A stretch of DNA of 64,000 nucleotides, from positions 1-64,000 of the forward strand of contig JAAELO010000848.1 in assembly GCA_024226555.1 (NCBI GenBank), written 5' to 3'. The notes beneath the pieces were generated by a model, which saw only the letters and a list, made by a program, of their open reading frames with translations, was not told where the DNA came from and searched no databases. The DNA comes from Desulfobacterales bacterium (GTDB taxonomy: Bacteria > Desulfobacterota > Desulfobacteria > Desulfobacterales > JAAELO01). Of this stretch, positions 1 through 64,000 are shown in pieces. How positions within the stretch are numbered: the stretch's first letter is position 1; every line of letters begins with the position of its first letter. Both the position numbers and the translations under genes were made by a program.

Positions 1-39
1 CTTGTATTTCATCCAAAATTCTAATTATTAGAGGTTTCC
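1..39 (+). mobile_element. Miniature element, B end only (cut by window edge)
   Basis: The window opens inside a copy of the dispersed miniature element. Bases 1-39 match the B end found in complete copies (CTTGTATTTCATCC, then ATTATTAGAGGTTTCC). It ends 13 bases before the start codon of the first gene, whose own Shine-Dalgarno GGAG (44-47) lies just outside the element. The left part is beyond the window, so a target duplication cannot be checked. Confidence 0.85.
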
Positions 40-52
40 TTATGGAGCTAAA

Positions 53-2254
53 ATGGCTAGTAAAAAAGAATCTATAGAAGATCTATCTCTCGCTGTATTA
101 AATATGTTTCCAGATAAAACCTCATATGCAGAGTTTAAAAATGAATTCAGAAATGAAAGTAAAAATGCGACCAATGATAATGAACGGGAAAAGACCATAA
201 AAGCAATCATTAAAACTTTTTTTGAAAAAGGTGTTATTACCAATAATTCAGAAAAAGCTTTGATCTCTTTTATTGAAACAAACCAGCTTAACTTATCTAA
301 ACACAGATCCCATTCTCAGATTACATTTCAGGATATAATTGATAAACTTTTGACAATCGATTCTCTGAATAATCATATTAAAGCAATTAAAAAACATGCA
401 TCAGATTTTGCTATCTGGGAATTCAGAACATCTATTTTTACAAGATTAAAAAAGGATTATATTGTTAATACATCCAGAAAACGTGAATTCATAAGGGTTT
501 TATCATATTATCTTGCTCTTGTTTTTAAAAACAGGTCCTATAATTATGAATCATTGAGCAGATTACAAAGATCGCCTTCACAAGGAGGTGAAGATGTCGA
601 AGAATATGGAGTCAGAGTTGATTTGCGCGTCAAAGGAAATAGTGAAATCTTTGCAACTCGTTGGCTTAAGGATATAGCAATATCTCAAACAATTGAAGAA
701 CTCGATTTGCAACATCTGTTTGGGCTAAAGCCATCGGATGATAACAATACTACTTTTTACTTAACACTTCACAAAAGAAGGGGGCCTGGAGGACAAAGCT
801 CTCTTTATAATATAGCTATTCGCGATGCAATCCACATCTCTCACCAGATTCTTGTCAAATTTTTACTATCAGAATATGCCATGGATAGCCAAATTCTGAT
901 TGCCATTTCAGCCGGGCATTTTGATTTTTTAAGAAATATACAACCATTCCTTCTGGTTGTAGAAAAAACTGGTAATTCTATAATTCTAACTGAATATGCA
1001 AAGTATATATCAAAGATTTCTGACCTCAAAGTTATTTTTGACAGTAATTACAAGACTTTTAAAACCATTGAAGGGGAAGAACAAAAAGCATTCAGAATTT
1101 CTCATTTCTGGCCATTGTACTTTAATTTTGTTTCTGAAATTATGAAGAAGGATTTTTTTCCTGATAATGAAGATGATCTTCTTGAGGAGATCAATTTTAC
1201 TGGAGAAGAGGAAGTAAATGACATGCCAAAAGCTGTTAACCTTCTAAATGAATATCCTCAAAATCTTTTCATAGTTATTGAAATTGTTAAAATACTAACA
1301 ATGAGAAAAAAACATTTTTGCGCGATTAAAATAATAGACCATGCTCTTACTCATTCTCCTTATGATGTTGTACTCAGGATATATATGAGTGTGAATATGT
1401 TGAATATAGGCTTTGATAGCAATTCTCTTTTTGTTTTTAACAGGTTTTACGCACTGGCTATTGAAGAGATTCAATATCTAACTGAACACTGTAGTAAAGA
1501 CTTAGATGAAGAAGCATTTGTTGAATCTGGTTTAATTTTTTTATCAAAACCTATTTTTTTTCTTAAGTACCTGTCAATTGGTAATAACTGTGAAGTGGAT
1601 TTTAAAGAACAAGTTGCTGAATGTGTTGATTCCACAGAAAACGCTATTAATATTCTTACAAGGGGAGCTGTTTGCTCATTAACAAAACCAAGGTCAACAT
1701 TTTGGTTAATATATGCAAGTACTATGAATAGTGTCTTTAAAGAAGCTTTAAATAAAAGTAAAAAATCAATTTTTAATAACAAGAGAAGGTCAAAGGACTT
1801 CGATTTAGAAATGCATTATTCAAAATCTGCTCTTGCATATTTTCATACATTTGGATGGATTAAGAGGTCTGTTAATGAACTATCCGAACTAAATGATGAG
1901 GAAAGTATTTTTCTAAAAAACAAATTAGAAAAAGCTATTGAAAATTATTCAAATGTTGTTCTTTCCCAAAGTTTTTTACCTAATATTGAATATGCATTTG
2001 CAGGATTTATATGGGATTCAGATCCAAATCCATCTCAGACAACAGTTGAGAGAGTTCTTATGCTATTAAATGATGCGATAGATAAAGCTAAAAAATGCAA
2101 TAAATTTAATATCGGGACAATGGGTATTATGTGGTATTCAAAAGTTGTAACTGCTGATGAATTTATAGGAGAAGTAGAAATTGTAATAAATAAAATTAAA
2201 GGGTTAAATAAGGGAGAAAAAGGTATCTTAATTTCTCTTCAAGCTCTAAGTTAG
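53..2254 (+). CDS. Hypothetical 733-aa helical protein
   Basis: I do not recognise this protein. It is a long, cytoplasmic-looking sequence without a signal peptide or membrane segment. It starts at an ATG preceded by GGAG at 44-47. The first ~100 residues are short charged helices. Residues ~110-170 are basic, and ~400-470 look like paired helices of a TPR-type solenoid (for example EYPQNLFIVIEIVKIL and HFCAIKIIDHALTHSPYDVV). It runs convergently into the MoxR/bpX operon with only 27 bases between stop codons and is the first gene after a miniature element. Some MoxR/bpX loci carry extra helical or effector-associated proteins, so a link is conceivable, but no known catalytic motif is visible. 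The open frame of 733 codons makes it a secure gene of unknown function. Confidence 0.75.
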   Translation: MASKKESIEDLSLAVLNMFPDKTSYAEFKNEFRNESKNATNDNEREKTIKAIIKTFFEKGVITNNSEKALISFIETNQLNLSKHRSHSQITFQDIIDKLLTIDSLNNHIKAIKKHASDFAIWEFRTSIFTRLKKDYIVNTSRKREFIRVLSYYLALVFKNRSYNYESLSRLQRSPSQGGEDVEEYGVRVDLRVKGNSEIFATRWLKDIAISQTIEELDLQHLFGLKPSDDNNTTFYLTLHKRRGPGGQSSLYNIAIRDAIHISHQILVKFLLSEYAMDSQILIAISAGHFDFLRNIQPFLLVVEKTGNSIILTEYAKYISKISDLKVIFDSNYKTFKTIEGEEQKAFRISHFWPLYFNFVSEIMKKDFFPDNEDDLLEEINFTGEEEVNDMPKAVNLLNEYPQNLFIVIEIVKILTMRKKHFCAIKIIDHALTHSPYDVVLRIYMSVNMLNIGFDSNSLFVFNRFYALAIEEIQYLTEHCSKDLDEEAFVESGLIFLSKPIFFLKYLSIGNNCEVDFKEQVAECVDSTENAINILTRGAVCSLTKPRSTFWLIYASTMNSVFKEALNKSKKSIFNNKRRSKDFDLEMHYSKSALAYFHTFGWIKRSVNELSELNDEESIFLKNKLEKAIENYSNVVLSQSFLPNIEYAFAGFIWDSDPNPSQTTVERVLMLLNDAIDKAKKCNKFNIGTMGIMWYSKVVTADEFIGEVEIVINKIKGLNKGEKGILISLQALS

Positions 2255-2281
2255 TATTTGGACATGGTTTTGAAGAATCAT

Positions 2282-4975
2282 TTATATTTCTAAACTGTAC
2301 AAAATTCCTCCGAATTCCAAATCAATAACTATAATTCGTCCATAGTTGTCTGCGATAAGAAGCTTGTTTTCATATAGCCTAAGCTTGGGCTCATCGGACA
2401 TCTCGAGTTTAATTACCATTACTATCTTAGTTGCACTTGTGGTTTGTGTGGAAAATATAACAATATCTGAGCCGTAATCTGTTTTTACTGGAACAGCAAG
2501 ATAATCCCCAAGAAAAACAGGAAAACCGGATAATCCATCATAATACTCAATCTCTTTTAAAACATCCACACCACCTGCTATTTTCATCTCACAAATAAGG
2601 TTTAGATTCTCTTCCTGATAATAAAAGCTACTTAGTGAGCCTTCAGGGCTAATTGAGATAAAAGCTGTTGGTTCAGTGTTTATCGTTTTTCTTTCTCTTA
2701 ATGTTATTCCACCATCTGTTTCATATACAAATTTTTCTGTGGCATTACCAGTGGTAAAAAGGGACAAATTGTTTTCAGATCTTGTTAAGTTGGCTATCAC
2801 ACCGATATTTTTTACATTCCAGATTGCACGAAATGAATCTGATTGAACATCTATTGCAGATACTCTCTCGTAATCACTGACCACAAACCAGTATCCACCG
2901 TTAAATGTTTTTGCAAACTGACTTATTGCAGTTTCATACCAGAAGTTACATTTTCTCTCATTTATTGATATTCTGGATATCCTGAAAACTTCTCCTCTTT
3001 TGCCAAGTACAATTGCTCTGTTTCGATTATCTGAAATTACCAGTGCATGGGCTGGAACATTGAAATGAGCGATTGTTTTTAATTTTGAATTTACTATCTT
3101 AACACCGGCTTCCCCTAGAGCTACTAAAAACCTTCCCCTGTGCAACAAGCAAACATCAAAAATTTTTACTACACCTTTTTTAGAAAATGTATGTATTAAT
3201 GGATCCTCTCTAAAAAAAATGTTCTCATTTTTTGACTTTGAGAGGAAAGAAAGATCCAGATTTTTATAATCTTCAAACAGAATCTGGTCATTAGATTTTG
3301 CTACCAGATTGTTAAGATCGCTTTTATTGAGGTGGTTTACTCCATTAACCCGTTCTCTTAAAACAGTTTTGAACGTGTGTCTTCCAATTATTTTTGTATA
3401 TTCATTCTCTTCAATAGAACAAAACTCTTTTGCAAAGGCACTTTTTGCATTGAAATCCTCGGCATCCATGCTTTTTAGAAGTTTAAAAATTCTTTTCTTA
3501 GTATCCTCTCTCTTACCATCAACAAGTGACAGTCTTTTTGCAAGCATTAGTGCTCCTGCAACTCCTCCTGTATCTATACTTTTCTCAATCCATTCAAGTG
3601 CAAGATTCCTTGCATCTTCCACCGGCCAAATTACATCTATAGCTTCGTTAAATTCTCCTGAGCCTTCAAGATATTTAGCCCAAAGGATTCTAAGGGCTTT
3701 AGCTTTGTTTTTATGGGTGCGTTCAAGATGTAGGACTGCTTCACTAAAAGCACCTGTTTTTTTAGCAATGGAAATTGCCTTTTCAACTTCACCACATAAA
3801 AACCATTGTCTTATAACAATTCCGGGGGGTAATTCCTTAGATTCTGCGAGTTCAGCAGCCTCTTTTAGTTTTTCTTTCCCTTCGAGATAACTTACTGCTC
3901 TTTCGCTATCACTAATGAGCTCAGCTAAAACAAAAGCCGCTTCTTCAAATTTTCCTTCCCGGTCAAGTTTATTAAATGCATTTTCATATAGTTTCTTTAA
4001 ATATTCAAAGGTATCTTCACCGACTCCGGCAGATCCGCCTCCAGATGATGCCCCCGTAAAAGACAGATCTTTTCTTGGCCCCATACTCCATGGACCTATT
4101 TTTGAAGACAGATCCATCGCATTACTTAATGAAATTCCATGCCTTAGGGCATTTGAGAGATCACCTTTTTCAAACATATCGATCATTTTTTTCAAATACT
4201 TTGAATGTTTTCCAGCAAGAAAGCGCCACAGTAAAGGGTTTTTCATAAGTTTTGACATTATTTTGGATATGAGATCCAAACCATTTGAATTAATTTGATA
4301 GTTAGCATTTTCATCATCTATTTTGTTTGAAATGTTTTTTGAGCTGAAAAGCATACCAAAAAGGCCGCCTAAGAGACCAAGGCTCTTCCGTACCACTTTC
4401 TCACCACCAGAAACGGGGATCTCACCTTTTTCAATCATATCTTTAATATCACTGATGATCTGTTTCTGTTCAATAGTGGGTTCAGGTGATGCTTCTCCTA
4501 AGATTGCTTTGATATCTTTTTTTACTGTATTAACCATCATTACAGGAGGATCAGGAAGCTTGCCAAAGGTTATGCAATTATTTAAAAATTCATATTCAGA
4601 AACATTAATAAGTTCTGATGGGTCGACTGAGAATTTATGGGATAGGGTAAATACTTTTAATTGCCCCTTAATAACAAGCAATATGGAATTTACCGACAAA
4701 TCAAGATTTTTTATCATGGATTTGTTGGGTATAATCTGAGAATAAAATGTTCCTGTATTAATTAAAGGGATTGCAGGAGATTGTAAGGTATTAATATGTA
4801 TTATATCTGGTAGTATAAGAACATAACCGCAATCATATTTGTATAAACCACATCCTTTACGATAAAGAGACAGAATCCTTTTACTTCTCTCCTTACTACT
4901 CAAAACAGTATTGGGAAAATAAAAACCACATATATTTACATATCCAGAGAGAACAGGAAATGATTCTTTCTTCAA
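2282..4975 (-). CDS. bpX6-like protein: N-terminal bpX6 region, alpha-solenoid, C-terminal beta-propeller
   Basis: This 897-aa protein closes the MoxR operon. Residues ~10-150 resemble the bpX6 module of MoxR-vWA-beta-propeller ternary systems, with a run ending in LPDPPVMMV. Residues ~200-240 hold a Gly-rich hydrophobic stretch (LGLLGGLFGMLFSS). Residues ~320-490 are TPR-like paired helices (AAFVLAELISDSERAVSYL, VEKAISIAKKTGAFSEAVLH), and ~560-897 are short beta-rich repeats expected of a propeller. The start is TTG at 4975, chosen because AGGAGGT lies 5-6 bases upstream; that Shine-Dalgarno sequence is formed by the last codons of the preceding gene, so translation is probably coupled. The family role, from comparative genomics, is scaffold or sensor in an ATPase-driven conflict system. 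The bpX6 label is from recalled family features and was not searched. Confidence 0.65.
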   Translation of the reverse strand: MKKESFPVLSGYVNICGFYFPNTVLSSKERSKRILSLYRKGCGLYKYDCGYVLILPDIIHINTLQSPAIPLINTGTFYSQIIPNKSMIKNLDLSVNSILLVIKGQLKVFTLSHKFSVDPSELINVSEYEFLNNCITFGKLPDPPVMMVNTVKKDIKAILGEASPEPTIEQKQIISDIKDMIEKGEIPVSGGEKVVRKSLGLLGGLFGMLFSSKNISNKIDDENANYQINSNGLDLISKIMSKLMKNPLLWRFLAGKHSKYLKKMIDMFEKGDLSNALRHGISLSNAMDLSSKIGPWSMGPRKDLSFTGASSGGGSAGVGEDTFEYLKKLYENAFNKLDREGKFEEAAFVLAELISDSERAVSYLEGKEKLKEAAELAESKELPPGIVIRQWFLCGEVEKAISIAKKTGAFSEAVLHLERTHKNKAKALRILWAKYLEGSGEFNEAIDVIWPVEDARNLALEWIEKSIDTGGVAGALMLAKRLSLVDGKREDTKKRIFKLLKSMDAEDFNAKSAFAKEFCSIEENEYTKIIGRHTFKTVLRERVNGVNHLNKSDLNNLVAKSNDQILFEDYKNLDLSFLSKSKNENIFFREDPLIHTFSKKGVVKIFDVCLLHRGRFLVALGEAGVKIVNSKLKTIAHFNVPAHALVISDNRNRAIVLGKRGEVFRISRISINERKCNFWYETAISQFAKTFNGGYWFVVSDYERVSAIDVQSDSFRAIWNVKNIGVIANLTRSENNLSLFTTGNATEKFVYETDGGITLRERKTINTEPTAFISISPEGSLSSFYYQEENLNLICEMKIAGGVDVLKEIEYYDGLSGFPVFLGDYLAVPVKTDYGSDIVIFSTQTTSATKIVMVIKLEMSDEPKLRLYENKLLIADNYGRIIVIDLEFGGILYSLEI

Positions 4976-4976
4976 A

Positions 4977-6830
4977 TTACACCTCCTCTCCTGTATAGAT
5001 ATTTAGCAGCGTCTCTTTTCGCGCTATGGAATAGACTTTAAATACTCCATTATCAGTTATAAAAGCAACATTACCATACATATTATCAACAGTTATAGTA
5101 CTGATTTTTTCAACTGATTTATAGACTTCATAGTAGTTACTTCTGTTTATGATGGATATAGTTTTTTTATCTTTTTCAATCACTATAATGAATGGCACAT
5201 ATTCTCCATTATCATCAGTATAGTTTGAATTATACATAGAAACCCCAATAACTTCGGCACCATCTGGAGGGTTTATTAAACTGTGTACATCAACACCATT
5301 ATCAAGAGTCCACATTTTCCCTTTTGTATTAGTCGCTATTAAGCCATTTGTACCAAATCCCCACCCGTATTCTGAAAAAAATGTTTTGCCACTGCCACCA
5401 TTTTCAAGTTTATATTTTAATGGATCTCCTTCAGGAATTTTTTTTATCTCAATTTCATCCTCCCTTTTTATTCCATATAAAATAAGTGAATGAATGTGGT
5501 AAACAAAAACTACGTTTGATTCGATTTTCTCAAAAATTTCATCTTTATAAAGAATATCTGTTTTATACAAGTCTCGTTTAGAATCAAGAACATAGACACT
5601 TTTTACAGAGTGGTAATAATCATCCTGATCAATAACTGTCCAGAAATTTTCACCCTCTTCAGGAATTTTCAGATCAGAATTTTTAATAGAGATAATATCT
5701 CCATTTTTATTGAATTTATTTAGTTTTATTAAATCCTCTTGAATAGTTATATTAGCACATCTTCTCTTGATGATCTCAAGGCCTGTCAGTTCCTCACCAT
5801 ATTGGGGAAATATATAGCGGGCTTTTCCATGTTGCCCCTTTGCCTGACCTCCTGCAGAATTAGGTATAGAAAGTATCATAACACCACATGAGTCAGTGAT
5901 TTTTTTTAAGGAGCCTTTATGTTTAGAAATACTATGAGCAGTATGAGGATTTTCAACTGTAACAGCTATTTTCCTATGGTTTTTAGAGAAAACAGGAGGT
6001 CTGAAAGGAATTATTTTATGCTTAACTGTATTTTGATGTATATCATCTGAAACCACAGATTCACTCTGAAAAGGATTTCTCAATATTTTTAAGGCATTTA
6101 TTCCAGATGGTAAATCAATACTGAGACTATTTTTAGCATTTGTTTTTTTGTATACATCAATACAAACGCTTTCTTCAAAAGAAAGATCATTGATACTTAT
6201 CAGGCCATTATCTTTAAAAGACCTTTTAAGATTTTCATCGCCAACAATATAGAAATCACTGATATCACCAAGTTCAGTAATTTTAGATTTCCATAATTCA
6301 ATCATATCAGATGATACATCATATGGCGATCCTGCTCTCAATAGATCCATTACGGACTTTTCTGTAACATCACTTCTCCAGGTTTTTTTCTGTAATATTC
6401 CCCAGAAAAAAGCAGCTCCTGACGATTCAGCCCGTCTTGCAAAAAGAATCAATAATGCAAGTTGAACAATTTTAGGTCCTCCAAGCTGCATAGGGCCTGA
6501 ATCAAATAGAAGAACAGAAACAAGTCCCTTTTTATGCTCAATTTTATTTAGTCTGAAATAAAGTTGTTCACCCATTGCAGCCCTTCGGTCAAATTCATGT
6601 GGGATTTCATCGGCTAAGAGCCATTCGGATGGAATCAGATGTTCCACATTTCCCTTTACTGTTAGGCCTTCAAAACCATCTGGTTCATCATTGCCTTTAA
6701 AAACCCCATGTTTTAAGGGCCCAATGGCCACAGATAACCTTAAAATTATCTCACCAAGATCTTTAGCAATTTCATCAGGAAACAGGGACAAAAGAACGTG
6801 CCAGTTTCTCAATCTTTTAGGAAGTATCAT
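4977..6830 (-). CDS. vWA-like domain plus beta-propeller protein of the MoxR ternary system
   Basis: This 617-aa protein is the probable vWA partner. Residues ~60-160 carry the signature of this family: SEWLLADEIPHEFDRRAA, then LLFDSGPMQLGGPK and LALLILFARRAESSGAAFFWGIL. The MIDAS motif is degenerate: the canonical DxSxS reads DSGPM (Asp110), so metal-dependent binding may be altered or lost. The second half (~330-617) has short beta-strand repeats with SGKTFFSEYGWGFGTNGLIA and VDVHSLINPPDGAEVIGVS, consistent with a propeller. Its start ATG overlaps the stop of the upstream 141-aa gene by four bases (ATGA), a sign of an operon. Known family role: MoxR ATPases remodel vWA-containing partners. 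What this complex acts on is unknown. Confidence 0.65.
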   Translation of the reverse strand: MILPKRLRNWHVLLSLFPDEIAKDLGEIILRLSVAIGPLKHGVFKGNDEPDGFEGLTVKGNVEHLIPSEWLLADEIPHEFDRRAAMGEQLYFRLNKIEHKKGLVSVLLFDSGPMQLGGPKIVQLALLILFARRAESSGAAFFWGILQKKTWRSDVTEKSVMDLLRAGSPYDVSSDMIELWKSKITELGDISDFYIVGDENLKRSFKDNGLISINDLSFEESVCIDVYKKTNAKNSLSIDLPSGINALKILRNPFQSESVVSDDIHQNTVKHKIIPFRPPVFSKNHRKIAVTVENPHTAHSISKHKGSLKKITDSCGVMILSIPNSAGGQAKGQHGKARYIFPQYGEELTGLEIIKRRCANITIQEDLIKLNKFNKNGDIISIKNSDLKIPEEGENFWTVIDQDDYYHSVKSVYVLDSKRDLYKTDILYKDEIFEKIESNVVFVYHIHSLILYGIKREDEIEIKKIPEGDPLKYKLENGGSGKTFFSEYGWGFGTNGLIATNTKGKMWTLDNGVDVHSLINPPDGAEVIGVSMYNSNYTDDNGEYVPFIIVIEKDKKTISIINRSNYYEVYKSVEKISTITVDNMYGNVAFITDNGVFKVYSIARKETLLNIYTGEEV

Positions 6831-7252
6831 TGTGATTCAATCCATTTTATTAATAAATCTCTTTTTAAAGGGAGAGCTTGATCAGTTGAGAGTATAGTTT
6901 TGGTATCTTTCATAAAGATGTACTGAGTTGAACCTTTTATTTCGAGAGCTTTCTCAATAAAGCCGGCATTTACAGAAGGTTTACTATGTGATGGTAAAAG
7001 AAGGTTGTTCGTTTCAGGATCATAACCATAATAATTAACACCATCAACCCAGGGTATGTTAATATCACTTTCAAAAGTTAAAAAAACCAAGTCTCCATAA
7101 GCACCACCTTTAAAAAATGAAAGTTCTTCATTATTATAGGTCAAAAGCTTTTTAATAAATTTTTTTGACACTTCTCCTTTAGCTGTTATAGCCGTTGGTG
7201 TAAGTGGTATATCCCGGTTTTCCCATTTAAATCTGATTTTCATTCTGTTCAA
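6827..7252 (-). CDS. bpX5-like small protein of the MoxR ternary system
   Basis: A 141-aa protein between the MoxR ATPase and the vWA protein, overlapping both (26 bases with MoxR, 4 with the next gene). Mid-protein it reads PWVDGVNYYGYDPETNNLLL, followed by LPSHSKPSVNAGFIEKAL and a C-terminal LPLKRDLLIKWIES. This matches the recalled pattern of the bpX5 module (W-x-x-G-x-x-Y-L-G, LLLPT, then a terminal helix). The listed start is TTG at 7252 with AGGG four bases upstream. An ATG at 7243 is an alternative with worse spacing. The bpX5 assignment rests on motif memory plus neighbourhood; function beyond complex membership is unknown. Confidence 0.6.
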   Translation of the reverse strand: MNRMKIRFKWENRDIPLTPTAITAKGEVSKKFIKKLLTYNNEELSFFKGGAYGDLVFLTFESDINIPWVDGVNYYGYDPETNNLLLPSHSKPSVNAGFIEKALEIKGSTQYIFMKDTKTILSTDQALPLKRDLLIKWIESQ

Positions 7253-8363
7253 TCATCCCTACAATTTTAGTTCTAATTGCGGTAAGCTCTTCTGTCATAT
7301 TGTCAGCTGAAAAACCAGCATCAATTTCACGGGCCAGAGCTTCTAACTCAAGTTTCCAGGAATCGCTCTTTGTTTCTGGTGTAAGAAGTGCTTTTCCTGT
7401 TTCAACTATCCTTGCTATTCTTGCAGCCGGACCTAAAGATGCAGCTTCTGCGGCTGCTTTAAGTGTAACATTCTCAGATGGTTCTAAAATATCCTTTAAA
7501 ACTTCTCTTGCTAATTTTTGACCATCTGCTGTGGGGATAACGTATATTATAGACCATAAATCAGCTCTTTGAGGATTTTCTCTACCTGCAAGTACTGCTG
7601 CTGCTGCAACTACAGATTGACACTTAACAATTCTCCGGTCAGATAGATTTATACCTGCTTTTCTAAGTACTCTAATCGCATGGGCAAGATCAGAACGAAC
7701 TGAGCTAAAATTCGCGGCTTTGGCTGCCTTAATTAAAGTCTCAAGGTCTGAGATACTACTTTTGATAACAATTTCATTACTTCTAACCTGCCATCCACCA
7801 TCTAAAAGGTGTTCCAGAAGAGAATCTGAAACTGGTTCAACAAAATGATTTAAAAGGAATCTGTCAGAAAAAGCTGCAAGAGATTCATCGTCAGGAAGCA
7901 TGTTAGTCGCACCAACACAGACTTTCAAAGGACATTTCATTTTTGTATTTCCACGTCTAAAAGTCCTCTCATTCAAAATACCCAAAAGTGTATTTAATAT
8001 AGCTGTAGATCCTAAAAAGACCTCATCCAAAAAAGCAATTTCAGCTTCTGGTAGCATTCCGGTTGTTTCTGTTTCTACAAATCCCTCTTTTAGTTTTCTT
8101 AAATCCACAGGACCAAAAATTTCTCCGGGTTCTGTATATCTTCCAAGCAAATATTCAAAATATTTACCACCTAAAGTTGAAGATACTCTTCTTACAGCTT
8201 CACTTTTAGCAGTTCCCGGAGGTCCAACAATTAAAAGGTGCTCAGATGCTACTGCAGATAGTATTATAAGGTCAGCAAGGATTTCCCTTTCAACAAGACC
8301 TTTGGTTGCAATTTTTAAACCCTCTTTAATAGATGAAACTGCTTGTTCTAAATTCCCATTCAT
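7227..8363 (-). CDS. MoxR-family AAA+ ATPase
   Basis: This 378-aa protein has all hallmarks of a MoxR AAA+ ATPase: Walker A GPPGTAKS (residues 47-54), GRYTEPGEIFGPVDL (~74-88), Walker B AFLDEVF (~110-116), and sensor/arginine-finger region GATNMLPDDESLAAFSDRF (~151-169), followed by a helical lid. MoxR ATPases usually act as chaperone-like machines on vWA-domain partners; here such a partner lies two genes downstream in the same overlapping operon (8363 to 2282). It is the first gene of the operon, so regulation would sit in the AT-rich stretch 8364-8849. Length is slightly above the typical ~320-350 residues. The ATPase call is secure; the biological role of this subfamily is inferred. Confidence 0.93.
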   Translation of the reverse strand: MNGNLEQAVSSIKEGLKIATKGLVEREILADLIILSAVASEHLLIVGPPGTAKSEAVRRVSSTLGGKYFEYLLGRYTEPGEIFGPVDLRKLKEGFVETETTGMLPEAEIAFLDEVFLGSTAILNTLLGILNERTFRRGNTKMKCPLKVCVGATNMLPDDESLAAFSDRFLLNHFVEPVSDSLLEHLLDGGWQVRSNEIVIKSSISDLETLIKAAKAANFSSVRSDLAHAIRVLRKAGINLSDRRIVKCQSVVAAAAVLAGRENPQRADLWSIIYVIPTADGQKLAREVLKDILEPSENVTLKAAAEAASLGPAARIARIVETGKALLTPETKSDSWKLELEALAREIDAGFSADNMTEELTAIRTKIVGMIEQNENQI

Positions 8364-8849
8364 TTTAAATACACTCTCATTTTATAATTTAGATTTAATT
8401 GTTTGGAGTTACATATTAAAAATTTATGTAACATTTTTGTACCATAGATACTATTAAATAATTCACTTTACGGTTATGTGAAAAATATTTTATTTTTAAT
8501 AAAAATATTATAAATTTCAAGATAGTTAGATTTTTTTTTTAATCGTAAAATTACGAAATGAAAGGAATTTATAAAGATTTGTTTAACGATGAGAGAGTTA
8601 ATTTACTACATTATGTTTTTTTATTGAGTTGATATTACCAATAAAACATGTTAAAAATCACTTTTTTGAAATAGAATCTTTCTAAATTAGTTAAAACAAT
8701 ATTTTAAAGAGCATGTGAACTGTTTCCCAATCGAGATTTTCCACATCATAAATTTAAAGAATAGTAAATATTGTTGGGTTTGAATTGATATGGTTTGTAA
8801 TATTTTTTTTTTAAAATGTGTGCATATATAATAATCAGGTGAGGTTACA
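8364..8849. other. AT-rich divergent intergenic region
   Basis: This 486-base gap separates the divergent MoxR operon and the transposase-like gene. It is very AT-rich with long A and T runs and presumably holds both promoters. I see no miniature element, no gene with a good ribosome-binding site and no clear hairpin terminator in it. Confidence 0.6.
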
Positions 8850-10082
8850 ATGAGAGAATCAAGAATCATTCTTGAGAATGTTGAAACGTATTACCATGTA
8901 AGCAATGAATTAAGGCAGGATTTAAAAGCTCTTACTCAAGAGGAACAAAAAAATCTTGAATCATTTATCTTTGCATCAGCGGAATGTTGTGCGATAGAGG
9001 TTATCGCATACACTGTGTACTCGCTGGGGTATGATATGCTGATACGCATCCCCAAGCCCTATAGAGTAAGAGATAAAGATCTTGAAGAGTTGATTAAGAA
9101 ACATTTTAATAATCAGATCTGGAACAACTATGTAAAATTAAAACTTAATTCTGATAAAGAAAATTTATCAAAACAGAAAAAAATGCATAGAGCCAGACTA
9201 TTTAGTCTTCAGGAGTTTGTAAGGTTTTACGCCCAAAGATTTTCAAGATTTTACAATTCAGAGCATGATCAAAAAGGTCCGGTTTGGAGACAACGTTTCA
9301 GGAGTTTTCCTGTGATAAACGACAGTGATCTGTTAAAAGACGTTATAGGCTATGTTCATACACGTCCTGCAACCCGTGAAAATAAGATTAAAGATCCATC
9401 ATCTTACACTTTGTCATCATGGTCAAAAGTTATTTCCGGTAATCAGAAATGGAGAAAAATATATAATCATATTGCTGAAGAAAAGGATTGGAGAAAATCA
9501 AAAAATAGTTTTCTGACCAGCATAGATTTAATGGAGGGGCGTTTAGTAAGACCTTATTATGGTGATATCAATGAAAAACTTGTTGAAAAATACCGTAATA
9601 AAAACAAGATGACAAAAGAAAAAATTGAAGAGAGAAAAAAGAACTGGAAAAGAATGTATGGCAGGTTGAAGAGATATGTAGAAAAAAATGGAGATTTTCT
9701 TTTTCCAAGGAACTCAGAAAAACACAGAGATCTTGTATATTGGGTAAGAATGCAGAAAAACTATTACAGAAAAAATAAGATTTCAACTGAGCATAAAGTT
9801 TTACTGGAAAAAATAAAATTTCCTTTTGATACAAAAACAAGTATTTTAAAACAAAGTGATAAAAACAGAAAAGTCTCTGCAATATGGCTTAAAAAATATA
9901 ATCTGTTAAAAAAATACAAGAAAGAACATGGAGATATAAGCCCGCCATATAAAGATAATGAAGTTTATTCTTTTGTTAATTACCAGAGAACTATGAAAAA
10001 AAAGAAAAAACTTACTATGGATCAGTTAACTATGCTTGATGATCTCAATTTTCCATGGTCCACCAAAAGAAAGAAGCATTAA
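8850..10082 (+). CDS. IS200/REP-transposase-like protein lacking the HUH motif, with two helicase-associated (HA) domains
   Basis: This 410-aa protein starts at an ATG preceded by AGGTGAGG. Residues ~1-200 follow the layout of the Y1 (IS200/REP-associated tyrosine) transposase family: YYHVSNE near the start, AYTVYSLGYDMLIRIPKP (53-70) where the family has SNHFHLL, RFSRFYNSEHDQKGPVWRQRF (130-150) where the family has the catalytic tyrosine helix (Tyr135), and DVIGYVHTRPATR. Both HUH histidines are missing: the aligned residues read L-G-Y-D. Residues ~275-340 and ~345-410 look like two HA DNA-binding repeats (W-x4-L-x3-Y...YWVRMQK; FVNYQR). I infer a domesticated DNA-binding protein and not an active transposase. 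A strong hairpin follows at 10091-10123. Confidence 0.7.
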   Translation: MRESRIILENVETYYHVSNELRQDLKALTQEEQKNLESFIFASAECCAIEVIAYTVYSLGYDMLIRIPKPYRVRDKDLEELIKKHFNNQIWNNYVKLKLNSDKENLSKQKKMHRARLFSLQEFVRFYAQRFSRFYNSEHDQKGPVWRQRFRSFPVINDSDLLKDVIGYVHTRPATRENKIKDPSSYTLSSWSKVISGNQKWRKIYNHIAEEKDWRKSKNSFLTSIDLMEGRLVRPYYGDINEKLVEKYRNKNKMTKEKIEERKKNWKRMYGRLKRYVEKNGDFLFPRNSEKHRDLVYWVRMQKNYYRKNKISTEHKVLLEKIKFPFDTKTSILKQSDKNRKVSAIWLKKYNLLKKYKKEHGDISPPYKDNEVYSFVNYQRTMKKKKKLTMDQLTMLDDLNFPWSTKRKKH

Positions 10083-10090
10083 CACCTATA

Positions 10091-10123
10091 TTTAAAGCCA
10101 CTTTATTTCAAAGTGGCTTTAAA
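10091..10123 (+). terminator. Perfect 14-bp hairpin after the transposase-like gene
   Basis: TTTAAAGCCACTTT (10091-10104) and its exact reverse complement (10110-10123) enclose a 5-base loop, beginning 9 bases after the stop codon. There is no long T run after the stem, but the stem itself ends in CTTTAAA. Probable rho-independent terminator or transcript-end stabiliser. Confidence 0.7.
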
Positions 10124-10328
10124 CACATCTATATTCACATTCACTTATTTATATAAAAGTGTGAACTGTTTAACACATCAAAAAAAAACAATAGTATATA
10201 AAATGTATGCTTTTATTAATCTGGAATTTAAAGGTTAATATTTATGTTAGCTATATTTTGCGCTTGAAAATAGCTCAGAAAATGTTATTGAGTTTTATAG
10301 GAGAGGAATTTCACTCTTTCTTTTTATA

Positions 10329-10485
10329 GGGAATCTCTAATAATTAGAATTTTTGATAAAAAACAAGGCATATCAAAAACAACGGGTTGATTCGTTTATA
10401 AAAAAGGTTTTATTTTATAAAGTTTACAGTTTTATTTTTGTTATAAAGCTGTGTTTTGCAAAAAGATCAGTTATTAGAGATTCCC
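10329..10485 (-). mobile_element. Miniature inverted-repeat element, 157 bp
   Basis: Starts GGGAATCTCTAATAATTAG and ends CAGTTATTAGAGATTCCC. A 4-bp direct repeat TATA flanks it (10325-10328 and 10486-10489). It carries one copy of the internal AT-rich module (CGTTTATAAAAAAGG...TTTTATAAAG) that shorter copies lack. It lies in the 5' region of the large lipoprotein gene, ending 49 bases before its ATG. Confidence 0.9.
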
Positions 10486-10534
10486 TATAATAAAACTTCA
10501 AAACTAAAAGAGTTTAAAAAAGGAGTTACCACTC

Positions 10535-13438
10535 ATGAAGTTCAAACTGATACTGGTTTGCTTATTAACAATAACCATTACGGCATGTTCCCAGACCGGA
10601 GAAAAAGTAGCTCAGAGAGATAATTTTTCTCAATATAAAGATATTATAGATAGTGATTATAAAAAATCTGTAAACCAATTAATAAAAAGTGCAGCTTCTG
10701 TTAAAGTTACTGATCAAAAAACATATTTCCATAATGTAAATAAAAACGAAGGTTTTTTCGTAATTGAGTTTAAAACAAATAAATCCCTCAAAAATTCTGA
10801 GTTTTTTACAGTTAAAAAAAATGGTGAAAACTATAAAGAAACTTATATAATTTCACCATTTTACAGGAGAGACAAAAAAACCTGGGCAATAATTGGTAAA
10901 TTTCTAAAACCTGGGGAGATTAAGATAAAACTTTTAGTGGAAAATCCTGGAGATTTTCCATTACTTGAAAGACATGAATTCATATTGAAAACTCCTGATA
11001 AACCAGAAAAAAATAGATCCATTGTCAAGAATTGGGTTAATGAAGTTGTTAGCCGAAATGAATTTTACTCTGAAAATAAAAGCTTTTATAGTGATTATTT
11101 GAAGATGGCTTTACCTTATAAATATATAGGAAAAGCAGGCAAATACGGATTTGGCAAGAGAAGAAGAGGTCGCAGAGATAGAGATATAAGTATTGTTGAT
11201 ATATTGTCAGGTAAAACAGCAATTAAAGAGACTCTTCAATCTGGCTACAGGAGTTTTTCTGAAAAATTTAGCAAAAAAGATTTGCCAATAAAGCATGTCA
11301 AAGGAATAGAAATTAAGGAGTTACCATTTAAAAAAATGGTTAAGGAAAAACCTGCAACGTTTAAAGTTGCCGATCTTGTTCCTTTTGATAATTTTTATTT
11401 AAATATAAGATCCCTTGACAAAGCTATTGAATTTATGAAGTTAGCTGAGAAAAAGAACATATTTTTTGATTCTTTTGACAGCGAATATAAGAACTTCCAT
11501 ATCGCTAAAAAAATTGTAAAACAGATGGGGCTTGAGGTCTCAACTCTTGAGCAATGGTTTGGTAATAATATAATAAAAAATATCGCCTTTACGACAGATG
11601 ATTTTTTTATTGCAAATGGCACTGGTATAAGTATTATTTATGATACTAAAGATCCTGACAAGTTTTCTTCACAAATTCAAAAAAGATTTAAAAATTATAT
11701 TTCAAATCATAAAGCAGTTAAAGAAGTTAAAGAGTATAAAAACTATAGGATTGAGTCAGTTCAAACAAATGACAAATCAATATCTGTATTCTTCACAAAG
11801 ATTGAAAGCTTTTGTATTGTTTCAAACAGTATAGCTTCAATAAAAAGGGTTGTAGATACTCATAACAAAGAAATCCGTTCCATGAGTAGTAATTACGATT
11901 TTCTATATATGAGAAACATTTACAAAACAACTTCAAAAGATGAAGATGCTTTTGCCTTTTTGTCAGATCCTTTTATACGAAAAACTCTGTCACCTGGTTT
12001 TATTATTGGAAAAATGAGAAGGATATCAGTAAATGAAGACCTTAAAATGATAGCCTCTGCAATTTTATTTCAAAAAAATGAAGGTATAGATTCAATACCA
12101 AAAATCAAAAATCTTATTGAAAACAAATATCTTGTTACCGAAGCAATTTTGAATGATTTAAAAGATTATTCAATAGATCCTGTTACTTCCATTCCCTATT
12201 CAAAAAGTTATGGTAGAATCGGCTTTTTAAAGCCGATATCCGAACTTTCCATCGAATATATAAGTAAGTCAGAAGAAAGACTATATAGGGAATTTAAACG
12301 ATTTTACAGAAAATTCTGGGAAAAGTTTTTTGACCCAATCGGATTTAGTTTAAAAATTAGGGAAAGAGTTGAGATTAATACAACAATATTACCACTAATA
12401 AATAATTCAATATACAGATCTGTAGAAGAACTGGTTGGAGGTAAGCCCACGACTTTAACTTTAAAAAATACCGATGACACTATAGTCTCACTTGGTTTAA
12501 AAATAAACAGAAGTAAATTCACAAGAGAACTTGAAAAATCATTACTTAAATATGACTATAACAATCGTAACAAAAATAGATCAGATGGTATACTGGGTGA
12601 TAATATAACTATTAATTTTCATGATCATGATCTTCTTTTTCTCATTGATCACCAGAAAATTATGAAAAATACAAGGATGTTTACCAGAGGAAAAAAAGAT
12701 GCATATTTTTCTCTTATAGCAGCATGTTTTAATCTTCCTGTATCTGTATCTATTGATCTCAATAACCCGCAGAAATTTAAAAACAGTGGTTTGATTAACA
12801 GGTTAATGATGTCTCTAAATAATTCACGTGCATTTAGAGATAATGAGATAAAAATCCACAATATTATCCCATACAAAGGACAAACTATTAATAAAGCGGA
12901 TCTCGGATTCTATTTCATAAAAATGCCAATCTTCTATGCCCAGGTTGGAGGTAAATTAGTTATAGCTACAAAACTTCATATTATAAAAGATATGCTTTTA
13001 AAACGTTTAAAGAATATCAAAGATGGGAAAAAGGATTATAGTGTAAAAGCAAACGCGTTTATTCATTTAAATCCAAAAGGATATAATAGAATCCTTCCCC
13101 AGTTAAAAGAATTTTTTATGAATAGAGCTCTGGATGCTTCTAAAGCTGCCAAGAAACACTATAATGCTTTTACCTACTCAAATGATAAGAATATTCCTTA
13201 TTCTGACCTTTCAAGAAAGTTTTACGGCTTTGACTACAACACACTCCTTGGGGAGAAGTTCTATTATGACCCATTAACAGGAAGAGTAAAATCTAATATA
13301 ACTGGTTTTAACAGTGTTCCTTTAGATCCTAATGACTTTGCTAAAAAAACTTTTAAAGAACAAACGTTTAATAATAGTACTATCGAGTTTAAGTTTACTA
13401 AGCATGGTATTCAAACCAGAGTTATTTTTGATCGTTAA
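10535..13438 (+). CDS. Large predicted lipoprotein, 967 aa
   Basis: The N-terminus is a lipoprotein signal with lipobox ITAC and Cys18, so the mature protein should be lipid-anchored and exported. The remainder is a long lysine-rich sequence of alternating strands and helices. Blocks such as DNFYLNIRSLDKAIEFMKLAEKK, FFIANGTGISIIYDTKDPDKF and FAFLSDPFIRKTLSP recall the DUF3352-like extracytoplasmic proteins of other diderms, but I am not certain of that family. A short basic patch GKRRRGRRDRD lies near residue 210. AAAAAAGGAG is a good ribosome-binding site upstream. It appears to be monocistronic, with a miniature element before and two after. Function unknown. Confidence 0.8.
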   Translation: MKFKLILVCLLTITITACSQTGEKVAQRDNFSQYKDIIDSDYKKSVNQLIKSAASVKVTDQKTYFHNVNKNEGFFVIEFKTNKSLKNSEFFTVKKNGENYKETYIISPFYRRDKKTWAIIGKFLKPGEIKIKLLVENPGDFPLLERHEFILKTPDKPEKNRSIVKNWVNEVVSRNEFYSENKSFYSDYLKMALPYKYIGKAGKYGFGKRRRGRRDRDISIVDILSGKTAIKETLQSGYRSFSEKFSKKDLPIKHVKGIEIKELPFKKMVKEKPATFKVADLVPFDNFYLNIRSLDKAIEFMKLAEKKNIFFDSFDSEYKNFHIAKKIVKQMGLEVSTLEQWFGNNIIKNIAFTTDDFFIANGTGISIIYDTKDPDKFSSQIQKRFKNYISNHKAVKEVKEYKNYRIESVQTNDKSISVFFTKIESFCIVSNSIASIKRVVDTHNKEIRSMSSNYDFLYMRNIYKTTSKDEDAFAFLSDPFIRKTLSPGFIIGKMRRISVNEDLKMIASAILFQKNEGIDSIPKIKNLIENKYLVTEAILNDLKDYSIDPVTSIPYSKSYGRIGFLKPISELSIEYISKSEERLYREFKRFYRKFWEKFFDPIGFSLKIRERVEINTTILPLINNSIYRSVEELVGGKPTTLTLKNTDDTIVSLGLKINRSKFTRELEKSLLKYDYNNRNKNRSDGILGDNITINFHDHDLLFLIDHQKIMKNTRMFTRGKKDAYFSLIAACFNLPVSVSIDLNNPQKFKNSGLINRLMMSLNNSRAFRDNEIKIHNIIPYKGQTINKADLGFYFIKMPIFYAQVGGKLVIATKLHIIKDMLLKRLKNIKDGKKDYSVKANAFIHLNPKGYNRILPQLKEFFMNRALDASKAAKKHYNAFTYSNDKNIPYSDLSRKFYGFDYNTLLGEKFYYDPLTGRVKSNITGFNSVPLDPNDFAKKTFKEQTFNNSTIEFKFTKHGIQTRVIFDR

Positions 13439-13449
13439 TTAACAATAAT

Positions 13450-13578
13450 GGGAACCTCTAAAAATTAAAATTTTGGTTTAATTACAAGGCTTGAGGAAAA
13501 TGTAACGAGCCGATTATATTACAGATATATTTAGAAATAACACAGTATTTTGCAAAAGAGGAGTTATTAGAGATTCCC
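13450..13578 (-). mobile_element. Miniature inverted-repeat element, 129 bp
   Basis: Left end GGGAACCTCTAAAAATTAAAATTTT, right end GAGTTATTAGAGATTCCC, with the typical ATTACAAGGCTTG inside. Flanks (TAAT and TTAA) do not form a target duplication. The element is immediately followed by a second, diverged copy, so the outer flanks may have been rearranged. Confidence 0.85.
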
Positions 13579-13582
13579 TTAA

Positions 13583-13742
13583 GAACCACTAACAACTTCT
13601 CTTTTTCCGAAATACTTCGTTATCCAAAAAGAACTGTTGTAAAATTAAGGCTTTTTTATAAACAAATCACCCAGGGATTTTATAAAAATGAAAGCTTTTA
13701 CAATCTGTATTTCTATCAATTTTCTAATTATCAAAGGTTCCC
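13583..13742 (+). mobile_element. Degenerate second miniature element in tandem
   Basis: GAACCACTAACAACTTCTC with TTTTTCCGAAATACTTCG matches the A end of other copies, and TTTCTAATTATCAAAGGTTCCC (last bases 13721-13742) matches the B end. It contains the AT-rich internal module (GGCTTTTTTATAAAC and GGGATTTTATAAAAATG). It is more diverged than its neighbour. Confidence 0.7.
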
Positions 13743-13833
13743 TTACATTAATAAGGTGAATAGAATTATGGTTCTTTTAAGGATATAATGTTAAAATGGA
13801 AGCTTGTTTAAATAGAAACAAGAAGAGGAGACT

Positions 13834-16164
13834 TTGATGGCGTACGAAATTTACAGTTATCTTTCTGAAGTAAAACCATTCTCTTTCCTTCCGGAACCGG
13901 AATTAAAAAAAATTTCTGGAAAAACTAAGAAGAAAAAGTATAAAAAAGATACAATAATCTCTGTTCAGGGCAAAACAAAACTTGATAAAATACTTGTTAT
14001 TATAGATGGACAACTGGAACTTTTCTCAGAAAAGATGGGGAAAAGATTATTAAGCGGATATATGGGAAGTGGCGAAATCTGTAATGGAATTGCGATACTT
14101 ATGAATCTTGGTATCGCTGTTAGGACACTTTCTGTTAATGAAGACACTACCTGTTATGAAATACCGGAAGAAATATTTAAAGATTTATGTGTTAAATATA
14201 ATTTTTTCCATGAATTTTTTACTTCATTATATAAAAAAATTATAGTTGATGAATCTGCATCAAAAGAACTCACAAGAGATAGTGCAAATGAGTTTCTTGT
14301 TAAAGTTGCTCCTTTCTCTTTTTTACCGGAAAGTAAACTTCTTGAAGTATCATCATTAATATCCATTGGTAGATTTTCAAGGGGTAAAATAGTTTTCACT
14401 CAGGGCAGGGATAAAATCGAGTATTTATTGATTTTAAAAAAAGGTTCAGCTGAGAAATATTCTGAGGAAAAAGATGAGAAGAAACTTAAAGATATTCTTA
14501 CAGAAGGAGCTATTTATGGAGGAATTTCTATATTAATAAACGATTCTGTTCCAATAAGAACTCTTAAGTTACTCGAAAAATCATATTTTTATCTACTCCC
14601 TAAAGATATTTTTATAGCCTTGTGTGAAGAATTTACTGAATTTGCTGAATTTTTTACAAACACTTTCGGAAAATTGATGTTAGATAAATCATATGCTTCC
14701 ATGTTAGGAAAAGCAGCACAATCTGAAGATAGCTCAATACGCTTTTTTAATCAGCCGATATCAACAATTTATAATAGTAACCAACTTTTCTGTACAACAA
14801 ATACTACTATTCAGAACGCTTCCTTAATGATGATTCAACACAGGTTAAGTTCAATTATCGTTAATGATAAGAATGGAAAAGCAATAGGTATTGTCACTGA
14901 TTATGATCTTAAAGAGAAGGTAATTTCAAAAAATATAGCTGTAACAAATGATATAACAAAAATAATGTCATCACCTTTGATTACACTTTCTACGAAAGAT
15001 GAAATATTCGATGGTTTGATAATAATGATGCATGAACATATAAGGCACCTTGTTATTACAGATCCTGAAGGGAATGCTGTTGGTGTAATAACAAATAATG
15101 AACTTCTTGCTGCACAGGGACAATCTCCTATCTTTTTATTAAGAGATATATCTTCAACAATGTCTGAATCTGAAATACTGGATAAGCATGATAAGCTCTC
15201 GCCAATAATTAAGAACCTTATACAAAGTGGTGCAAAAGCTGAAAATGTTAACAAAATTGTCACCTCTGTGTCTGATACAATTTTAGAGAAGATAATAAGT
15301 TTTGTACTTAATGAGTCAGAACCACCTCCATGCAAATTTGCATTTATGATAATGGGAAGTGAAGGTCGCGGTGAGCAAACACTTAAAACGGATCAGGATA
15401 ATGCAATAGTCTATGAGGATGTTCCATCGGAAAAGGAGAAAGAGGTCAATGACTATTTTAATAGTTTTGGCGAAAAAGTATGCAATCTTTTAAATGAAGC
15501 AAATTTTGAATTTTGTAAAGGTAATATTATGGCTAAAAATCCGGAATTCTGTGCCTCAAAAAAAGATTGGAAGAAAAAATACACTAAATGGATCTATGAT
15601 TCAAATCAGGAAGACCTTCTTCAAATAAGTATTTTTTTTGATTTTAAATGTGCATATGGAGAGGACAGTATAATAAATGATCTTAAAGATTATCTGTTCA
15701 AATCGCTTGAGAATGAAAGGGCCTTTTTTGTTAATCTTGCAAGAAATGCAATTAACTTTAAACCACCAATAGGTTTTTTCAGAAATTTTCTTGTTGAATC
15801 AAAAGGAAGTAACAGAGATTCATTTGATATTAAGAAAGCTATGGTTCCAATAGTTGATTTTTCAAGATTATTTGCGCTTAAAAATGAAATCAGATCTAAT
15901 AATACATTTGAAAGATTAAATAAATTAAGAGAAACAGAAATAATTTCTGAAGAGAGGTATATTGAAATAAAACAATCATACAGCTATCTTATGCAATTTC
16001 GTTTTTTAACACAAGTCGCAGCTATTGATGAAGGAAAAGAACCGGATAATTATATCAATCCTAAGAAGCTTTCTCACATTGAACAAACAATGCTTAAAGA
16101 GATTTTTAAAACAACAGAGAGATTACAATCAAAAATTAAATATGAATTTCTGGGATCTATATAA
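13834..16164 (+). CDS. Double cNMP-binding / CBS pair / DUF294 nucleotidyltransferase signalling protein
   Basis: This 776-aa cytoplasmic protein is read as: cyclic-nucleotide-binding-type domains at ~10-130 and ~155-280 (both begin with a 'PFSFLPE' motif), a CBS pair at ~305-430 (IVTDYDLKEKV, GVITNNELLA), a DUF294 nucleotidyltransferase at ~435-570 with GSEGRGEQTLKTDQDN (~507-522), and a DUF294_C helical domain to the end. Family members normally have one cNMP domain; two is unusual. The GS-x10-D-x-D-type motif suggests nucleotidyl transfer, as in GlnD-like proteins, but no substrate is known. The likely input is cAMP or adenine nucleotides; a candidate cyclase pair lies 3.7 kb away. The stop TAA directly abuts a miniature element. 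Confidence 0.92.
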   Translation: MMAYEIYSYLSEVKPFSFLPEPELKKISGKTKKKKYKKDTIISVQGKTKLDKILVIIDGQLELFSEKMGKRLLSGYMGSGEICNGIAILMNLGIAVRTLSVNEDTTCYEIPEEIFKDLCVKYNFFHEFFTSLYKKIIVDESASKELTRDSANEFLVKVAPFSFLPESKLLEVSSLISIGRFSRGKIVFTQGRDKIEYLLILKKGSAEKYSEEKDEKKLKDILTEGAIYGGISILINDSVPIRTLKLLEKSYFYLLPKDIFIALCEEFTEFAEFFTNTFGKLMLDKSYASMLGKAAQSEDSSIRFFNQPISTIYNSNQLFCTTNTTIQNASLMMIQHRLSSIIVNDKNGKAIGIVTDYDLKEKVISKNIAVTNDITKIMSSPLITLSTKDEIFDGLIIMMHEHIRHLVITDPEGNAVGVITNNELLAAQGQSPIFLLRDISSTMSESEILDKHDKLSPIIKNLIQSGAKAENVNKIVTSVSDTILEKIISFVLNESEPPPCKFAFMIMGSEGRGEQTLKTDQDNAIVYEDVPSEKEKEVNDYFNSFGEKVCNLLNEANFEFCKGNIMAKNPEFCASKKDWKKKYTKWIYDSNQEDLLQISIFFDFKCAYGEDSIINDLKDYLFKSLENERAFFVNLARNAINFKPPIGFFRNFLVESKGSNRDSFDIKKAMVPIVDFSRLFALKNEIRSNNTFERLNKLRETEIISEERYIEIKQSYSYLMQFRFLTQVAAIDEGKEPDNYINPKKLSHIEQTMLKEIFKTTERLQSKIKYEFLGSI

Positions 16165-16293
16165 GGGAACCTCTAATAACCTCTCTTTTGGCGAAATACA
16201 TTGTTATTTCCAAAAAAATCTGTAATAAAATCGGCTCGTTATTTTTTGAAATGCCTTGTGTTTCATCCAAAATTTTAATTATTAGAGGTTTCC
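16165..16293 (+). mobile_element. Miniature inverted-repeat element, 129 bp
   Basis: Begins GGGAACCTCTAATAACC immediately after the TAA stop of the preceding gene and ends ATTATTAGAGGTTTCC. Core has GCGAAATACA, ATCGGCTCGTTATTTTTTG and GCCTTGTGTTTCATCC as in other full copies. No clean 4-bp duplication (ATAA and TGAA). Confidence 0.85.
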
Positions 16294-16408
16294 TGAAGTA
16301 AAACATTATCATAAAATAGCTAAGCAGTTTTTTTATGTTATTAAAGGAGTACTAACCATCTATATTGATGATGATATAAACGAAATCAACCATTATATAA
16401 TAGCTTTA

Positions 16409-16541
16409 GGGAATCTCTAAAAACCGCACTTTGACTGAACTACTGCGTTTTTCGAATAAATAAAACTGTGTAAAAACCGCCTCGTTATTTTTTTTTCTCA
16501 ACCTTGTATTTCAATCAAAAATCTAGTTTTTAGAGGTTCCC
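16409..16541 (+). mobile_element. Miniature inverted-repeat element, 133 bp
   Basis: Begins GGGAATCTCTAAAAACCGC and ends TAGTTTTTAGAGGTTCCC. It is flanked by TTTA on both sides (16405-16408, 16542-16545). It belongs to the subgroup with TTTGACTGAACTACTGCG next to the A end. The terminal repeats carry matching changes (CTCTAAAAA and TTTTTAGAG), as if the two ends co-varied. Confidence 0.88.
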
Positions 16542-16651
16542 TTTACTTAGTCTTTTAAATTTGCTGTAAAAAAAGCCGTATAGTCAGATTTAGAAAAAAA
16601 AAGGGATCTTTTTATAATTAAAGATATGTTTCTTTTCCATTTCATAATGAA

Positions 16652-16682
16652 CTTGACATAGATACATTTCTGTTTTATATTT
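16652..16682 (+). promoter_or_regulatory. Probable sigma-70-type promoter for the ArsR gene
   Basis: TTGACA at about 16653-16658 is followed after about 17 bases by TTTATATTT, a good -35/-10 arrangement, 45-70 bases before the ArsR start codon. No experimental support; read from sequence only. Confidence 0.5.
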
Positions 16683-16724
16683 AAGTCATCACTAAACTAC
16701 TTAATAAAAAACAGGCTAATATGA

Positions 16725-17129
16725 ATGGAACCTTCTGAAATATTTAAAGTGCTGAGTGTGGAAACAAGAGTAAAAATAATTGACATGCTTAAAGGTCAGG
16801 GACCCTTAGGTGCAAAAGAAATTTCAAAGACTATTGGCATAACAACAGCTGCTGTTTCCCAGCATTTAAAAATATTGAAACAGGCTGGTCTTGTCAGAAG
16901 CGAGAGAAAAGGATACTGGATACCTTATTCAATAGATGAAAAAGCAATGGAAAATTGCCGGGAAATTTTAACAGAAGTTTGCACGTGCGGATACCAGGGA
17001 TCAGGAATAATTAAAGAGTACGAATCTGATAAAGCAACCATGGAATCCTTAAAAAAATATGAAGATGAACTTATGAATGAACTTAATACCGTAAAACGAA
17101 GATTAGAAGAGTTAGAGACAGATAAATAG
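16725..17129 (+). CDS. ArsR-family winged-helix regulator
   Basis: This 134-aa protein begins with a classic ArsR HTH: FKVLSVETRVKIIDMLKGQGPLGAKEIS and then TTAAVSQHLKILKQAGLVRSERKGYWIPYSI (to ~70). Cys78, Cys86 and Cys88 (CREILTEVCTCGY) could form a thiol metal or redox sensor site. The C-terminus is a charged helix. It is followed 70 bases later by a gene for a 34-residue peptide with a Cys-Gly-Cys-Gly-Cys core, so the pair may respond to metal or oxidative stress; that is inference. An upstream TTGACA-N17-TATATT-like sequence around 16652-16680 (CTTGACATAG ... TTTTATATTTA) is a plausible promoter. Confidence 0.88.
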   Translation: MEPSEIFKVLSVETRVKIIDMLKGQGPLGAKEISKTIGITTAAVSQHLKILKQAGLVRSERKGYWIPYSIDEKAMENCREILTEVCTCGYQGSGIIKEYESDKATMESLKKYEDELMNELNTVKRRLEELETDK

Positions 17130-17198
17130 TAGTCAAATTTTTTTGCTAATATATTTAAGTATATGCTTAACAACTTAAACATAAAGGAGGTGATAGAA

Positions 17199-17303
17199 AT
17201 GGCAGAAAAAAAGAAATCCTGTGGTTGTGGCTGTGAAATTTTACCAAAGCAAAACAATCAAAAACCAGTTAAAGAAGAAAAAGATGCTAAGAAATCCAAA
17301 TAA
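17199..17303 (+). CDS. 34-aa Cys-rich small protein (CGCGC core)
   Basis: A short gene with an excellent Shine-Dalgarno (AAAGGAGG at 17183-17190) eight bases before ATG. The product is MAEKKKSCGCGCEILPKQ followed by a Lys/Glu-rich tail. Three cysteines alternate with glycines (Cys8, Cys10, Cys12), a likely soft-metal or thiol-binding site. It lies 70 bases after the ArsR-type regulator and is probably co-transcribed with it. I know of no characterised homologue. The strong ribosome-binding site and non-random composition support it being real. Confidence 0.65.
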   Translation: MAEKKKSCGCGCEILPKQNNQKPVKEEKDAKKSK

Positions 17304-17450
17304 GTAAGGGATAACGGTATTGCCATGGGGATAGGGATTTTCAGGAGTTCTTGTCCCCTTTGGTTTGTTTGATTAACATCAGACAAAGGACAAATCATCA
17401 TTGGACACCTATTTTTTGCAGTAATCATAAATCCAGATAAACAAATCGTA

Positions 17451-17575
17451 GGGAATCTCTAATAACTGATCTTTTTGCGAAACACAGATATCAAAAATAA
17501 AACTGTAGTAAAATCAACCGTTATTTTTTGTTATGCCTTGTTTTTCATCAAAAATTCTAATTATTAGAGGTTCCC
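17451..17575 (+). mobile_element. Miniature inverted-repeat element, 125 bp, with diagnostic CGTA duplication
   Basis: Begins GGGAATCTCTAATAACTGATC and ends ATTATTAGAGGTTCCC. The flanking direct repeat is CGTA (17447-17450 and 17576-17579). Because it is not AT-only, it is the clearest proof of a 4-bp target-site duplication. It sits in a 638-base gap (17304-17941). Confidence 0.93.
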
Positions 17576-17824
17576 CGTAGGTTAAAAATTATTGAAATCA
17601 TTTATGTTTCAATCAAAGCCTAAGCAAAGTCCAACATTCCCGTTTTTTAATTTGTATTGATAATTTGTTAAGCTATCGATATAACAATTCTTTCTTGATC
17701 TTTTTTAATTAGGTATTTATAATTATTCAGTTAAATTTAAAACTTACAAAATCTGTAAAAATCGTGATTTTCATCACCTAAAATAAAGCTTTGGATTGTA
17801 TTGAATTCGGTATTTGTGATCTAA

Positions 17825-17840
17825 GGGAATCTCTAACAAA
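17825..17840 (+). mobile_element. Solitary A end of the miniature element
   Basis: GGGAATCTCTAACAAA matches the first 16 bases of the A end; the sequence after it does not continue the element. Remnant upstream of the solute-binding protein gene. Confidence 0.55.
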
Positions 17841-17941
17841 TTGGTCTAATTTCCATATTATTTAATTTAATATTTAAAAAGAATATTAAACTGTATATCT
17901 TAAATGAAGGAGAACCAATTATAGCAAAAGAAAGGCAAAAA

Positions 17942-18673
17942 ATGTATTTGATAAAAAAATTTTATCCAAGCATGCTAATCTTATGGTTGCTGTCCCTATC
18001 TATAACAGGCTTCGCTCAAAATAATTTGGTTATTACGGGGGTTCAAGGTATGTACCTTACCAAAATCTCTGAACCAATACTTCGAGAAGCTTACCAACAA
18101 CTTGACATTCAAATTAAAGTCAGATTAGCTCCAGGAGAACGTGCCATAACAGAAGCCAATTCCGGAAATTGGGATGGCGATTTGATTCGCAAAGCCGGTT
18201 TGGAAAAAAAATATCGGAATCTTGTGATGATACCCGTTTCTCTCGTAACCGCAGAGTGGGTTGTTTTTTCAAAAAAAAGATTTCCCGTTCATGGCTGGAA
18301 AAGTATTAGACCTTATAACATTGTAATTCAGCGAGGCCTTAGAGTTGCGGAAGATGGAACACATGGAATGAAAGTTATGGCAGTAACCTCTATTATCCAG
18401 ATGTTCAAAATGATCGACATTGATAGAGCTGATATTGCAGTTTCAACGCGTTTGGAAGGAACAATCACGATAAAAAAACTCGGATTATCAGGGATTAATT
18501 TACTGGAACCATCTTTACAACATTTCCCCCTTTATCACTACATCCACAATAAGCACAAAAAAAAAGTTCCTGAACTTACAAATATTTTAAGAAACATGGA
18601 GCAAAGGGGACGAATTAAAGCAATTAAAGAAGAAGTTCTCAATAGTCTATTGGGAATCAATATAAATCGATAG
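17942..18673 (+). CDS. Orphan periplasmic solute-binding protein (SBP_bac_3-like)
   Basis: A 243-aa exported protein: the first ~25 residues are a signal peptide (MYLIKKFYPSMLILWLLS...GFAQ). The mature part follows the type-3 amino-acid-binding protein layout (ITGVQGMYLTKISEPILREAYQQLDIQIKV; WDGDLIRKAGLEKKYRNLVMIPVSL; ADIAVSTRLEGTITIKKLGL). No ABC transporter permease or ATPase gene is nearby, so it may be a ligand-sensing protein or a decayed duplicate. An alternative upstream start is not favoured because GAAGGAGAA lies ~35 bases from the ATG and no in-frame start codon follows it closely. Its base composition is somewhat GC-richer than its neighbours. Another family member follows at 18771. 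Confidence 0.78.
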   Translation: MYLIKKFYPSMLILWLLSLSITGFAQNNLVITGVQGMYLTKISEPILREAYQQLDIQIKVRLAPGERAITEANSGNWDGDLIRKAGLEKKYRNLVMIPVSLVTAEWVVFSKKRFPVHGWKSIRPYNIVIQRGLRVAEDGTHGMKVMAVTSIIQMFKMIDIDRADIAVSTRLEGTITIKKLGLSGINLLEPSLQHFPLYHYIHNKHKKKVPELTNILRNMEQRGRIKAIKEEVLNSLLGININR

Positions 18674-18770
18674 ATCAAGATGTCTTTTTATCTTTGATTC
18701 TTCATGAACTATGAAAAAATATAGTGCCGTAGTCAGCTATAACTGAAATTATCTTTTTTAGAGGGTGAAA

Positions 18771-19565
18771 ATGGATAAAATTTTAGCCAGACAAGCCTTT
18801 ATGTATATTGCTGTATTGATGTCATTTATAATCGTTTGCAGTTCGGGAAAGAGTGTGGCCGCTGATGAGAAAAATATGATCGTCATAGCGAACGGTGAAT
18901 GGCAACCCTTTATTTCCAAAAACCTTAAGCATTACGGAGTATTCTGCCACATTTTGAAAGAAGCATTTGCCTCGGAAGGTGTAAAAGTCATATATAAGTG
19001 GGTTCCTTGGAATAGGGCATATGTGTTAACCCAACGAGGAGAGTTTGATGCAACGGCAGCCTGGATTCCGACCTCTGAACGAAAAAAACATTTTTATTAC
19101 AGCAGCACGATTCTGGTCAATCAAAAAGTTTTTTTTCATCTCAAAAGCTTCCGCTTTGATTGGAGGACCATTGATGATCTGCACGATATTAATATCGGTA
19201 TTGTCTTGGGATTTACCTACGGAGAGAAGTTCGATAATGCAGTGAAAACAGGAAAATTACAGGTGTTTAGAGAATCGTCAGAATCGAAAAACTTCTTTTT
19301 ACTGTTGAAAGGCAGAATTCAGATTTATCCTCAGGAAATTGATGCTGGCTATGCTTTTATTAATAAATATTTCTCGGAAAAAGCCGCATTAATCACCCAT
19401 CACCCGAAAACCATAATCGAAACAACCCATCATTTAATATTATCGAAACAGGTTGATAAAAACAGACGTCTTCTTGAATTGCTTAATAAAGGACTCAGAA
19501 GGTTAAAGGAAAGCGGAAAACTTGATAAATATCTCGAAGCATCAAGGCAGGGAAAGTATAAATAA
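18771..19565 (+). CDS. Orphan periplasmic solute-binding protein (SBP_bac_3)
   Basis: A 264-aa protein with signal peptide (MDKILARQAFMYIAVLMSFIIVC...SVAA). The body is typical of family-3 solute-binding proteins: MIVIANGEWQPFISKNLKHYG, ILKEAFASEGVKVIYKWVPWNRAY, FDATAAWIPTSERKKHFYYS, IGIVLGFTYGEKFDNAVKTG. I start it at ATG 18771 because GAGG (18761-18764) then sits six bases upstream; an in-frame GTG at 18765 is too close to that site. No transporter genes adjoin. Paralogous in type to the preceding gene (97 bases away) and to the one at 40419. Confidence 0.88.
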   Translation: MDKILARQAFMYIAVLMSFIIVCSSGKSVAADEKNMIVIANGEWQPFISKNLKHYGVFCHILKEAFASEGVKVIYKWVPWNRAYVLTQRGEFDATAAWIPTSERKKHFYYSSTILVNQKVFFHLKSFRFDWRTIDDLHDINIGIVLGFTYGEKFDNAVKTGKLQVFRESSESKNFFLLLKGRIQIYPQEIDAGYAFINKYFSEKAALITHHPKTIIETTHHLILSKQVDKNRRLLELLNKGLRRLKESGKLDKYLEASRQGKYK

Positions 19566-19592
19566 TGTAACTAACAATACAAACAATATCAA

Positions 19593-19749
19593 GGGAACCT
19601 AATAATAAGAATTTTGGATAAAATTCAACGTTTATAAAAGCTTTAGTTTTATAAATTTTCTGTTTGTTAAAAATAACAAACGGTTTTATTACAGTTCTTT
19701 TTTGGAAAAAACTCAGTATAAAACAAAAGATCAGTTATTAGAAATTCCC
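19593..19749 (-). mobile_element. Miniature inverted-repeat element, 157 bp
   Basis: Left end GGGAACCTAATAATAAG, right end CAGTTATTAGAAATTCCC, flanked by TCAA on both sides (19589-19592, 19750-19753). It contains the internal module GTTTATAAAAGCTTTAG...TTTATAAA near its B end. Confidence 0.9.
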
Positions 19750-19823
19750 TCAAAACCACTTCCTGATTAAACGCTTTGGATTTAATATGTTCAGACCCTT
19801 TTTAAAGGATGTTTGACCAGATT

Positions 19824-21569
19824 TTACTTCTTCTTTAAATTCCAAACCCCATCCCAGTTCTCTTTTGGAGGATTCTTTCTGAAAGTTGTAATTCTGTTCA
19901 AAATAATTTTAGAAGGTTTATCCGATGGTTTTATTTTTAAACAACTCTTAAATAATTTGACAGCATTATCCCAATCCTTATACCTATAGTATTTCAATCC
20001 TTCTTCGTAATATTTTTTTAATTTAAGAAGAGTATTGTTTTCATTGCTATTAACTCCTTTTTCAAACAGAATATCAAAAACCGTTAAACCCTCTTCAAGT
20101 CCTATTACGCGGATGGTATCAATTTCTCTTGTTACAATTTTATCAATAACAGCGGAATTTGCCATTTCGTTTATTAATGCCGGTACACCATATTGTTCGG
20201 CAGCACCATGAAGTCTTGACGCAATATTAACAGTTTCACCAATAACTGTATAGGATTTTGACTGGTTTGACCCCATATTTCCGACAATCAGGGAACCTGT
20301 AGAAATTCCACACCGAAGAGAAAAAAAATCTTTTTCTATATTTGGGTTATTCTTCTGAAAGTTTTTAAATCCTTCTCTCACAAGCTCTTTTTGTTTTAAG
20401 TGAGCTTTGCAGGCATGTATTGGATGATTATTTTCAGAAGTAAAAGGTGTACCCCAAAAAGCCATAATCATTGTACCTATAAATTTATCAATCACTCCTC
20501 TGGAATCATCAACAGCTTTAGACATAATTGAGAAATACTTATTAATTACATTAACCTGTTCATCTGCTGATAATTTCTCTATAGCAGTATCAACCTGATT
20601 AACATGACTGAACATAACAGTCATAATCTTCTTCTCACCACCAGTTGTAATATTTTTCTGGTTAATTAGATTTTCAACAACTCTTGGATCTACATACTTA
20701 CCAAAAGTTGACTTTATCTTATCTTTTAAGGCAAGTTGCTCCATCATAGTCTGGAAAGTAGCAGCTAACATTCCTATTTCATCATTAGTTTTTACATCAG
20801 GAAAAGTGTTATAATTTCCATTTTTTACTCCCTGCATTGCTGAATTTAGTATTCTTACAGGTCTGGTCAGTCCCCGTGTGAAAATAAAAGCAGTTAGCAG
20901 TCCGAGAAAAACAGCGGAAGCTGTAAGAACAAGATTTAAAACAAGAATATCTTTCTGGTGGGCATCAACTATATCACCAGTTTTTTTTGTATAGTTTCTG
21001 AGGCTTAGGTATATTGCATTGATATCCTTATCCAGATGGTCTTCCTCATATTTTATTTTCTCTTCAAGTGCATAGGCATCTGCTTTTCTGTTTTTTTTAA
21101 GGAAAGTCAAAACCTTAAGTACATGATCATGGAAATCCTGATGCTCTTTTTCAATTTTAACTAAAAACGGCTCCAGATTTTTGAAGTATTCTTTATCTTC
21201 CGGAATCGCAGATTTGCTTTCAGCTTCCTTAACAATCCTGATCGCTTTTTCTATCTCTTTATCAACCTTTACTCCTCTTTCATTAAATCCTTTAAATTCT
21301 TTATCTTTATGCTTTTTTGAAGTTTCATCCATTTCATATAGTTTGATTAATCTTTCATAGTGTTTTTCCTGCTCCAGAGTGTGTGTTTCAACAAGACTTA
21401 TCTGGTTTGTTACAGGTATTATATACTCAGATAAATTGAATAACTCTTTACTTACTTCCTTGATCTTCGAATAGGAAAAAAAAGCAACCCATATTATGAA
21501 AAATAATAAACTGGAAACAATAAAAAAAATTTTAATACCCAATGATATTTTGAATTTATTTTTTTTCAT
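19824..21569 (-). CDS. Class III cyclase-like receptor, C2-like half (metal-site aspartates lost)
   Basis: This 581-aa inner-membrane protein has TM1 (~11-31), a helical extracytoplasmic domain with EHQDFHDH (142-149), TM2 (~208-231), HAMP (~232-285), a class III cyclase domain (~312-490) and a C-terminal TPR-like tail ending WDGVWNLKKK. In the cyclase domain both metal-binding Asp positions are replaced (FSHVNQ, His322; FIGTMIM, Thr366), while the substrate Lys362 and the transition-state pair Asn448 and Arg452 (ETVNIASRL) are intact. Its start overlaps the end of the upstream paralogue by 14 bases. Alone it should be inactive; with the upstream protein it could form one composite active site, as in mammalian C1/C2 adenylyl cyclases. 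Confidence 0.9.
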   Translation of the reverse strand: MKKNKFKISLGIKIFFIVSSLLFFIIWVAFFSYSKIKEVSKELFNLSEYIIPVTNQISLVETHTLEQEKHYERLIKLYEMDETSKKHKDKEFKGFNERGVKVDKEIEKAIRIVKEAESKSAIPEDKEYFKNLEPFLVKIEKEHQDFHDHVLKVLTFLKKNRKADAYALEEKIKYEEDHLDKDINAIYLSLRNYTKKTGDIVDAHQKDILVLNLVLTASAVFLGLLTAFIFTRGLTRPVRILNSAMQGVKNGNYNTFPDVKTNDEIGMLAATFQTMMEQLALKDKIKSTFGKYVDPRVVENLINQKNITTGGEKKIMTVMFSHVNQVDTAIEKLSADEQVNVINKYFSIMSKAVDDSRGVIDKFIGTMIMAFWGTPFTSENNHPIHACKAHLKQKELVREGFKNFQKNNPNIEKDFFSLRCGISTGSLIVGNMGSNQSKSYTVIGETVNIASRLHGAAEQYGVPALINEMANSAVIDKIVTREIDTIRVIGLEEGLTVFDILFEKGVNSNENNTLLKLKKYYEEGLKYYRYKDWDNAVKLFKSCLKIKPSDKPSKIILNRITTFRKNPPKENWDGVWNLKKK

Positions 21570-23277
21570 AAACTCCTCCTCCGGATGAAATTATTGCGTT
21601 CACCTTGTTGTGATACAATAGAGAAGGTTTATCATTTTTATTGATTCTTAAGCAGTTCTTAAACTCCTTCAAAGCTTTTTCCCACTTTTTATTATGTACA
21701 GAAGATACTCCTTGTTGAAAAATATCTCTTAACTCTTTTGTTGCTTCCGAACACTCCCCACATCGACCTAATAACTCATAAGGACTCATTTTGTTTCCCG
21801 ATTTATTAATCGTAAGCCGACCTATTTTTCTCAATTCATACTTTTTATACACAAGTTTTGCCGTTTGTTCTGATAATAATATTTTTGTTCCGAAAATTTT
21901 ATTTGTCTGTTCCAGTTTTTCAGCCAAACCAACTGGTTTTCCCATAACGGTGTAGGACTGTAAATTAGTTGATCCAATGTTACCTGCAATCAAATCTCCT
22001 GTTGCTATCCCGATCCTTATATCGATAGACGGAAGACCTTTTCTAAGGTGCAAGAGGTCCGGTAGTCTTTTTCTGAGCTTTTCCAATTGTATAAACTGTT
22101 CAAGTGCAGCTTCACATGCAAGTGTTGCATGTTCATTCTCATCGCAGAAAGGTTCACCCCAAAATGCAGAAACAGCATCCCCAATATATTTATCTATTAC
22201 TCCCTGGAATCGAATAATTGGTTCTGAAGCAAGGGTTAGATAGTTATTTATAAGATTTACCAGGCCATCTGCAGTGAGTAATTCACTGAGCTTAGTAAAT
22301 CCCTCAAGATCAGAAAAGAATACAGTCATCGGCTTTTTTTCACCTTTATTTAACTGATTTGAACTTCTTTTGATCAGATTCTCAACAATTCTGGGATCAA
22401 CAAACTGACCAAAGGTATCTTTAATTCTCTCTTTTTCCCGAATATCAACAACCATATTATTAAAAACAGAGGTCATCTCTCCAATTTCATCATGAGTTGT
22501 TACAGGAACTTCAACGAATAGATCTCCATCTTCTACTTTTTTTGTTCCGGTAATTAGCGCACGAACCGGTTTCATTAAACCAATGGTCATAATTGTTGCG
22601 TAAAAAAGCCCAATTATTACAGCAACTATTACAATAATGATTGTGATTTTCAGAACATTTTTCTCATGTTCCTCAGCTGTTAAAACAGCACGTTCTGTAT
22701 ATTGGATAATTTCTACAAGAATTTTTTCCATCTCTTCATTAAGCTCATCTTCCTCTTTTTCGAGGTTCTCCTCAAGAATATGTGCAGTTTTCTTATTATT
22801 ATTTAGAAGCAGGTTAATAATCTTAATTGCGTGGTCGTGATAATTTTGATGTTCATTCTCAATATCTTCCAGGATGGTTTGTATGTTGGCAAATTCCAGA
22901 ATATCTTTTTTGGTATAAATATGGTTCAGTGCCTTTTTTGTTAATATCAAAGCCTTTTCAATTTCCTTATCGACAAGTTTTCCTCTCTCTTCAAAGGCAT
23001 TTTTTTCCTTCTCTATTTTGGAATAATTAATTGGTTTTCTTTCAAAATTGAACCAGATTCTCTCAAGATGAATCTCCTGTTCGATAGCATGAACACCTAT
23101 GTTTGTTATACGATCCTCGAGGGGAATCAAAAAATTAGAGATCTGTTCAAGCTCATTAGAAATCATTCCAATTCTAATATATGTAAACAGGCTCAGTGAA
23201 ATCAGAAGAATCAACATACTTCCGGAAACAGTCAGTATTTTTACCCAGAATGGGATCATGCCTTTAAACATTCTCAA
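21556..23277 (-). CDS. Class III cyclase-like receptor, C1-like half (transition-state residues lost)
   Basis: A 573-aa paralogue of the downstream gene with the same architecture: TM1 (~13-34), extracytoplasmic helices with NEHQNYHDH (141-149), TM2 (~210-235), HAMP, cyclase domain (~315-490) and a short tail. It retains both metal-binding aspartates (FFSDLEGFTKL, Asp323; YIGDAVS, Asp367) and Lys363, but the transition-state residues are replaced: the motif normally reading VNxAxR is VGLAEK (Gly450, Lys454). It is therefore the mirror image of its neighbour. Translation is coupled (14-base overlap). The conserved EHQ-x-x-HDH in both sensor domains could bind a metal or other ligand. I expect adenylate rather than guanylate as substrate (Lys/Thr specificity pair), with moderate confidence. 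Confidence 0.9.
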   Translation of the reverse strand: MRMFKGMIPFWVKILTVSGSMLILLISLSLFTYIRIGMISNELEQISNFLIPLEDRITNIGVHAIEQEIHLERIWFNFERKPINYSKIEKEKNAFEERGKLVDKEIEKALILTKKALNHIYTKKDILEFANIQTILEDIENEHQNYHDHAIKIINLLLNNNKKTAHILEENLEKEEDELNEEMEKILVEIIQYTERAVLTAEEHEKNVLKITIIIVIVAVIIGLFYATIMTIGLMKPVRALITGTKKVEDGDLFVEVPVTTHDEIGEMTSVFNNMVVDIREKERIKDTFGQFVDPRIVENLIKRSSNQLNKGEKKPMTVFFSDLEGFTKLSELLTADGLVNLINNYLTLASEPIIRFQGVIDKYIGDAVSAFWGEPFCDENEHATLACEAALEQFIQLEKLRKRLPDLLHLRKGLPSIDIRIGIATGDLIAGNIGSTNLQSYTVMGKPVGLAEKLEQTNKIFGTKILLSEQTAKLVYKKYELRKIGRLTINKSGNKMSPYELLGRCGECSEATKELRDIFQQGVSSVHNKKWEKALKEFKNCLRINKNDKPSLLYHNKVNAIISSGGGVYEKK

Positions 23278-23533
23278 TAGGAACCCACTATTATCTATAT
23301 ATTTTAGAAATGAACTATCTGAAACACTTTGTAGTTTTCTTTAATTTACAGTGTTAACTGATAACTATTTCATAATTGAGTTTGAATTACAATTTTTATT
23401 ACTTAAACTCCTTACAGATTCAATGTCTTGGTAGATATTGGGAACGTCGTGATAAGTTGACAGATTTGATTACATTACTTTTTTTATAATTTGATCTTTG
23501 TCTTTTTCTTCCTAACCCTAAGGTTTCCCGATA

Positions 23534-24019
23534 CTATTTTATATTATAAATCATGTAAGTAACATCAAATGGAAGGTGAGTTAATTTGACAGTCTCCTTC
23601 TCATCAAAACCTAATTTATTATACCATTTTTTAAGCTCAATATTGGCAGCAATTATTCCAATACTAATCTTTTCCACTCTAAATTTTTTTGCATATGAAA
23701 TGATATGATCAACAAGTTTTTCTCCAATGCCGAATCTTCTAAAATCAGGTAATACTGATAATCGGTTTAAGTATGCAGTATTTTCCTCAGCTTTTTCAAA
23801 TGCTACACAACCCTTATAGATACCATTATCCTCAAACAGAAAATAATCTGCCCCCATTTCAAAATCTGCTGCAACCCACTTTATTGTGCAGAATGAAGGA
23901 TGCTTAGGGCAATTTTCTATAGTTAATCCAAATCGTTTCGCAACATCTTTATTTGATTCACTAATTATCAGTGAGATTATCTCTGAGCTGTCCAAATCAA
24001 CTTTTATAATATTCATCAT
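23534..24019 (-). CDS. GNAT-family N-acetyltransferase
   Basis: A 161-aa GNAT fold protein. YLNRLSVLPDFRRFGIGEKLVDHII contains the acetyl-CoA-binding Q/RxxGxG/A signature (R-R-F-G-I-G), followed by KISIGIIAANIELKKWYNKLGF, the usual terminal strand and loop. Acceptor unknown. AAGGTG precedes two adjacent ATG codons; the second (24016) has the better spacing. Divergent from sbcD, convergent with nothing close; probably monocistronic. Confidence 0.88.
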   Translation of the reverse strand: MMNIIKVDLDSSEIISLIISESNKDVAKRFGLTIENCPKHPSFCTIKWVAADFEMGADYFLFEDNGIYKGCVAFEKAEENTAYLNRLSVLPDFRRFGIGEKLVDHIISYAKKFRVEKISIGIIAANIELKKWYNKLGFDEKETVKLTHLPFDVTYMIYNIK

Positions 24020-24243
24020 TGCACCTTGTAGTTATTGTATTTTCTGAAATTAAACACATCAACTATTAAATTGTTATATCAACAAAACCCGAACTTACAA
24101 GCCTTTTTTATATTCATTTATTATAGGTTCCCATAAGCTCTTTAACTTCAATTTTGACCCAGAGCAAGAACAGCATAAAAATAATCATGCGGTTTTTTTA
24201 TTCATGTGGTATTTACATACTTTACTGGTTTTAAGGTTACATA

Positions 24244-24296
24244 GGGAACATCTAATAATTAAAGTTTCAATTAAAAGGTGGTTATTAGAGGTTTAC
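24244..24296 (-). mobile_element. Internally deleted miniature element, 53 bp
   Basis: GGGAACATCTAATAATTAAAG at the left, GGTTATTAGAGGTTTAC at the right, with almost nothing between. CATA flanks both sides (24240-24243, 24297-24300). This is the smallest complete copy and shows that the termini alone can be mobilised. It lies 24 bases before the sbcD start codon, so it is inside the sbcD leader. Confidence 0.88.
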
Positions 24297-24319
24297 CATA
24301 ATAATTAAGGTTATTTTTA

Positions 24320-25522
24320 ATGAAGATTTTACATACATCTGACTGGCATCTGGGCCAGAATTTTATGTCAAAAACAAGAAGAAAAGAACATGAATCTTTT
24401 CTTAAGTGGTTAAGAGAACTAATTGATGAAGAGAATATTGATGTTCTCCTGGTTTCCGGTGATATTTTTGATACGGGTAATCCTCCAAACTACGCTCTTG
24501 AACTCTATTACAATTTCCTTAAGGAAATATCAAAGAGTTCTATAAAATCGATAGTTATTACAGCTGGAAATCATGATTCAGTTTCAAACATCGAAGCACC
24601 TAAAGAGCTTTTAAAGCTTTTGAATATAAATGTTAAGGGAACAATAGATGCCGAATATCCAGGGGATAATCTGATTGAAGTTTCCCATAATGGACAGATT
24701 CAATGTTATATTTGTGCTGTTCCATTTATAAAAGAGAGAGATGTAAGATTTTCCATTGCAGGTGAAAGTTATGAAGAAAGAAATAAAGCATACTCAAGGG
24801 GATTTAAAAAATATTATAATGATATTTGTAGTTTAGCTGCAAAAAAACGAGGGGATAATAAAGTTCCCATTATTGGAATGGGCCATACTTTTGCAGCCGG
24901 TTGCAATACATCTGAAGGTGAACGTGAAATATTTATAGGAAACCTTGGGAAAATAACCGCAAACTCTTTTCCGGAAGAGTTTGACTATATAGCTCTTGGT
25001 CATCTTCATAATCCCCAAAAAGCTACTGATAATGAGTTAATTAGATATAGTGGGTCTCCCATATCACTTAGTTTCAGTGAATCAAGTTATGATAAACAGA
25101 TAATTCTGATTGATTTTAAAGATTATCCTGATGATGTGGAAATTGAATCGAAAAAGGTTCCTGAATTTCAGAAACTTTTAAGACTTAAGGGAGACAAAAA
25201 CTCTGTTTTATCATCTCTAAAAGAACTTAATGACAATGTCTGGGTAGAAGTTAATCTTATAAATAGCGTTCCAGACACAGCTTTCCTTGAGGAAATTCGT
25301 GAAATTGAAAAAGAAAATTCATTCGATATTCTTGCTGTGAAAAAATCTGATATGAACAGCTATCTTGTTAAACATGGCGAAAAAGATGTTCAAACCCTTT
25401 ATGATTTAACACCAAATGATGTGTTTGATAAAAGGATTACAAATCTTGAGGATGGGGAGAAAGAGCTTTTAAAAGATGCATTTAATGAAGTTCTTATGAG
25501 GGTAAATCATGAAAATTCTTAG
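24320..25522 (+). CDS. sbcD: SbcD-type exonuclease subunit
   Basis: A 400-aa metallophosphoesterase of the Mre11/SbcD family: ILHTSDWHLGQ (phosphodiesterase motif I), VLLVSGDIFDTGNPPNYA (II), VITAGNHDS (III), GHTFAAG and ALGHLHNPQ (IV-V). It forms the nuclease core of the SbcCD complex, which opens DNA hairpins and processes palindromes, of interest here because the genome is full of inverted-repeat elements. Stop overlaps the start of sbcC by 14 bases. A 53-bp miniature element sits in its leader. Confidence 0.96.
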   Translation: MKILHTSDWHLGQNFMSKTRRKEHESFLKWLRELIDEENIDVLLVSGDIFDTGNPPNYALELYYNFLKEISKSSIKSIVITAGNHDSVSNIEAPKELLKLLNINVKGTIDAEYPGDNLIEVSHNGQIQCYICAVPFIKERDVRFSIAGESYEERNKAYSRGFKKYYNDICSLAAKKRGDNKVPIIGMGHTFAAGCNTSEGEREIFIGNLGKITANSFPEEFDYIALGHLHNPQKATDNELIRYSGSPISLSFSESSYDKQIILIDFKDYPDDVEIESKKVPEFQKLLRLKGDKNSVLSSLKELNDNVWVEVNLINSVPDTAFLEEIREIEKENSFDILAVKKSDMNSYLVKHGEKDVQTLYDLTPNDVFDKRITNLEDGEKELLKDAFNEVLMRVNHENS

Positions 25523-28500
25523 CTTAAGATTTAAAAATTTAAACTCCCTTGCTGATGAGTTTCATTTGGATTTTGAAAATGGTCCTTTGGGGGAAGCGGG
25601 GATTTTTCTAATTAGTGGACCAACCGGTGCTGGAAAAACAACTATTTTAGATGCTATTTGTGTTGCTTTATATGAAAGAACACCAAGGCTTGAGGGTTCA
25701 GGTGTTCGAAACATTATGACCCAACAAAAGGGAGATTGTTTTTCAGAGGTTGAGTTCAATGTTAAGGATAAAATCTACAGATCAAGATGGACACTAAGAA
25801 GGGCTTATGGCAAAGCAACAGGAAATTTCCAGGATTCTGAAAGAGAGTTGTCTGTTTTAGAAGATGGCAACTTTGTTATTCTTGAAAATAAAAAGAAACT
25901 AATAAATAAAAAAACAGCAGATATAACTGGTTTGAATTTCGATAGATTCACAAGATCCATGCTACTTCCCCAGGGAAATTTTGCGGCTTTCCTGGAAGCA
26001 AAAGAAAATGAGCGGGCTGATCTTCTTGAAAAGATGACAGGTACGACAATTTATTCAGAAATTTCTCAGGAAACTTACAAGATCTATAAAGAGGAGCAGC
26101 AAAAATTTAACGGCCTTAAGGCTCAACTTGAAGATATTCTTCCATCAACTGAGGAAGAACTTGTAATTCTAAGAGAGAATAAAAAAAATACTGAGGAAGG
26201 TATTGGAGTTGTCACCAAAGAGATCTCCTCACTTCAGGACAAAGCTGACTGGCTTAAAACAATCGAAATATTAAAAATTGATATTGAGCGAACAATAAAA
26301 AGCCTTAATATTGTTGAAGAGAAAGCAAAAGAGAAAAACAATGATTTTTATAAATTAGAAAAAGCTCAGAAAGCTCAGGTATTTAAAAGTGATTATGATA
26401 AAATAGCACAGATGAAAAAGCTAATCACAAAAAAAGAGGAACACAGTGAGGATTTAAAACGTAAAAAGCCAGGTCTTTCCGAAGAGTCAAAACGATTAAA
26501 AAATGAGTTTGAATCCGAAACAACATCCTACAAATCCTTTAAAAAATTAAAAGAAGAGAAGATCGCTGCAATTGAAAAAGCGATAGTAAAAGACAGTGAA
26601 ATAAAGAGTACTAAAGAATCTATCTCAAATATTGCAAAAAATGAGGAGAGAAAAAAGCTATTATTAAAAGAGCTAACAAAAGATCTGGAAATAAATAAAA
26701 ATAATTTTCAAAGAGTAGGTAACGAAATAAAAGAAAGCAGTGATGTTTTGGAAGAGATTCAATCTTTTGCAAATATTGAAACCACACTATTCTTTCTTAA
26801 AGAGAAGGTGAAAGTATTAGATGCTAAATCAATATCCCTTTCAAAAGCAAAGGAAGATAATCAGAAGATCGTAACTACTCTTGCAAGATCCAAAGGTGAT
26901 ATTGAATCTAAAGAGAAAGATTTAATAGAGATAAGCAGTTCAATTGAGAGTTTTGAAAATGAGTTAAAAGAGATTAGTAAAAATATAGAATCACATTCAA
27001 AGAGCGATTCAGATCCTGAAAAAGATCTTGAAAAACATATGAAATCCATATCTTTCTTTGAAAGTTTAATCAAAACTGAGACTGAAATTGAAGAACTCAT
27101 AAAAGAGAAATTCAATATAACTGAAACTCTCACCAAAAATACCAGTTTTTTAAAGGATTATGAATCTAAGAGAGAGAAAATAAAAAATGATATTACTAAC
27201 ACTGAAAACACAATAAAGGAGTTTGAGGACAAACTTAAACAAGAACTTTTGATCTCAAAATATGAGGATGACAGAGCAAAACTTATCGAAAATGATCCCT
27301 GCCCCCTTTGCGGTTCCAAAGATCACCCTTTTAAAAGTATCACAACTAATGAGAATCAAACTGAGACAATATTAATTGATTATAAAGAAAAGCTTTCATC
27401 TCAATATAAGAATAAAGATTCTGAGAGTGAGAAGATCATAAAGTTAATGACTCAAAATGAACATTTAAATCGCAATTTATCAGTGTGTGATAACAATAGT
27501 ATAAAACAAAATGATATAAAATCTGAGTTGATAAAAACAAACGCTGAGCCTTTTTCACAAGATATATCAGAGTTGAAACAATCTCTTGATTTAAAAATTG
27601 ATGCGAAAAACGAACTTGAAAGAGAGATTAAAGAGTTAAAGTTACTTAACGAAAAATCATCTGTAATTAAGGATAAGATCTCAAAAGAGGAAAAAATTAA
27701 AGGTGAAAAGAGGTTAGCTCTTCAGAAAAGCCGCGATAATATCGTTTTACTGGAAACCGAAAAAAAAATATTGATCAAAAGCATCAAAGAGTACAATGAT
27801 AATATTGATCAGATTTCAACTGAGATTTCAGAAATAGCAGATAAATTTAAAGCTACCTATGAAAAAGGTGATGAAAATAAACTCATAGACTATCTTCAGC
27901 TTAAAGATAAGGAGTATAAAAGTCTTAAGGAAAATCTATCAAAACTTGAGAATAGTTCTTCTGTTTTAAAGGATAAAATTTCAATACAAAAAAATGATCA
28001 AAATAATATTGAAAGGGATTTAAAAGAGATTGATGAGAATTTAAAATCCTTTGATGAAAAGCTTGAGTCACTAAAAACAAAAAGAAATGAGATTTTAAAA
28101 GAGAAAAACATTATTCTTCTTAAAAAGGATCTGCAAAGAAAAAACCAGCTTTACAAAGATAATATATTAATGCTTGAGAAAAGAGAGAACTCTGTAAAAA
28201 CTGAACTTAAAGTAGTTACAGAAAAGCAGAAAGCAATTGATGATGAACTTGTTCAGATCAATAGTGATCTTAAAGCCCTGACATCAGAATTTCTGGAAAA
28301 CATAAAACTATCTGGTTTTGAAAGTGAAGCAGACCTTGCTAAAGATTTAATGGATGAAAACGATAAGAGAGAACTTGAAAAATTAAGAAAAGAGATCGAC
28401 GATGGATTGCTTAGAGAAAAAACAAGAATTGATGACCTTACAAAGAAACTTAATCTTAAAATTGAAGAGAAAAAAACTGATGCTGACATAGCTGATATTG

Positions 28501-29150
28501 AAGGAGAACTTAATACTGCCAGTTTAAAGCAGGATAATCTTAAAAAAGAACTATGGGAAATCAACAATAAATTAAAGATTGATACTGAGTTAAGGCAGAA
28601 AAAGCAGAAACAGATAGATAAAATAGAACTTCAGAGAAAAGAGTTTTCAAAATGGAGTCAGTTAAATGAATTGATAGGTTCCTTTGATGGAAAGAAATTC
28701 AGAAGATATGCCCAGGGACTGACACTTGAGTATTTGATAAACCTGGCAAATAAGCATCTGGTAAAGCTTAACAACAGATATTTCATGAAAAGAAAAGAGG
28801 GTGAGGATCTTGGAATTGATATTGTTGATGATTTTAAAGCTCAACTATCAAGACCTGTAAAAACACTTTCAGGTGGTGAATCTTTTCTTGTAAGTCTTTC
28901 TCTTGCTCTTGGTCTTTCATCCTTGGTAAGTCGTAACGTCAGGATCGATTCAATATTTCTTGATGAAGGTTTTGGTTCACTTGATAAAGACTCTATGGAA
29001 GTTGCTCTGGATGCGCTTGATAATTTAAATGCAACGGGTAAAACCATCGGTATAATTTCCCATATTGATTCTCTTAAAGAGAGGATTTCTGTTCAGTTAA
29101 GGGTAGATAGGAAATCCCATGGTGAGAGTACTCTTAGTTATGCTCTATAA
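25509..29150 (+). CDS. sbcC: SbcC/Rad50-type SMC-like ATPase
   Basis: A 1213-aa Rad50-like protein: Walker A GPTGAGKTTILDAIC (~36-50), long coiled coils rich in Lys/Glu, the zinc hook CPLC (~598-601), then ABC signature LSGGESFLVSLSLALGLSS and Walker B SIFLDEGFGSLD near the C-terminus. It partners SbcD; the pair is one operon with the PHP gene downstream. Its stop codon TAA overlaps the original ribosome-binding site of that gene. A segment of this gene (28231-28360) recurs in a decayed copy at 37431-37560. Confidence 0.96.
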   Translation: MKILSLRFKNLNSLADEFHLDFENGPLGEAGIFLISGPTGAGKTTILDAICVALYERTPRLEGSGVRNIMTQQKGDCFSEVEFNVKDKIYRSRWTLRRAYGKATGNFQDSERELSVLEDGNFVILENKKKLINKKTADITGLNFDRFTRSMLLPQGNFAAFLEAKENERADLLEKMTGTTIYSEISQETYKIYKEEQQKFNGLKAQLEDILPSTEEELVILRENKKNTEEGIGVVTKEISSLQDKADWLKTIEILKIDIERTIKSLNIVEEKAKEKNNDFYKLEKAQKAQVFKSDYDKIAQMKKLITKKEEHSEDLKRKKPGLSEESKRLKNEFESETTSYKSFKKLKEEKIAAIEKAIVKDSEIKSTKESISNIAKNEERKKLLLKELTKDLEINKNNFQRVGNEIKESSDVLEEIQSFANIETTLFFLKEKVKVLDAKSISLSKAKEDNQKIVTTLARSKGDIESKEKDLIEISSSIESFENELKEISKNIESHSKSDSDPEKDLEKHMKSISFFESLIKTETEIEELIKEKFNITETLTKNTSFLKDYESKREKIKNDITNTENTIKEFEDKLKQELLISKYEDDRAKLIENDPCPLCGSKDHPFKSITTNENQTETILIDYKEKLSSQYKNKDSESEKIIKLMTQNEHLNRNLSVCDNNSIKQNDIKSELIKTNAEPFSQDISELKQSLDLKIDAKNELEREIKELKLLNEKSSVIKDKISKEEKIKGEKRLALQKSRDNIVLLETEKKILIKSIKEYNDNIDQISTEISEIADKFKATYEKGDENKLIDYLQLKDKEYKSLKENLSKLENSSSVLKDKISIQKNDQNNIERDLKEIDENLKSFDEKLESLKTKRNEILKEKNIILLKKDLQRKNQLYKDNILMLEKRENSVKTELKVVTEKQKAIDDELVQINSDLKALTSEFLENIKLSGFESEADLAKDLMDENDKRELEKLRKEIDDGLLREKTRIDDLTKKLNLKIEEKKTDADIADIEGELNTASLKQDNLKKELWEINNKLKIDTELRQKKQKQIDKIELQRKEFSKWSQLNELIGSFDGKKFRRYAQGLTLEYLINLANKHLVKLNNRYFMKRKEGEDLGIDIVDDFKAQLSRPVKTLSGGESFLVSLSLALGLSSLVSRNVRIDSIFLDEGFGSLDKDSMEVALDALDNLNATGKTIGIISHIDSLKERISVQLRVDRKSHGESTLSYAL

Positions 29151-29164
29151 GGAAATTTAAATGA
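29149..29164 (+). promoter_or_regulatory. Orphaned ribosome-binding site and duplicated start codon of the PHP gene
   Basis: AAGGAA (29149-29154) followed by seven bases and ATGA (29161-29164) is a perfect translation start, but a miniature element now separates it from the PHP reading frame. ATGA is the left copy of the target duplication; the right copy is the present start codon at 29294. Initiation at 29161 would read into the element and be out of frame (133-base offset), stopping soon after. Confidence 0.85.
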
Positions 29165-29293
29165 GGGAATCTCTAATAACTCCTCTTTTCGCGAAATACT
29201 TTGTTATTTCCAAAAAAAACTGTAATAAAATCGGCTCGTTATTTTTGGAAATGCCTTGCATTTCATCCAAAATTTTAATTATTAGAGGTTCCC
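29165..29293 (+). mobile_element. Miniature element inserted exactly at a start codon, 129 bp
   Basis: Begins GGGAATCTCTAATAACTCC and ends ATTATTAGAGGTTCCC, with ATGA on each side (29161-29164, 29294-29297). Its terminal AGAGGT places GAGG five bases before the ATG at 29294, a substitute Shine-Dalgarno. Nearly identical in core to the copy at 16165. Confidence 0.95.
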
Positions 29294-30088
29294 ATGATAG
29301 ATTACCATCTGCACACTCCGTTTTGTAATCATGCTACCGGAAGCATGAGGGATTATATTGAATCCGCAATTAAAAAGGGTTTAGCTGAAATATGTTTTCT
29401 GGATCATCTGATCCTTGCAAAAGATCTCAAAGTACCTTCTATGATACCTTGTGAGGTCCCCCTTTATTTTCTTTCAATATCTGAATTAAAGAACTGTTAT
29501 AAAGATAAAATTAAAATAAGATCCGGACTTGAAGTGGATTTCTTCGAAAATAAAATGGATATAATAGAAGAAATAACAGGTGAATTTGCATTTGATGTTA
29601 TAGCCGGGTCTGTTCACTTTATTGAGATTGATGGAAAACTTATTAATATAGCAAGCAGAAGATCACTTGATGCCCGGAAAAACATCCATCCGGATGTGAT
29701 AAGAAAAAAATATTTTGAAAAATTAAACCTTATGATTGAGTGTGACTATTTTGATACAGTTTGTCATCTTGATTTGATAGACAGGTTTAAACATTCAGAT
29801 GGAAACACATCTGGTTATAGAGATATTTTAAAAAAAATTAAGAAGAAGGATAAGGTTTTAGAGATCAACACAGGTGGTTATTCACATAAAAAAGGGGCTC
29901 CATATCCATCTTTTGATATTATTAAGATGTGTTATGAAGAGGGCGTTAAGGTTACTCTTGGTTCCGATGCACATAAACCGATAGATGTTGGAAGCAAATT
30001 TAAAGAAACTATATCCATAGTCAAATCAATTGGATATAAAAATATTACAGGTTTTAATAAACAGAATAGCTTTGAAATAAAAATATAA
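29294..30088 (+). CDS. PHP-family phosphatase (histidinol-phosphatase type)
   Basis: This 264-aa protein has the PHP metal-site motifs of HisK-type histidinol phosphatases: DYHLHTPFCNHATGS, ICFLDHL, SGLEVDFFE, VIAGSVHFIE, DTVCHLDLIDRFKH and LGSDAHKP. It probably hydrolyses a phosphate monoester; histidinol phosphate is the standard substrate, but no his genes are near and its operon partners are sbcDC. The start is ATG 29294, whose ATGA belongs to the target duplication of the inserted element; translation now depends on GAGG inside the element or on read-through initiation. A truncated copy lies at 37558-37897. Confidence 0.9.
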   Translation: MIDYHLHTPFCNHATGSMRDYIESAIKKGLAEICFLDHLILAKDLKVPSMIPCEVPLYFLSISELKNCYKDKIKIRSGLEVDFFENKMDIIEEITGEFAFDVIAGSVHFIEIDGKLINIASRRSLDARKNIHPDVIRKKYFEKLNLMIECDYFDTVCHLDLIDRFKHSDGNTSGYRDILKKIKKKDKVLEINTGGYSHKKGAPYPSFDIIKMCYEEGVKVTLGSDAHKPIDVGSKFKETISIVKSIGYKNITGFNKQNSFEIKI

Positions 30089-31035
30089 AATTTTAATAAT
30101 ATCTCGAAATATAAAACCATATTCCGATTAAACTCGTAGTAATTTTAAGTTAGTATGTAAACAAGAATTATTTTCGTGTTTAGTTCAGCTAAACCATAAC
30201 AAAACATCCTGCAACTATACGAAAAGAAGATTATATCTAAAGGAACAATGTTGCAATTGTTCAATATTAAAGAGTTTTAAATGCCATATCTTTATTATAA
30301 AACTATTATCCACCTTAACTTTGAAGAAAGGGACAGATTTAATTTGTAGTTATTATCTATTTCGATCTGGTCAAAATCCTGAAAATGAAACATTTTAAGA
30401 ATACGTGATATTTTATTTTATAATCTTTAATATTAAATATTGATTTTTATGGGGATAAATTGTAAATTATTAGAAACCCTAACGAAAGCGCAAGAGACTA
30501 CCGATCTCTCACACCTTCTCATCTATTAACTTAATATGTAGGATATTAAGCCAATGACTGTTTGTTGTATATCAGACCTTTCAGGTCAAAGTCAATTCGA
30601 TAAGAAGATCCGTGGGAACTTCAGTAAGTATTGGATAGTTGTATTTGCATTAACTGAAGATTTACTCTTGCTGTTGTGTTTCAAAACAAATTCAAATCGG
30701 TTGTTATTAGTCCCTGTTCGGAAAACTGTTTTTTAAACAAATTTATGTGTGATTTTTTGTTTTAACAGAAAGAATTTAAAAAAACAAAAACCATGGATTC
30801 CTGACTCATGTTTGGGATAAAAACATTCCAACTTCTCAGGAATGACACGCTGTTTTTGGTTTTATTAAGTCAACGGTACCCTTGTAATTGGAATCGTTAT
30901 TAAAATTAGAATTTTTGTTTTAATTACAAGGCTTGCGAGGGCTTTTCCCGCAGGAATATGTAGTTAATAGTTAATATTTCGAAGGGAAAAACTTGAAGCA
31001 TAACGCAGAAATTAAACAAAAAGGCTATTTTAAAA
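30089..31035. other. 947-base AT-rich region without a convincing gene
   Basis: No open frame here has both a good ribosome-binding site and recognisable content; the 60-codon frame at 30554-30736 is unsupported. ATTATTAGAAACCCT near 30466 and AATTAGAATTTTTGTTTTAATTACAAGG near 30905-30933 resemble arms of the miniature element and are likely decayed copies. GAAAGGGACAGATTTAATTTG (30326-30346) resembles motifs common in other bacterial repeats, without further support. The region probably accumulated remnants beside the AntA/AntB-like gene. Confidence 0.5.
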
Positions 31036-31368
31036 ATGGATATTAAAACTAAGATTCCCGTCTTATCAATGAGTATAAGCAGTGAGACCTCAAGGGTAAA
31101 TGCTTTGGAGCTGTATAATTATTTACAATGTGAAATGACTTTCAAAGAGTGGATAGAAGATCTCGTCTATGGCTATAAGTGTTTTCATGAATACATCGTG
31201 GTAAAAGAACCAGCTGTAGGAGATCGGAATAACCCAATTTTTGTTTATTATATCAGTCTTAAGGTTGCGAAAATTGCCTCATTAAAGGCAGTTTCGAGCC
31301 TGGGTGAGAAGGCATATAACTATTTGAAAAATTTTAAACCTGCTGGTTTTATAAGTATTATTAAATAA
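31036..31368 (+). CDS. Orphan AntA/AntB-type antirepressor-like protein
   Basis: A 110-aa protein whose central part, VNALELYNYLQCEMTFKEWIEDL followed by HEYIVVKEP and ISLKVAKIASLKAVSSLGEKAYNYL, matches the AntA/AntB phage antirepressor domain (family pattern: V-NARDL-x-x-x-L-x-x-x-x-x-F-x-x-W-I). Such proteins normally sit in prophages, but no integrase, capsid or repressor genes are near, so this is probably a prophage remnant or a recruited regulator. Weak ribosome-binding site (AAAAAGG, 31018-31024). The TAA stop is followed at once by GGAATCTAATTACTG, the start of a degenerate miniature element. Confidence 0.7.
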   Translation: MDIKTKIPVLSMSISSETSRVNALELYNYLQCEMTFKEWIEDLVYGYKCFHEYIVVKEPAVGDRNNPIFVYYISLKVAKIASLKAVSSLGEKAYNYLKNFKPAGFISIIK

Positions 31369-31505
31369 GGAATCTAATTACTGTCTTTTTATAACCAACG
31401 AGCTTTGTAATTAGATCGATTTTTTATGATCATGAATTTTGTTTTAATTACAACGTTTTATAAAAACATTTAGTTTTATAAAATCTGCTTTTAAAAATAA
31501 TATCT
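31369..31505 (-). mobile_element. Degenerate miniature element
   Basis: GGAATCTAATTACTGTC at 31369 resembles an A end; ATGAATTTTGTTTTAATTACAACG and TTTATAAAAACATTTAGTTTTATAAAATCTGC (31431-31490) match internal and module sequence of other copies. No intact right terminus, so bounds are approximate. Confidence 0.5.
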
Positions 31506-31564
31506 TGCAGGAAATATTCTAAGATTTAAATTTGTTATTTAATCATAGACATCGACAGGCTTAA

Positions 31565-31692
31565 GGGAATCTCTAATAACTGATCTTTTGCGAAACACAG
31601 ATATAACAAAAATAAAACTGTAGTAAAATCAACTCGTTGTTTTTTGTTAATGCCTTGTTTTTCATCAATAATTCTAATTATTAGAGGTTCCC
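31565..31692 (+). mobile_element. Miniature inverted-repeat element, 128 bp
   Basis: Begins GGGAATCTCTAATAACTGATC and ends ATTATTAGAGGTTCCC; TTAA on both sides (31561-31564, 31693-31696). Almost the same sequence as the copies at 17451 and 36230. Confidence 0.93.
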
Positions 31693-31756
31693 TTAAACTG
31701 ATTTACTAATAAAAATAGAAAAGTACACGGTTTAATAAACACTACCGATATAGCAA

Positions 31757-33436
31757 TTAAATCGTAAATTTGCCAACCATCTCATCCAACGTTTCTGCAA
31801 GTTTTGACAATTCTGTGGAACTAGTATTAACCTTCTGGCTGCTACTGTTCATTTCAAATGCAGCCTGGTTAACCTCTGATATGTTTTGTGTTACCTCCTT
31901 AGCTACAACTGAAGTATTATTTACATTTACATTAACCTCCTGTACACCTGTTGCTGCCTGACTAACATTATTGGAAATCTCTTTTGTGGTAAGTGACTGT
32001 TCTTCAACAGCCGCTGAAACCGTTGTAACAATTTCATTTATATCATTAATAATATTTACTATCGATTTAATAGCATTAATGGATTCCGTTGTGATAATTT
32101 GTATTCCCGATACTTTTTCTTTAATTTCAGTGGTTGCATATGCTGTTTGTTGCGCAAGGGCTTTAATCTCTCCTGCTACAACAGTAAAACCCTTGCCAGC
32201 TTCTCCAGCCCTGGCGGCTTCAATGGTAGCATTTAGTGCCAGAAGGTTGGTCTGTTCGGAGATATCAGAAATGGTTTCTGTAATATCGCTGATCTCTCTC
32301 GATGCCTTTCCAAGAGCATTAACTTTAATGGAAACTTCCTCCGCTCTCTTAACAGCCTGGGCAGTAATTTCATTGCCTTTGGAAGCATTATTTGCGATTT
32401 CGTTGATGGTGGCGCCCATTTCTTCCACGGCAGATGCTACAGATCCGATATTTGTTGAGGTCTGCTCTGTTGCTGCAGCAACGCTATTCATATTGATAGA
32501 CATCTCTTCAGCAGCAGCAGCAACAGTATTTGAGGTATTTGAAGTTTCTTTTGAACTTGTTGAGATGTATTCTGAAATCGTTGAAAGAGCAATTGAAGAA
32601 GTTGTTAAATTTTGTGTGCCTGAAGCGATATCTGTAAACATCTTTCTCAAATTTTTTGACATGATGTTTAGTGATGTTGATAAAATTCCTATCTCATCTT
32701 TTTGATTTATATCTAATATCTGGGTTAAATTTCCTTCAGCCATATTATTTGCAAAGATAACGGCTCTTGCCAGAGATGATGTTAGTATATGACCTATAAA
32801 CATCGCAACAAAAATTGATATTATAAAAATCAAACCCATAGAGATGAAAACAACTTTTGATGTATTCTTACTTTGTTTATTGATTGATTTAAAAGATATA
32901 TTGAGTTCTTTCACATGATCTTTGACAATTTTATCTATGACCGAAGTAAGCCTCTCTGCAAAAGGATCAAATTCTTCCATAATAATATTACCTTTAGTTG
33001 GACCACTTTCCACATAAGCCTTAGCCATCTTTTTGCCCATGTCATAATATGCATTCAACTTTTTCATCATATCTTCCAGAAGGGCAACAAGCTCAGTTCC
33101 TCCATATTTTTTCTCCTCCTGGATTGAATGGTTGATCCGTCTAATTGCATCCTTGTAATATTTTTCTGCTTCTGCATAACCATCGTCGTAGCCTTCTGCA
33201 GCCCTGGTCGCTGAAATATCTGTTAACCACTGTTGTATCTGTTCTATATCCCTTTTAACCTCAAGAAAGTTAAGTGTTTGTGGTAAAACTTCTTTTTCTG
33301 CAGTTTGTACCATTTCAATGGATTCATTATTGGATTCATATATAAATAAAGCTGAAAAAGTAAATAAAAGAAAGACTATCCCAAACCCGCCAATTAATTT
33401 TATCCTGATTGATAAATCATAGAATTTACTTAGCAT
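31757..33436 (-). CDS. Methyl-accepting chemotaxis protein
   Basis: A 559-aa chemoreceptor: TM1 (~13-33), a four-helix-bundle type periplasmic domain (~35-190), TM2 (~197-220, [21 protein letters not shown]), a HAMP segment and a cytoplasmic signalling domain with the hairpin tip [37 protein letters not shown] moved the start from the longest frame (33520) to ATG 33436, where AAGGAG lies six bases upstream; the extra 28 residues would precede TM1 without purpose. Its [15 protein letters not shown]-terminus is typical of this class. No che genes are close. Confidence 0.93.
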
Positions 33437-33586
33437 TTGCAACTCCTTAATTGTGATATGAACATTTGTCTTATTTTTGAATGAGGTCCCTGAAATACAA
33501 ACATTGTATATTACTTCCATCTACTATCTAATTAAACTTGAAAGGTCACAGGACTATATTCTATGCTGATGACTTGATCTCCTTCA

Positions 33587-33647
33587 GGGAATCTCTAATA
33601 ACCGCCTTTTAATAGAATTACTGCGTTTTTGAAAAAAAACAACTGTA
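33587..33647 (+). mobile_element. Miniature element interrupted by another copy (outer, left part)
   Basis: GGGAATCTCTAATAACCGCC and the following ACTGCGTTTTTG are the A half of a copy that stops at AACTGTA where a second element starts. TACTGTAATCGG after the inner element (33777-33788) looks like the resumed outer sequence, after which similarity is lost. Left flank TTCA. Confidence 0.8.
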
Positions 33648-33776
33648 GGGAATCTCTAATAACTGCCCTTTGACTGAACTACTACATTCTTCGATAAAAT
33701 AAAACTGTGTAAAATCGCCTCGTTATTTTTTCTCAGACTTGTATTTAAATCAAAATTCTAATTATTAGAGGTACCC
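33648..33776 (+). mobile_element. Miniature element nested in another copy, 129 bp
   Basis: Begins GGGAATCTCTAATAACTGCC and ends ATTATTAGAGGTACCC. TGTA precedes it (33644-33647) and recurs three bases after its end (33780-33783), suggesting a duplication blurred by three extra bases. Belongs to the TTTGACTGAACTACT subgroup. Confidence 0.85.
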
Positions 33777-33843
33777 TACTGTAATCGGTATTGGACATTC
33801 AATTGGTATCACCTGTAACACTTGCTGCTGAAAAGAGGATTAA

Positions 33844-35808
33844 TTAGAAATCTTCAAAATCATCGTCATGCATGGGTATAACCTGTTCAGGTGAAATCTC
33901 TTTAGCTTTAACTAATTCTTTTTTAGTAGCAAATATTTTCTGTTGAACATTTTTATCATCAGGTTGATCATACAATTTAATAGCCTGTTGTTGTCTATCC
34001 TCAATACTTCCTATCATGCCTTTTAAATCTTCAACGGATACTTTAATTTCAGCAGCCTGAGCGCTCAGTTCTTCTGAACCTGAAGCCGATTCTTCTGCAC
34101 TGGCAGCATTACGCTGGACGATACTATCCATCTGTGCAATTGCTTTATTAATTTGAGAAATTCCTTCAGCCTGTTCTGAGGAGGCGGCAGTGATTTCTCC
34201 AACTATACCTCCAACTTTGCCAGTATTTTCTGCCATCTTTTCAAAAGCTTCATTTGTTTCAGTTACAAGTATAGACCCATCATTTATTTTTTTTACTGTT
34301 CCTTCAATGAGGCTGGCAGTATTTTTGGCAGCATCAGCAGCTCGCAACGCAAGGTTTCTTACTTCATCAGCCACTACTGCAAAACCAGCCCCGGCCTCAC
34401 CCGCTCTTGCAGCTTCTACTGCGGCGTTTAAAGCAAGTAGATTAGTTTGAAATGCAATCTCATCAATAGTTTTAATAATTTTAGATGTTTCCTCGCTTGC
34501 TTTACTAATCTCCTCCATGGAACCTGTGAGATTTCCCATTGAATCATTGGCATCTGAAACAATCTGTTTGGCATTTTTCATCAGACTGTTAGCTTCACTG
34601 GCATTTGCTGCATTATTTTTAGTCATAGCTGCCATCTCCTCAATTGAAGATGAAGTTTCTTCTATGGCTGCTGCCTGGCTAGAAGCGTCTTCGGCAAGAG
34701 ATTGTGCTCCTGATGAAACCACTTCTGAAGCATTTACGACAATGTCAGAACCTTCTGATAAATTTGAAATAACTCTTTTAAGGGGTTTTGTGATGGAAAC
34801 GATATTACTCCAGGCAATTATAATACCAAAAATTAAACCGATTACAGCAACAATTATAACAATGTTTACCAATGAATTACTTTCAGATTTCAAAGTATTA
34901 ACATCATTCAACATGAGCTTTTCCTGCCCAATAATCATTCCATTAATGATTATAATAGCGCGGGCACCTCGTGGTGCAGCTTCATTACCTAAAAGCCAAA
35001 TCCCCTGATTCCATTTATCAGATCCTCTTATCCTAAACATTTCATCAGGTAGTTGTTCAAACTCCTGTCTGACAGATTCATATATTTTGAAGAATTTTAC
35101 CTGTTCAGAAGAAAATATATTACGACTATTTTTTATAGTACTAAATCGGGAACTATTTGTTTCCCAGCGATTATTAAAGTCTTTAATAAATTTAACATCA
35201 CCGGATAGAAGATAAGCTCGAATTGATGCCAGTCCTGTTGCAAATGAACCCCGTGAATCAGCCAATGCTTTTAGTAGTGATTTACGGGATCTGTTCGCAG
35301 CAAGGGTATCTTCTGCGTCAATCATGCCAGTTAATGCTTCCAGCATTTTCCTTGCTCTGGGGGCTGCTTGAGTTAAAAGCATTACTAAAGCTGGTTGATT
35401 CTCAGGAGTTCTGCATATATCTTCCACTGATTTCTGAGATTTTCTGAACCCCTCTAATACGGTTTGTAGTTCGTTCAGGAGCTGAATGTTATTTGGGTCA
35501 GTCCAGTTTTTCGATAGTGTTTTCATTGTTCCCATATTTACATCAAGGGATTTCCAGGCATTTGCTCGTTTCTTTCTGAATTTATCTTTCCCAAGAATCA
35601 TATAGCCCCGAAGTGAAGCCAGGGAGTCATTAATTCCATTGAGTAAATTCTTTCCTGCTATGACTGTTGGTTGACGAAGTTCAAGAACTCTCTTTTGAAC
35701 ATTATTTACCTCATTGATTTTAAAAAAAACAATTATTGCAACACAAACAATTAAGACTATCATAGTTGCGAATCCGGCTATTAATTTTCGACTTAATGTC
35801 CATTTCAT
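33844..35808 (-). CDS. Methyl-accepting chemotaxis protein
   Basis: A 654-aa chemoreceptor with TM1 (~10-30), a long helical sensor region (~35-310) built from two similar halves (each with a '[19 protein letters not shown]' motif), TM2 (~315-337), HAMP, and a signalling domain with tip [35 protein letters not shown]. The C-terminal tail ends [14 protein letters not shown], an acidic end that may tether adaptation enzymes; this is inference. Unlike the receptor at 31757 it is of the 'IDEIAFQTN' type. Monocistronic, with nested elements downstream. Confidence 0.95.
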
Positions 35809-36156
35809 ATTAATACCTTAAATTAAAAGAGTTGAAAAATTTATCAGATAATAAAAAACCGGCTCAACTAAGTACAGGTTCTACTCAAAATTAGATGAAT
35901 TTCAGGATGTAGAGAATCAAATAAAATATTTTTTAACCATCTGTTGATTATTGCAAAAACAGTGAATAGGTAAACAAACTAATTTTTACATTTATTTCTT
36001 AGAATTTTATCTGAAAAGCGAAAGACATGGTCACATCAGAAATATTTTTAACAAAAACATTAATATTAAATAAAATACCATGAGTTCACTTTCAAGTAAA
36101 CGAATATCTTTGGTATTTTTTAAAGTCGTCCATGATTATTTCCAATTTTATTTTAA
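35809..36156. other. Intergenic AT-rich leader
   Basis: This stretch between the chemoreceptor start and the composite element holds no supported gene, hairpin or element. It presumably contains the chemoreceptor promoter. Confidence 0.5.
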
Positions 36157-36357
36157 GGGAGTCTCTAATAACTGCCTTTTAACTGATCTACTGCGTTTTC
36201 AATAAAATGAACTGTAGTAATGTTTATAAGGGAACCTCTAATAACTGATCTTTTTGCGAAACACAGATATAACAAAAATAAAACTGTAGTAAAATCAACC
36301 CGTTATTTTTTGTTATGCCTTGTTTTTCATCAAAAATTCTAATTATTAGAGGTTCCC
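36157..36357 (+). mobile_element. Composite of two miniature elements, 201 bp
   Basis: An A half (GGGAGTCTCTAATAACTGCC, to 36229) runs into a complete second copy (36230-36357, GGGAACCTCTAATAACTGATC to ATTATTAGAGGTTCCC). TTAA flanks the whole composite (36153-36156, 36358-36361), while the inner copy lacks its own duplication. Best read as insertion next to, or recombination between, two copies with deletion of the outer B half. Confidence 0.85.
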
Positions 36358-36414
36358 TTAAGTGGTTTTGTTTACACTCAACCAGAGCAATTGATAACAA
36401 ATTAAAATAATGAT

Positions 36415-37287
36415 CTAACCCCTCACCTTTTTAATGATCGCCCTTACCCCAACAGCTTTAATACTCTTTTGCTTGCGTCCAGTCAAATGTGAAATAGTTG
36501 TCCGTTTATAAGTAAAACGATTTAGCATTGTTTCATCATAATAATTAGATGTTTTTGCCCAATAAGCAATAATAGCAAGGGCTACATTTTCGCGTAGAGA
36601 GACAGGCCAATACAAAGAAACTCCACGATTAACAATCCTTTCCAATCCTTGAGCTGCAACTCGATATACTCTTGGATTATGTTCCCACACCAGTTCCACT
36701 AATCGAGAGACACAACTCTCTTTCACAATATAACCCATAGTCTTAGCCGCAAATCTCTTTAGATCAATATCATCACTTTGGCTAGCCAATAGCAATCTCT
36801 CTTCCACAGAATCGACAACATTGCATACTCTTGCCAGAGCTTTCGCCGCTGCTTTACGTACCACCAGATTAGGATCAATATGGCATTCGAAAAGTGGCTC
36901 GACACATTCGTTATACCCTAACCAACCTAATGCTTGAGCAACACGAGCTCGCAATATTATGTATTCCTGTAATCTGAGATAATGTTTTAGCCTGAAAACA
37001 TCGGTTACATCACCTGTGCGCCCCAAACCAGTTGCAGCATAACGCTGAACCTGACTGTCGTGAGATGGCAGGTTCTCGCGGAATATATTAAGACTACTAA
37101 CATGCCCGGCATGACTAAGACTTCTAATTATCGCCCAACGTGGATGCTTTGTCTGTTGATAAACGATCCTGTTAAGGTACTCAACAACACCTTCAAACGA
37201 GGACCTTTCGGCTTCTGCACCCCATTCCTCCAATACCTCTGATTGCCTGTAAGCTTTTACTTTTGGATCCATAAGTTCTCTCATCAA
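36415..37287 (-). CDS. HEAT-repeat protein
   Basis: A 290-aa all-helical protein of HEAT/PBS-lyase-like repeats of ~30 residues: SLSHAGHVSSLNIFRENL, YAATGLGRTGDVTDVFRLKHYL, RVAQALGWLGYNECVEPLFEC, AAAKALARVCNVVDSVEERLL, FAAKTMGYIVKESCVSRLVELV. Such solenoids bind proteins; no catalytic residues are seen. No signal peptide, so cytoplasmic. Monocistronic. Its base composition is higher in G+C than neighbours, which may mean later acquisition. Partner unknown. Confidence 0.85.
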   Translation of the reverse strand: MMRELMDPKVKAYRQSEVLEEWGAEAERSSFEGVVEYLNRIVYQQTKHPRWAIIRSLSHAGHVSSLNIFRENLPSHDSQVQRYAATGLGRTGDVTDVFRLKHYLRLQEYIILRARVAQALGWLGYNECVEPLFECHIDPNLVVRKAAAKALARVCNVVDSVEERLLLASQSDDIDLKRFAAKTMGYIVKESCVSRLVELVWEHNPRVYRVAAQGLERIVNRGVSLYWPVSLRENVALAIIAYWAKTSNYYDETMLNRFTYKRTTISHLTGRKQKSIKAVGVRAIIKKVRG

Positions 37288-37430
37288 TTCATAAAAATAA
37301 AGAAAAAAACATGTAGCCGAACTATATTAATTTGCCTTATAATATTCAATATTTAAATGTGAGTGACCTTTTTTTTTAAGAGATAGTAGGAAAAACATGT
37401 TATTATTGCTTAAAAATGTGTTTAACATAA

Positions 37431-37897
37431 AAACAATTGATGATGAGTTTGTTCAGATCAATAGTGATCTGAAAATCCTGACATCAAAATTTCTGGAAAA
37501 TATAAAACCTTCTGGTTTTGAAAGTGAAGCAAATCTTGCTAAAGATTTAATGGATAAGAAATAAATATTTTGAAAAATCAGACCTTTTGGTTGAGTGTGA
37601 CTGTTTTCATACAATTTGCCACCTTGATTTGATAGATAGGTTTAAACATTCAGATGGAAACACATCTGGCTATAGGGAGCCTCTAATAATTAGAATTTTT
37701 GATGAAAAACAAGGCGTAACAAAAAATAACGGGATGATTTTACTACAGTTTTATTTTTGTTATATCTGTGTTTCGCAAAAAGATCAGTTATTAGAGATTC
37801 CCTATAGAGATATTTTTAAAAAAAACATATTAAAATCCATTGATTTTAAAATAAAACAGGTTTTAATAAACAGAATAGCTTTGAAATTGAAATATAA
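37431..37897 (+). pseudogene. Decayed, internally deleted copy of the sbcC 3' region and PHP gene, split by an element
   Basis: Bases 37431-37560 match sbcC 28231-28360 (about 116 of 130 identical). From ~37558 the sequence jumps to the PHP gene (matching 29702-29822) up to its TATA, where a miniature element is inserted (37675-37802). It then resumes (37803-37830 against 29816-29843) and jumps again to the PHP 3' end (37856-37897 against 30046-30086). All junctions are deletions of an original duplication of the sbcC-php locus. No frame remains usable. Confidence 0.9.
37675..37802 (-). mobile_element. Miniature element inside the pseudogene, 128 bp
   Basis: Begins GGGAGCCTCTAATAATTAG and ends CAGTTATTAGAGATTCCC; TATA on both sides (37671-37674, 37803-37806). 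The intact PHP gene has a single TATA at the matching position (29816-29819), which gives a direct empty-site comparison and proves the 4-bp duplication. Confidence 0.96.
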
Positions 37898-37912
37898 TTT
37901 AAGGAAATAAAA

Positions 37913-39421
37913 TTGACTGAAAAAATAAAAGAGTTGAACCGAACTCTAACAAAGTACGAAAAAGAATATATAACGAAAGGTGAAGATACCGGAAAAAATA
38001 TATTACAGTTTACATTCTATTTTATCCTTATAGTTTTTTTTGTACTGCTTGGTCTTATGTTTTTTTTATGGTCTGAAACAGGTGAGACTGCTTTATCATT
38101 GTTTTTATCAGTACTATTTACAGCAATGTTTGTTCCTCTCTTAATTTATATTAAAAACAGAAAGAATAAAGATCTTACTTTTGCTCCTCCACTTCAAATT
38201 GAAGGTTTTTTCAGAGAGGAAATAACAGGTTTTGGAAAACACAGGGCTGTTAGATATTACATAGGTCCTTTTTCTGTCTCTGTCCCTGAGCATTGGATTA
38301 CATTGGGGTTTATTAAAAAGGGACAATATCATAGATGTGAAGCCTTTGCCAAACCTATTGAGGGCTTTGAGAAGACCTTCTATGGGAGTAACTATTTCTT
38401 TGTTGTACTAAATCTGGATGACACATATTCAATAGATAAAGAGTATCAGAAAAGACTTTTTACTTCTAATGGAATTTTGGGTTTAGTAGTTACAATGCTT
38501 TTGGGAACTTTTTTATTTGCATTTTTCATTGCATATCTTAATGACCCTGATGGTTTATTCAAACTTGTTAAATATGAGATTATTGCAAAGAATAATATTG
38601 TAAATGCCTCAAATGTTAAAGATTTAGGTAACTATAAACTTGCGGAGTGGCAGGTTATTAATATTGATAACGTTTTTGCTGTTCGTGATTATTATAATCG
38701 GGCTTATATCCATGAAAATAAAGAGAGTTTGTTTATAAGCATTGACCAGTTTAAGAAGAGAGTTGAACAAAGAGAAAGAGATATTCAACGATTGAAAAAG
38801 TTCTTACCGGTTAGAATAAAAAAAGATTTTTGGGAAAATTTTAAAGAGTTTGACAACAATAAAGCTTTCATAGAGATGCAGGTTGATTTAAAAAAAATTG
38901 AAAAGATTTATAAAGATTACAGAAAATTGCCTGCAAAGAAAAGAAGAGGGAAAATGTTTGGAATATTCTCAACAGGAGCACTTATAAAAAATAAGCACCT
39001 AACTGAATTTTATAAAATAGAAGCGAGAAGATTTAATAACGAAATAGATCATTTATTCAAAGGTAATCACCGTATAAAACTAAAAGGAATAAATTCAATA
39101 AACCTTCCATCTACAAATGCTTATAAAGTCAAATATGGTAAAATGAGTGAGTCTATAAGAAAATATGAACAGTCAGTACGGAATAATAATAATCTAAAAA
39201 TCTCAGGTATCATAAAAAATGCAGGGTATACTAATGGGAAACTTGCCTACCTTACAATTGATTGCGAGGATAGTTATGATTCTAATAAGATGTATCTGCA
39301 TTTTGTAGGTATGGTATTTTTAATATTATTTTTTATTATTTCTCTAACAAAATCTCTTTCCCAATGGAGAAAGAATCAGAAGGTTTTAAACAAAATTAAA
39401 GCCCTGTACAGTGAGTTTTAA
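37913..39421 (+). CDS. Hypothetical integral membrane protein, 502 aa
   Basis: I do not recognise the family. TTG start at 37913 with AAGGA seven bases upstream (37901-37905). Membrane segments are predicted near residues 24-47, 52-69, 185-207 and 460-480, with a large charged region (~215-455) that is probably extracytoplasmic and helical (RVEQRERDIQRLKKFL). The segment ~75-180 reads as a beta-rich domain on the other side (EGFFREEITGFGKHRAVRYYIG, EHWITLGFIKKGQYHRCEAFA). It follows directly on the decayed sbcC/php copy, so the duplication may have brought a promoter here. A miniature element lies 17 bases downstream. Confidence 0.75.
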   Translation: MTEKIKELNRTLTKYEKEYITKGEDTGKNILQFTFYFILIVFFVLLGLMFFLWSETGETALSLFLSVLFTAMFVPLLIYIKNRKNKDLTFAPPLQIEGFFREEITGFGKHRAVRYYIGPFSVSVPEHWITLGFIKKGQYHRCEAFAKPIEGFEKTFYGSNYFFVVLNLDDTYSIDKEYQKRLFTSNGILGLVVTMLLGTFLFAFFIAYLNDPDGLFKLVKYEIIAKNNIVNASNVKDLGNYKLAEWQVINIDNVFAVRDYYNRAYIHENKESLFISIDQFKKRVEQRERDIQRLKKFLPVRIKKDFWENFKEFDNNKAFIEMQVDLKKIEKIYKDYRKLPAKKRRGKMFGIFSTGALIKNKHLTEFYKIEARRFNNEIDHLFKGNHRIKLKGINSINLPSTNAYKVKYGKMSESIRKYEQSVRNNNNLKISGIIKNAGYTNGKLAYLTIDCEDSYDSNKMYLHFVGMVFLILFFIISLTKSLSQWRKNQKVLNKIKALYSEF

Positions 39422-39438
39422 TAATAGAAATTGCTTTG

Positions 39439-39568
39439 GGGAACCTCTAATAATTAGAATTTTGGATGAAATACAAGGTTTGACAAAATGTAATGGTCCG
39501 ATTTTATTACAGTTATTTTTTTCTTGTGACGCAGTAATTCAGACTAAAGATAGTTTTTAGAGATTCCC
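39439..39568 (-). mobile_element. Miniature inverted-repeat element, 130 bp
   Basis: Begins GGGAACCTCTAATAATTAG and ends ATAGTTTTTAGAGATTCCC. Flanks TTTG and TTAT do not match, so the target duplication is lost or absent. Confidence 0.87.
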
Positions 39569-39643
39569 TTATATATAGATAAGAACAAGCTATGATATTG
39601 ATTGAGATGTAATTAACAAACAGATATCATCATATTTACTTTA

Positions 39644-39801
39644 GGAAATCTAATAACTGCTCTTTTTGCGAAATACTTCATTATTACCAAAAGAAAACTG
39701 TTGTAAAACCGGTTCGTTTTTTTTGTCATACAGAGATTTTATAAAACTAAAAGCTTTTTATAATTTGAATTTCATCAAAAATTATAGTTTTAGAGGTTCC
39801 C
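39644..39801 (+). mobile_element. Miniature inverted-repeat element with internal module, 158 bp
   Basis: Begins GGAAATCTAATAACTGC (one G lost), ends AGTTTTAGAGGTTCCC; TTTA on both sides (39640-39643, 39802-39805). Contains the module AGATTTTATAAAACTAAAAGC. It ends 6 bases from the stop of the PsiE-like gene. Confidence 0.88.
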
Positions 39802-39807
39802 TTTAAA

Positions 39808-40242
39808 CTATTCATCTTTAGGGCTAAACTTCACTGCTAAAGTTCTGATTATACCAAGTGAGAGAAGCAAAAAACCAAATCCGAAGATCAATTTTTCAAA
39901 AGCTGCATCGTGGGTATAGAGCTTTACAATAATTTCACGAACAACGAATATAATAGCCGGGTCTATCATACTGTGTAATCTAATCCTTTTGGCTTTAAAA
40001 TAATCAACAAAACTCCTGAAAAGTTCAATCATAACAAGAAATGATAGAATATCTGCAACAATGTGTGACAAGTGAAGATCTATCTCTTTTCCAATGAAAA
40101 GAGACTTCAGTGTAAAAAGGGTTTTAAAAAGACCAACAACAAGAACTGCTATAATAAAGACTATCAGAACGTTTATTATATATGTTACTACAAGATCAAA
40201 TATTTTTTGAATATTAAAATTATCTTTATTTACTATTTTCAT
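39808..40242 (-). CDS. PsiE-like membrane protein
   Basis: A 144-aa protein with four membrane helices (~15-45, 60-82, 95-112, 118-138), including the PsiE-family pattern LVVGLFKTLF...DILSFLVMIELFRSFVDYF...RLHSMIDPAIIFVVREIIVKLYTHD. The family was named for phosphate-starvation induction in Escherichia coli, but its function is not established and no Pho box is evident here. AAGGATAAT precedes the start. Monocistronic. Confidence 0.82.
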   Translation of the reverse strand: MKIVNKDNFNIQKIFDLVVTYIINVLIVFIIAVLVVGLFKTLFTLKSLFIGKEIDLHLSHIVADILSFLVMIELFRSFVDYFKAKRIRLHSMIDPAIIFVVREIIVKLYTHDAAFEKLIFGFGFLLLSLGIIRTLAVKFSPKDE

Positions 40243-40418
40243 ATTATCCTTTTTAAATTAATAAATATTTATAGCGAAACTTACTTATGAATTGTTTGCA
40301 TATCGTTAGATAAAATTTAGAATTGTGTTATGATATCGTAACAATTATTAAGGGGTTGCCAATATTTGATATTATTTCTATAATAAGAAACTACTCTATT
40401 TCAAACCATTGGTGACAA

Positions 40419-41162
40419 ATGCTTTTTAAAAATAAAATAACAATATTTCTTCTCATAGTTTCTTTTTTCCCATTTTCTACGAAAGCTGAACTTAAAATTT
40501 ATACAGAGGAATTCCCCCCTTTTAACTATACAGAAAACGGTAAGTTAAAAGGCTTTTCGGTTGAAATAGTTAAAAGAATTATTAAAAAAGAGGGTTTAAA
40601 AACAAAAATAATAATGACTTCATGGGCAAGATGCCTGCAATATTTAAATAACAGTCAAAAACCCGTTGCTGTATTCACAATGGCAATGAACGAAGTTCGT
40701 AGACCCCTTTATAAATGGGTTGGCCCCATTAAATCTACTAATATTGTAGCTTTTAGTCTTAAAAAATCAGGGCACAAATTTAAAAATATTAATGAAATCA
40801 AAAAATCAGGTCTGATTGTAGGAATATGCAACAAATGCAATTCATACGATATTCTTTTGAAGATGAGATTCCCTAAAAATTCTATAGATGGAACGTATAA
40901 TATGGGAGATCTTGTCAAAAAATTGTATTACGGAAGAATTCCTGTTGTAGTTTTTGAAGAAAATGCCTTTGAAAAAATTACACGAAGTTTAAATTATAGT
41001 ATGGATAAACTCAACAAACTCTTTGTTTTCAAAACTAAAACCACATGGATAGCATTTAGTAAAAACACACCAAACAGTGTTGTTGAAAGATGGCAAAAAG
41101 CCTTTGATAACATTAGTATAGATGATAAAAATAAAATATTTTCTAAATATTTAAACAATTAA
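40419..41162 (+). CDS. Orphan periplasmic solute-binding protein (SBP_bac_3)
   Basis: A 247-aa exported protein: signal peptide of ~22 residues (MLFKNKITIFLLIVSFFPFSTKA), then LKIYTEEFPPFNYTENGKLKGFSVEIVKRII, the hallmark start of family-3 binding proteins, plus MTSWARCLQYL and IKSTNIVAFSLKKSG. No transporter genes adjoin. It resembles in type the two at 17942 and 18771, so this genome has several orphan binding proteins, perhaps feeding chemoreceptors. Convergent with the dCTP-deaminase-like gene, 9 bases apart. Confidence 0.9.
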   Translation: MLFKNKITIFLLIVSFFPFSTKAELKIYTEEFPPFNYTENGKLKGFSVEIVKRIIKKEGLKTKIIMTSWARCLQYLNNSQKPVAVFTMAMNEVRRPLYKWVGPIKSTNIVAFSLKKSGHKFKNINEIKKSGLIVGICNKCNSYDILLKMRFPKNSIDGTYNMGDLVKKLYYGRIPVVVFEENAFEKITRSLNYSMDKLNKLFVFKTKTTWIAFSKNTPNSVVERWQKAFDNISIDDKNKIFSKYLNN

Positions 41163-41171
41163 TTTTGTTGT

Positions 41172-41705
41172 CTATACCTGTTTTTCTAACTTATCTGCGC
41201 TAACCCGTCCACCTCTCCATTGACCTCGGCTTAAATTGTCTTCCCCGTCTTTCACTTCAAAAAAGGCTATGAAAGCAACTCTTGCTCCAATCTCAAGTGT
41301 AAACTCGCAGGGTCCAATATTGGCAAGGCCAAAAGTAAGATTTCCATAATAACCGGGTGAAATTTTTCCGCTTAATAGCTGTAATCCACTTCTAAATAAT
41401 GTGCTTCTTGGATAAACCATTGCAAAAGTATCTTTATCCATCTTTACTTCTTCAATTGTTTTTATGAGATAATAATCACCTGGTTTTATAGTGATCAGAT
41501 TATTTACTATGTCTTCTACTTTACTACTTTCAGGTGTTTTTCTGCTATTATTTCCTAAATAACCATTACCATCAATTGTGAAGATCTCGCCAACTCTCAG
41601 ATCAAAACCCGGTCCTTCAGGGTTAGTTAGTTCTCGTTCACTAAGACCACTAACCAACCCGGTATCACTTACTCTTTTTAATATTTCCTTACTGCTTAAG
41701 ATCAT
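41172..41705 (-). CDS. dcd: dCTP deaminase / dUTPase-family protein
   Basis: A 177-aa protein of the trimeric dCTP deaminase-dUTPase family: the motif YPRSTLFRSGLQLLSGKISPGYYGNLTFGLANIGP corresponds to the family pattern R-S-S-x-x-R-x-G-x...PGY-x-G-x-L-T. It likely supplies dUMP (from dCTP or dUTP) for the thymidylate synthase encoded just upstream, with which it shares one base (41705). The N-terminal MILSSKEILKRVSD also fits Dcd. I cannot decide from sequence alone between deaminase, bifunctional enzyme and dUTPase. Confidence 0.82.
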   Translation of the reverse strand: MILSSKEILKRVSDTGLVSGLSERELTNPEGPGFDLRVGEIFTIDGNGYLGNNSRKTPESSKVEDIVNNLITIKPGDYYLIKTIEEVKMDKDTFAMVYPRSTLFRSGLQLLSGKISPGYYGNLTFGLANIGPCEFTLEIGARVAFIAFFEVKDGEDNLSRGQWRGGRVSADKLEKQV

Positions 41706-43312
41706 CAGTTTATTTCATCCATCTTTTGAAGAAACAACTCTTCAAGGTTTTCTTTCATCTCTTCATGGAAATCATCATCATAATCTTTAACGTGCTTTTT
41801 AATGTATCCACAGGTTTTCTCTTCAGGGCAAAATCCGGGACCCATACATTTAGGACCAACAAGCCAATTCATAAAAGAGAGTTCTTTTTCATCAAGGATT
41901 TCTGTGAGTTGTTTAATTTCATCTCTGGTTTGTCTTAAAATCTGTTCATCTGCTGTGGGGCAACTTCTTAATGGATAGTATCCATCCATTATGTTGTAAA
42001 GATTATATTCCTGAATCATCTTAATACGGAAAGCCCTTGGAATTATGAAAACAGCATCTGATGGTTTCACACCCATCCCTAAAAGTTTCTCATATGTTCC
42101 CATGGAACTGAATGTGCAATCCAGATATTTTTCAAGAGCCTCCGGATTCTTTCTTAATTTTAAGGGGATGGCGAAAACTTTATCAATTGCTTCTATTGCT
42201 TCGTCAGATATAACTCTTTTGGAATTAAATTCATCCTTAAATTTGTTAGTAATCTTTAAAGCCTGCTCAAGACCATAATAGATCGATTCTGTGGTAACAG
42301 AGGCTGTTCTGTGTCTTTTTTTATCTCTCCAGACTCTCCAGCTTACATTTGAATATGTTTTTAAGCTAAAAGCGTTCTGATAGTCCCGGATTAAATTTCT
42401 CTTTAGATTTAAAAGTTCTTTCCATTCTCTCTTTAAAAGTTCTTTATCTGCAAACAACTTGTCCTGATAATCTTTAACTTCCTTAACTCTTCTTTCAAAT
42501 CCTTTTCCAAGATAACTATCCACTCCTATTACTTTAAGTTCTGTATCTTCAAGATCTCTATCCTCTGCTATATCACGAACGAAATTATTCTTAGCAGGAT
42601 CTTTAAAAAGGTTCGGATAGGGTAGAGTGTTTTTTGGAGCGACACTCCTTGTGGCATAAAGAAGGTCAATTCCAAGGGCTTTGAGCTCACTCTGCATCTT
42701 TTTAACTATTATCTTTCCCTCTTCCGGCATCCAGCTACTTTCATTTTCAACCTCCCTTGCAAATGTTGCAAGACTTTCAGCTGGAAGGGTAATAATACCG
42801 GTTCCATAGGTTCCATAATGGAGAATTTTACCAGATTCATCTTTAATTATACCAAGTTCAAGAAGTTTGTTGAATGTATCTATATTATTGAATGCAGCAT
42901 CCTTGTATAATTTAAGAGCTTCTTCGTTTTCTAAAATACTTTTTGGATATACATTATGGTCTCTTCCAACATCAGCTCGTCTTCCGGAATGCATAAGTGC
43001 AGAGCTATACATAATACCAGTCATCATTGACCCAACCATTTTACTTCCTTCAAATGTAAAGCAGAAAACAGGCATTGTAGCCATTGATGCGTGGCCTTTT
43101 AAGGATGATTTGCGCAAAATAAACTTAACTTTTTTACTTATATCCTGACCCTTTTCCTGGGCTTCCTTTATAAGGTCTTCAACTGAATCACCTCTAAATG
43201 TCAATAAACCACTAAATGCAGCCACTTCCTGGGGACTTAATTCAAGATTCTTATTTTTATACCATGGAATGATTCCTAAAAATTTTATCTTCATATCTTC
43301 TGTCTTTCTCAT
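41705..43312 (-). CDS. thyX: Long flavin-dependent thymidylate synthase (ThyX)
   Basis: A 535-aa protein, about twice the usual ThyX length. The ThyX signature RHRTASVTTES (Arg333-His-Arg) lies in the second half, followed by YYPLRSCPTADEQILRQTRDEI. The first half has related blocks (SLKGHASMATMPVFCFTFEGSK; SALMHSGRRADVGRDHNVYP), suggesting an internal duplication in which the first RHR motif has changed. A C-terminal cysteine cluster (GPKCMGPGFCPEEKTCGY) is an extra feature. Role: dUMP to dTMP using methylene-tetrahydrofolate, FAD and NADPH. Operon with the Dcd-like gene. AAGGAA precedes ATG 43312. Confidence 0.87.
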   Translation of the reverse strand: MRKTEDMKIKFLGIIPWYKNKNLELSPQEVAAFSGLLTFRGDSVEDLIKEAQEKGQDISKKVKFILRKSSLKGHASMATMPVFCFTFEGSKMVGSMMTGIMYSSALMHSGRRADVGRDHNVYPKSILENEEALKLYKDAAFNNIDTFNKLLELGIIKDESGKILHYGTYGTGIITLPAESLATFAREVENESSWMPEEGKIIVKKMQSELKALGIDLLYATRSVAPKNTLPYPNLFKDPAKNNFVRDIAEDRDLEDTELKVIGVDSYLGKGFERRVKEVKDYQDKLFADKELLKREWKELLNLKRNLIRDYQNAFSLKTYSNVSWRVWRDKKRHRTASVTTESIYYGLEQALKITNKFKDEFNSKRVISDEAIEAIDKVFAIPLKLRKNPEALEKYLDCTFSSMGTYEKLLGMGVKPSDAVFIIPRAFRIKMIQEYNLYNIMDGYYPLRSCPTADEQILRQTRDEIKQLTEILDEKELSFMNWLVGPKCMGPGFCPEEKTCGYIKKHVKDYDDDFHEEMKENLEELFLQKMDEIN

Positions 43313-43339
43313 ATTTCAATTTCCTTATTTTTCAGTATA

Positions 43340-43468
43340 GGGAATCTCTAATAATTAGAATTTTTAATGAAAAACAAGGCATAACAAAAACAACGGGTTG
43401 ATTTTACTACAGTTTTATTTTTGTTATAACGCTGTGTTTCGTAAAAAGATCAGTTATTAGAGATTCCC
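43340..43468 (-). mobile_element. Miniature inverted-repeat element, 129 bp
   Basis: Begins GGGAATCTCTAATAATTAG and ends CAGTTATTAGAGATTCCC; TATA on both sides (43336-43339, 43469-43472). It lies 27 bases before the thyX start codon, hence in the thyX-dcd leader. Confidence 0.93.
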
Positions 43469-43661
43469 TATAAAAAGAATCCAAATTATAAATGGACCAA
43501 CGATAAATCAATGAAACAATACCATGCAATTTAGTTAAGGTAAAGATCACTTTAAACATTGACGGGTTATATGTTTTTCAAGGGGGGCTGTAGAAAATAA
43601 TTGTAATTTAAGGAGTTTATAATTTCTGAAAAATCTCAATATATTTTAGTTTGAAATAATA

Positions 43662-43925
43662 GGGAATCTCTAATAACCATCTTTTAACCGAACTACTGAG
43701 GTTTTCGCTAATCAGTTTGCATTGTTGTGAATGCTCCGCATTACACTAAGTTTTTTTAAAAAAAAGAACTGTGAAGCTTATAAAATTAAAACTTTTTTTA
43801 AACGAACCAATCCGTTATTTTTTCTCAGCCTTGTTTCTTATAGCAATTGAAATTTTATAAGAGTTTCAATCAAATACTAATTATTTGAAATTCCCAAGAT
43901 TTAAGGAAATTCCTTAGAGGTTCCC
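43662..43925 (+). mobile_element. Rearranged miniature element(s) reaching into the M20 peptidase stop
   Basis: Begins GGGAATCTCTAATAACCATC and keeps GTTATTTTTTCTCAGCCTTG, but has an extra ~70 bases (around 43705-43765). It ends first at TTGAAATTCCC (43885-43895) and again at TTCCTTAGAGGTTCCC (43910-43925). Two right ends in a row suggest recombination. The second one lies inside the 3' end of the peptidase gene. Confidence 0.7.
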
Positions 43926-45088
43926 GATATTTGATCTAATATTGTGAGGACACTAAGAGCAAGAATTGGTAAACCCTTTTTGAGGGATTCAGGTTCAATG
44001 TATTCATTTAGTGTATGGGCTCCTCCGCCACTGTATATTCCAAATGTTACAGAAGGTATACTTTGACTTAAAGGTATATTTGAATCTGTGCTTGAGGGCG
44101 TTGGTTTCATTTGAACATCATACAGTTCTGCGGATTTCAAAACAGATTGAACCACAAAATTATTTACATCTATTTTTCCAGAAGGCCTGTCTCCAACAAC
44201 CTCAATACTGCATTCAGTTCCATGCTCTTCCATAGCATTTTCAATAAGCTCCCTAATCTCCTGCTCTTTTTCAATAAGAATCTCTGAATCCACTGATCTT
44301 ATATCTATGAGCATATTTGCTGTTTCTGCTATGGTATTTACAGAAGTTCCACCAGATATTGTACCAACATTGAAAGAGGTTTTAGGAATTTTAGGAACAT
44401 CAATTTGAGAGATTTTGCTAATAGCTGATCCAATTGCATGAATTGCACTACTATTTCCAAAATCAACCCAGGAATGACCTCCTTCACCCTTTACAGTAAC
44501 AGAAAGTCTGCGACTTCCAATACCTTCATTGGAAAGCATAGTCATAGTTCCATCAATTGAAATCATCCCTTCTATTTTATCACTGTTTTCAAGATAATAT
44601 TTAATACCTTTCAGATCCCCAAGACCTTCTTCACAGGAGTTTGCTATGAAAATAATATTATATGGGGGAATATATTCGGCGGTTTTAAATGCATTAATAA
44701 GAGCAAGCATCCCTGCCACAGATGTTGAGTTGTCACCAATTCCTGGACAAAATATTTTACCTTCAACCTCTCTTACCTTAAGTTTAGTCTCGTTCGAAAA
44801 GACTGTATCGATATGAGCACAGATTATGAAATTTTCATCACCTTTTCCCTGCAAAGTTCCAATTACATTTTTTAGCCGATCTATTTTAACATCATCAAGT
44901 TTCAGATCATTAAATTTTCCCTTTATATAATCAGCCTTTTTATCCTCATAAAATGTAGGGGATGGGATTGTACTAATAGTTTTAATCTCTTCAATTATTG
45001 GTTCAATATTCTTTTGTATATCTTCGTAAACCTTGTTAAAAAGTACAGATTTTACTGTACCATTTATTAACATATCTAATTCATTCAT
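43901..45088 (-). CDS. M20-family metallopeptidase (peptidase T-like)
   Basis: A 395-aa zinc aminopeptidase or deacetylase: metal-site motifs ICAHIDTVF, PGIGDNSTSVAGMLALI, ANSCEEGLGDLKG and a C-terminal GGAHTLNEYIEPE, with the usual dimerisation domain between (~180-290). Cytoplasmic, no signal. It probably cleaves small peptides. The last seven residues, GTSKEFP, are encoded by a miniature element end (GGAACCTCTAAGGAATTTCC read on this strand), so the native C-terminus has been replaced. It is 16 bases downstream of the sensor gene and likely co-transcribed. Confidence 0.92.
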   Translation of the reverse strand: MNELDMLINGTVKSVLFNKVYEDIQKNIEPIIEEIKTISTIPSPTFYEDKKADYIKGKFNDLKLDDVKIDRLKNVIGTLQGKGDENFIICAHIDTVFSNETKLKVREVEGKIFCPGIGDNSTSVAGMLALINAFKTAEYIPPYNIIFIANSCEEGLGDLKGIKYYLENSDKIEGMISIDGTMTMLSNEGIGSRRLSVTVKGEGGHSWVDFGNSSAIHAIGSAISKISQIDVPKIPKTSFNVGTISGGTSVNTIAETANMLIDIRSVDSEILIEKEQEIRELIENAMEEHGTECSIEVVGDRPSGKIDVNNFVVQSVLKSAELYDVQMKPTPSSTDSNIPLSQSIPSVTFGIYSGGGAHTLNEYIEPESLKKGLPILALSVLTILDQISGTSKEFP

Positions 45089-45104
45089 TCTATCTATCTA
45101 ACCC

Positions 45105-46304
45105 CTACTCTTCATCTTCATCATTCTTTTCATTATCACTGTCTTTAATAATGTCTTCATAAAATTCAGGATATAGTTTTTCCGTGCATTCAGGACAGAT
45201 ACTATGACTAAATTCGGCTTCAGAGTTAATCGAAAGATATGATTCTATCTGATTCCAATAACCTTTATCATCCCGGATTTTTTTACATGCAGCACATATT
45301 GGAAGCAATCCGCTCAACTGATTAACTCTATCGAGTGCTCCCTGAAGTTCTTTGGTTCGGTCATTAACAAGACCTTCAAGATTTGTTTTATGTTCAACAA
45401 GTTCCTTCTCAACTAGCTCTTTCTTATTTATTGTATGATTTAAAATTTTTCGGTTTTTTAAAAGTTCAAATATTAAAATAGTTCCTAAAAACATAGTCGT
45501 TAACAACAGAAATACTCCAACAAATAGTATCTGTAATGACCTCTCAACATTTCCTCTAATTGATAAACCAAGTTTTTTAAGATATGTCTCTATCTTTCCT
45601 CTGCTTGAAAGCATATCTTCCATAGCAGTTTTTTTAATACCAACTCCGGCAATGGGAACTGAGTTGTGAATTTTTATAAATTCTAATTTGTATTTGTTCA
45701 AATCATTTAAAATTTGTTTCTTTAGGTCTTTTTGCAAATTGCTTTTATTAAGATCATTAACAAAATGTTCCAAACATTTATGGAACATCTTTATCAATTG
45801 GATTTTCTCAGTAATAAAGTAATCTTTTTCAATTATTACACATTTCAATAAGATGGTATGCAGAGTTTTTTGATCTGTTCTAATCAGGGTTTTTTCGACT
45901 TTTTCAAAAGATTTTTTTAGTTCATCATTATTACTTAAACCTAGAGTTATTAAATCATTGGAAAGTAAAATAAAGTTATTTCTATACTCATGTATAATTT
46001 CGGATAAAACATTTATTTTTCTATCTGGAAGCGTATTATTTATAAGGATATTATCCACTTCACGAATTAACTCTTTTGAAGTTTTCTGAAATTCATCTAT
46101 AAATTTAATTTTTTTTTGGGCAAGAAAAGACTCTTCCTGTTTTCTGCACTCTGTAAGAAGGTTGTTAATCTTTATCGATGCATATATTCTGTTAGCTGTA
46201 TTTTTTAATTTATATATAGCTATAGTCAGAAAAATACCAGAGACAACGGCACCTATGACGACAATCAGAATTTTTTTATTAATTAACTTTAAAGTATTGT
46301 CCAT
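45105..46304 (-). CDS. Membrane sensor-like protein with C-terminal zinc-ribbon module
   Basis: A 399-aa protein: TM1 (~13-31), a long helical extracytoplasmic domain (~40-255), TM2 (~260-285), a coiled coil (~300-335) and a C-terminal module LSGLLPICAACKKIRDDKGYW ... SHSICPECTEKLYPEF with paired CxxC motifs (zinc-ribbon-like). That module often ends histidine kinases and GGDEF proteins in deltaproteobacteria, but here there is no kinase or other output domain. Ends in an acidic tail. The region just before its ATG is a solitary miniature-element end (46310-46331), so its 5' leader is element-derived. Likely operon with the M20 peptidase. Confidence 0.8.
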   Translation of the reverse strand: MDNTLKLINKKILIVVIGAVVSGIFLTIAIYKLKNTANRIYASIKINNLLTECRKQEESFLAQKKIKFIDEFQKTSKELIREVDNILINNTLPDRKINVLSEIIHEYRNNFILLSNDLITLGLSNNDELKKSFEKVEKTLIRTDQKTLHTILLKCVIIEKDYFITEKIQLIKMFHKCLEHFVNDLNKSNLQKDLKKQILNDLNKYKLEFIKIHNSVPIAGVGIKKTAMEDMLSSRGKIETYLKKLGLSIRGNVERSLQILFVGVFLLLTTMFLGTILIFELLKNRKILNHTINKKELVEKELVEHKTNLEGLVNDRTKELQGALDRVNQLSGLLPICAACKKIRDDKGYWNQIESYLSINSEAEFSHSICPECTEKLYPEFYEDIIKDSDNEKNDEDEE

Positions 46305-46309
46305 ACAAA

Positions 46310-46331
46310 TTTCTAATTATTAGAGATTCCC
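46310..46331 (+). mobile_element. Solitary B end in front of the sensor gene
   Basis: TTTCTAATTATTAGAGATTCCC matches the B terminus; nothing element-like precedes it because the sensor gene starts there. It forms the leader of that gene on the minus strand. Confidence 0.75.
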
Positions 46332-46574
46332 ATTAGTTATTTGTTTAAACCCTTAGATTTCTATTAGTTTTTTTATGTCTTAAACTATCGTAGAGTTTAT
46401 AATAGATATTATCAACATAATAAACTCTAAAATGTCTTTGCTAATTATAATTTTAACGATTTATACCCATACAAAAAATATCAGGTTTTTATTTTTATGT
46501 TTTTTATGTATATTTAATGCAATGTTTTTAACATTTAAATATCACAGTAATTTTCACATGTTAGGTAGAAATAT

Positions 46575-47732
46575 ATGAAAATAAGATTTTGCTTGTCAGT
46601 TTTATCAATAATACTGTTATTGAATGCTTGTTCATCCAAAGATGTAAAACCTGAAAAAACAATTGTGAAAAAAGATATTCGTAAGGATATCGTAATTAAA
46701 AAAAAAATAGTAAAATCAGTTCCGGCAAAAAAGAAAAAGACTACTGTTTGGATTAGTGGAGTAGGAGACCTTATGCTTGGGACTAACTATCCTAAAGAAC
46801 CAAACTATCTTCCCCCTGATGATGGGAAAAACCTCCTGAAGGAAGCAACTGGTTTATTTAAAGGGTCAGATATTATTTTTGGAAATCTGGAAGGGCCTTT
46901 ATTAAATGGAGGAAAAGGATTTAAAAATTGTAAAAAATGTTTTTCATTCAAAGTTCCTGAGCATTATGTGAACCACCTTGTTAAGGCTGGTTTTAATCTG
47001 TTGAGCTTAGCAAATAACCATGCTGGTGATTTCGGCCCATTGGGCAGGGAAAGAACTTCCCAAATCCTTTTAAAAAACAGGATAGAGTTTGCTGGAACAG
47101 AAAAACAGCCATATACAACATTTACAAGAAAAGGGATTAAATATGGATTTTGCGCTTTTGCTCCAAACTTCGGAACTCCTGATCTGCGAAATATTGAAAA
47201 TGCGATTTCAACTGTAAAAAAATTATCAAAAGTATCTGATATAGTGATTGTCTCTTTCCATGGAGGTGCTGAGGGTGATAAAAACAGAAATGTTACAAGA
47301 AAACCTGAGTTTTTTTATGGAGAAAACAGAGGAAATGTTTATGAATTTGCCCATAAAGTTATTGATGCAGGTGCAGATGTAGTATTCGGACATGGGCCCC
47401 ATATAGTAAGAGCAATTGAGTTATACAAGGGAAGGTTTATAGCTTATAGTCTGGGAAACTTCTGCACATACGCTCGTTTTAATCTACTTGATTATAATGG
47501 AGTTGCGCCAATTATAAAACTTAATACTTACAAAAACGGACAATTTATTGAGGGCAAAATTATTCCAATGCTCCAGGCATTTAAGAAGGGGCCTGCGCTT
47601 GATAAAACGAAACGGGCTATTAAAGAAATAATCGAATTAACAACGAAGGATTTTCCTGAAACTAATATAATTATTGATAAACTAGGAAATATTAAAGTTA
47701 AGGGAACATCTAATAACTCGAATTTTGATTGA
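46575..47732 (+). CDS. CapA-family (poly-gamma-glutamate synthesis-like) lipoprotein
   Basis: A 385-aa protein with lipoprotein signal (lipobox LNAC, Cys19), a Lys/Val-rich linker, then the CapA metallophosphoesterase-like fold: GVGDLMLGTNYP, DIIFGNLEGPLL, LSLANNHAGDFGPLG, VIVSFHGGAE, ADVVFGHGPHIVRAIELYKGRFIAYSLGNF. Family members act in capsule or wall polymer handling. The final residues GTSNNSNFD and the stop codon are encoded by an inserted miniature element (47702 on). Without it the frame would continue into KSKPVTIFKTKKAE and further to a TAA at about 47966, so the insertion seems to have replaced roughly 20 C-terminal residues. Confidence 0.9.
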   Translation: MKIRFCLSVLSIILLLNACSSKDVKPEKTIVKKDIRKDIVIKKKIVKSVPAKKKKTTVWISGVGDLMLGTNYPKEPNYLPPDDGKNLLKEATGLFKGSDIIFGNLEGPLLNGGKGFKNCKKCFSFKVPEHYVNHLVKAGFNLLSLANNHAGDFGPLGRERTSQILLKNRIEFAGTEKQPYTTFTRKGIKYGFCAFAPNFGTPDLRNIENAISTVKKLSKVSDIVIVSFHGGAEGDKNRNVTRKPEFFYGENRGNVYEFAHKVIDAGADVVFGHGPHIVRAIELYKGRFIAYSLGNFCTYARFNLLDYNGVAPIIKLNTYKNGQFIEGKIIPMLQAFKKGPALDKTKRAIKEIIELTTKDFPETNIIIDKLGNIKVKGTSNNSNFD

Positions 47733-47894
47733 AATTCAGCGTTTATAAAAGCTTTTAGTTTTATAAAATCTCTGCATTAGAAAAAATAACGAGCTGATTC
47801 GTTTATAAAAAAGCTTTAATTTTATAAACATACAACAGTTTTTTTTTCGTAATAACGCCGTAGATCGGTTAAAAGGCGGTTATTAGAGATTCCC
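47702..47894 (-). mobile_element. Longest miniature element, 193 bp, with two internal modules
   Basis: Begins GGGAACATCTAATAACTCG and ends GGTTATTAGAGATTCCC; TTAA on both sides (47698-47701, 47895-47898). It has two module copies: GTTTATAAAAGCTTTTAG...TTTATAAAATCTC (~47741-47773) and CGTTTATAAAAAAGC...TTTTATAAACAT (~47799-47830). It encodes the last codons and stop of the CapA-like gene. Confidence 0.94.
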
Positions 47895-47920
47895 TTAAAT
47901 CAAAACCAGTTACTATTTTT

Positions 47921-47957
47921 AAAACAAAAAAAGCGGAACTTAATACTCCGCTTTTAA
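47921..47957 (-). terminator. Rho-independent terminator of the M23 peptidase gene
   Basis: AAAAGCGGA (47929-47937) pairs with TCCGCTTTT (47947-47955). Read on the minus strand, the hairpin is followed by TTTTTTTGTTTT, a classic intrinsic terminator 24 bases after the M23 peptidase stop codon. Confidence 0.85.
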
Positions 47958-47980
47958 ATGATTAAATCAGTTCTTAATTT

Positions 47981-48907
47981 TTAATAGTTCAAAATATATT
48001 GAACAGGATTCACAGGTAAACCATTTAGGCGAACCTCATAATGCACATGAGGACCTGTACTTCTTCCGGAATTTCCCATTTTACCAATTAACTGACCTCT
48101 TTTAACAGAGTTCCCGGGTTTAATAATAATTTTTGAAAGATGACCATATCTTGTTACAATTCCATGCCCATGGTCAATTGTAATTAATTTACCTAGAAAT
48201 CCTTTACGTCCTGCCTGGGATATTATTCCATTTGCAGTTGCTATGATAGGGGTACCTTTTCTGTTAGCAATATCAAGTCCTTTATGAAAAGTTCTTTTAC
48301 CTGTAAATGGTGAAACTCTGTAACCAAACTTAGAAGAAACCCAACCAACAGTAGGTCTTATTGCAGGTGTTGAAGCGAGAAGGTTTTTTTGATCTTCAAG
48401 ATATTTTAACAGGTTACTGAAACCCTCTTCCTGTCTTATTGTTGCCTGATTAATATCTTCAATCTGACTATGCATCTCACGAAGAAGGCTGTTATGCTTT
48501 TTTGTAAGCGGTACATTTGTATTGAGATCATCAGGAATCTCACCACCTACTCCAAAAAGACCAGATTTACCAGGTTCATCCATATTTGCAATGATTTTAA
48601 TCTTCTTTTCGAAATTATTAATCTCAAGAAGTGTAAGTTTTAGAGAGTTTATCTCTGTTGCAAAACTTTGAATTTGCTTTCTCTGACGTGCAATTTCAAT
48701 TAATTGATCAGAATTTTGCGTATCTAAGGATTTCATTCTTAAAGATGTTCTTTTAAGTTGATAATAATCAGATCCGAGAAAAATGACAAAGGAAATTACA
48801 ATTAAAAAAAGCACAGTTGCAAGGCGAGTAACAGGGGCTGTAAAGGATACCTGTTTCATCGTCCCACCGTTTCTGTTAACCAAATGGAAGATAAATTTAT
48901 TTTTCAT
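47981..48907 (-). CDS. M23-family metallopeptidase (LytM/peptidoglycan endopeptidase type)
   Basis: A 308-aa inner-membrane-anchored protein: TM ~28-48, coiled coil (~50-95), linker, then the M23 domain with KRTFHKGLDIANRKGTPI (first metal His and Asp), GHGIVTRYGHLSKI and TGPHVHYEVRLNG (His-x-His). All zinc ligands appear present, so it is probably an active endopeptidase in wall remodelling rather than an EnvC-like activator. A good intrinsic terminator follows. Monocistronic. Confidence 0.93.
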   Translation of the reverse strand: MKNKFIFHLVNRNGGTMKQVSFTAPVTRLATVLFLIVISFVIFLGSDYYQLKRTSLRMKSLDTQNSDQLIEIARQRKQIQSFATEINSLKLTLLEINNFEKKIKIIANMDEPGKSGLFGVGGEIPDDLNTNVPLTKKHNSLLREMHSQIEDINQATIRQEEGFSNLLKYLEDQKNLLASTPAIRPTVGWVSSKFGYRVSPFTGKRTFHKGLDIANRKGTPIIATANGIISQAGRKGFLGKLITIDHGHGIVTRYGHLSKIIIKPGNSVKRGQLIGKMGNSGRSTGPHVHYEVRLNGLPVNPVQYILNY

Positions 48908-49042
48908 ATTAAAACTCTATCTGTTTGAATTTAATGCACAATTCTAAATTTACATGAAAAAATATGTAAAATCAATAAACTTTTGAATTATCACTCTAAA
49001 AAGAAAAGTAAACAGGTGTCAAGAAGATATGAAAAAATATAG

Positions 49043-49199
49043 AGGAAATCTCTAATTACCATCTTTTAATCGAACTACTTCGTTATTACGAAAAAAAAAT
49101 GTTGTATGTTTATAAAATTAAAGCTTTTTTATAAACGAATCAGCTCGTTATTTTCAGAAATGCCTTGTATCTCATCAAAATATTAATTATTCGAGGAGC
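49043..49199 (+). mobile_element. Degenerate miniature element, about 157 bp
   Basis: GAGGAAATCTCTAATTACC at the left and ATTAATTATTCGAGGAGCGG at the right are eroded termini; the core (CGAACTACTTCG, AGCTCGTTATTTTC, TGCCTTGTATCTCATC) and one module (GTTTATAAAATTAAAGC) are clear. No target duplication. It occupies most of the 336-base gap between the M23 gene and the symporter; the rest holds nothing I can identify. Confidence 0.75.
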
Positions 49200-49243
49200 G
49201 GTCTTGAAAAATTTTGTTTTTCTATGACCACTCCTGAAATTGA

Positions 49244-50854
49244 CTATTTTTTAATTGCGTTAAAGCACATCTCTACATGTTTTTCCTCAAGAGCTGTTCC
49301 AAATCTGTTAAAAATAATAGTTGCAACTATTGATATTGGAAGAGCTACTACAAGTGGATCTACAACAACCCACATACTGCCTAATGCAAGAGAATCCACA
49401 CCAAATATTGCTTTACATAGCATTAATGGCTTTGATTCTTTAAGGTGTATAAAGAAAATATAAAAGATACTTACTGTAAAACCTGAAAGAATACTCGCAT
49501 AAGCTCCAGCTTTCGTCATTTTGCGGAAAAAAAGAGCTCCAAAGTACATTGGTAGAAATGTTGCAGCACAAATACCAAAGAAGATAGCAGTTCCCCTTGC
49601 GATTATAGCGGTACCACCTTCAAAAAAGTATGGTAAGCCCCAGGCTAGAAAGTAACTTATTAATATAGCAAAAACAATTCCAACTTTGGTTATAATAACT
49701 GAGTTTCCGTTATTTCCTAACCATTTTTGATAAACATCACGACCTATTGATGTACCCATTGCGTGGAACTGGGAACTTAATGTGGACATTGCAGCACTTA
49801 AAAGTGTTACCATAAATATTGCAGTAAACCATTCCGGCATTGCAGATTTAATATATAGTGGTATTATGTCAGCGATTTTTTTACCTGCTGCAAAAAAAGC
49901 TATCTTTCCAAATTCGGGATGGGTTTTGAAATATACATTTGTAAGAGGTCCAACAATAAAAGCAACTCCCACAATAATCAAAATAAAAACACCGCCGATT
50001 AAAACACCTCTGTTGAGTTCTCTGTTGCTCTTAACAGTCATAAAACGGACTATTAGTTGAGGTTGAGCAAGAACCCCGATTCCAACACCTAAAATTATTG
50101 TGGTTACAACAATGTGCCAGAATTTAGAAAAGAATGCTGGAAAAGAAGTCCATCCTGTATGACCAGCTTTACCAAAATATTTTATGGCAACAACAGCCAT
50201 ATCTGTTAGTTTTTCATGGGCAACTGTTACACCACCTAATTTATAATATGTTATTATAAGCAAGACTGTCATACCGACAAACATTAAACTGCCCTGAAAA
50301 GCATCAGTGTACATAACACCTTTTAAACCACCCATAATTACATATATTGTTATAATAATTGTGAGAAAGAAAAGTGCAATATTATAATCAACAGCCAGTA
50401 CCTGAGCAATAAAAGCACTTCCACCCATGAGAACAACACTGGCATATAATGGCATTGTTACAAAAATAATGAGACCTGATATTCCCTGTATTCTTTTAGA
50501 TTGAAAGCGTAAACCTAAAAACTCGGGAAATGTATGGGCATTCATATTTAAACCCATAATTCGTGTTCTTCTTCCAAAGACAACAAAAGCAAGAAAAACA
50601 CCAATAAATATTGTCAGGAATGTTAACCAGAGAAGACTCATTCCAAATAAAGCTGCAGCACCTCCAAAACCAATAATTGCAGATGTACTTACAAAGGTTG
50701 CTCCATATGACATCGCCATAACAAAAGGATGTATTTCACGACCTGCAAGAAGATAATCAGACGTATTTTTAGTTGTTTTGTATGCTTTTATTGTTAGAAA
50801 ACCAACAATAGAAAGATAGATCAAAACAACAGTCGTCAACATGGCAATACTCAT
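49244..50854 (-). CDS. Sodium:solute symporter (SSS family)
   Basis: A 536-aa transporter with about 13 membrane helices. The family signature is visible in FQGSLMFVGMTVLLIITYYKLGG and GVGIGVLAQPQLIVRFMTVKSNRE, plus MVTLLSAAMSTLSSQFHAMGTSIGRDVYQKW, the conserved sodium-site region. Substrate cannot be told from sequence; the closest typical substrates are proline, pantothenate or monocarboxylates. It follows the small accessory protein gene by 11 bases, the usual pairing for one SSS subgroup. Confidence 0.93.
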   Translation of the reverse strand: MSIAMLTTVVLIYLSIVGFLTIKAYKTTKNTSDYLLAGREIHPFVMAMSYGATFVSTSAIIGFGGAAALFGMSLLWLTFLTIFIGVFLAFVVFGRRTRIMGLNMNAHTFPEFLGLRFQSKRIQGISGLIIFVTMPLYASVVLMGGSAFIAQVLAVDYNIALFFLTIIITIYVIMGGLKGVMYTDAFQGSLMFVGMTVLLIITYYKLGGVTVAHEKLTDMAVVAIKYFGKAGHTGWTSFPAFFSKFWHIVVTTIILGVGIGVLAQPQLIVRFMTVKSNRELNRGVLIGGVFILIIVGVAFIVGPLTNVYFKTHPEFGKIAFFAAGKKIADIIPLYIKSAMPEWFTAIFMVTLLSAAMSTLSSQFHAMGTSIGRDVYQKWLGNNGNSVIITKVGIVFAILISYFLAWGLPYFFEGGTAIIARGTAIFFGICAATFLPMYFGALFFRKMTKAGAYASILSGFTVSIFYIFFIHLKESKPLMLCKAIFGVDSLALGSMWVVVDPLVVALPISIVATIIFNRFGTALEEKHVEMCFNAIKK

Positions 50855-50865
50855 TTTTCCCCCAA

Positions 50866-51048
50866 TTATTCCTTAAATAGTTTTTTCATTTCTTTCTCTT
50901 CATCTTTCCATACTTCTTCGAGCTTAAGCTCCTCTTCCTTAATATAGCCTTTATTCCAGTTCATGATACCGTAAACAACACATAAAAGTGTGCTTAAAAT
51001 ACAGAGGATAAAGCCCAGAGGGACAGCTACACCTGACAAACCTAACAT
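50866..51048 (-). CDS. Symporter small accessory protein
   Basis: A 60-aa protein with one or two N-terminal membrane helices (VAVPLGFILCILSTLLCVVYGIMNW) and a charged, Glu/Lys-rich cytoplasmic tail (EELKLEEVWKDEEKEMKKLF). Proteins of this size and pattern are encoded next to SSS-family symporters in many anaerobes and are named symporter small accessory proteins. AAGGAGATC precedes its ATG. First gene of a two-gene operon. Confidence 0.85.
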   Translation of the reverse strand: MLGLSGVAVPLGFILCILSTLLCVVYGIMNWNKGYIKEEELKLEEVWKDEEKEMKKLFKE

Positions 51049-51351
51049 AATGATCTCCTTTTAAGTTCCTGAAATAAATACATTAATTACAAACAATGAT
51101 ATTTGACCTCTTTAACAGAGTCAGGATTTAAAATGTCTTAAAATTTAATTATTTTGGGTATTCCAAATTTAATAAATAAATTTAATAGGATAGTAACTGA
51201 TAATTTGTCAAGACAAATGCGGTGTTTGATAATTATTTATGTTTTGCGAAATGATCTTAATGCCTATGAAAAGAAACTTTATCTCTAAATCAGAATTATT
51301 CCAAAAAAGATTATTGACAGAATCGTAAACAAAACCCTCAGATTAGATTTA
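51049..51351. other. Intergenic region upstream of the symporter operon
   Basis: About 300 AT-rich bases between the symporter operon and the next element. It should hold the symporter promoter; I see no gene, hairpin or element in it. Confidence 0.5.
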
Positions 51352-51514
51352 GGGAACCTCTAATAACTGATTTTTTGGCGAAATACTGCGTTGTTTCAAA
51401 AAAAGAACTGTAATAAAATCGTCTCGTTATTTTTTGTTATGCAGAGATTTTATAAGACTAAAAGCTTTTATAAATGCTGTATTTCATCCAAATTTCTAAT
51501 TATTAGAGGTTCAC
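51352..51514 (+). mobile_element. Miniature element with internal module, 163 bp
   Basis: Begins GGGAACCTCTAATAACTG, ends ATTATTAGAGGTTCAC (last CCC changed to CAC). TTTA (51348-51351) and TTCA (51515-51518) are a near-match duplication. Contains GAGATTTTATAAGACTAAAAGC, the internal module. Its right end supplies the TGA stop of the GTPase gene. Confidence 0.9.
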
Positions 51515-52917
51515 TTCATTTGTAAGAACTTCTCATCAGGGTGAATACTGGTAACTTCACTAATACCTTCGCGGAATTCTTTAGTCTCGTTCATATCAAC
51601 GTATTCTATTGAACTAAAATCTTTTTTAACTTTTTTAAGGGAAAACTTACCTTTGGTTTTTTTTAAGTATGTTTCTGCAATACCCTTAATTGAATTCCAA
51701 CTATCCTCTCTGGTCTGATTATTTAATATAGTTAAACTATCCAATTCTGAGAGAATTGTATCATGGTATTTTGAAGAGAACATTTTAGCAACAATTGTCC
51801 AAAGGAACATTAGGAAGGAAAATGAGGAAAATGCTACAAGCGCTGAAATTTCAGAGTCGTATCCACCAAAGAAACAGTAACATCCTGCAAATCCGGAAAT
51901 AAACAATGATAAAACTGAACCCCTTATAAAAGTTTTGAAGTTGTGTCTCTTCATCTTTTTTTTGTAATTTATTAAGGTCTCCAGAAGATGTGAAATTCTT
52001 GTACTATGTAACTCAAGAAAAGATACAAGATTATCAAGGTGAGAATGGGGTGTCTTTAAAACGGTTTCTTTTAACTTTTCATGTCTGTTATCCAGATGTT
52101 TAAGAAAACCTTCATCATTTAAAGTTTTATTTTTAACAGCACTCTTTGAATATGAAAGGTGTATCACAGGAATATCTTTTCGACCGGTTATTTGGGATAA
52201 ATTCCAGCAAAGTGTTCCAAAAACCTGAAGAAGATCTGTGAGAGAAGAACACTCATCAATACGATTTAGAACATAATGGACTCTTTCTTCAAATGTCCTT
52301 TCAGGCAAAGTTTCTCTCAAACTAATATGTGCTTCTCTAACTGTTCCGGCTTTATGTGGGTCAAACAGAACAAGTATAAGGTCGGCAAGTTGAGCGATAT
52401 CTCCTATAACCTCCTGATAATTATAACCTCTGTCCCGTTCCGATATACTATCAAGCATCCCTGGTGTATCTACTATAGCGATATTATTTAAAAAATCAGA
52501 ATTCACTTTTTTTAATCTGAAATGTGAAGCAAACTTCTGTCCATGTTTTTTTAAGGATTCAAATGGATATTCAGGATCATTTAAAAGTACTTTGCCATCC
52601 CTTTCCTCTGTTACCCTGGTTTCTTCATCAGAAGAAGTATGGCTGTCTCCGGTTATTATTGTAAAGGAATCATCAGTTGGAGCTTGTCCGGTCATTTGAA
52701 CTTCACATCCAAGAAACTCATTGATTAAAGTTGATTTTCCTGATGAATAGTTTCCTATCAAAAGAACAATTGGCTTCCATTTTATTCCCGATTCCAAAGG
52801 CACCTCACTATAACCATAGTTTAGCGCAACCGGGGATAAGTATTCTTCTACAACTTCTATTATATCGTTTCTTAAAGAGTTAATGTAATTATCTTTATAC
52901 ATATTATCCTTAAACAT
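51511..52917 (-). CDS. Dynamin-like membrane GTPase
   Basis: A 468-aa protein: G1 GNYSSGKSTLINEFLG, G2/switch region QAPTDDSFTIIT, G3 IVDTPGML, G4 NRIDEC, a helical middle domain, then two membrane helices (~330-350 and 355-380; GSVLSLFISGFAGCYCFF) and a charged C-terminal helix. This is the EHD/dynamin-type layout used for membrane remodelling. I start it at ATG 52917 (AAGG seven bases upstream), shortening the longest frame by 23 residues. The TGA stop comes from the inserted miniature element; comparison across the insertion suggests only a few residues were lost. Divergent from the 78-aa membrane protein gene. Confidence 0.88.
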   Translation of the reverse strand: MFKDNMYKDNYINSLRNDIIEVVEEYLSPVALNYGYSEVPLESGIKWKPIVLLIGNYSSGKSTLINEFLGCEVQMTGQAPTDDSFTIITGDSHTSSDEETRVTEERDGKVLLNDPEYPFESLKKHGQKFASHFRLKKVNSDFLNNIAIVDTPGMLDSISERDRGYNYQEVIGDIAQLADLILVLFDPHKAGTVREAHISLRETLPERTFEERVHYVLNRIDECSSLTDLLQVFGTLCWNLSQITGRKDIPVIHLSYSKSAVKNKTLNDEGFLKHLDNRHEKLKETVLKTPHSHLDNLVSFLELHSTRISHLLETLINYKKKMKRHNFKTFIRGSVLSLFISGFAGCYCFFGGYDSEISALVAFSSFSFLMFLWTIVAKMFSSKYHDTILSELDSLTILNNQTREDSWNSIKGIAETYLKKTKGKFSLKKVKKDFSSIEYVDMNETKEFREGISEVTSIHPDEKFLQMK

Positions 52918-53105
52918 CAGGTTACCTTTAGTTTTTTGTCTTTTCAAAGTGCTGTTAAAATTAGTATTTTTTTGGTAATGTCTCAAGCATAATTTTAATG
53001 ATTCTTAACTTTAGCAGAAAACTGATTTTATTTTTAATGCATGAATAACAACAAACTTAAGTATTAACAACAGTGTAGGGGTTGTTATTTTAGAAGGACA
53101 TAAAA

Positions 53106-53342
53106 GTGACTAAACTTGTTAGAACTATATTGATAATTATTATTCCTGCTTTTTTTACGGCAATAATGATTAATGGTTTATATAATTATGCAGGAACAAA
53201 CAGTAATTTTTACCTGTTCTTTGGATTAGGTTCACCTTTTTTTGTTGTTATGTTTGGTGGGTTATGTAAAATTATGACCTCAATTTTTGATAAAATCGGT
53301 TTTATGGTTCCTAATGATGAAGATTCAGAAGAATCTGAATAA
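53106..53342 (+). CDS. Small membrane protein, 78 aa
   Basis: Starts at GTG with AAGGA eight bases upstream. Two hydrophobic helices (~5-24, TILIIIIPAFFTAIMINGL; ~37-58, LFFGLGSPFFVVMFGGLC) and an acidic C-terminus (PNDEDSEESE). I do not recognise a family. It is divergent from the dynamin-like GTPase gene, so the two might share a regulatory region, but a functional link is only a guess. Confidence 0.7.
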   Translation: MTKLVRTILIIIIPAFFTAIMINGLYNYAGTNSNFYLFFGLGSPFFVVMFGGLCKIMTSIFDKIGFMVPNDEDSEESE

Positions 53343-53591
53343 AATTTGTTATTTTTTGTCTGTTATTTTTTTTTATTCAAAAAATCCCATAATAAAATTA
53401 TTAATTTAAAAATATAATTATTGCCTTTGGTTATTAGTTTAGTCTATTTTTGTTTACATAAGTTTAGCGTATTAAAATATCATTATGCTTTCAAAGATAT
53501 TGAGCCATTTAAAAAAAACGTATATACTGTCAGAGTATTTCAGTTTTATATTTAAAATTAACCCTGTTTTAGACAAAAAGGCTAACCTATT

Positions 53592-54812
53592 ATGCAATCA
53601 TCTATCACAAGACACCCCATATTTGACGAAAACACCGAATTATATGCATATGAGCTTCTTTTTCAGGATAATTTGGATAATATTATTAAAGAAACTGATG
53701 AATCATCATCAAGTGTTATTGCAGAAAGTTTCTTTTCATCAACAGGTGTGGATAAACTGACCGAAGGGAAAAGAGCTTACCTTACATTTACTGAAAAATT
53801 GATTTTAGATAGAATTCCACTTATGTGCCCTTTGGAGTCAGTAATTGTTGGGATTGCTCCTGAAATTAAAGATACAAAGAATGTGCTTGAGATCTGTAAA
53901 GAGCTCCATAAAAAAGAGTATACAATCGCACTTAATAGTTTTGCATTTCAAAAGGAATTAATACCTCTTTTACCATATGTTCGTATTGTAAGAGTTAATT
54001 TTGAACAGGATTCAATTGAAAAAATTAAACAGATCATGGAGCTGCTTGAGAAAAATGCCCCGGATGCTGTTCTCTTTGCAGAAAAAGTAAATACTCAATA
54101 TGAACATAAACAAGCTCAGGATATTGGTTTTAAATTTTTTCAGGGAGGTTTTTTCAGAAAACCTGAAACAATTGAAAAAAAAGAGATATCAACGAATCTT
54201 TTAAACCTTGTTGATATCATGAAAGAGATTAGTAAAACTGCAAATGATGTTAATTTTGATAAGGTTGAAGCTCTTATCAATCATGATATGGGGATATCGT
54301 ACAAACTTCTGCGATATATAAATTCTGCTTATTATAAAAGAGCTACGGAAATATCTTCCATTAAACAAGCTCTTTTAATGCTTGGAACTGATGAGATTAG
54401 AAGATTTGTTTCTGTTATCATGATGTCAAGTATGTCTGCAGATAAACCCACAGAACTTTTAAAAACAGCCTGCATAAGAGCAAGATTTTGTGAACTTCTT
54501 GCCAAAGACAACGAAAGAAAGGATGCTCAGGCTCTTTACACGCTAGGTATGTTTTCTCTTATCGATGCAATTTTAGACCAAAGCATGCAGGATATCATGA
54601 CTCAATTACCATTAGCTACCAACTTAATTGATGCATTAGCTAATAGGGAAGGAGAGATGTCCGCATTCCTTATTCTTTTAGAAAGTTATGAAGATGGGAA
54701 TTGGGATGGAGTTGAAGACTCTGCTGGTTCATTGAGTCTGAATGATGAAAATATTCCGGTACTTTATATGGAAGCTTGTGACTGGGCAAATCCAGATGAT
54801 GTAATAGGATAA
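53592..54812 (+). CDS. EAL-HDOD (YuxH-type) signalling protein
   Basis: A 406-aa protein: residues ~1-190 are a degenerate EAL domain (ITRHPIFDENTELYAYELLFQDN, where an active enzyme has an intact Glu-Ala/Val-Leu and metal residues), and ~205-400 an HDOD domain (LVDIMKEISKTANDVNFDKVEALINHDMGISYKLLRYINSAYYKR; LLMLGTDEIRRFV). The EAL part is unlikely to hydrolyse cyclic di-GMP; such proteins act as scaffolds or regulators in motility and biofilm control. Cytoplasmic. A 31-codon frame with its own ribosome-binding site follows. Confidence 0.93.
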   Translation: MQSSITRHPIFDENTELYAYELLFQDNLDNIIKETDESSSSVIAESFFSSTGVDKLTEGKRAYLTFTEKLILDRIPLMCPLESVIVGIAPEIKDTKNVLEICKELHKKEYTIALNSFAFQKELIPLLPYVRIVRVNFEQDSIEKIKQIMELLEKNAPDAVLFAEKVNTQYEHKQAQDIGFKFFQGGFFRKPETIEKKEISTNLLNLVDIMKEISKTANDVNFDKVEALINHDMGISYKLLRYINSAYYKRATEISSIKQALLMLGTDEIRRFVSVIMMSSMSADKPTELLKTACIRARFCELLAKDNERKDAQALYTLGMFSLIDAILDQSMQDIMTQLPLATNLIDALANREGEMSAFLILLESYEDGNWDGVEDSAGSLSLNDENIPVLYMEACDWANPDDVIG

Positions 54813-54836
54813 CTTAAATCATGAAGGTGGGTTTAA

Positions 54837-54932
54837 ATGAACTCATCTATTGAAAAAATAATGTTTCTTATAAAACCAGGAACCTTCTTTCAGATTTTAA
54901 AGAAGCAATCTGAAAAAAGTTTAGGATTTTAA
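54837..54932 (+). CDS. Possible 31-aa small protein
   Basis: AAGGTGG (54824-54830) lies six bases before an ATG opening a frame of 31 codons, MNSSIEKIMFLIKPGTFFQI and a Lys/Ser-rich end. It is 24 bases after the EAL-HDOD stop and just before a terminator-like hairpin, the position expected of a last operon gene. No similarity recognised; it could also be chance. Confidence 0.4.
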   Translation: MNSSIEKIMFLIKPGTFFQILKKQSEKSLGF

Positions 54933-54955
54933 TAGTAAATAATTGTGTTTTTCAT

Positions 54956-54983
54956 AGAGTTTGAACTTTTTTTTTCAAACTCT
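54956..54983. terminator. Bidirectional terminator between EAL-HDOD and PEP-CTERM genes
   Basis: AGAGTTTGAA (54956-54965) and TTCAAACTCT (54974-54983) form a 10-bp stem around a T-rich loop, between two convergent genes. T-rich sequence in the loop and A-rich flanks would serve either direction. Confidence 0.6.
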
Positions 54984-55015
54984 AAGCCCTTTCAAACTTA
55001 ATTTCTGCTAAGGTT

Positions 55016-57907
55016 CTATACGTAATAAGCTTTTTCTCCCCTTTTAAGAAACATATAACCCAGAAAAAGGGAAACGATTATTATGAGCATCCATTCTTCT
55101 GGTTCTGGAGTCCCGGAGACGGTGAAAGGATTATTAGGTTTTGATATAACTTCCTTTCCATCTTCCACTTCCCGTTTAAAGCGGTCATCTTTTTTCTCCG
55201 CTTCTGCAAGGGCTTTCTTCTGTCTTTTGTTTACCAGCACAATCATGGATGAGTATGGTGATACAAGAGAATATTTTTTGGCAATCCTATGAATTTTATC
55301 AAGTTCTTTTATGCTCATTTTTTCCATATGCTGTACCTGCCTGCTGATGTATTGTGATGCAGCAAGGGCTTCAGCACCGGTTTCTTTATACTGTTTTCTC
55401 TCTATACTATTTAAACTTCCTAACGATTCTATCTCCCATGTTATTCCTTTTGTTGCGGCAATCATTTTTTTATTCACTGCTGCCTTTTTCTTAAAACTGA
55501 TTGTTTTAAAAACTTCCTGTATGGAGAGGGTTGTACCACCTAGGCTTTTTTTAATGGTTTCAAGGAGAGCGTCTGTATATGCTGGTGGAATTTGTTTATC
55601 CTGATGAACCAGATAGAGCGGAGCGCTTAGTTTTAAAGAGATTATGTCATCTCCTGATTGTTCATAGCTTCCTTTATCTGTTAGAACAATAATTGCGGTG
55701 TAATTTTTTTTGGCTGCAAGTGAGTGGAATTTATTGACTATGGAGAACATTTGGGCTGGACCGTAATACAAAAAATCATCCTCATTGTTTACTGTATCAA
55801 GATCTTCAATGTTGATGAATTCGGCCTTTTCTTTGTCAAAACGGAAGATATCGGCTTTGATTTTATGTTTTTTGATCCAGGTGAGTGATTGTGCTGTAGT
55901 GTTTTTTATTTTGTTCATGCTGTATGAAGGATCGATTAACAGTGCATATTTCCCTTCAATTCCTTTAAGGGCATCAGCTTTTTGATTGTTCAAAATAGTA
56001 GGTCTGGCCTTTATGAGAACTGAGTCATTTAAAATAAAACTGTGTTGTGCTGGTTTTATTTGATTGTTACTCTCAATCACCGGAGGAAGCCAGGGGCTTT
56101 CGCTGTCTTTGTCAAACTCTTTGCCATTAATTGTGAATTTGGTATCCGCTGACCAGTATGCATTTCTTCTTTCGATAAGTGTCGGCATGGGCCAGCTTTT
56201 GTTCCCGTCAGCCATACATAGGAACCTTATCTTGAGATATAGTTTTTCAGGTTCATTTTTATCCTTATCTCTAAAGATGCGCGCTGGTATAGGAAAGGCT
56301 CGGAGTCTATATTGTCTTGGACCAACCTGTTCAAGCAATGACGGGTCAACTCTTCTTCGTACTTCATTTTTATAGACCTGCTGGGCAGCGCCTCGCGGTG
56401 CTACAACATAGGGAAACTTTTCCGGCCTGGTGCTGTCATCGCTGAGCCAGAGTCCCGTAATTACTGAATTTTCCGGCATGGTAAAATAGTATAATATCTC
56501 CTGCTGCCGGATCGTATGGTTTTCATATACTTCGGAGAGGTAAAACTCTGCCCAGTCCCCATGTTCTGTGAAGCTAAGGGATTGTTTCGTGATAAGAACT
56601 TTTTCATCGTTACTGTTCAATAGTCCCGCTTCATTGCTGTCACGATCCCAGGTAGACTTCATGGCATGTATTATTGCTTCTTTTTCTTCTTTCTGTATCG
56701 GACCGTCAAAGAAGAATTCGTATAGTTTTTCCGCTTTATCCTGATCCCTGAACATTTTGTTTCCGTTGTAGAGAAAGGGCTGGGCGAAAAAGTTGTAGAG
56801 ATTCTGTATGGAGTTTGCGAAAGACCCCTTTTTATCTTTAGATCTGTATTTTGTGCTTTCTTCGTAGAATACTTCTTTGTATATCTCTTCAATATGGTTA
56901 TTTGCTTTTGTGGAGCTGATATAGCGGTATGGAGAAAGGTAGGCGTTAAGAAGCCCCTTTCTTATCGTTTCGGATTCTGCTAATAACTCTTTTTTTTCAT
57001 TTATGGATATATCCTGTAAGTACTGTATATCGCTTTCACCGTCTAACTTTACGGTTTTTATCTTTTCTATGAGTTCAAAAGCTTTAACCTGGGGTTGTGT
57101 ATTAAGAGTAAAAAAGAGAACTGTATTCAAGGAAATTACTATACCAGCAACAAGACCAGCAGGTTTTAGACCGAAGAGGTTTTTAAAATTTTTAAAAGTC
57201 ACATGGAAATTTTTGAAATAGAGTACTATAAGTGCCACAGGCAACCCTATAAAAACCGTTGCTGTAAAAATTAAAAATAATCCAGATATAAATCCCATAA
57301 AGATAAGTTCGCCTTCAAGCAGGATTGGTATAATCTTCCCAATCCATTCAAATTCGAAAAATAATGTAATTAGGTAAGCGCAAAGAGGGATTGCATAAAA
57401 TAATACTATGATAGAAATATATATTCCAATGATTAGCAGGAAAGTACTTCCTGTAAAAAAGATACTGTTTTTATATTTCTCCTGTGGGTCGGTTGCTGAG
57501 AGCAGGTTATACAAATAGACAGCAATACCTGTAAAGAGGAGAAAAAACAGGTGGTATGTTCCTGGGTTTAGTTCACGGAACAGGAAGATCCGCAGCAGGC
57601 AGATCATAAATAGGGGTATCTCTATGCCATAAAACAGTTTTAGCAGTTTTAGGGGTTCTTTCCTGAATTTTGTAATTCCGAGAATTATAGCAGCCAGAGG
57701 AATCAGCATTGCCAGGATAGCAAAAAATGTAAAGTCCATGGGAATAAAACCTGTCATTGTTTTCTTTACTATCGGTACAAGCATATTGGGGATAATAACA
57801 TAGGCGGTAAATATCCCAAATATAAGATTCCATGACCAGAATATACCGTAGGAAATCATCCGTTTATTAAAAATTTTTTTCAGTTTTTTTATATGTGCCT
57901 GTTTCAT
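55016..57907 (-). CDS. PEP-CTERM integral membrane protein with VIT and vWA domains
   Basis: A 963-aa protein: eight or so N-terminal membrane helices (~15-280), a VIT-like domain (~440-560; FYLSEVYENHTIRQQEILYYFTMP, VVAPRGAAQQVYKNEV), a vWA domain with intact MIDAS (LLIDPSYSMNK, ~655-665), and a C-terminal sorting signal: TPEPEEWML, a hydrophobic helix and a basic end (KRGEKAYYV). The signal should be cut by the exosortase encoded 50 bases upstream. The architecture matches the 'PEP-CTERM family integral membrane protein' type that pairs with a dedicated exosortase; I recall this as TIGR02921 with XrtO, not verified. Codons are clearly GC-richer than most of the window. Confidence 0.88.
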   Translation of the reverse strand: MKQAHIKKLKKIFNKRMISYGIFWSWNLIFGIFTAYVIIPNMLVPIVKKTMTGFIPMDFTFFAILAMLIPLAAIILGITKFRKEPLKLLKLFYGIEIPLFMICLLRIFLFRELNPGTYHLFFLLFTGIAVYLYNLLSATDPQEKYKNSIFFTGSTFLLIIGIYISIIVLFYAIPLCAYLITLFFEFEWIGKIIPILLEGELIFMGFISGLFLIFTATVFIGLPVALIVLYFKNFHVTFKNFKNLFGLKPAGLVAGIVISLNTVLFFTLNTQPQVKAFELIEKIKTVKLDGESDIQYLQDISINEKKELLAESETIRKGLLNAYLSPYRYISSTKANNHIEEIYKEVFYEESTKYRSKDKKGSFANSIQNLYNFFAQPFLYNGNKMFRDQDKAEKLYEFFFDGPIQKEEKEAIIHAMKSTWDRDSNEAGLLNSNDEKVLITKQSLSFTEHGDWAEFYLSEVYENHTIRQQEILYYFTMPENSVITGLWLSDDSTRPEKFPYVVAPRGAAQQVYKNEVRRRVDPSLLEQVGPRQYRLRAFPIPARIFRDKDKNEPEKLYLKIRFLCMADGNKSWPMPTLIERRNAYWSADTKFTINGKEFDKDSESPWLPPVIESNNQIKPAQHSFILNDSVLIKARPTILNNQKADALKGIEGKYALLIDPSYSMNKIKNTTAQSLTWIKKHKIKADIFRFDKEKAEFINIEDLDTVNNEDDFLYYGPAQMFSIVNKFHSLAAKKNYTAIIVLTDKGSYEQSGDDIISLKLSAPLYLVHQDKQIPPAYTDALLETIKKSLGGTTLSIQEVFKTISFKKKAAVNKKMIAATKGITWEIESLGSLNSIERKQYKETGAEALAASQYISRQVQHMEKMSIKELDKIHRIAKKYSLVSPYSSMIVLVNKRQKKALAEAEKKDDRFKREVEDGKEVISKPNNPFTVSGTPEPEEWMLIIIVSLFLGYMFLKRGEKAYYV

Positions 57908-57931
57908 TTTTTTTTGTTACTCCCTTATGTG

Positions 57932-57969
57932 TTGTATTTCTAGCAAAATTCTAATTGTTAGAGGGTTCC
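57932..57969 (+). mobile_element. B end of the miniature element between exosortase and its substrate
   Basis: TTGTATTTCTAGCAAAATTC and TTGTTAGAGGGTTCC match the B terminus; no A half is present. It overlaps the last codons of the exosortase gene, whose final Gly-Thr-Leu and TAA come from it. Confidence 0.75.
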
Positions 57970-59541
57970 ATTTAAAATTCGTTTCACTTCCCTGAAAAGG
58001 GTTAAGTGAAATACCTTCATCTTTTTTGTTTCCCAGTCTATTTGCTTATCAAACAGTATGGAAACAAGAATCCAGGTTTTTTCTTTTCCCATAACCTGTG
58101 CCCAGACCCGTGAGGAAAAATCATCTGTGGTGAAAGAGGGGGACTGGAACCAGTACGAAGCTGCAAGATCCCGGTGCTCAAAAGTTAAGGTCTTCACTGG
58201 AAAGGAGCTATTCATAAGAACTGTAGCTGTGGCCGATTGTTTGATAGTAAGGCCCTCTCCTGTGAGACAATCTTCCGGTGAATGGTGGTTTCTCCAATTA
58301 TGGTTAAGGGCGATCAGCATAGTCCCGGAAAGGTTGTTCCACTTAAACTTCTTTTTTACAGCTTTATCTCCCCGATTCTTTTGCAGGAATGAGCTTTCCA
58401 GTTTTGTCAGAGGAACTGGTTTCAGGCTAAAGGAAGCAGGTAACTGCAAATTGAAATTGGTTTCGGCATACGCAGAGAATTGAAGCGTATTTCGTTCCTG
58501 ATGGAGCCACAAAGCAACCAGCAAAAATGGGATCAGAAAAAAATAGAGTTTGATGCTCGCTGACTTACCTGCTTTATCTTCACTGGAGCACTTCTGAGGT
58601 GATAATTCATTATTTGATTTATCTGAGCCGTTTTTGAGCATAAACCAGGCAAAAATACAGGCGAAGATAAAACCTGTTAATCCAAGGGGAATATGGATAG
58701 CTGCGGCAATTTTTGGCATCAGAAGCGCTGTTTCTGTTATAACCAGGATAACTATTCTTAAAATATTAAAAGCAGTCAAAGCTGTAAAAAAAAGAATCAG
58801 GGATACAAACCAGCGTAGGTTAAGCCGTTTTTGTTCCATCCAGGTAGCTGTGAAAAAGAAGAGGAGCCCTGACCAGAGTCCTTTTAAGCCGCTGCATGAA
58901 AGGTCTACCTGAGCAGCGCTGTTTTCGATAATTATAATTGTTTCCCGTGATATATTGGCAATCCCCAATGCTGATAGGGCCTGTTCCGCTATTTCTGCGG
59001 AAAACATGCGCATGGGGAAGCCCAGATATGTATCAAAATTATTACCAAAAGGGAGTGTTTGTATGATCAGAATAACGGGGATCAGACCTTTTTTCCATAC
59101 ATCAAATGGAAGATAGAGACCCAGAAGGCTGTACATGCTCAGAGCAAAGAAGAGGCTTGAGAAAATATTGATTTTGATAAAGTATTCGAGCAGGATATAG
59201 CAGGTAACAGAGCAAATAAGAGATATTAGAGGGGGCCAGTTGAGCCTGAGCCTTATTATCTTACTTTTTACCTGATTTCCAGGCAGAGGATTTTTTATTG
59301 TTTTATTGTATATTTTTTGGATGAGAAGCCCGGTAATTCCAATAAGTATAATAAGGCTTAACCTGTTTGATGAGTAAGAAAAGGATTTTCCGATCCACAG
59401 AATGGTCCGGGAAAACAGGATGATCATAAGTGACCAGAGAACTATATCCGGTATTCTTACTTTATTTTTAAACAGACTTTTGAATAAACTCAAAAAGTTC
59501 TGAAAGGAATATATGTTCTTAATATTTATTGAATGAGACAT
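57958..59541 (-). CDS. Exosortase fused to an EpsI-type C-terminal domain
   Basis: A 527-aa membrane protein with about ten helices. The exosortase catalytic triad is seen as VDLSCSGLKGLWSG (Cys216), FNILRIVIL (Arg262) and AAIHIPLGLTG (His283). After a linker (~303-330) and another helix, the C-terminal domain has NHHSPEDCLTGEGLTI (His420, Cys425), the motif of EpsI-type proteins. It should recognise and cleave PEP-CTERM substrates; the only one visible is the next gene in the operon. The last residues GTL and the stop are from a miniature-element end, so the original C-terminus has been altered. GC-rich codon use (over 50% in places) suggests horizontal acquisition with its partner. Confidence 0.9.
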   Translation of the reverse strand: MSHSINIKNIYSFQNFLSLFKSLFKNKVRIPDIVLWSLMIILFSRTILWIGKSFSYSSNRLSLIILIGITGLLIQKIYNKTIKNPLPGNQVKSKIIRLRLNWPPLISLICSVTCYILLEYFIKINIFSSLFFALSMYSLLGLYLPFDVWKKGLIPVILIIQTLPFGNNFDTYLGFPMRMFSAEIAEQALSALGIANISRETIIIIENSAAQVDLSCSGLKGLWSGLLFFFTATWMEQKRLNLRWFVSLILFFTALTAFNILRIVILVITETALLMPKIAAAIHIPLGLTGFIFACIFAWFMLKNGSDKSNNELSPQKCSSEDKAGKSASIKLYFFLIPFLLVALWLHQERNTLQFSAYAETNFNLQLPASFSLKPVPLTKLESSFLQKNRGDKAVKKKFKWNNLSGTMLIALNHNWRNHHSPEDCLTGEGLTIKQSATATVLMNSSFPVKTLTFEHRDLAASYWFQSPSFTTDDFSSRVWAQVMGKEKTWILVSILFDKQIDWETKKMKVFHLTLFREVKRILNGTL

Positions 59542-59826
59542 TATTTCAGCTTCCTTTTTTGATCCCAGTTTCCTTTAATTTATAAAAACTATGTGAAAAG
59601 ACTATGAAGTGAATGTGAATTCCTGAAAATAATATAATTTGATATGGAACAGGTCTGGGTTTTAATTCTTTGATAACTTGAAATCAATAATGTTGTATTC
59701 TCTTTATTTCAGGCTAACCACAGCTTTTCTTATTTACAGTCCAGGTTTATGATGTTAAAAGATTCCTCTAAGCAATTACACTAAAATTATTAAATTTAAC
59801 AAAACAGGAAATTTGAGGAGTGACAC

Positions 59827-60759
59827 TTGGGTACAATTATAAGTTTAATAAATTTAAAAGGTGGTGTTGGAAAGACAACTTGCTGTGTAAATATTGCTGG
59901 TGAATTTGCAAACAGTCACAAAAAGGTTTTAGTTATAGATATGGATACTCAGGCTAATGCCTCTGTTCTTCTTATGAACCCTGTGAATTATAATCGTAAG
60001 ATATTATTGGAAAATGAAAATAACAACTCTGAAAACAATATTATATCAAAAACTATCTATCAGGTTTTTCGTGATGAAATCTATGATGAAAAAAAATTTT
60101 CATTTGATAATACAATTATAAAATCAGTAATAAAAATAAATGGGAATAAGAGGATGGCTCAGGAACCTCTTCCAAACCTTGATCTCATACCTACAACATA
60201 CCATTTACAAACTCTTGAACAGAATATAGTAAACTATGATCGAACTAAATACATTATTTTAAATAAAGTACTGAAAAAAATTAAGGATAAATACGATCTG
60301 ATTTTCATTGATTGCCCACCAAATATTTATACAGCAACAAAAAATGCATTATACGCATCAGACTTTTATATAATACCTACCTTACCTGATTATTTATCAA
60401 TGAGCGGCATTCACCTTTTAATTAACCAGCTTAACAAGATAATTGAGATAAAAGAGGAAGAAACTGAAAAATCAGTTAAGTTGCTTGGTATACTATTAAA
60501 CAATGTAGATGGTCGAACAAATGTACATAAAGAAGGCATAAAAAATATTGGTCACAGGCTTGATTTATTTAAACAGGAGAAGATGGTAAATGAGAATGCT
60601 GTAATTTTTAACACAAGAATTTCGAAAACGGTAAAAATTAATGAAGCATCAGGAGAGTTTCTGCCCATCTGTTTAAACTCACCAAGGGATAAAGCAACAG
60701 GCGAATTCAAGTCACTTTGTACTGAAATTTTAGATCAGATTTCGGTAAATAAGGAGTAA
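59827..60759 (+). CDS. ParA/Soj-family ATPase
   Basis: A 310-aa P-loop ATPase: TTG start with GAGGAG six bases upstream. Deviant Walker A KGGVGKTT (11-18), Walker A' VLVIDMDTQANAS, and Walker B YDLIFIDCPPNIYT; the C-terminal half contains LPDYLSMSGIHLLINQL, all standard ParA features. It is slightly longer than Soj because of a ~35-residue insertion near 55-110 (NENNNSENN...). No ParB or parS is adjacent. Instead two small genes follow at 5-base and 1-base spacing, one a probable nuclease. This argues for a role other than chromosome partition. Confidence 0.92.
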   Translation: MGTIISLINLKGGVGKTTCCVNIAGEFANSHKKVLVIDMDTQANASVLLMNPVNYNRKILLENENNNSENNIISKTIYQVFRDEIYDEKKFSFDNTIIKSVIKINGNKRMAQEPLPNLDLIPTTYHLQTLEQNIVNYDRTKYIILNKVLKKIKDKYDLIFIDCPPNIYTATKNALYASDFYIIPTLPDYLSMSGIHLLINQLNKIIEIKEEETEKSVKLLGILLNNVDGRTNVHKEGIKNIGHRLDLFKQEKMVNENAVIFNTRISKTVKINEASGEFLPICLNSPRDKATGEFKSLCTEILDQISVNKE

Positions 60760-60764
60760 GTAAA

Positions 60765-61358
60765 ATGGCTCAGCAGGAAGTAATTAAAAAAATAACTGAA
60801 ATACTTAATTTTTTATTTGTAGAATCTGATTACAATAAACTGGATCAGGATAAGGTTGTTAAAACAGTATGTGAGTTTGAAGATAAAATCCGTGATTGTT
60901 TTAAGAAGGATAATGAAATTGAATTGTTTTTTCAGAGCAAAGAAAATTTTCGAACAATTAGTGATCTCAAGACATTTGTAAAAAACAAATTAGAAATAAA
61001 GATAACTTCAACAAAAAGGAGTGATATTGAAAATGAATTATCTCTAAAATGTTTGGAACAAAATTTTGATATTGTTTTTTTAAAAAAGAATTTGCAGCAA
61101 AAAGAAAAATTAAAAAAGAAAATTAAATCATCTAAAAAAATAGAAAATAAAGCGGTCTACTGGTTTGGTTTATCCGAAGATGAATTAATTAAAGATTTGA
61201 ATAGTACAAAAAAATATTCCTCAATATTTGTTCTAAAGGAAGCTGCTAAAACTCTTTTAAATTCAAAACAAAAAAAACTTAAAACAAGAAAAAGTATAAT
61301 TTATGCAATCATTGCTACTGTAAAGAAAGAGAAATCAACCATGCAAATCGGTTCCTGA
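60765..61358 (+). CDS. Hypothetical helical protein between ParA and nuclease genes
   Basis: A 197-aa lysine- and glutamate-rich, all-helical protein. It has no signal peptide or membrane helix. Residues ~1-60 (VIKKITEILNFLFVESDYNKL) and ~130-190 (YWFGLSEDELIKDLNSTKKY, VLKEAAKTLLNSKQ, then basic KKLKTRKSIIYAIIATVKKEK) look like small helical domains with a basic C-terminal tail that could bind DNA. GGAGTAAGTAAA is its ribosome-binding site. I do not recognise the family. Its place in a tight three-gene operon suggests it bridges the ParA ATPase and the nuclease. Confidence 0.75.
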   Translation: MAQQEVIKKITEILNFLFVESDYNKLDQDKVVKTVCEFEDKIRDCFKKDNEIELFFQSKENFRTISDLKTFVKNKLEIKITSTKRSDIENELSLKCLEQNFDIVFLKKNLQQKEKLKKKIKSSKKIENKAVYWFGLSEDELIKDLNSTKKYSSIFVLKEAAKTLLNSKQKKLKTRKSIIYAIIATVKKEKSTMQIGS

Positions 61359-61359
61359 T

Positions 61360-61830
61360 ATGACTTTATATGATAGTTCATTTTTAAAAAAAATATCGGA
61401 AAGAGAACTTCAACATCTACTTGAAATTCACCCATACCTTATTAAACCTAAATTTATAGCAGCAACTTATGAACCACAGAAGAGATTAAAATCCGGGCTG
61501 GCTGATCTTGTTTTCTATCTGAAAAATGAGATCATTATTGTTGAGTTAAAAATAGTACCTCTTGATAATAGTTGTGTTCTTCAACTGAATGGATATTTAA
61601 ATGATATCAAGGAACTGTTTCCAGAAAGAAAAATATCAGGAATTATCGTTGGAGAAAAACCAAAAGAAAATGTATTAACACTCGCAGGCAATCTTGATTT
61701 TCCAATCGAAGTAAAAATAATTAATGATGATATTCCAATTTTTATTAAAATCTGTGACAAATGCAGAAAAGCAAATGACAAAACAAACAGATCATGTGTT
61801 TTTTGTAATAGCAAAAGATGGTTAGGTTAG
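61360..61830 (+). CDS. NucS-like PD-(D/E)XK nuclease with C-terminal zinc ribbon
   Basis: A 156-aa protein that begins LKKISERELQHLLEIHPYLI, like the NucS/EndoMS C-terminal nuclease domain. It contains the PD-(D/E)XK core: LADLVFYLKNEIIIVELKI with Asp49, Glu62 and Lys64, then VLQLNGYL (Gln75) as in NucS. Residues 132-149 carry C-x2-C...C-x2-C (CDKC, CVFC), a zinc ribbon. It lacks the usual NucS N-terminal DNA-binding domain; the zinc ribbon may replace it. The start ATG is one base after the previous stop, with no own ribosome-binding site, so translation is coupled. Probable DNA endonuclease. Confidence 0.8.
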   Translation: MTLYDSSFLKKISERELQHLLEIHPYLIKPKFIAATYEPQKRLKSGLADLVFYLKNEIIIVELKIVPLDNSCVLQLNGYLNDIKELFPERKISGIIVGEKPKENVLTLAGNLDFPIEVKIINDDIPIFIKICDKCRKANDKTNRSCVFCNSKRWLG

Positions 61831-61858
61831 GGTGCATTTTATGAGTATTTTAAAGCAA

Positions 61859-61879
61859 TTTTATTAAATAGAGATTCCC
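61859..61879 (+). mobile_element. Fragment of a miniature-element end
   Basis: TTTTATTAAATAGAGATTCCC resembles the right terminus seen in several copies. It lies 29 bases after the nuclease operon; no other part is visible. Confidence 0.45.
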
Positions 61880-61993
61880 AATATATTGATGGAAAAATCA
61901 TCCATCCTCTTTTTTATTTGATAGATTTTTAAAATTAATCTACATTTTTATAAATAATCACAGAGAGCTAAAACTGAATGGAGGAATGATTAA

Positions 61994-62344
61994 ATGAGTG
62001 ATTTCGGAACAATGGTCATCTTTTTAAGAAAAGATGGGGAAGATATTGGAGAAAATGAAGTTGAAACTCTCATTGATTTTATTACAGCAAAAGCCAAAGA
62101 AATAGATATTACAGACTTTATGGGTGAACCCCTTGCATTCATGCCTTCATCTTTTTCATCAGACGATGAAAGTTGTGAAGGAGTGAGTATTATTCTTACT
62201 GAATACTGGATGGATGAAGAGATGGAATCCCAATATATGGATATTTCAACTGAAGATGCTGACAACTGTAAACCATTACTGGATATTGTTCAAAAAGAGT
62301 TTGAAAATACATATAAAATTGAATTTTATCACGGTGACTGGTAA
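61994..62344 (+). CDS. Hypothetical acidic protein, 116 aa
   Basis: An acidic cytoplasmic protein (many Asp/Glu, including SSFSSDDESCEG) starting at an ATG with GGAGG nine bases upstream. It reads as a small alpha/beta protein (GTMVIFLRKDGEDIGENEVETLIDFI, GVSIILTEYWM, YKIEFYHGDW). I do not recognise a family. Monocistronic; neighbours give no clue. Confidence 0.7.
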   Translation: MSDFGTMVIFLRKDGEDIGENEVETLIDFITAKAKEIDITDFMGEPLAFMPSSFSSDDESCEGVSIILTEYWMDEEMESQYMDISTEDADNCKPLLDIVQKEFENTYKIEFYHGDW

Positions 62345-62460
62345 ATTTAAGCTTTGATTTAGGAAGCTCTGTTGTGTATCAAAGTAACCATCTATATTAA
62401 CAAATCAAAATTCTAAAAAACGACCTTTATCCCGGTTTTTATGATACATGAAAGAGAAAT

Positions 62461-62955
62461 ATGAATCGAATATTAGTAACAGGAAATGCCGGATCAGGTA
62501 AAACATATTTATCGCAGAAGATCCATTCAATTCTTGATATACCACTATATAGTATGGATTCTATTGTTTGGAAACCTTACTGGAAAACTGCTTCTTCAAG
62601 TGAAATAAAAAATGAAATTGATAAAATCATAAGCAAAAAAAAGTGGATTGTTGATGGAGTATCCTCAACAATTCAAAAGTCTGCAGATTGTGTGATTTTT
62701 ATAGATTGCACAAGGAGAAAATCATTTTTTAGGGTTTTTAAACGAAATTTACCTTATCTATTCAGATCACGGCCAGGCTTGCCAGAGAATTGTCTGGAAA
62801 TTAAAATAATTCCCAGGCTGATTAATATAATCTGGAACTTCCCGAAAGATGTTAAGCCAGGAATTTTAAAAACAATGAATCAGGAATCAGGTCAATTGAA
62901 TTATCATTTCAAGAAAAGGGAGGAAGTAAATACTTTCTTAAAACAAGGATATTGA
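62461..62955 (+). CDS. FlaR-like P-loop NTPase (topology modulation protein type)
   Basis: A 164-aa adenylate-kinase-like P-loop protein: Walker A GNAGSGKTYLSQ (8-19), IPLYSMDSIVWKPYWK, KKWIVDGVSSTIQKSADCVIFID and a basic lid (RRKSFFRVFKRNLPYLFRSRPG). This is the arrangement of the family annotated as DNA topology modulation protein FlaR; its biochemistry is poorly known and a nucleotide-kinase activity is likely. GAGAAATATG provides a weak ribosome-binding site. Monocistronic. Confidence 0.85.
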   Translation: MNRILVTGNAGSGKTYLSQKIHSILDIPLYSMDSIVWKPYWKTASSSEIKNEIDKIISKKKWIVDGVSSTIQKSADCVIFIDCTRRKSFFRVFKRNLPYLFRSRPGLPENCLEIKIIPRLINIIWNFPKDVKPGILKTMNQESGQLNYHFKKREEVNTFLKQGY

Positions 62956-63010
62956 ATTTATCTTTACAATTACTTTAAGATTTCTCTAATATCTTTTAAT
63001 GGAGATGACT

Positions 63011-63943
63011 TTGAAATTTTTTAAATTATTAATAATTGCGGTTTTAATGACATCCTGTTCAGTGAAAGAACTTCACCCTCTTTCACTCAACCAACCAGAT
63101 TATACGAACACATTAACCAGAAGGGGTGGATCGATATCTGTTCCTGATGATTTTAGATTTTTCCTGAGCAAAAAACTGCATAAAGGTATTATAACACAAT
63201 TCGACGGATCAGGGATTAAGGGCAGCTTTGAAAAAGTAGAATATAAGTATAAAATGTCCAACAGGAAACTTGCTGATTACTATCTTGAAAATATTCTTGA
63301 TGGATCTAATGAGAAAGCTATCAGAAAAATAATTGGTAAAGATCTGTATTTAATTACTGCAATATCAAAGGATAGAACAGAAGAGATTCTTACAGCTTTA
63401 TACATGATCAATCAGAGGACTCTATACATTGTGCAGATGACATCTGACATAGACGTGTTAACAACCAAAAATGATGTTGCCTTTAAAATCATCAATAGTA
63501 TTAAAAAAACAGATATAAATTTAAATGAACGAATTCGAAGGGGTTTCATTAAATTCAAGGCTTCTGATACTGACTATAAATGGTATGGAGATCTGAAAAA
63601 AGAGATTGGCTTCAAAATTTACTCTAAAAAGAGTAAATTTAGAATCACTCTTACTAAAACAAAACACAAAAACATAGACCAGTATGTGAAAAATATCACT
63701 TCTAAAAAGTTTGATATAATACCCTTTGAAACAGATATTTTAATAAAAGATAAAAGAATCAGAAAAAAAAATGTTGGGATTTCTGATAACTCTAAATATT
63801 ATTCTTCAGTTTTTTTTATTTTTAGAGATGGAACTCATAATATATTAGTTACAATATCATATAAGAAAATTAAAAAACTTAAACCTCTGGAAGTTGTTAA
63901 TCATATTTCTGTTAAAACACTATTAAAATATCTTATTTATTAA
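63011..63943 (+). CDS. Predicted lipoprotein, 310 aa
   Basis: I take the start as TTG 63011, with GGAG (63001-63004) six bases upstream, giving MKFFKLLIIAVLMTSCSVKE, a canonical lipoprotein signal with lipobox MTSC. The ATG at 62999 would add four residues and has no ribosome-binding site. The mature protein is a mixed alpha/beta, lysine-rich sequence of two similar-looking halves (FLSKKLHKGIITQF ... GLKKEIGFKIYSKKSKFRITL). No family recognised; probably anchored in the outer or inner membrane. Confidence 0.75.
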   Translation: MKFFKLLIIAVLMTSCSVKELHPLSLNQPDYTNTLTRRGGSISVPDDFRFFLSKKLHKGIITQFDGSGIKGSFEKVEYKYKMSNRKLADYYLENILDGSNEKAIRKIIGKDLYLITAISKDRTEEILTALYMINQRTLYIVQMTSDIDVLTTKNDVAFKIINSIKKTDINLNERIRRGFIKFKASDTDYKWYGDLKKEIGFKIYSKKSKFRITLTKTKHKNIDQYVKNITSKKFDIIPFETDILIKDKRIRKKNVGISDNSKYYSSVFFIFRDGTHNILVTISYKKIKKLKPLEVVNHISVKTLLKYLIY

Positions 63944-64000
63944 TCCCCGAAACCTGTGAATTACGAAGTTTATATTGATTAAACATAGATTTTGTAATAG

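Follow-up and report, generated by a model that had tools for sequence, protein, structure and literature searches.

Class III nucleotide cyclases form their active sites at a dimer interface. In the mammalian transmembrane adenylyl cyclases (tmAC, class IIIa), the pair of metal-binding Asp residues belongs to one half of the enzyme (C1) and the Lys, the base partner, the Asn and the Arg to the other (C2); one pocket is active and one is dead. Both cyclase domains are fused with two 6-TM bundles in one chain, and the activity is under forskolin and G-protein control. Human soluble guanylyl cyclase (sGC) divides its active-site residues between two subunits: one carries the Asp pair, the other Asn, Arg and the residues for base recognition, Glu and Cys standing at the base-specifying positions. 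Because of this division, its homodimers are inactive (PMC3591389). In the chytrid RGC/NeoR system, membrane cyclases from a gene cluster form obligate heterodimers, and RGC1 and RGC2 retain all catalytic residues (PMC8815786). All three of these split-site or heterodimeric class III cyclases, tmAC, sGC and RGC/NeoR, were described in eukaryotes. A 2022 review describes the class III cyclases of bacteria as monomers that form homodimers, states that no bacterial fused dimeric form is known, and assigns the duplication that gave rise to C1 and C2 to an early eukaryote (PMC9552081). Our search of the open-licence literature found no published bacterial heterodimeric class III cyclase.

The DNA analyzed here (the window) is a stretch of 64,000 nucleotides from a Desulfobacterales bacterium. 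Its minus strand, to which all coordinates of the pair given below refer, carries two open reading frames, A (21556..23277, 573 amino acids) and B (19824..21569, 581 amino acids). An earlier sequence-only reading had reported these frames as overlapping by 14 bases (21556..21569), and re-reading confirmed both the frames and the overlap. The start codon of A is TTG, an ATG two codons downstream being equally possible. Upstream of B lies GGAGGAGGAG (21573..21582), which, read from the sequence, is a probable strong ribosome-binding site located inside the coding end of A. A promoter scan yielded sites no more numerous than in shuffles.

Both proteins consist of a first transmembrane helix, a four-helix sensor, a second transmembrane helix, a HAMP domain, a class III cyclase domain and a short tail, to which B adds a C-terminal NPP..WDGVW motif. 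The HAMP domains (A residues 234-280, 22438..22578; B residues 230-279, 20733..20882) score above the cut-off in both. The cyclase domains occupy residues 313-500 of A (Guanylate_cyc, 21778..22341) and about 312-505 of B (20055..20636; Pfam hit 315-459), and the PF00211 scores of the two proteins, 49.8 and 57.5 bits against a curated cut-off of 21.9, place both among the class III nucleotide cyclases. In structural models, each protein is predicted to have two long membrane-spanning helices around the four-helix region; the models show the class III fold, with CyaB (3r5g) and CyaC (1wc1) as the nearest structures, and at a pTM of only 0.48 their relative domain placement is unreliable. A and B are paralogues with 36% identity across 560 amino acids, from sensor through tail. 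Of the sensors, HAMP domains and tails, described as alike in the sequence-only reading, the tails are so only in part, since A lacks the NPP..WDGVW motif of B. This motif is present in all B proteins of the family described below and missing from most cyanobacterial A proteins as well; at the end of A in the window (21556-21620), the ribosome-binding sequence of B occupies the place of the lost motif.

The catalytic residues proposed in the sequence-only reading were all found as described. In particular, A retains the first (D323, 22309..22311) and the second (D367, 22177..22179) metal-binding Asp, and has G450 (21928..21930) in place of the ribose-binding Asn and K454 (21916..21918) in place of the transition-state Arg. 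Conversely, in B the Asp residues are replaced by H322 (20604..20606) and T366 (20472..20474), and the adenine-specifying K362 (20484..20486), the ribose-binding N448 (20226..20228) and the transition-state R452 (20214..20216) are kept. B also has the adenine-specifying T441 (20247..20249), and A in the window still retains its own Lys (K363). Alignments to cyclases of known structure, such as P. aeruginosa CyaB (3r5g), place the catalytic columns in the same way. Neither protein, therefore, has the two Asp, Asn and Arg that a homodimeric class III enzyme carries in one polypeptide: A lacks Asn and Arg, and B lacks both Asp. The combination of Lys362 and Thr441 in B is that of class IIIb, where Thr or Ser substitutes for Asp at the adenine position.

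The mammalian tmAC distribute their residues in the same way: the Asp pair comes from one partner, the second partner contributes Lys, the base partner, Asn and Arg, and one pocket is active and one dead. The C2 segment K938-T-I-G-Ser942 presumably has its parallel in the K-F-I-G-Thr of B, the second Asp having given way to a hydroxyl residue in both. In contrast to tmAC, the two cyclase domains are encoded here by two genes, each chain has two membrane helices and a HAMP domain, the base-site Thr is of class IIIb type, and the pair has its own duplication within bacterial cyclases; nothing points to control of A/B by forskolin or G proteins. With sGC alpha/beta the pair shares separate homologous subunits and active-site residues split between them; however, sGC is a soluble, NO-sensing animal enzyme that makes cGMP, whereas the Lys and Thr of B would predict ATP as the substrate. 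The chytrid RGC/NeoR differs in that essential residues are absent from both A and B. Finally, the bacterial CyaC, CyaB and OaPAC have the same fold, and the solved structures nearest to A and B in sequence and in fold are among them, but they are symmetric homodimers with two complete sites.

The pair is not peculiar to one genome and belongs to a small, patchy family. We identified seven further adjacent pairs, one in Desulfococcaceae bacterium HSG8 (G073) and six in cyanobacterial genomes. The HSG8 pair was the one second pair in a draw of 389 genomes of the order of the window. A contig scan of public genomes with B alone as the query gave no match; a second one with a B/B' profile detected three cyanobacterial pairs, in two Pseudanabaenaceae MAGs and in Leptolyngbya sp. 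SIOISBB, and follow-up searches added pairs in G796, G801 and G1207. Matches occurred in 1 of 336 genomes in the draw from the phylum of the window, in 1 of 386 in the draw from the cyanobacterial phylum, and in 4 of 65 and 2 of 6 genomes of two orders. One more A-type gene, in G798 (L131, 5319-7100, minus strand), has Asn replaced by Arg and Arg by Gln, and lies 244 bases from a contig end, beyond which its B partner is presumed to lie. The nearest outgroup consists of single-gene relatives from G033, found in a search of relatives, and from Rhizobium plasmids. These have the same sensor-HAMP-cyclase-tail layout as A and B, but carry both Asp, Lys, Thr, Asn and Arg in one gene; the Rhizobium plasmid relative, considered as another candidate pair, was rejected as a single complete gene.

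The two genes are adjacent and on the same strand in all eight pairs, and nothing else of their arrangement is conserved. The A gene comes first in the window and HSG8, the B gene in the cyanobacterial pairs. The genes overlap by 14 nt in the window and by 4 nt in HSG8, and at the other extreme lie about 100 nt apart, so that the overlap, to which the sequence-only reading had attached importance, exists in the window and was rejected as a feature of the family. No common partner gene was found in the flanks of the four pairs examined, which makes the pair itself the conserved unit. Beside the pair in the window there are two adjacent solute-binding-protein-like genes on the opposite, plus strand (17942-18673 and 18765-19565), the product of the latter matching SBP_bac_3; such genes were not seen beside the other pairs examined.

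The residue table covers the eight pairs and the extra A-type gene, i.e. nine A and eight B proteins. Both Asp are kept in all nine A proteins, and the base-site Thr is retained in them as well (9/9); Arg is lost from all of them (K, E, H, T, Q, K, K, Q, Y), Asn from eight and Lys from six. Among the B proteins, Lys, Thr, Asn and Arg are each kept in 8/8, the second Asp has changed to Thr in 8/8, and the first is lost in three (H, Q and Q). The sequence-only reading had named as its own counter-evidence homologous pairs whose residues decay without complementarity; instead, all eight pairs, from two phyla, show a C1/C2-type split in the same direction. As two co-inherited sister clades with complementary losses, A and B support its heterodimer interpretation at the level of sequence.

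Counting the Asp1, Asp2, Lys, Asn and Arg cells of this table, which are not independent of each other, the dispensable ones (Lys, Asn and Arg in A, both Asp in B) are lost in 34 of 43 cases and the required ones in 0 of 42. On the tree, at least eight loss events are needed (two each for Lys, Asn and the first Asp, one each for Arg and the second Asp), all in the dispensable half. The initial losses, Arg in A and the second Asp in B, are one event each, and a hand estimate gives them about an even chance of being complementary. The basic complementarity by itself is therefore close to a coin toss, and the weight rests on the later losses and on the retention of the other half; for all the later losses to fall on the right side, the chance is a few in a thousand (a hand estimate under a crude equal-rates null). 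As a control, we used 81 non-redundant class III domains from the loci fetched, 67 of them outside the pair family. Both Asp, Asn and Arg are kept in 67/67 of the latter and losses occur only in the A or B clade, and hence such losses are rare among relatives rather than background noise. In two cyclase domains (L026, 1021-2376, and L070, 4874-6256), the base is predicted to be read by Glu and Gly, a combination reminiscent of guanylyl cyclases.

Two more positions were compared. The Lys equivalent to K1065 (AC numbering), which B is expected to supply, is kept in seven of the eight B proteins, gone from most A proteins and variable in the complete single-gene relatives; the exception is B of the window, where Leu (L491) at this site is the sole contrary residue. 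The Arg equivalent to AC5 R484 was considered as an additional complementary residue, being kept in all A proteins and changed in six of eight B proteins, and was dropped, as many complete cyclases have Gly there.

On the phylogenetic tree, A and B form sister clades with support of 99/96 (A) and 100/97 (B), the single-gene relatives branching outside; with the catalytic columns removed, the support is 98/96 and 99/97, respectively. Separate duplications in each phylum were rejected, both for the window and HSG8 proteins as a clade (p-AU 1.3e-5) and for the cyanobacterial proteins as a clade (p-AU 3.4e-5), which implies one duplication before the split of the lineages and a pair that has travelled together. 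In two cyanobacterial comparisons, dN/dS is 0.10-0.15 in A and B, and 0.05-0.16 in the cyclase domains; these low values indicate that both degenerate domains are maintained by purifying selection. B of the window has a long branch, with 1.2-1.5 changes per column. Considering this branch and L491, the window enzyme could be weak or decaying, and the HSG8 or cyanobacterial pairs may be better examples of the family, given the fast evolution of the window B. In a tree built without tmAC sequences, A and B group with bacterial cyclases; from their sequence class and bacterial outgroups, the A/B split would be independent of the mammalian one and convergent on C1/C2.

Among the alternatives, the best survivor is that both proteins are pseudoenzymes, paralogous receptors that have lost catalysis and bind a nucleotide or another ligand, or titrate cyclases, their complementarity being a coincidence of which half was lost first. 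We consider this improbable. Essential residues are indeed gone from each subunit, chance alone would make the first losses fall in opposite halves about every second time, and the B protein of the window is fast-evolving and without its phosphate-contacting Lys; nevertheless, all of the loss events, at least eight, fall in the dispensable half and none in the half that either clade requires, the cyclase domains are under purifying selection, and the genes are adjacent in every pair. Still less credible is the possibility that A and B are active homodimers with unusual catalysis, A working without Arg and Asn and B with fewer metal ligands, in which case the genes would simply be duplicated sensors. 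Some class III cyclases tolerate changes in base recognition, and A of the window retains Lys and Thr; on the other hand, none of the 67 non-pair domains is without Arg, Asn or either Asp, and six different residues fill the Arg position in nine A proteins, which looks like lost constraint and not like a substitute. The least plausible proposal, that A and B do not pair with each other and each acts as a regulatory or dominant-negative subunit of another cyclase of the cell that is itself complete, can draw on six more class III cyclase domains in the genome, but these are on other contigs and match A/B from the HAMP domain or linker onward and not in the sensor, whereas the sensors of A and B match each other and the two genes have been inherited together in both phyla.

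By this sequence evidence, A and B are very probably the subunits of a class III (IIIb-type) adenylyl cyclase that works only as a heterodimer, in which one site takes ATP and the other is dead and remodelled. The explanation that we favor with high confidence as a whole is that a homodimeric cyclase was duplicated a single time to give this arrangement, and that the two genes have since been passed on together, by inheritance or transfer. Two helices, one on either side of a periplasmic four-helix sensor, would anchor each subunit in the membrane; the HAMP and cyclase domains come next, and the sensors would regulate the cyclase output. We infer that A and B associate physically and that one of the two pockets between them would bind and cyclise ATP, the substrate suggested by the class IIIb Lys and Thr. 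To this pocket A would give the metal-binding D323 and D367, and B would contribute Lys362 and Thr441 for adenine, Asn448 for ribose and Arg452 for the transition state. A-A and B-B dimers are predicted to be inactive, so that output would require the pair. Columns that separate A from B, being fixed or nearly fixed in each, include Asp367/Thr366, Glu453/Ser451, Glu456/Lys454 and Gln291/Lys291; of these, the Glu/Lys difference, two positions away from the lost Arg, might favor hetero- over homodimers.

The other pocket would be dead, with Thr366 from B and Glu453 from A; A also places either Gln or Lys at its Lys position there and offers no Arg. Fixation of residues in it (Thr366 in 8/8 B proteins; Glu453 in 9/9, Gln at the Lys site in 6/9 and Thr443 in 9/9 A proteins) suggests that it has been remodelled and not merely eroded. 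As these residues are newly fixed and not random, we tentatively propose that the dead pocket might bind a natural ligand of the bacterium and act in regulation, as a counterpart of the mammalian forskolin site, although we regard this as rather doubtful.

The predicted periplasmic sensor (20964-21383 in the window, B residues 63-202, and the matching part of A) contains a conserved His/Glu set, H63, E66, Q67, E68, H70, R73, E91, H143 and E176, present in 15-17 of the 17 pair proteins. Mostly missing in the single-gene relatives, this set resembles a putative metal-binding four-helix site.

The above analysis suggests that bacteria appear to have their own two-part adenylyl cyclase, having separately reached the C1/C2 working principle. 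A bacterial pair with a C1/C2-like split would be a second natural experiment on trading two sites for one, where the possible gains of a one-site layout include asymmetric sensing, a free regulatory pocket and control by subunit supply. The size of the two genes suits expression in E. coli, making the purpose of the dead site directly testable, and A/B could yield a split cyclase whose activity strictly reports association. If the dead pocket is regulatory, these enzymes would integrate periplasmic and intracellular signals.

Follow-up and report, generated by a model that had tools for sequence, protein, structure and literature searches.

It is well established that mobile elements can carry promoters and terminators with them; an element that brings a ribosome-binding site (RBS) itself is, as far as found, much less documented. 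A terminal repeat acting as a Shine-Dalgarno sequence (SD) was not found in the open-access literature as covered by titles and the opening lines of abstracts, with subscription papers outside this scope; this is weak evidence of novelty. For Correia/NEMIS, RUP, ERIC and related MITEs, promoters, an IHF site, RNase III hairpins and fused frames are described in the available text (PMC2229807). The element analysed here lies in a 64,000-nt stretch of DNA from a Desulfobacterales bacterium (the window) and resembles these MITEs in its length class (100–200 bp), terminal repeats, target duplication, high copy number, an RNA hairpin formed by pairing of the ends, stop-free frames and effects on neighbouring genes; it differs in that the available text on those elements names no terminal repeat as an SD, and in its approximately 1,250 copies and 4-bp AT-rich duplication (PMC2229807). 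The pneumococcal BOX elements are likewise interspersed repeats by which reading frames arise or are lengthened, but in the portion of the account available the start codon comes from BOX itself and good SDs are lacking, whereas here a candidate SD is supplied to a pre-existing host start (PMC3049150). MITEAba12 is a 113-bp MITE for which short terminal frames with start codons and possible fusion to neighbours are discussed; the accessible part of that paper describes a small number of copies and no SD role (PMC6382973). The TAACTGA repeats of marine Beggiatoaceae are similar in lying genome-wide directly before start codons and over the SD position and, according to the text available, are dissimilar in being direct 7-mers with little SD character and not a transposable element (PMC4679880).

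Insertion of a MITE in the start codon of the PHP gene

The features of the locus, in window coordinates, are as follows.

25509..29150, + strand: sbcC (exonuclease subunit), co-directional with and upstream of the PHP gene; open reading frame with NF007600/TIGR00618 and SbcC_Walker_B matches
29149..29153, + strand: native SD AAGGA, 7 nt before the old ATG; from the sequence
29161..29164, + strand: left ATGA copy of the target duplication, with the old start codon at 29161–29163; from the sequence and the 4-bp rule of the family
29165..29293, no strand assigned: MITE of 129 bp without a transposase gene; from the sequence and the copies in the genome
29165..29179, + strand: left terminal repeat GGGAATCTCTAATAA (15 bp), predicted to pair with the right end in RNA
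29279..29293, + strand: right terminal repeat TTATTAGAGGTTCCC (15 bp); from end matches and predicted RNA pairing
29285..29288, + strand: GAGG, candidate replacement SD, 5 nt before the ATG at 29294; from spacing statistics and the genome-wide test
29294..29297, + strand: right ATGA copy of the target duplication, with the present start codon; from the sequence
29294..30088, + strand: PHP-domain gene, HisJ-like, 264 aa, intact, with the second ATG as start; from the reading frame and domain and homologue matches
29161..29328, + strand: leader frame of 55 codons that begins at the old ATG, crosses the whole element and stops inside PHP in another frame; from translation

Insertion of the MITE in the PHP start codon duplicated ATGA, so that the old and the new ATG are both present, and every coordinate checked in the original prediction agrees with the sequence. 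The TAA stop of sbcC was read directly at 29148–29150, and joining the flanks without the element yielded TAAGGAAATTTAAATGATAGATTACC, a complete start site. Also as predicted, the native AAGGA now lies 140 nt away from the PHP start and the GAGG of the element stands 5 nt before the second ATG; both were read directly, and the spacing falls within the 5–9 nt mode of the genome.

The PHP protein matched PF02811 (E 2.3e-22) and TIGR01856 (HisJ-like; E 3e-47, cut-off passed), and its frame aligned over the full length with homologues. The start at 29294, for which an internal one had been named as the alternative, is supported. No other start retains the HxH of the first PHP metal motif (H5 and H7): the next in-frame ATG (29345) falls after it, and upstream in the same frame TAA is followed by five sense codons, none of them a start. 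Homologues from Desulfobacterales MAGs also have their start at this residue (MIDYHLHT or MIDYHIHT). In several of the homologous loci examined the gene adjoins a divergent gene that looks radA-like from its sequence, and in none does it adjoin sbcC; a syntenic relative without the insertion was not found among them. A UBA11574 contig (L348) considered as a close relative (94% over 16 residues) was rejected, its upstream context being different and only the conserved motif shared. Homologues of other Desulfobacterales (L309–L315, L348) have no clear SD before the ATG, and the gene can thus live without one in other settings; in some of them a TATAAT-like stretch stands shortly before the ATG, a hint of leaderless transcripts. 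The window contains, at 37430–37897 and 8 kb from the intact copy, a further stretch of sbcC 3' sequence and PHP that is broken (pieces 87–89% identical) and interrupted by another copy of the MITE (37675–37802, target duplication TATA); it was discarded as an empty site, the junction being deleted there.

Matches to the element ends numbered 47 within the window (2.55 expected) and, at up to 2 mismatches, 2,549 in the 7.69-Mb genome (44 for the reversed pattern), which gives approximately 1,250 copies. At up to 1 mismatch there were 1,983 ends in the genome itself and at most 5 in each of 57 other genomes of the order, the level of the reversed control; the family is thus absent (background level) from these relatives. 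Among 40 scored of 1344 candidates, 39 other places in the genome were 92–97% identical over nearly the whole query. The element is short (129 bp, with no room for a transposase) and multicopy, and has 15-bp terminal inverted repeats with one mismatch (G-U in RNA) and a target-site duplication; it is a MITE, that is, a non-autonomous DNA transposon. In 315 pairs of ends 100–320 bp apart, the flanking 4-mer was common to both sides in 135, as against 19 when flanks were rotated among elements. Exactly 4 bp of target duplication is the rule of the family; target flanks are AT-rich, most commonly TTAA, TTTA and TATA. A search of the genome with PF01609 for a cognate transposase returned six transposases, none with these ends, and three pairs of terminal repeats 2.74–2.76 kb apart with matching 4-mers, considered as an autonomous partner, were dismissed because they contain ordinary unrelated genes. 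A search of Rfam gave no match. Of 60 copies with a length of exactly 129 bp, 44 had at least one stop-free frame, as had 4 of 43 at 130 bp; the in-frame insertion into proteins that this suggested was dropped, as none of the 315 elements lies inside a called gene. In one further copy (L241, C198:139391) the element sits inside an SD (target duplication AGGA), and the SD is rebuilt on the gene side.

Gene starts beside GAGG and GAGA ends

Before genes with ATG starts, GAGG was found at -17 to -4 in 132 of 732 cases (15 in the control window), most commonly at a spacing of 5–9 nt, and this enrichment points to it as an SD motif in this genome. The 3' end of the 16S rRNA is absent from the assembly, in which matches cover model positions 9–800 of 1533 only. 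Read outwards, the ends of the MITE occur in two variants, AGAGG or AGAGA followed by TTCCC, and the GAGA variant was used as an internal control. Starts were called without an SD term, and a frame of at least 60 codons with a coding score above 20 was counted as a real gene.

At 0–9 nt after exact ends in the whole genome, 98 ATGs and 12 genes were found for GAGG and 101 ATGs and 3 genes for GAGA; of the 12 genes after GAGG, the one at 9 nt is preceded by an AGGAG that lies outside the element. Raw ATG counts at 0–3 nt (53 and 44) carried no signal, which appeared at the gene level only. Genes starting 0–5 nt after exact ends numbered 11 for GAGG and 2 for GAGA (one of the latter with a frame of at least 610 codons), compared with 23 and 37, respectively, starting at 13–60 nt in a 2.24-Mb sample of the genome (Fisher p 0.004 for near versus far; 0.009 without the discovery case, the PHP gene of the window). 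With up to 2 mismatches in the 2.24-Mb sample, near starts were 9 versus 1 and far starts 43 versus 63 (p 0.005), a result that is not independent because the sample includes stretches chosen for GAGG or GAGA ends beside an ATG. A count of 6 versus 0 in stretches regarded as unselected was set aside, as two of the six are on contigs chosen for their GAGG ends. When scaled to the whole genome, the density of starts per nt at 0–5 versus 13–29 nt was 1.8 versus 2.0 for GAGG and 0.33 versus 3.8 for GAGA; from these densities, an insertion whose GAGG end lies between SD and start is tolerated, and one with a GAGA end hardly.

The 11 near genes encode PHP, an MFS transporter, a sigma-54 activator, a PhzF isomerase, TrpC, DusB, a WYL regulator, an AraC-type regulator, an S13 peptidase and two proteins without a Pfam match. 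In alignments to the family models, residue 2 of PhzF corresponds to profile position 1, residue 4 of TrpC to position 2 and residue 3 of DusB to position 1; with homology running from residues 2–4, those starts are right. At the sigma-54 activator (contig C799) the target duplication TATG doubles the start codon, the native GAGGA is left behind and GAGG stands 6 nt upstream of the new ATG, which makes this locus a second, independent instance of start-codon duplication.

The variant is confounded with the arm of the element (A or B), and the B arm may therefore matter for another reason. Among 532 exact ends in the 2.24-Mb sample, B ends were 161 GAGG and 52 GAGA, A ends 73 and 169, and unclassed ends 44 and 33, so that GAGG makes up 161 of 213 B ends compared with 73 of 242 A ends. 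Of the 11 near GAGG cases, 8 lie at B arms. In a test stratified by arm that omitted the discovery case, p was 0.015 against starts at 13–60 nt, 0.030 against those at 13–29 nt and 0.13 against all ends; for the B arm alone, near starts were 7:1 and far starts 11:9 (GAGG:GAGA; p 0.19). The recurrence of the arrangement at several other genes suggests, with statistical support and subject to the arm confound, that a gene can tolerate an insertion between SD and start when the end next to it is GAGG, and only rarely when it is GAGA.

RNA stem, old start and alternative readings

In the predicted fold of the region (-38.2 kcal/mol, z -4.18), the ends of the element pair over all 15 positions (one of them G-U), and the GAGG is fully paired, its partner being the CUCU of the left repeat. 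For the eight near GAGG genes with a left end, all four GAGG bases were predicted to be paired in five and three of four in one, and the motif was partly open in one and mostly open in another; the left end is missing in the remaining three, in two of which the contig ends there. An SD buried in this way should work poorly, and with the GAGG inside a 15-bp stem the element would not be a simple RBS cassette. Nor is the old ATG dead: its SD is still in place, and a frame of 55 codons starts there.

The reading preferred here, to which about an even chance is given, is that, with the MITE inserted in the PHP start codon, the GAGG of its right terminal repeat, 5 nt upstream of the ATG at 29294, would now serve as the SD of PHP. 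It would do so only while the 15-bp stem with the CUCU of the left repeat is open, and the likeliest opener would be a ribosome that loads at the intact old SD and ATG and translates through the left arm; the old start stands directly before that arm, and a ribosome loading there would have to cover or melt it, freeing the GAGG. The same old start and leader could act without the GAGG of the element, by translational coupling in which ribosomes start at the old ATG, translate the 55 codons, terminate approximately 32 nt into PHP and in part re-initiate at 29294. The intact old SD and ATG and a leader frame open across all 129 bp agree with this, but an open frame is unspecific, being common to 44 of 60 copies of that length, and at C799 the codons after the old ATG are GGG AAT CTC TAA, so that the leader there has just four codons; backward re-initiation over approximately 32 nt is moreover long, and coupling of this kind is considered unlikely.

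It is likewise improbable that the main effect of the insertion is to silence PHP or reduce its expression, with the frame still intact only because the insertion is recent or little expression suffices. The burial of the GAGG in the stem (z -4.18), the native SD 140 nt away and the scarcity of starts just past the ends (at up to 2 mismatches, GAGG 9 and GAGA 1 at 0–5 nt versus 43 and 63 at 13–60 nt) would fit such an effect; PHP is nevertheless intact and full-length against its homologues while the second copy, at a distance of 8 kb, is broken, the closest of the element's other copies (among 40 scored of 1344) are 96–97% identical, so that this copy need not be brand new, and the same arrangement is found at the TrpC and DusB homologues. 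A promoter in the B arm, with PHP on a short or leaderless transcript from near the element end and the GAGG incidental, is the least probable of these readings and distinctly unlikely: near starts do lie mostly at B arms (8 of the 11 GAGG cases) and PHP homologues elsewhere have no clear SD, yet a consensus scan gave no promoter-like site in this orientation (one was found, on the other strand and downstream; 1.8 expected), and GAGA B ends showed no such excess (1 near and 9 at 13–60 nt, both small numbers).

The original prediction of a portable RBS was partly supported: other genes do start 0–5 nt past GAGG ends and GAGG exceeds GAGA, but the GAGG is predicted to be base-paired and is confounded with the arm. 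The observation is real and more general than one locus, and the functional claim is plausible on the sequence evidence. Replacement of the native SD is supported as regards the genome-typical spacing of the GAGG, and is qualified by the native SD and ATG still present before the leader frame and by the 269 of 732 ATG genes, about a third, that have no SD core (present in 463 by the criterion used here), so that survival of a frame is no proof of SD substitution. The PHP frame, stated beforehand to be intact, is open over 264 aa; the accompanying claim that expression survived is drawn from the intact frame only.

The approximately 1,250 copies with natural GAGG and GAGA ends form a natural experiment on whether the end of a transposon can replace an SD, and on the fate of genes where it cannot. 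In its widest form, to which only a small likelihood is attached, the proposal would be that the B arm of a high-copy MITE is a portable and switchable RBS, inserting between SD and start, swapping the SD for its own GAGG and hidden in the stem until ribosomes load at the displaced old start. If this were true, the MITE family would have rewired how translation starts at a set of genes, the trpC and dusB homologues among them.

Follow-up and report, generated by a model that had tools for sequence, protein, structure and literature searches.

A three-gene operon encoding a ParA-type ATPase, a middle protein and a NucS-like nuclease was analysed in the window, which is the whole stretch of 64,000 nucleotides under study. 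The trio is not a chance arrangement, because the same order with homologous ParA and nuclease recurs in three further genomes. The reading which we prefer, with a probability of about 45%, is that the operon is accessory: a small, fast-evolving adaptor would connect the ParA to a DNA nuclease, which the ParA transports or controls, and the most likely role is defence against plasmids or phages, or else abortive infection. The evidence for such a module consists of the trio order at four loci, an invariant active site and zinc ribbon, a coherent ParA clade, a sparse distribution and the other effectors occupying related slots. Against this reading stand the window, which holds no defence or mobility genes, its middle protein, which is unlinked by sequence, and two related loci (L211 and L212) without the nuclease.

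Operon structure

The reading frames of the ParA, the middle protein and the nuclease all lie on the + strand at 59827-61830 of the window and are separated by gaps of 5 and 1 bases, exactly as the original prediction had placed them. It had also stated that ParB is missing, and neither the ORF list nor Pfam revealed a ParB-like gene among the ORFs neighbouring the operon. The features of the operon and of related loci are summarized in Table 1.

Table 1. Positions of the operon features in the window and of operons in related loci
Feature	Sequence	Position	Strand	Basis or remark
GAGGAG Shine-Dalgarno of ParA gene (TTG start)	window	59815..59820	+	sequence
ParA-type deviant Walker A ATPase, 310 aa; inserted loop about aa 50-113; motif PDYLSMSGI	window	59827..60759	+	AAA_31 143 bits; Soj-type PDB relatives; conserved in 6 loci; clade 99/97
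KGGVGKT motif (aa 11-17), signature lysine of ParA/MinD ATPases	window	59857..59877	+	invariant in ParA alignment
AAGGAG Shine-Dalgarno of middle gene, within the end of the ParA gene	window	60751..60756	+	sequence
Middle protein, 197 aa, lysine-rich; proposed ParA-to-effector adaptor	window	60765..61358	+	slot filled in every related locus; no family match
NucS_C-type PD-(D/E)XK nuclease with C-terminal zinc ribbon, 156 aa	window	61360..61830	+	Pfam NucS_C; PDB 2vld; four homologues
Catalytic core residues Asp49, Glu62, Lys64 of nuclease	window	61504..61551	+	invariant in 5 sequences
Zinc ribbon Cys132, Cys135, Cys146, Cys149 of nuclease	window	61753..61806	+	invariant in 5 sequences
ParA; middle; nuclease	L219	4499-5422; 5422-6114; 6111-6590
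ParA; middle; nuclease	L222	up to 5012; 4978-5628; about 5607-6134
ParA, small protein, HEPN-like operon of Lactococcus phage PLg-TB25	L204	4076-6073
ParA, small protein, HEPN-like operon of Streptococcus phage Javan1	L205	4025-5966		small gene unannotated
ParA, small protein, HEPN-like operon of Lactobacillus phage LF1	L207	3977-6042		third gene annotated carboxypeptidase D-like

Nuclease

The nuclease was matched by the Pfam NucS_C model over aa 13-110 with 25.1 bits (cut-off 24) and by NucS of PDB 2vld with E=0.0089. The NucS equivalog model gave a score of 33.9, which did not reach its cut-off of 216. Just 12 residues precede the catalytic domain, and the nuclease lacks the N-terminal half with which NucS binds DNA and dimerises; the predicted NucS-like character thus holds for the catalytic domain and fails for the rest of the protein. 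In the alignment of five nuclease sequences, no variation was seen at Asp49, Glu62, Lys64, Gln75, Tyr79 or any of the four ribbon cysteines; the zinc ribbon (Cys132/135/146/149) and the core residues (D49, E62 and K64) named in the original prediction are thus both conserved. Smith-Waterman comparison of the window nuclease with each of the other four gave a Z of 11-21, expressed as standard deviations above 300 shuffles for each pair, and the five proteins are clear homologues.

Distribution of the trio

When 395 genomes of the phylum were searched with the ParA, relatives turned up in G226, G315 and G446. The full operon of G446 (L213) encodes ParA, a middle protein of 232 aa and a nuclease of 155 aa, which contains RLDIAFVTNKTVYLVELKKR and a C-terminal CPAC/CPVC ribbon. 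The nucleases of L219 to L222 were found with a profile of the window and L213 nucleases, searched in the class of G446. The order ParA, middle protein, nuclease is present in the window, L213, L219 and L222, that is in three further genomes of the phylum, and the three genes are conserved together, a point on which the original prediction had depended. The carriers are several distantly related bacteria. L220 is a nuclease copy at a contig edge, its operon being cut off by the contig end. In L221 (5817-6146) the nuclease gene has decayed, a stop standing in place of the catalytic Glu codon; this copy shares its genome with the intact L219 operon, and no ParA or middle gene was detected in its surroundings.

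The nuclease and the middle protein were found in 1 of the 96 relatives, strong matches in 2 of the 395 phylum genomes and profile matches in 4 of the 42 genomes of the class of G446; the trio is sparsely and sporadically distributed. When the plasmids of PLSDB were searched by tblastn with the nuclease and the middle protein, the outcome was NucS-like matches or nothing. Single-protein scans of viral contigs revealed no relative of the nuclease. A phylum-wide search for the NucS_C family was dominated by unrelated frames of 120-140 aa and larger and showed no ParA-linked locus among the loci examined, and a pattern-based scan of genome contigs returned mostly ordinary Soj-ParB loci.

These counts bear on a role in DNA repair or replication surveillance, in which a NucS-like enzyme would nick mismatched, branched or single-stranded DNA once ParA and the middle protein have brought it to the nucleoid. 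Such a role agrees with a catalytic domain closest to NucS, with a zinc ribbon that could bind damaged or single-stranded DNA and with the ordinary chromosomal genes around the window operon, including sbcD/sbcC-like genes 30 kb off. Repair genes are, however, normally kept within a lineage, and the trio is missing from 95 of the 96 relatives and, at strong score, from 393 of the 395 phylum genomes; as the enzyme also lacks the N-terminal half that NucS uses for DNA binding and dimerisation, the repair role is unlikely.

ParA phylogeny

The window ParA showed 143 bits against Pfam AAA_31 and carries the deviant Walker A motif KGGVGKT. The inserted loop noticed in the original prediction is judged to be real, because ParA residues 46-114 correspond to just 47-79 of PDB 8ray in the structure-database alignment; it is also present in related ParAs. 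The tree of 53 sequences placed the window, L213, L219, L222, L211 and L212 in one ParA clade with support 99/97 and grouped chromosomal Soj apart from it with support 100/100. This separation, together with the missing ParB, upholds the earlier statement that the operon is not an ordinary partition cassette. In a large neighbouring clade of the tree, the next gene encodes a SAP-like small protein.

L211 and L212 lie inside the same clade and hold ParA and the middle protein without the nuclease. As they are nested within the nuclease clade, the nuclease was probably lost in their lineage or else gained more than once, and since both genes are kept alone there, the pair may work without the nuclease. 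The same two loci are what favours the view that the pair positions some other, unknown cargo on its own and that the nuclease is an independent fellow traveller. Such independence is improbable, as the nuclease comes directly after the pair in all four intact loci, from at least two families, and is separated from it or overlaps with it by a few tens of bases at most.

Middle protein

The window middle protein gave no match above cut-off in Pfam, NCBIfam, PHROGs or PADLOC. The middle slot is occupied in every related locus by strongly divergent sequences: those of L213, L219 and L222 are mutually homologous and those of L211 and L212 are homologous to each other, and profile comparison and shuffles linked the window protein to none of the other loci's middle proteins beyond chance. 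The middle protein is thus fast-evolving, the window copy having no statistically supported homologue. Its single-sequence AlphaFold model is mostly helical, but its confidence (pLDDT 39.6) is too low for the model to be informative. Two candidate relationships were also rejected, as profile comparison and shuffles supported neither homology with the small proteins of the HEPN-type operons described below nor the two SAP-like motifs of an early reading by eye.

The small protein of L085, from the sister ParA clade, gave a good model (pLDDT 82, from 15 sequences). The C-terminal part of this model aligned best with a region of 3'hExo (Z 6.7, rmsd 2.1, 58 residues) and the model also aligned, among others, with YqbF and, at Z 4.1-4.5, with DEK, all these Z values being below the level that proves a shared fold alone. 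The aligned stretches of the three proteins are those which we take to hold SAP-type domains. It is a reasonable inference from the model that the middle slot of the sister clade may hold a DNA-binding adaptor; to place such an adaptor in the window's middle slot would be an extrapolation from that clade.

A widespread and apparently unnamed two-gene pair was observed in which ParA is joined by a 126-200-aa protein with a SAP-like C-terminus (LxxLKDxxAxxGMDPxKLxMKWK). It includes L085, L079, L077, L087, L080, L068, L081, L134, L133 and others and occurs in actinobacteria, firmicutes and many viral contigs.

Related ParA operons with other third genes

Related ParA operons were recovered by similarity and by the motif P-D-x-L-S-x-x-G, and their plan is ParA, small protein and third gene. 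In L015, L017, L018, L126 and the phages PLg-TB25, Javan1 and LF1 the third gene is DUF5677/HEPN-like and its product has 226-277 aa; the L126 copy is DUF5677 over the cut-off, and the others share an R-x-x-(L/I)-E stretch and a conserved His. The label HEPN-like is our assumption from knowledge of such folds. To our knowledge, this operon of temperate phages is apparently unnamed. The L016 ParA gene is directly followed by that of a HEPN-domain protein, which scores 21.9 bits (cut-off 22). In the same region (L202, 6488-10558) these two genes stand in one operon with that of an 892-aa protein, which carries a second ATPase motif, of the GGVGR type. In a Nitrosospira MAG (L147, 5515-8335), ParA, a 97-aa protein and a DUF2779 protein (142 bits) stand in one operon, possibly another ParA-effector combination, and L007 and L012 have an AAA/SMC-like ATPase as the third gene. 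Such third-gene domains (HEPN, DUF2779, AAA/SMC-like) are mostly common among defence effectors. Since the HEPN-type ParAs are placed elsewhere in the 53-sequence tree than the nuclease-type ParAs, the shared plan of ParA, small protein and effector may be convergent.

An invariant C-terminal Trp is common to the small proteins of the HEPN group. In McdB adaptors an invariant C-terminal Trp is needed for cargo binding (PMC11321042), and the partners of ParA/MinD ATPases are extremely diverse (PMC12204374; PMC10241942). The likeness between the two groups of small proteins is treated as an analogy and not as homology.

The slot filled by HEPN-like proteins, which are often toxins, also bears on a toxin-antitoxin-like unit, addictive and not defensive, in which the nuclease is a toxin held back by ParA and the middle protein. 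The tight coupling of the genes and the final position of the nuclease would suit such a unit. Yet L211 and L212 retain the pair and have no nuclease, and the decayed L221 nuclease exists without a detectable ParA or middle gene, which renders this explanation very doubtful.

The LF1 and Javan1 operons sit between repressor and integrase and the L018 copy comes after the endolysin region of a prophage, both being sites typical for accessory genes. A partition function would be pointless for LF1 and Javan1, given this position. The observation is relevant to a further explanation, that the window operon serves the maintenance or partition of an integrated plasmid-like mobile element; the middle protein would then be a divergent ParB, and the nuclease an accessory. 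The best phage family for the window ParA is PHROG 164, 'ParA-like partition protein', the window ParA matches plasmid ParAs at about 30% identity, and its relatives include copies carried by phages and by a mobile element. The HEPN-type operons are, however, found in integrase-bearing phages, which need no partition system; the nuclease and the middle protein occur in no PLSDB plasmid, and no replication gene was found among the ORFs neighbouring the window operon. Element maintenance is therefore a doubtful explanation.

Genomic neighbourhood and defence context

The window operon is flanked by an exosortase O gene and small unrelated genes, and no defence or mobility genes were found around it; it does not lie in a defence island. 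The exosortase O gene (TIGR04489, 405 bits) adjoins that of a 963-aa VIT-domain membrane protein whose C-terminus ends in PEPEEWMLIIIVSLFLGYMFLKRGE, a likely sorting signal; the two together span 55016-59541 and are divergent to the operon. An sbcD/sbcC-like exonuclease gene pair, recognised by sequence, was observed at 24320-29150 of the window, 30 kb from the operon.

Downstream of the L222 operon lie an Eco57I-type N6-methyltransferase, within 1 kb, a GHKL ATPase and unknown genes, and a PemK/MazF toxin is present near L219. In Vreelandella boliviensis (L126, 23-8351), genes for an SMC-like DUF3584 protein and a sub-threshold DUF4194 protein (Wadjet/MksBEF-like) stand directly upstream of ParA, the small protein and DUF5677. 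Across related loci, the signs of a defence-island setting are no more than suggestive. The proposal of a defence module made in the original prediction is therefore supported indirectly, by the different effectors in the same slot and by prophage and R-M/Wadjet-like neighbours elsewhere, and finds no support in the window itself, which has no defence island.

No PADLOC system model was matched; the only hits were weak and partial, namely PDC-M28B over 35 aa of the ParA and Cas4_II and PDC-S02 for the nuclease. No system of ParA with a nuclease or HEPN protein was found in the open-access literature that was searched, and the main text of the DefensePredictor paper leaves ParA unmentioned. Within this partial coverage, the literature and PADLOC agree with the original prediction that no system of this composition has been described.

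Proposed mechanism and significance

ParA/MinD ATPases dimerise with ATP and bind DNA non-specifically; their ATPase is stimulated by a partner, and the cargo is linked by that partner. The simplest reading by analogy is that the nuclease would be the cargo of ParA. Dimers of ATP-bound ParA would coat the nucleoid, and the adaptor would join ParA to the nuclease as McdB joins McdA to carboxysomes, so that the nuclease would be kept placed or restrained on host DNA under ATP control. Held on the nucleoid, it could survey DNA; foreign DNA, or phage damage to the nucleoid or to the ATPase cycle, would alter the ParA state, and the nuclease would be released and cut. More tentatively, such operons could represent a new class of immune system that uses a ParA/MinD ATPase as its sensor or positioning engine. 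Nucleoid-bound ParA and the fast-evolving adaptor would hold one of several interchangeable effectors (a NucS-type nuclease, a HEPN-like RNase, a DUF2779 protein or an AAA ATPase) on the host chromosome, and the effector would be released or activated once the ParA-nucleoid state is disturbed by foreign DNA or by a phage taking over the cell.

ParA/MinD ATPases are present in nearly all bacteria, and many are 'orphans' without a known partner or cargo. An operon linking one ParA lineage to a nuclease, and its relatives to HEPN-like or other effectors, offers a testable role for the orphans, namely spatial or ATP-state control of effectors. If true, this would be a type of regulation so far undescribed among nuclease-based defence systems. 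The ParA-effector plan may also explain the 'partition' annotations of phage genes adjoining integrases.

Comparison with known systems

The PD-(D/E)XK catalytic domain with G-x-x-D...E-x-K is common to NucS/EndoMS (NucS_C, PF01939; PDB 2vld) and the window nuclease, which differs in lacking the N-terminal DNA-binding/dimerisation half, in its C-terminal zinc ribbon and in being encoded together with ParA and the middle protein. With ParABS (Soj/Spo0J and plasmid ParA) the window shares a ParA ATPase with the signature lysine of KGGVGKT. In contrast to ParABS, it has no adjacent ParB or known centromere-binding protein (Pfam, NCBIfam, PHROG), its operon includes a nuclease, and its ParA has an inserted loop and belongs to a clade apart from Soj.

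The phage operons with DUF5677/HEPN-like genes (PLg-TB25, Javan1, LF1) have the same order of ParA, small protein and effector as the window. Their effector is HEPN-like and not a PD-(D/E)XK nuclease, their ParAs stand elsewhere in the tree, and their small proteins have no demonstrable homology to the window middle protein.

McdAB and other ParA/MinD positioning systems combine a ParA/MinD ATPase with a small, highly divergent partner, which there links the cargo. A ParA/MinD ATPase with a small adjacent gene is likewise present in the window, L211-L213, L219 and L222, the likeness being one of position and size, with homology to McdB not established. The presumed cargo would be the nuclease or another effector instead of an organelle or DNA. 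The trio would thus belong with ParA-adaptor-cargo modules, and there is a real chance of its being a new class.
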